Below, piece by piece: positions 1 to 7,020 of a stretch of 7,020 nucleotides of DNA. A model generated the notes under the pieces. It saw only the letters and a program-made list of their open reading frames with translations. It made no database searches and was not told the DNA's origin. The stretch lies in assembly GCA_021799935.1 (NCBI GenBank), contig JAJYZM010000047.1, forward strand, positions 1 to 7,020. The letters are read 5' to 3'. Made by a program: the position numbers and the translations under genes. This DNA comes from a bacterium. GTDB lineage: Bacteria > SZUA-79 > Acidulodesulfobacterales > Acidulodesulfobacteraceae. Position 1 is the stretch's first letter; each line of letters begins with the position of its first letter.

Positions 1-105
1 AATTAAAAGATATTCCCTAATCTGTTCGGAAATAGTTCTATCGTTAACTTTTGCCCTTGCGCGAATTTTTTTTTCAAGTTCATTCGGTACTCTAATAGTC
101 AACAT
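1..105 (-). CDS. Ribbon-helix-helix (CopG/Arc-type) antitoxin-like repressor, N-terminal part
   Basis: The first 35 codons read MLTIRVPNELEKKIRARAKV then NDRTISEQIREYLLI, and the gene runs off the left edge. This is the classic ribbon-helix-helix pattern: a short beta strand (LTIRVP), helix A (NELEKKIRARAKV) and the turn plus helix B (TISEQIREYLL). Such proteins bind DNA operators as dimers through the strand and usually act as the antitoxin and autorepressor of a toxin-antitoxin pair. That role is inferred from the family. An in-frame ATG lies 8 codons upstream (127-129), but it has no ribosome binding site, whereas the ATG at 103-105 follows a GGAGGGAGGGG tract. The dyad-rich promoter just upstream fits autoregulation. 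The rest of the protein and any toxin gene lie beyond position 1. A stand-alone CopG-type regulator is the alternative. Confidence 0.8.
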   Translation of the reverse strand, partial: MLTIRVPNELEKKIRARAKVNDRTISEQIREYLLI

Positions 106-115
106 TTTATTATCT

Positions 116-126
116 TCCCCTCCCTC
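116..126 (-). promoter_or_regulatory. Ribosome binding site of the RHH gene
   Basis: On the minus strand the sequence GGAGGGAGGGG lies about 10 bases before the ATG at 103-105. The alternative in-frame ATG at 127-129 sits immediately before this tract and has only AT-rich sequence upstream, so this site decides the start. Confidence 0.7.
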
Positions 127-146
127 CATGAAATAATTTTATAAGT

Positions 147-171
147 TAATGTATTCATAGTGAATACATTA
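147..171. promoter_or_regulatory. Perfect 11-bp dyad, probable operator of the RHH repressor
   Basis: TAATGTATTCA (147-157) and TGAATACATTA (161-171) are exact reverse complements separated by TAG. The dyad covers the predicted transcription start (about 161) and the downstream half of the -10 box of the RHH gene. A dimeric repressor bound here would block its own promoter, as is usual for RHH antitoxins. The palindrome is seen directly; the identity of the binder is inferred. Confidence 0.7.
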
Positions 172-206
172 TAACATTGTAATAAAAATTAGGCAATGTT
201 ATAATG
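167..206. repeat. 13-bp perfect inverted repeat forming mirror-image promoters
   Basis: CATTATAACATTG (167-179) and CAATGTTATAATG (194-206) are exact reverse complements with a 14-base spacer. Each arm carries an extended -10 on the outward-facing strand. The plus-strand version is TGTTATAAT (197-205) with TTGTAA (177-182) as -35, also at 17 bases spacing. The DNA therefore encodes two overlapping divergent promoters. The repeat is certain. Activity of the plus-strand promoter is not, because no convincing gene lies downstream of it before position 371. Confidence 0.7.
168..196 (-). promoter_or_regulatory. Extended -10 promoter of the RHH gene
   Basis: On the minus strand a consensus -10 TATAAT (168-173) carries the extended TGn motif directly upstream (TGTTATAAT). 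It is preceded by -35 TTGCCT (191-196) at exactly 17 bases. Transcription should start near 161, giving a leader of about 56 bases before the ATG at 105. The operator dyad overlaps it. Confidence 0.75.
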
Positions 207-236
207 CAATTTTTTAAAATTGTAATATTGGTGATT

Positions 237-274
237 TTATCCAGTGAACTACTCCGCCCTTACGGACTGGATAA
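237..274. repeat. Stem-loop, 9-bp perfect stem
   Basis: TTATCCAGT (237-245) pairs with ACTGGATAA (266-274) around a 20-base loop that contains a small inner stem CCG (254-256)/CGG (263-265). There is no T-run on either side, so it is not a standard intrinsic terminator. A hairpin of this kind could be the recognition end of an IS200/IS605-type element, but no transposase of that type is visible here, so its identity is open. Confidence 0.5.
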
Positions 275-371
275 TGATAAATGTATCGATTTTCATAACG
301 CTTCTTCCGTACTGCATTGCCTGCCGGAAAGACTAAAAAGAGATAAATCATTTGTAAAAATGTAAAAACCG

Positions 372-653
372 TCAAACGCAGGCGGGAGTAAGAGAATAAA
401 TAAATCTGACCCCATTATTCCAAGTATCAACCGCATAGACTAATGATTTGCCGTCATTTTTATCTTTTACAGCATTTGCAAGCCAAACTGTAGAAAGCCC
501 CTTCCAAGATCCTAATTCTACTATAACATTACCTGGAGCAAAATTTAGAGCAAGTGCATATAAAAGAAATGCTCCCTGAGCATTACACCATCCTTGAATA
601 CTTTCAGTGTTTTTTTTAATTTCTTCTAATCTTTTTATATCTATATTTATCAT
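372..653 (-). pseudogene. Truncated class I SAM-dependent methyltransferase
   Basis: The 93 codons start with a helical lead-in (MINIDIKRLEEI) followed by a substrate-side helix (QGAFLLYALAL) and the SAM-binding motif I, IVELGSWKGLSTVWLA (about residues 44-59), then motif II, VYAVDTW (about 71-77). This matches the N-terminal half of the Methyltransf_24-like family found in glycan clusters, which usually runs to about 200 residues or more. Family-like sequence stops right after DTW; the last 15 residues (NNGVRFIYSLTPACV) read through non-homologous DNA to a TGA. The rest of the Rossmann fold is missing, so the product is unlikely to be active. There is no Shine-Dalgarno before the ATG at 653. 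It lies on the same strand as the polysaccharide genes, beyond a MITE-like insertion, and was probably part of that cluster. Confidence 0.7.
394..416 (-). repeat. GGGGTCAGA-type mobile-element end at the methyltransferase break
   Basis: On the minus strand AATGGGGTCAGATTTATTTA falls exactly where methyltransferase similarity stops. From memory, (A)ATGGGGTCAGA is a recurring boundary sequence beside REP-associated/IS200-like (Y1) transposase genes in many bacteria. About 10 bases on, CGCAGGCGGG (377-386) repeats the core of the palindromic unit at 815-824 in reverse complement. I infer a residual element boundary that truncated the gene; no transposase survives. Confidence 0.35.
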
Positions 654-707
654 ATTTATTTATATTATTTAAATATATTTATTAAATTTACAAAATAAAA
701 TATTGTC

Positions 708-736
708 ATTATATCATATATATAAAATTAAAAAAA
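708..736 (-). promoter_or_regulatory. Candidate extended -10 promoter for the methyltransferase remnant
   Basis: On the minus strand TATAAT (708-713) is preceded by TGA, giving an extended -10 (TGATATAAT). At 17 bases upstream there is only an A/T tract (TTTTTT, 731-736), so the -35 is poor. The start would be near 701, about 48 bases before the ATG at 653. The surroundings (654-744) are nearly pure A+T, which raises the chance of a coincidental match. Confidence 0.4.
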
Positions 737-782
737 AATTATAATACCCAAAATTGCCAATAGAAAATTATTTTTCTGGATG

Positions 783-804
783 AGCCGTCTAAATACCGAC
801 GGCT
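783..804. repeat. 7-bp stem-loop inside the MITE-like element
   Basis: AGCCGTC (783-789) pairs with GACGGCT (798-804) around an 8-base loop. It sits inside what looks like a split copy of a palindromic repeat: TTCTGGAT ends at 781 and the rest of the unit resumes at 815. The T-run after it is too short (TTT) for a confident terminator call. Confidence 0.5.
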
Positions 805-814
805 TTAAACCGTA

Positions 815-889
815 CCCGCCTGCGCGGGAATGACAATTAAGGAATTTAACTTTTCACCCAACAGGTGTCATTCCTGCGTAAGCAGGAAT
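815..889. repeat. Pair of oppositely oriented REP-like palindromes
   Basis: The first unit has the hairpin CCCGC-CTGC-GCGGG (815-828) followed by AATGACA. The second reads TGTCATTCCTGC then GTAA then GCAGGAAT, with an 8-bp stem (870-877/882-889). The two are inverted copies (GCGGGAATGACA at 824-835 against 866-877, 11 of 12 matching). The TGTCATTCC...GGAATCCAG pattern is a very common dispersed palindromic repeat in bacterial genomes. Two head-to-head copies resemble the BIME arrangement of REP sequences. Confidence 0.6.
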
Positions 890-969
890 CCAGAATTTAT
901 AATATACCGAAACAGTTTTAAATATTTCTATCGGCAATTTTGGGTAATAAAAAATAATTGTATCCACTT

Positions 970-1989
970 TTATATATTCCCCAACTCTATCTGCTTATCT
1001 ATCCAAGGAATAACTTCATCGAGCATTTCTTCCAAGGTAGTCGTCGCTTCAAAGCCAAGCACGTTTTTAGCCTTAGATACGTCGGGAACCCTTTTTTGTA
1101 CGTCATACGGATAAGGCTTATCGGATACGTATTTAAAAGGCTTATCTCCGTTTATTTTTTTCCAAATAATTTCCGCAAGTTCCAAGACGGTAGTCGATCT
1201 GTTTGTTGATATGTTAAAATCTTCGTTGACGGCTTTTGGACTTTCTATGCATAACCTTATGCCTCTTGCAAGGTCTCCGCCGTAGGTATAATGACGTATC
1301 TGATTTCCGTTGCCGAGTATATGAAGCGGGTCTTGTTTTTTTAAGACTTTCTGGACTAAATCGGGAACGACGTGGCTCATGGCAAGCTTTATATTGCCGG
1401 AAAGTATTTCTTTTTCGCTTTTAGCTCTTTTTTCTCCAATGCCTACGCAATTAAAAGGTCTTATTATGGTAAAAGGAAGCTTATACTGCTCGTAGGCTCC
1501 TTTTGCGTAATACTCTGTCGCAAGTTTTTGGAAACCGTAAGTAGAAAAAGGCGGAGGGCATTTTAGCTGTTCGCCTTCCGGAGTTGGATAAACGGAGGTA
1601 TTTTCAAAAACCATTGAAGAAGATACGACGTTTATTTTTTTGAGTTTTTTATTTTTATTAGCCCATATTGCGGCATCGAAAGTTGACGCCATAATTCTTT
1701 CATTTTCGGCTAAAAGGTCGTAGGCAAATTCATGGAAGTAAGAAATGCCGCCTATCATGGCTGCTATTGCCACTACCTGGTCGCAATCAGATAAAGCTTC
1801 TTTTAATAAATCTACGTTTTTAACGTCTCCTTCTATAAAGGTATAGTTTTTATTGCTATCGTAACTCTTATCGAGCTTTCCGTATTTGCTGAAATTATCT
1901 ACCCCTACTACTTCGTGTCCATTATTTAAAAGCTCTTCCGTTAAATAACCTCCGACAAAACCTAACGAGCCCGTTACTAAAATTTTCAT
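970..1989 (-). CDS. NAD-dependent nucleotide-sugar epimerase/dehydratase (extended SDR)
   Basis: The protein has 339 residues, a normal length for the extended short-chain dehydrogenase/reductase family that epimerises or dehydrates UDP-, GDP- or dTDP-sugars in the cytoplasm. Visible signatures: the Rossmann NAD loop TGSLGFVGGYL (residues 6-16, GxxGxxG at 7-13), the acidic residue after strand 2 (VVGVDN, D31), GDV (54-56), the catalytic region VVSSSMVF (121-128) with Y151GFQK155 as YxxxK, and RPFNCVG (177-183). The start at 1989 is chosen because AGGAGGA lies 5 bases before it and the NAD-binding strand begins at once; an in-frame ATG ten codons upstream (2019) lies inside the preceding gene. 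The ATG overlaps the dehydrogenase stop codon (ATGA), so translation is likely coupled. The exact sugar cannot be read from sequence; UDP-glucose 4-epimerase-like or GDP-mannose 3,5-epimerase-like activities are the nearest relatives I can suggest. Confidence 0.88.
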   Translation of the reverse strand: MKILVTGSLGFVGGYLTEELLNNGHEVVGVDNFSKYGKLDKSYDSNKNYTFIEGDVKNVDLLKEALSDCDQVVAIAAMIGGISYFHEFAYDLLAENERIMASTFDAAIWANKNKKLKKINVVSSSMVFENTSVYPTPEGEQLKCPPPFSTYGFQKLATEYYAKGAYEQYKLPFTIIRPFNCVGIGEKRAKSEKEILSGNIKLAMSHVVPDLVQKVLKKQDPLHILGNGNQIRHYTYGGDLARGIRLCIESPKAVNEDFNISTNRSTTVLELAEIIWKKINGDKPFKYVSDKPYPYDVQKRVPDVSKAKNVLGFEATTTLEEMLDEVIPWIDKQIELGNI

Positions 1990-3185
1990 ATAAGTCCTCC
2001 TTTTCCGTAAAAATTCCAAATATCTATTATTGTTTTATTTTTAAAATTAAGGTTTTTGTATTCTTCATGAGGAGTAGCAAGTATTAAAACATCCGAATTA
2101 TCTATTACTTCTTCTATACCTAAGAAATAAGGTTCTTTGATATAGGGGTCAGTGCATAAGACGTCTTTACATTCAAACTGGAGTATCTTTTTAAGTTTAT
2201 AGGAAAGCGAACTTCTTTTGTCGTCGCTTCCGCCTTTAAAGGCCATTCCAAGTATGCCTGCCGTCTTATCGGACAAATTCATCTTTCTTTTAAGGCTCTG
2301 GACTATGTAGTTGGGGAGCCCTTCGTTTATAAGCATGGCAGAATGACCCAGATAGAAGTTGTTTTCTTGAAAAGAGGCAAGCTGCATAGTATCTTTAAAT
2401 AAACATGGTCCTGCGGCAAAACCCGAAGAAGGCAGGTCTTTGGCTCTTGGATAGTTGTGGGTTATTGCTTTATGAATCTTATAATAATCAAGTCCGTGGT
2501 CGTTTGCTATCATAAAGAACTGGTTTGCTACGGCAAATTTTATATACCTCCAGACGTTGGTAAAAAGCTTTGCTAATTCAGCCTCTGTCGGTTCTAGTTC
2601 TATAATATCCGATGTAAGCAGACTGAAAAGCTCTTTTGCTTTTTTAAGTCCGTTATCGGAAAAAGAAGAAATTATCTGAGGGAGTTTTGCAAGCTCAATC
2701 ATTGCGAAACCTTCCGCTATCCTTTCAGGACAAAAAGCAATATCTATATTCTTACCTGCTTCCTTAATCCATTTACCGATATGCTCTGTGGTTCCTGGAT
2801 AAATCGTGCTTCTTAATATTATAAGCTGTCCGTCTTTAAAATACTCAATATAATGGTCGAAGAACTTTTTAATCTCGGAAAGCCTCGGATTTAAAAATTC
2901 ATCTACCGGAGTGCCTATTACTATCACAACTGCTTTACTTTCGGAAATTACTTTCGGGTCTTTTGACAAAACGAGATTGCCGCTTTTTAACGCCGATTTT
3001 AAGATTTCTTCCGCTCCTTCTTCTTTAAACGGCATAATACCTTTTGAAACGAGGTCCATAGACTCTTCGTTTATGTCATATATGCAGACCTTCTTGCCTT
3101 TAGAGGCGAACATAATAGATAAAGGCAGACCGACGTGACCGCAGCCGCCGATAGTGCATAGGTCGTAGGTGAAAATTTGTGGCAT
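1986..3185 (-). CDS. Nucleotide-sugar dehydrogenase (UDP-GlcA / UDP-ManNAcA dehydrogenase family)
   Basis: The 399-residue protein is expected to oxidise the C6 hydroxyl of a UDP-sugar to a uronate in two NAD-dependent steps, supplying an acidic sugar for surface polysaccharide. N-terminal NAD domain: TIGGCGHVGLPL (11-22, GxGxxG at 14-19), YDIN (36-39) with the adenosine-binding acid, VIGTPVDE (89-96), RSTIYPGTTE (125-134) and FCPERIAEG (151-159). The central helix has ELAKLFTNVWRYIKFAVANQ (203-222) with the conserved Lys206 and Asn210. The catalytic loop is GPCLFKD (259-265), with Cys261 as nucleophile. The C-terminal domain has ILGMAFKGGSDDKRSS (311-326) and DPYI (346-349). CPERIAEG resembles the WecC/WbpA/TviB branch, but I would not fix the substrate. 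The ATG at 3185 follows AAGGA by 10 bases. It lies 32 bases after the fusion gene and overlaps the epimerase by 4 bases. Confidence 0.9.
   Translation of the reverse strand: MPQIFTYDLCTIGGCGHVGLPLSIMFASKGKKVCIYDINEESMDLVSKGIMPFKEEGAEEILKSALKSGNLVLSKDPKVISESKAVVIVIGTPVDEFLNPRLSEIKKFFDHYIEYFKDGQLIILRSTIYPGTTEHIGKWIKEAGKNIDIAFCPERIAEGFAMIELAKLPQIISSFSDNGLKKAKELFSLLTSDIIELEPTEAELAKLFTNVWRYIKFAVANQFFMIANDHGLDYYKIHKAITHNYPRAKDLPSSGFAAGPCLFKDTMQLASFQENNFYLGHSAMLINEGLPNYIVQSLKRKMNLSDKTAGILGMAFKGGSDDKRSSLSYKLKKILQFECKDVLCTDPYIKEPYFLGIEEVIDNSDVLILATPHEEYKNLNFKNKTIIDIWNFYGKGGLI
1995..2001 (-). promoter_or_regulatory. Strong ribosome binding site inside the end of the dehydrogenase gene
   Basis: AGGAGGA on the minus strand lies 5 bases before the epimerase ATG at 1989 and within the last codons of the dehydrogenase gene. 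It rules out the in-frame ATG at 2019 as the main start. Confidence 0.8.
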
Positions 3186-3217
3186 TTAAGCATTTTCCTT
3201 TTAAAAATATTATATAT

Positions 3218-6130
3218 TTAACATAATTTATTTTTCCTAAATAATTCGTATGCATTCTTAACTGATAGTTCAATGTCTTCAGTTTTTAAATGCTCATAAT
3301 TCGTTATTGCGGTAGCATTTCCATCATAATAATGCCATTCTTGGCTTTTAATTAAATCCTTTGCCAAAGCTTGTTTATAAGCAGGCGTACCAGGGAAAAA
3401 AGTGCATATAGAAAACTGTATTGTATCGGGATTTAATTTCAAAGCAAAATCCATAGTTTCTTTCATAGTTTCCTTAGTTTCTCCTAAAACACCCAACGTA
3501 AAAGTTAAATGAGTCAATATTCCAAGTTCTTTGCATATATTTACTGCATTTTCAACATCTAACAATGAAAGATTTTTACCCATTTTATTTACTATTTCTT
3601 GATTTCCGCTTTCAACTCCAAATTTAACAGAAACAAGTCCCGCTTCTTTCATCTTTTCAAATACTTCTCTCGACGAGGTATCAGCTCTGCACATTGCTCC
3701 CCACGGTAAATTTATTCCAGCTTTTATTATTCCGTCGCAAAGTTTGTAAATTCTTTCATTGCCTATATTAAAAGAATCATCATCGAAGTAATAAGATAAA
3801 AAACCAAATTTTTCCGTAATATATTTAACTTCTGCAATAACATCTTCAATATCTCTAACTCTGTATTTATGGTCGTTATAATAGTTATGTATCCAGTCGC
3901 AAAAATTACAATTATATGGACATCCCCTGCTAGCCATAACCACGCCTTGCGGAAATTTCATTCCTGCAAATAAATCGCTATATGCATAAATATTTAAGCT
4001 TTCTCTTTCAGGCCAAGGTAACATGTTTATATCGACTTTTTGCACATTATTTGAAAATATTTTACTATTTTTTCTATATATTAATCCTTCTATATTTTGT
4101 TTTTCATGTTCTGTTAAAATTCCTTCTTTAAGTTTTAACATTTTCATAAAATTTAACAACGAAAATTCATATTCACCTTTTATTGCATAATCTATAGGAA
4201 AAGCGGATTCCATAATTTCGACTCCATAAGAATTAAATATTGCACCGCCAAAAACTATTTTAGAATCCGGGCTAATGGCTTTAAACTTTCTTGCATATTT
4301 TATATCGTTATGAAAAGAGGCTGTAGAAGTTTCAATAAAAATTATTTCCGGCTGCAATCCTTTTATTCTGCAAACAGTTTCTTCTTCGCTTAATCCCTCC
4401 GCTATAGCATCGACCATATAAGCTTCAAAACCTTCTTTTTTTAAAAGCGAAGACGCATATGCCATAAAAAAGGGAAATGGTAAATAACCAGGTATGTTTT
4501 CAGAGTTTGCGTCAACCGAAAAAGGCCATCTGGAACCAGCTCTAATACCTTGCCGACAATTTTCAACCCATGGAAAATTTACTAAAACTATTCTGTTTTT
4601 TATTATAGAATTTATATCGTTAATATAAAATACATTATCTTCTTCTTGCTTTATTCTTCTAAAAGAAGTTTTAAATATTGACCAAAAAACTTTATCAAAA
4701 TTAAAAGTATTTATGACATTTATCCATTCATTAAGTATTACCGATAAATTATTTTCAAAAATAATATTACTTTCATTACCGTTGATATTATCTTTAGCTC
4801 TTTTAGCTATGTAATTATTAACTTTATCTCCATATGACCCTATTATGCTTTTATTTATATAAGATAATATTTCATCAATAAGCGAAATTTCTAAATTATT
4901 TTTTTCAAAAAAAATTTTAATCGCATTTAATATATAAAACTGTATTTCGTCAATAAGGTCGTTTCTGTTGTTAACCGTTAAAAAATATTTAAAGTCGTTT
5001 AGAGTATTTGAAATAATAGAAACAAAATCTATAAAAATAAGATTATATTTTTTTTTAGCAAAACTATTATTTATTCTATTAATTCCTGAAATAATATTAT
5101 TAGATATTTTTTTTAAAAAGTCATTCATTTCTAAATAGTTAGTTGCAGGTTCAGCCCAATTCCATTGAGTTTTTAAAATTGAAATAAAAGAGTCTGATCT
5201 AGTATGAAATGCTAAAGCGTTTTCTTCAAAAAATAAATTATAGCCATTTTTTTTGAGTCTTAAACAAATATCCATATCTTCATAGTTAGTAAAATATTTA
5301 GGATTATATCCGCCAACCGCTTTTAACGCCTCGACTCTAAAAACATTATTATTGCCACTAAAAACTTCACTGCTATATTTAGAAAGAAATTTCTCCTTAG
5401 AGGAATTTTGATTCATATATATTTGTCGCCATCTATCTATAGTTCTTTGTGAAAATAATTCAATAATCTTTCCTCCTGCTCCGGCTATATAATCATTTTT
5501 CATTACGTTCATTAATCGTTCAAGCCAATATTTATCTGCAATATCATCTGTGTCGATAGTTGCAATAAAATCCCCTTTTGCATTATACAATGCCGTATTT
5601 CTGCTTGCAGCCAATCCTTTTCTTATTCCTCCATGGTCTATTATTTTAATAAAATTGTAAACTGAAGCATAATATTCAGCTATTTCCCTTGACTTATCGA
5701 TGCTGCCGTCATCTATTATTAAAAGCTCATAAACAGGATAAGACAAACTAAGAATAGACTCTATAGCATTTTTAATATATTTTTCCGTATTAAAACAATT
5801 TATATATACCGTAACTTTTTTTATGTCAGCATTTGATAGCAAAATATTATATAAATTTTCATCTATATCTTTCGCAATATTACAAGCAGACACAGTTAAT
5901 TTATTTTTTAAATAAAAATCTATAATTTTATATAAATTTTCTTTTTTTTTATTTAAATTGCATTTTGAAAATACAAAATTATACCACCACTCAGCTTCAT
6001 GAAATAATCCATGTTTTTCTAATTCTTCGGCATAATCCCATAAGATATCATAACACTGAGGATTATTTATAATATTATTTTCTATTTCAGATAATTTTTT
6101 ATCTTGTGCTGGTAAATGTTCGTATAACAT
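3218..6130 (-). CDS. Fusion protein: family 2 glycosyltransferase + B12-binding radical SAM enzyme
   Basis: The protein has 970 residues and no signal peptide or obvious membrane segment. Residues 1-100 are helical with one TPR-like hairpin (about 27-60). Residues 105-310 form a GT-A glycosyltransferase domain: VTVYINCFNTEKYI, LLIIDDGSID (137-146), metal-binding TIDTDD (191-196), SGNNNVFR (258-265) and the acceptor-side YEDMDICLRLKKNGY (283-297). Residues 320-510 are Asn/Ile/Lys-rich, helical and unassigned. Residues 513-660 match the cobalamin-binding domain of class B radical SAM enzymes (PFPFFMAYASSLLKKEGFEA, IIFIETSTASFHNDI, IVFGGAIF), without the DxHxxG lower-ligand motif, as is usual for that class. 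Residues 727-915 are the radical SAM barrel: CPYNCNFC (C737, C741, C744) for the 4Fe-4S cluster and FGVESGNQEIVNKMGK. Class B enzymes often methylate unactivated carbons. The product probably glycosylates and modifies a glycan or lipid. The ATG has a weak ribosome binding site. Confidence 0.85.
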   Translation of the reverse strand: MLYEHLPAQDKKLSEIENNIINNPQCYDILWDYAEELEKHGLFHEAEWWYNFVFSKCNLNKKKENLYKIIDFYLKNKLTVSACNIAKDIDENLYNILLSNADIKKVTVYINCFNTEKYIKNAIESILSLSYPVYELLIIDDGSIDKSREIAEYYASVYNFIKIIDHGGIRKGLAASRNTALYNAKGDFIATIDTDDIADKYWLERLMNVMKNDYIAGAGGKIIELFSQRTIDRWRQIYMNQNSSKEKFLSKYSSEVFSGNNNVFRVEALKAVGGYNPKYFTNYEDMDICLRLKKNGYNLFFEENALAFHTRSDSFISILKTQWNWAEPATNYLEMNDFLKKISNNIISGINRINNSFAKKKYNLIFIDFVSIISNTLNDFKYFLTVNNRNDLIDEIQFYILNAIKIFFEKNNLEISLIDEILSYINKSIIGSYGDKVNNYIAKRAKDNINGNESNIIFENNLSVILNEWINVINTFNFDKVFWSIFKTSFRRIKQEEDNVFYINDINSIIKNRIVLVNFPWVENCRQGIRAGSRWPFSVDANSENIPGYLPFPFFMAYASSLLKKEGFEAYMVDAIAEGLSEEETVCRIKGLQPEIIFIETSTASFHNDIKYARKFKAISPDSKIVFGGAIFNSYGVEIMESAFPIDYAIKGEYEFSLLNFMKMLKLKEGILTEHEKQNIEGLIYRKNSKIFSNNVQKVDINMLPWPERESLNIYAYSDLFAGMKFPQGVVMASRGCPYNCNFCDWIHNYYNDHKYRVRDIEDVIAEVKYITEKFGFLSYYFDDDSFNIGNERIYKLCDGIIKAGINLPWGAMCRADTSSREVFEKMKEAGLVSVKFGVESGNQEIVNKMGKNLSLLDVENAVNICKELGILTHLTFTLGVLGETKETMKETMDFALKLNPDTIQFSICTFFPGTPAYKQALAKDLIKSQEWHYYDGNATAITNYEHLKTEDIELSVKNAYELFRKNKLC

Positions 6131-6225
6131 AATTAATTAAGAATCTCGATTTTATTTAAAATTCACTATAAATAGCATTACATTTACGGCATAACAATTC
6201 TATACCTTAATCCACCGTTATAAAC

Positions 6226-6256
6226 TTGAAAGCCACCCTTAAAGTTATTGTAAAAT
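6226..6256 (+). promoter_or_regulatory. Weak candidate promoter of the transposase remnant
   Basis: TTGAAA (6226-6231) could serve as -35 and TAAAAT (6251-6256) as -10, but the 19-base spacing is longer than ideal. A start near 6263 would fall in the loop of the inverted repeat at 6231-6298, so this transcript would lack the 5' arm and leave the ribosome binding site free. Confidence 0.3.
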
Positions 6257-6298
6257 ATAAGTGTCAGCAAAATATAAACAATAACCCAAAAGGTGGCT
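6231..6298 (+). promoter_or_regulatory. Inverted repeat masking the transposase ribosome binding site
   Basis: AGCCACC (6231-6237) pairs with GGTGGCT (6292-6298), and GTTATTG (6244-6250) with CAATAAC (6279-6285). In between are two more A-T pairs and a few mismatches, giving 16 of 20 pairs around a 28-base loop. The 3' arm includes AGGTGG (6291-6296), the ribosome binding site 6 bases before the transposase ATG. Read-through RNA from outside the element would fold and hide this site, a known way that insertion sequences limit transposase from external transcription. It may also be, or overlap, the left end of the element. Confidence 0.6.
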
Positions 6299-6302
6299 TA
6301 TA

Positions 6303-7001
6303 ATGAAAATTTTATCACTAAAATTAAAAATGGGCAACGAAAAAATTACATCATTCGGCGATATATTCTTCTGCAGAATTGAAAAAGCATGCCTTTTTCA
6401 GCAGAAGAATATGATATTATTAGCCGATTTTATTAAAAAATTAGGCATTGAAGAAAGATTAGATTCTTATCTTCCTAAAGCCGGAAGCAACAGAGGTTAT
6501 AAACCTTCTCAAAAAATATTGTCATTCCTATCTTCCGTTATGTTGTCCGGCGAAGGCAGATACGTTAATATAGACCGTCTAAGAAAAGACGATACTATTA
6601 AAACGATATGGGGATTAAATAATATGCCTCATAGTACTAAAATCGGCGAATGGTTTTTAAAGAACGGAGAAAGTAAAGGAGACTTTGCGACTGGAAAGAC
6701 TAAAAAAATAATAGACGATATATCTTTAGATTTAGTAGTAGAAGCATTAAAAGAAAAAAATATAAAAGAAGCAGTATTCGATGCGGATGTTTCCCTGATA
6801 GAAGCCAACAAAAAGGAATCCAAAAAAACATACAAAGGCTTCAGGGGCATGGGTTCGCTATTAGGCTTCGTAAACGGCTACTGCTTATATTCCGATTTTA
6901 GAAATTATCGTCACCGAATGTATAATACTAAAAACACCGAATTAAAATTCCTGTTTTCACCGACGAAAAAGTCAGGTCGTTACTTTCTGCTAAATTACTA
7001 A
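6303..7001 (+). pseudogene. IS1380-family transposase, 5' part only
   Basis: The reading frame has 232 codons, while IS1380-family transposases usually exceed 400 residues. Family-like features: the N-terminal helical region (LLADFIKKLGIEERLD, about 39-54), the helix with LSGEG (81-85) and DRLRKDD (91-97), LNNMPHSTKIGEWF (105-118) resembling the family's target-selection segment, and VFDADVSLIEANKKES (158-173) with the first acidic catalytic residue (D160 or D162), followed by YKGFRGMGSLLGFVNG (177-192). Similarity ends after YSDFRN (about residue 201, base 6905). The remaining 31 residues do not look like the family, and the frame stops at 7001. The second and third catalytic acids are absent. 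The nearby +2 reading gives LSSPN, possibly a frameshifted continuation of the usual R-x-GN-x-SP stretch. The ATG follows AGGTGG by 6 bases. It is divergent from the fusion gene. Confidence 0.75.
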
Positions 7002-7020
7002 GTTCTAAGTTATTTATTAA

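Follow-up and report, generated by a model that had tools for sequence, protein, structure and literature searches.

The window analysed here, a 7,020-nucleotide stretch of bacterial DNA, encodes a 970-residue protein that joins a GT2 glycosyltransferase domain to a B12-binding and radical SAM (rSAM) module. We propose that this protein is a bifunctional surface-glycan enzyme, a one-chain analogue of HpnI plus HpnJ, and that its rSAM half may remodel the carbon frame of a sugar rather than only methylate it. To this reading we give a probability of roughly 0.4. It is well supported that the two halves work in a single glycan pathway. Fusion of glycosyltransferases to sugar-tailoring enzymes is already known, as are the HpnI and HpnJ steps. 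On the other hand, no characterised example or description of the GT2 plus B12-rSAM architecture was found in the open-licence literature, in line with the sequence-only reading of this DNA, which knew of no characterised enzyme joining the two.

Domain architecture of the fusion protein

The same reading had placed both activities in one uninterrupted frame. The frame indeed runs from an ATG start with no internal stops, and a Pfam search found all three domains, the GT2 domain being N-terminal: Glycos_transf_2 (PF00535) at residues 107-272 (E 8e-31, 107.7 bits, above the cut-off), B12-binding (PF02310) at residues 556-655 (40.1 bits, cut-off 32.1) and Radical_SAM (PF04055) at residues 734-896 (E 1.2e-19, 71.5 bits, cut-off 29.5). 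The AlphaFold model of the whole chain has a mean pLDDT of 84.5 and a pTM of 0.87 (domain boundaries in Table 1). In the model, six helices span residues 8-101, and positions 22-116 of the fusions' profile match solved TPR proteins; Pfam made no TPR call on the window protein. Matches to a profile of the linker between the halves were confined to fused proteins among the ORFs scanned.

The motifs DDGS (140-143), DTDD (193-196), YEDMD (283-287) and CPYNCNFC (737-744) lie exactly where they had been read from the sequence, and D141, D195, E284, D285, C737, C741 and C744 are invariant in all 20 aligned GT2-first fusions. The first half thus combines a GT-A fold and GT2 fold matches with a DxD motif (D193-x-D195) and an ED motif (E284-D285). 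The second half has the CX3CX2C motif and the above-cut-off profile match of the radical SAM superfamily, together with the class B layout, in which a B12-binding Rossmann domain precedes the rSAM domain; its fold matches include OxsB, TsrM and CysS. Both enzyme halves appear active, and the rSAM half presumably binds cobalamin. In OxsB, TsrM and TokK, the loop that follows strand 3 of the cobalamin domain places a residue beneath the cobalt (PMC13331322). The corresponding loop is ETSTAS (600-605) in the window protein, with E600 invariant in the 20 fusions, and [HYF]TST in five of five HpnJ proteins. It is our guess that the E600 glutamate lies near the cobalt.

Glycosyltransferase modules and a sugar-tailoring enzyme also share one surface-glycan chain in WsaE of Geobacillus stearothermophilus and ORF6 of Klebsiella O7 (PMC2943079, PMC11231755). 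At the level of domains, the window protein has this WsaE-type architecture, a glycosyltransferase plus a tailoring-type domain in one chain. However, the tailoring part of WsaE and ORF6 is a chain-capping methyltransferase (with a kinase in O7), and the accessible text of these papers mentions no radical SAM or B12 domain.

Table 1. Features of the window (positions in the window; residues in the fusion protein)
Feature	Position	Strand	Basis
GT2 + B12-binding + rSAM fusion, 970 aa	3218..6130	-	open frame, full-length homologues, AlphaFold model
Helical, TPR-like N-terminal region, residues 1-101	5828..6130	-	model helices, profile vs solved TPR proteins
GT2 (GT-A) glycosyltransferase domain, residues 104-330	5141..5821	-	PF00535, GT2 structural matches, invariant residues
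All-helical linker, ~180 residues (331-511)	4598..5140	-	AlphaFold model
B12-binding (Rossmann) domain, residues 512-700	4031..4597	-	PF02310; boundary from model
RAGSRW motif, residues 530-535	4526..4543	-	A-[GS]-[SA]-R-[WYF] form common with HpnJ
rSAM domain + C-terminal helix, residues 728-967	3230..3949	-	PF04055, model, fold matches
CPYNCNFC [4Fe-4S] cysteine motif, residues 737-744	3899..3922	-	three cysteines invariant in 20 fusions
Nucleotide-sugar dehydrogenase (UDP-glucose/GDP-mannose dehydrogenase family)	1986..3185	-	Pfam; TIGR03026 270 bits, above cut-off
NAD-dependent epimerase/dehydratase family protein	970..2019	-	PF01370
Methyltransf_24 fragment, 93 residues	372..653	-	PF13578, profile positions 1-33 of 105
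IS1380-like transposase ORF, 232 residues	6303-7001	+	63 bits, cut-off 180

Gene neighbourhood

The dehydrogenase and epimerase neighbours reported from the sequence alone were corroborated by Pfam and NCBIfam. Both lie downstream of the fusion on the same strand, as does the Methyltransf_24 fragment, probably a broken gene; the real start of the epimerase-family gene is probably an ATG near 1989. The transposase ORF is on the other side of the fusion. A Methyltransf_24 gene also occurs elsewhere: besides the window fragment, one stands next after the full-length fusion of genome G263 (L143:6390-7241) and another next after a viral rSAM gene (L207:4326-4997).

We compared up to three neighbours per side at 26 loci of the rSAM family defined below (131 proteins) and at 25 loci of other B12-rSAMs (135 proteins), calling genes by a simple longest-ORF rule. 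The count excluded one 869-residue neighbour, neighbours longer than 900 residues and four motif-less loci (L159, L167, L170, L171); of the rSAM relatives, all others were dropped as neighbours in the control but only those with AGSRW in the family set. Group 1 glycosyltransferases are richer near the family (15/131 versus 6/135), as is PF13524 (14/131 versus 3/135), but GT2 proteins (6/131 versus 7/135) and epimerases (9/131 versus 7/135) are not enriched. The enrichment signal is modest, and the context says that a glycan is involved, not which reaction takes place. A deacetylase like HpnK was rejected as a standing neighbour, being outside the 25 commonest of the 112 families found in the 131 neighbours.

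Stand-alone members of the family occur in cultured hosts. In Psychromonas sp. SA13A, the cluster around two members holds genes for a GT2 and two other glycosyltransferases, a UDP-galactopyranose mutase, a GDP-mannose dehydratase and an RmlD-type protein. An AGSRW member of Azospirillum brasilense Sp7 (AMK58_RS29225) is encoded on plasmid p5, behind two epimerase-family genes and opposite the gene of a glycosyltransferase. These hosts make the glycan idea testable.

The radical SAM half is related to HpnJ

The rSAM half is a member of a widespread, mostly stand-alone family marked by an A-G-S-R-W motif. When the window protein and ten relatives were compared with NCBIfam, HpnJ (TIGR03471) was the top curated family in all 11 tests. 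None of the 11 reached the HpnJ cut-off of 577.6 bits, and the window protein, at 218.1 bits, is far under it. BchE (TIGR02026) was the second-best model in 10 of 11, with the window protein scoring 164.9 bits (cut-off 481.35), while AprD4 (NF033070) gave it 92.2 bits (cut-off 500). Each score falls short of its cut-off, and the window rSAM was filed under none of the three; it also lies outside the HpnJ clade. The JGI name of P0001, the nearest relative of the window protein, as a BchE-type cyclase looks like an over-annotation.

The motifs nevertheless tie the family to HpnJ. The A-[GS]-[SA]-R-[WYF] form of the motif is present in five of five true HpnJ proteins, versus one of 169 other B12-rSAM relatives. 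Moreover, HpnJ and most family members have a CxWPQ motif in common, of which the window protein and P0001 lack the WPQ. In a tree of rSAM domains (98 rows, quick method, SH-aLRT support; rows exclude GenK, GenD1 and Fom3), HpnJ adjoins the family and does not fall inside it: the five HpnJ rows form their own clade (support 100), and the base of the family clade has a support of 95.

BchE resembles the proposed enzyme in being a cobalamin-dependent non-methylase, described as an oxidative cyclase (PMC13142503), but its substrate is a porphyrin. The closest fold to the rSAM half is AprD4 (6fd2), a radical SAM diol dehydratase that lacks a glycosyltransferase, in a ranking open only to families with solved structures; neither HpnJ nor BchE structures were among the fold matches listed.

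A proposed reaction and its alternatives

In the hopanoid pathway, bacteriohopanetetrol receives a sugar through HpnI, this sugar is deacetylated by HpnK, and HpnJ then turns it into the cyclitol ether (PMC12583986), a step described as ring contraction (PMC8590665). In that pathway, a glycosyltransferase and then an rSAM enzyme act on one glycoside, and the window fusion may be analogous. The three Hpn proteins, however, are separate and work on a hopanoid, whereas the window fusion is one chain in a sugar-nucleotide neighbourhood. In addition, its GT2 domain showed no HpnI match among the best 25 of 51 NCBIfam matches for the window protein, and no HpnI row was among the matches listed for homologues P0018 and P0028 at E <= 1e-20. 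We therefore rejected the fused GT2 as an HpnI homologue and treat the HpnI/HpnJ pair as an analogue only.

By this analogy, the GT2 half would draw on a nucleotide sugar, plausibly one made by the neighbouring dehydrogenase and epimerase, and transfer its sugar to a growing glycan that is probably bound to a carrier. The rSAM half would use a 5'-deoxyadenosyl radical to abstract a hydrogen atom from that glycan and would rebuild the carbon frame of the sugar through ring contraction or another change of ring or skeleton. Methylation, epimerisation and C-C bond formation had all been offered as the chemistry; the sequence now points first to ring remodelling of the HpnJ type, with methylation still in play. 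We rank remodelling over C-methylation, and the latter over dehydration or epimerisation, because the known cobalamin-dependent non-methylases all perform ring formation or rearrangement. Few such enzymes are known, HpnJ and BchE among them, and the role of cobalamin in them has been called speculative (PMC13142503).

Several findings weigh against HpnJ-like remodelling: the position of HpnJ beside the family on the tree and the sub-threshold scores of all members tested; the missing WPQ of the window protein and P0001; the place of the deacetylase, which would represent the HpnK step, outside the 25 commonest neighbour families; the GT2 half, with no HpnI-like character among the matches listed; the six of nine stand-alone GT2-subfamily genes that have no family rSAM in the surrounding stretch (see below); the modest context enrichment over other B12-rSAMs; and the closest fold, AprD4, which is a dehydration catalyst.

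A bolder version of HpnJ-like remodelling, which we consider unlikely as a whole, would have the fusion attach a hexose or hexuronic acid to a surface glycan and contract its ring on the same chain, yielding carbocyclic (cyclitol-type) residues in a bacterial polysaccharide. The fusion would then serve as the type member of a large A-G-S-R-W rSAM family, stand-alone, fused and on viral contigs, that makes rare sugar skeletons inside glycans and not on nucleotide sugars. If this were true, the pathways to bicyclic sugars would be one place to look for an enzyme of this sort; for one of these sugars, bradyrhizose, the synthesis genes were described as unknown in 2016 (PMC4743980). More generally, the family suggests that unusual surface sugars arise through radical chemistry on glycans already assembled.

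Possible, if somewhat doubtful, is that the rSAM half works as a class B C-methyltransferase on an unactivated carbon of the added sugar or the acceptor, which would give a branched or C-methylated residue. Yet two non-methylases, HpnJ and BchE, outscore every methylase model in the lists of matches, in which GenK, GenD1 and Fom3 do not figure, and the AGSRW-type insert is common to the rSAM half and HpnJ. We find it improbable that the rSAM half acts on a sugar group in the manner of AprD4, taking it off by radical dehydration of a diol or inverting it by epimerisation, in which case the nearby gene of the epimerase family might supply a reductase partner. The resemblance in fold comes from the structure-limited ranking noted above, the family model gives AprD4 92 bits versus 218 for HpnJ, and epimerase-family neighbours are no commoner than at other B12-rSAMs.

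The two halves are linked

GT2 and an rSAM of the same family are joined in 43 of 97 homologues, 34 of them GT2-first and nine rSAM-first. Such a count speaks against a chance join. The architecture is not confined to this genome but recurs in metagenomes. The nearest relative, P0001, has the same architecture and is 42% identical across 99% of the length. In seven of the nine reversed fusions, the GT2 domain is 30-40% identical to that of the window protein; P0047 and P0067 (rSAM-first) and P0071 (GT2-first) have a more distant one. Some larger relatives carry an extra GT4, FkbM or class I methyltransferase domain, and for some, including P0002, P0005 and P0021, the automatic annotation names both halves. 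On the rSAM tree, the window protein and P0001 are sisters (support 100) within a clade of 16 GT2-first fusions (99), while the reversed fusions P0028, P0029, P0032, P0034, P0037 and P0038 form their own clade (100). Fusion states changed at least eight times across the 66 labelled rows, a rough figure as 38 forks were left open; this rSAM has thus repeatedly gained or lost glycosyltransferases. Such repeated joining provides a built-in substrate clue, which most uncharacterised radical enzymes lack.

The GT2 half represents a distinct subfamily. In a profile scan, scores of 261-366 bits were reached by three stand-alone genes and by fusions in either domain order; the remaining hits, including the GT2 domains of L168, P0067, L172 and P0071, scored at most 130 bits. 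At each of three loci (L145, L151, L169), a stand-alone GT2-subfamily gene lies two genes from a stand-alone rSAM, with one GT4 gene between them. Moreover, all eight of 372 genomes with the GT2 subfamily (E <= 1e-45) also carry the rSAM. Six further stand-alone genes of the subfamily (219-291 bits; G215, G070, G347, G132, G294, G207), out of nine in all, had no AGSRW rSAM in the surrounding stretch, one of them lying at a contig end. The two activities are linked but not inseparable. Since both domain orders occur and the GT2 subfamily is found near a stand-alone rSAM at three loci, the link looks functional, which upholds this part of the earlier reading.

It is also conceivable that the halves are joined solely for co-expression or membrane location and have different substrates, the target of the rSAM being a protein, a lipid carrier or a nucleotide sugar not yet used for transfer. 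Most rSAM family members in genomes stand alone, several GT2-subfamily genes lie away from the rSAM, and the TPR-like N-terminus might serve to dock another protein; but the occurrence of both domain orders and several independent joinings to glycosyltransferases make this explanation a poor bet.

Distribution among genomes

Of 386 genomes, the majority from other families, 33 (including that of the window) have a match at E <= 1e-60. With up to two candidates scored per genome, one other genome, G263, encodes a full-length fusion whose GT2 belongs to the window's subfamily; the remaining matching genomes mostly encode stand-alone rSAMs of roughly 470-620 residues. Looser fusions with GT2 occur in G276 (GT2-first) and G216 (rSAM-first), and in G298 and G161 a GT4 domain comes after the rSAM. 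The window's own genome yielded no second copy of the fusion, and 29 other genomes of its phylum, all of one family, yielded none. In named reference genomes, the fusion was not found among the 80 loci retained from at least 534 stretches encoding relatives (best 90 ORFs listed). The patchy spread suggests horizontal transfer.

That the join arose from a sequencing, assembly or binning error is hardly credible. In favour of an error, the fusion is missing from the 29 other genomes of the phylum, and contig C25 (6331 bases) stops within its first codons, beyond which the window continues. Against it, P0001 pairs with the window protein inside the 16-row clade, 43 homologues are fused, and the right flank (6202-6360) is repeated on C60 and C84, two further contigs of the window's genome (90-91% identity), which supports the binning.

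Relatives with other partners and on mobile elements

In two sets of homologues (P0049-P0065 and P0039-P0044), the rSAM is also joined to other partners, among them a second radical SAM or B12-rSAM domain. Another partner is a C-terminal part that in P0049 comprises about 290 residues without a Pfam match; some record names in the set mention Omnitrophota. In P0074, P0076 and P0077, an HNH-containing intein splits the rSAM, according to Pfam names and confirmed for P0074. In the two sequences that were read (P0074 and P0077), the intein is inserted just ahead of the second cysteine of the [4Fe-4S] motif.

Annotated phage records gave no match at E <= 1e-20. In IMG/VR, at least 14 of 80 loci encode a stand-alone AGSRW rSAM, ten with RAGSRW and four with NAGSRW (L203, L205, L207-L211, L213-L217, L219, L232). 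At L217, on a 210-kb contig, the rSAM gene follows an RmlD-like gene and a glycosyltransferase gene, and a Volactin gene is nearby.

Plasmid records with a match at E <= 1e-30 number 33, and in each the match spans less than 80% of the protein. Three Lawsonia plasmids (NC_008012.1, NC_020128.1, NZ_CP107057.1) encode a putative relative, which has 30% identity to a stand-alone member. A plasmid block described for Brachyspira hyodysenteriae combines an rSAM, a glycosyltransferase and two epimerase genes (PMC4267127). Finally, a plasmid of Eleftheria terrae (NZ_CP106952.1, L284) carries a distant rSAM relative without AGSRW and, three genes ahead of it, a PIG-L deacetylase. The order is PIG-L deacetylase, oxidoreductase, WecB-type glycosyltransferase, rSAM, second B12-rSAM, epimerase and GT4 genes, an arrangement reminiscent of the order of the HpnI, HpnK and HpnJ steps.
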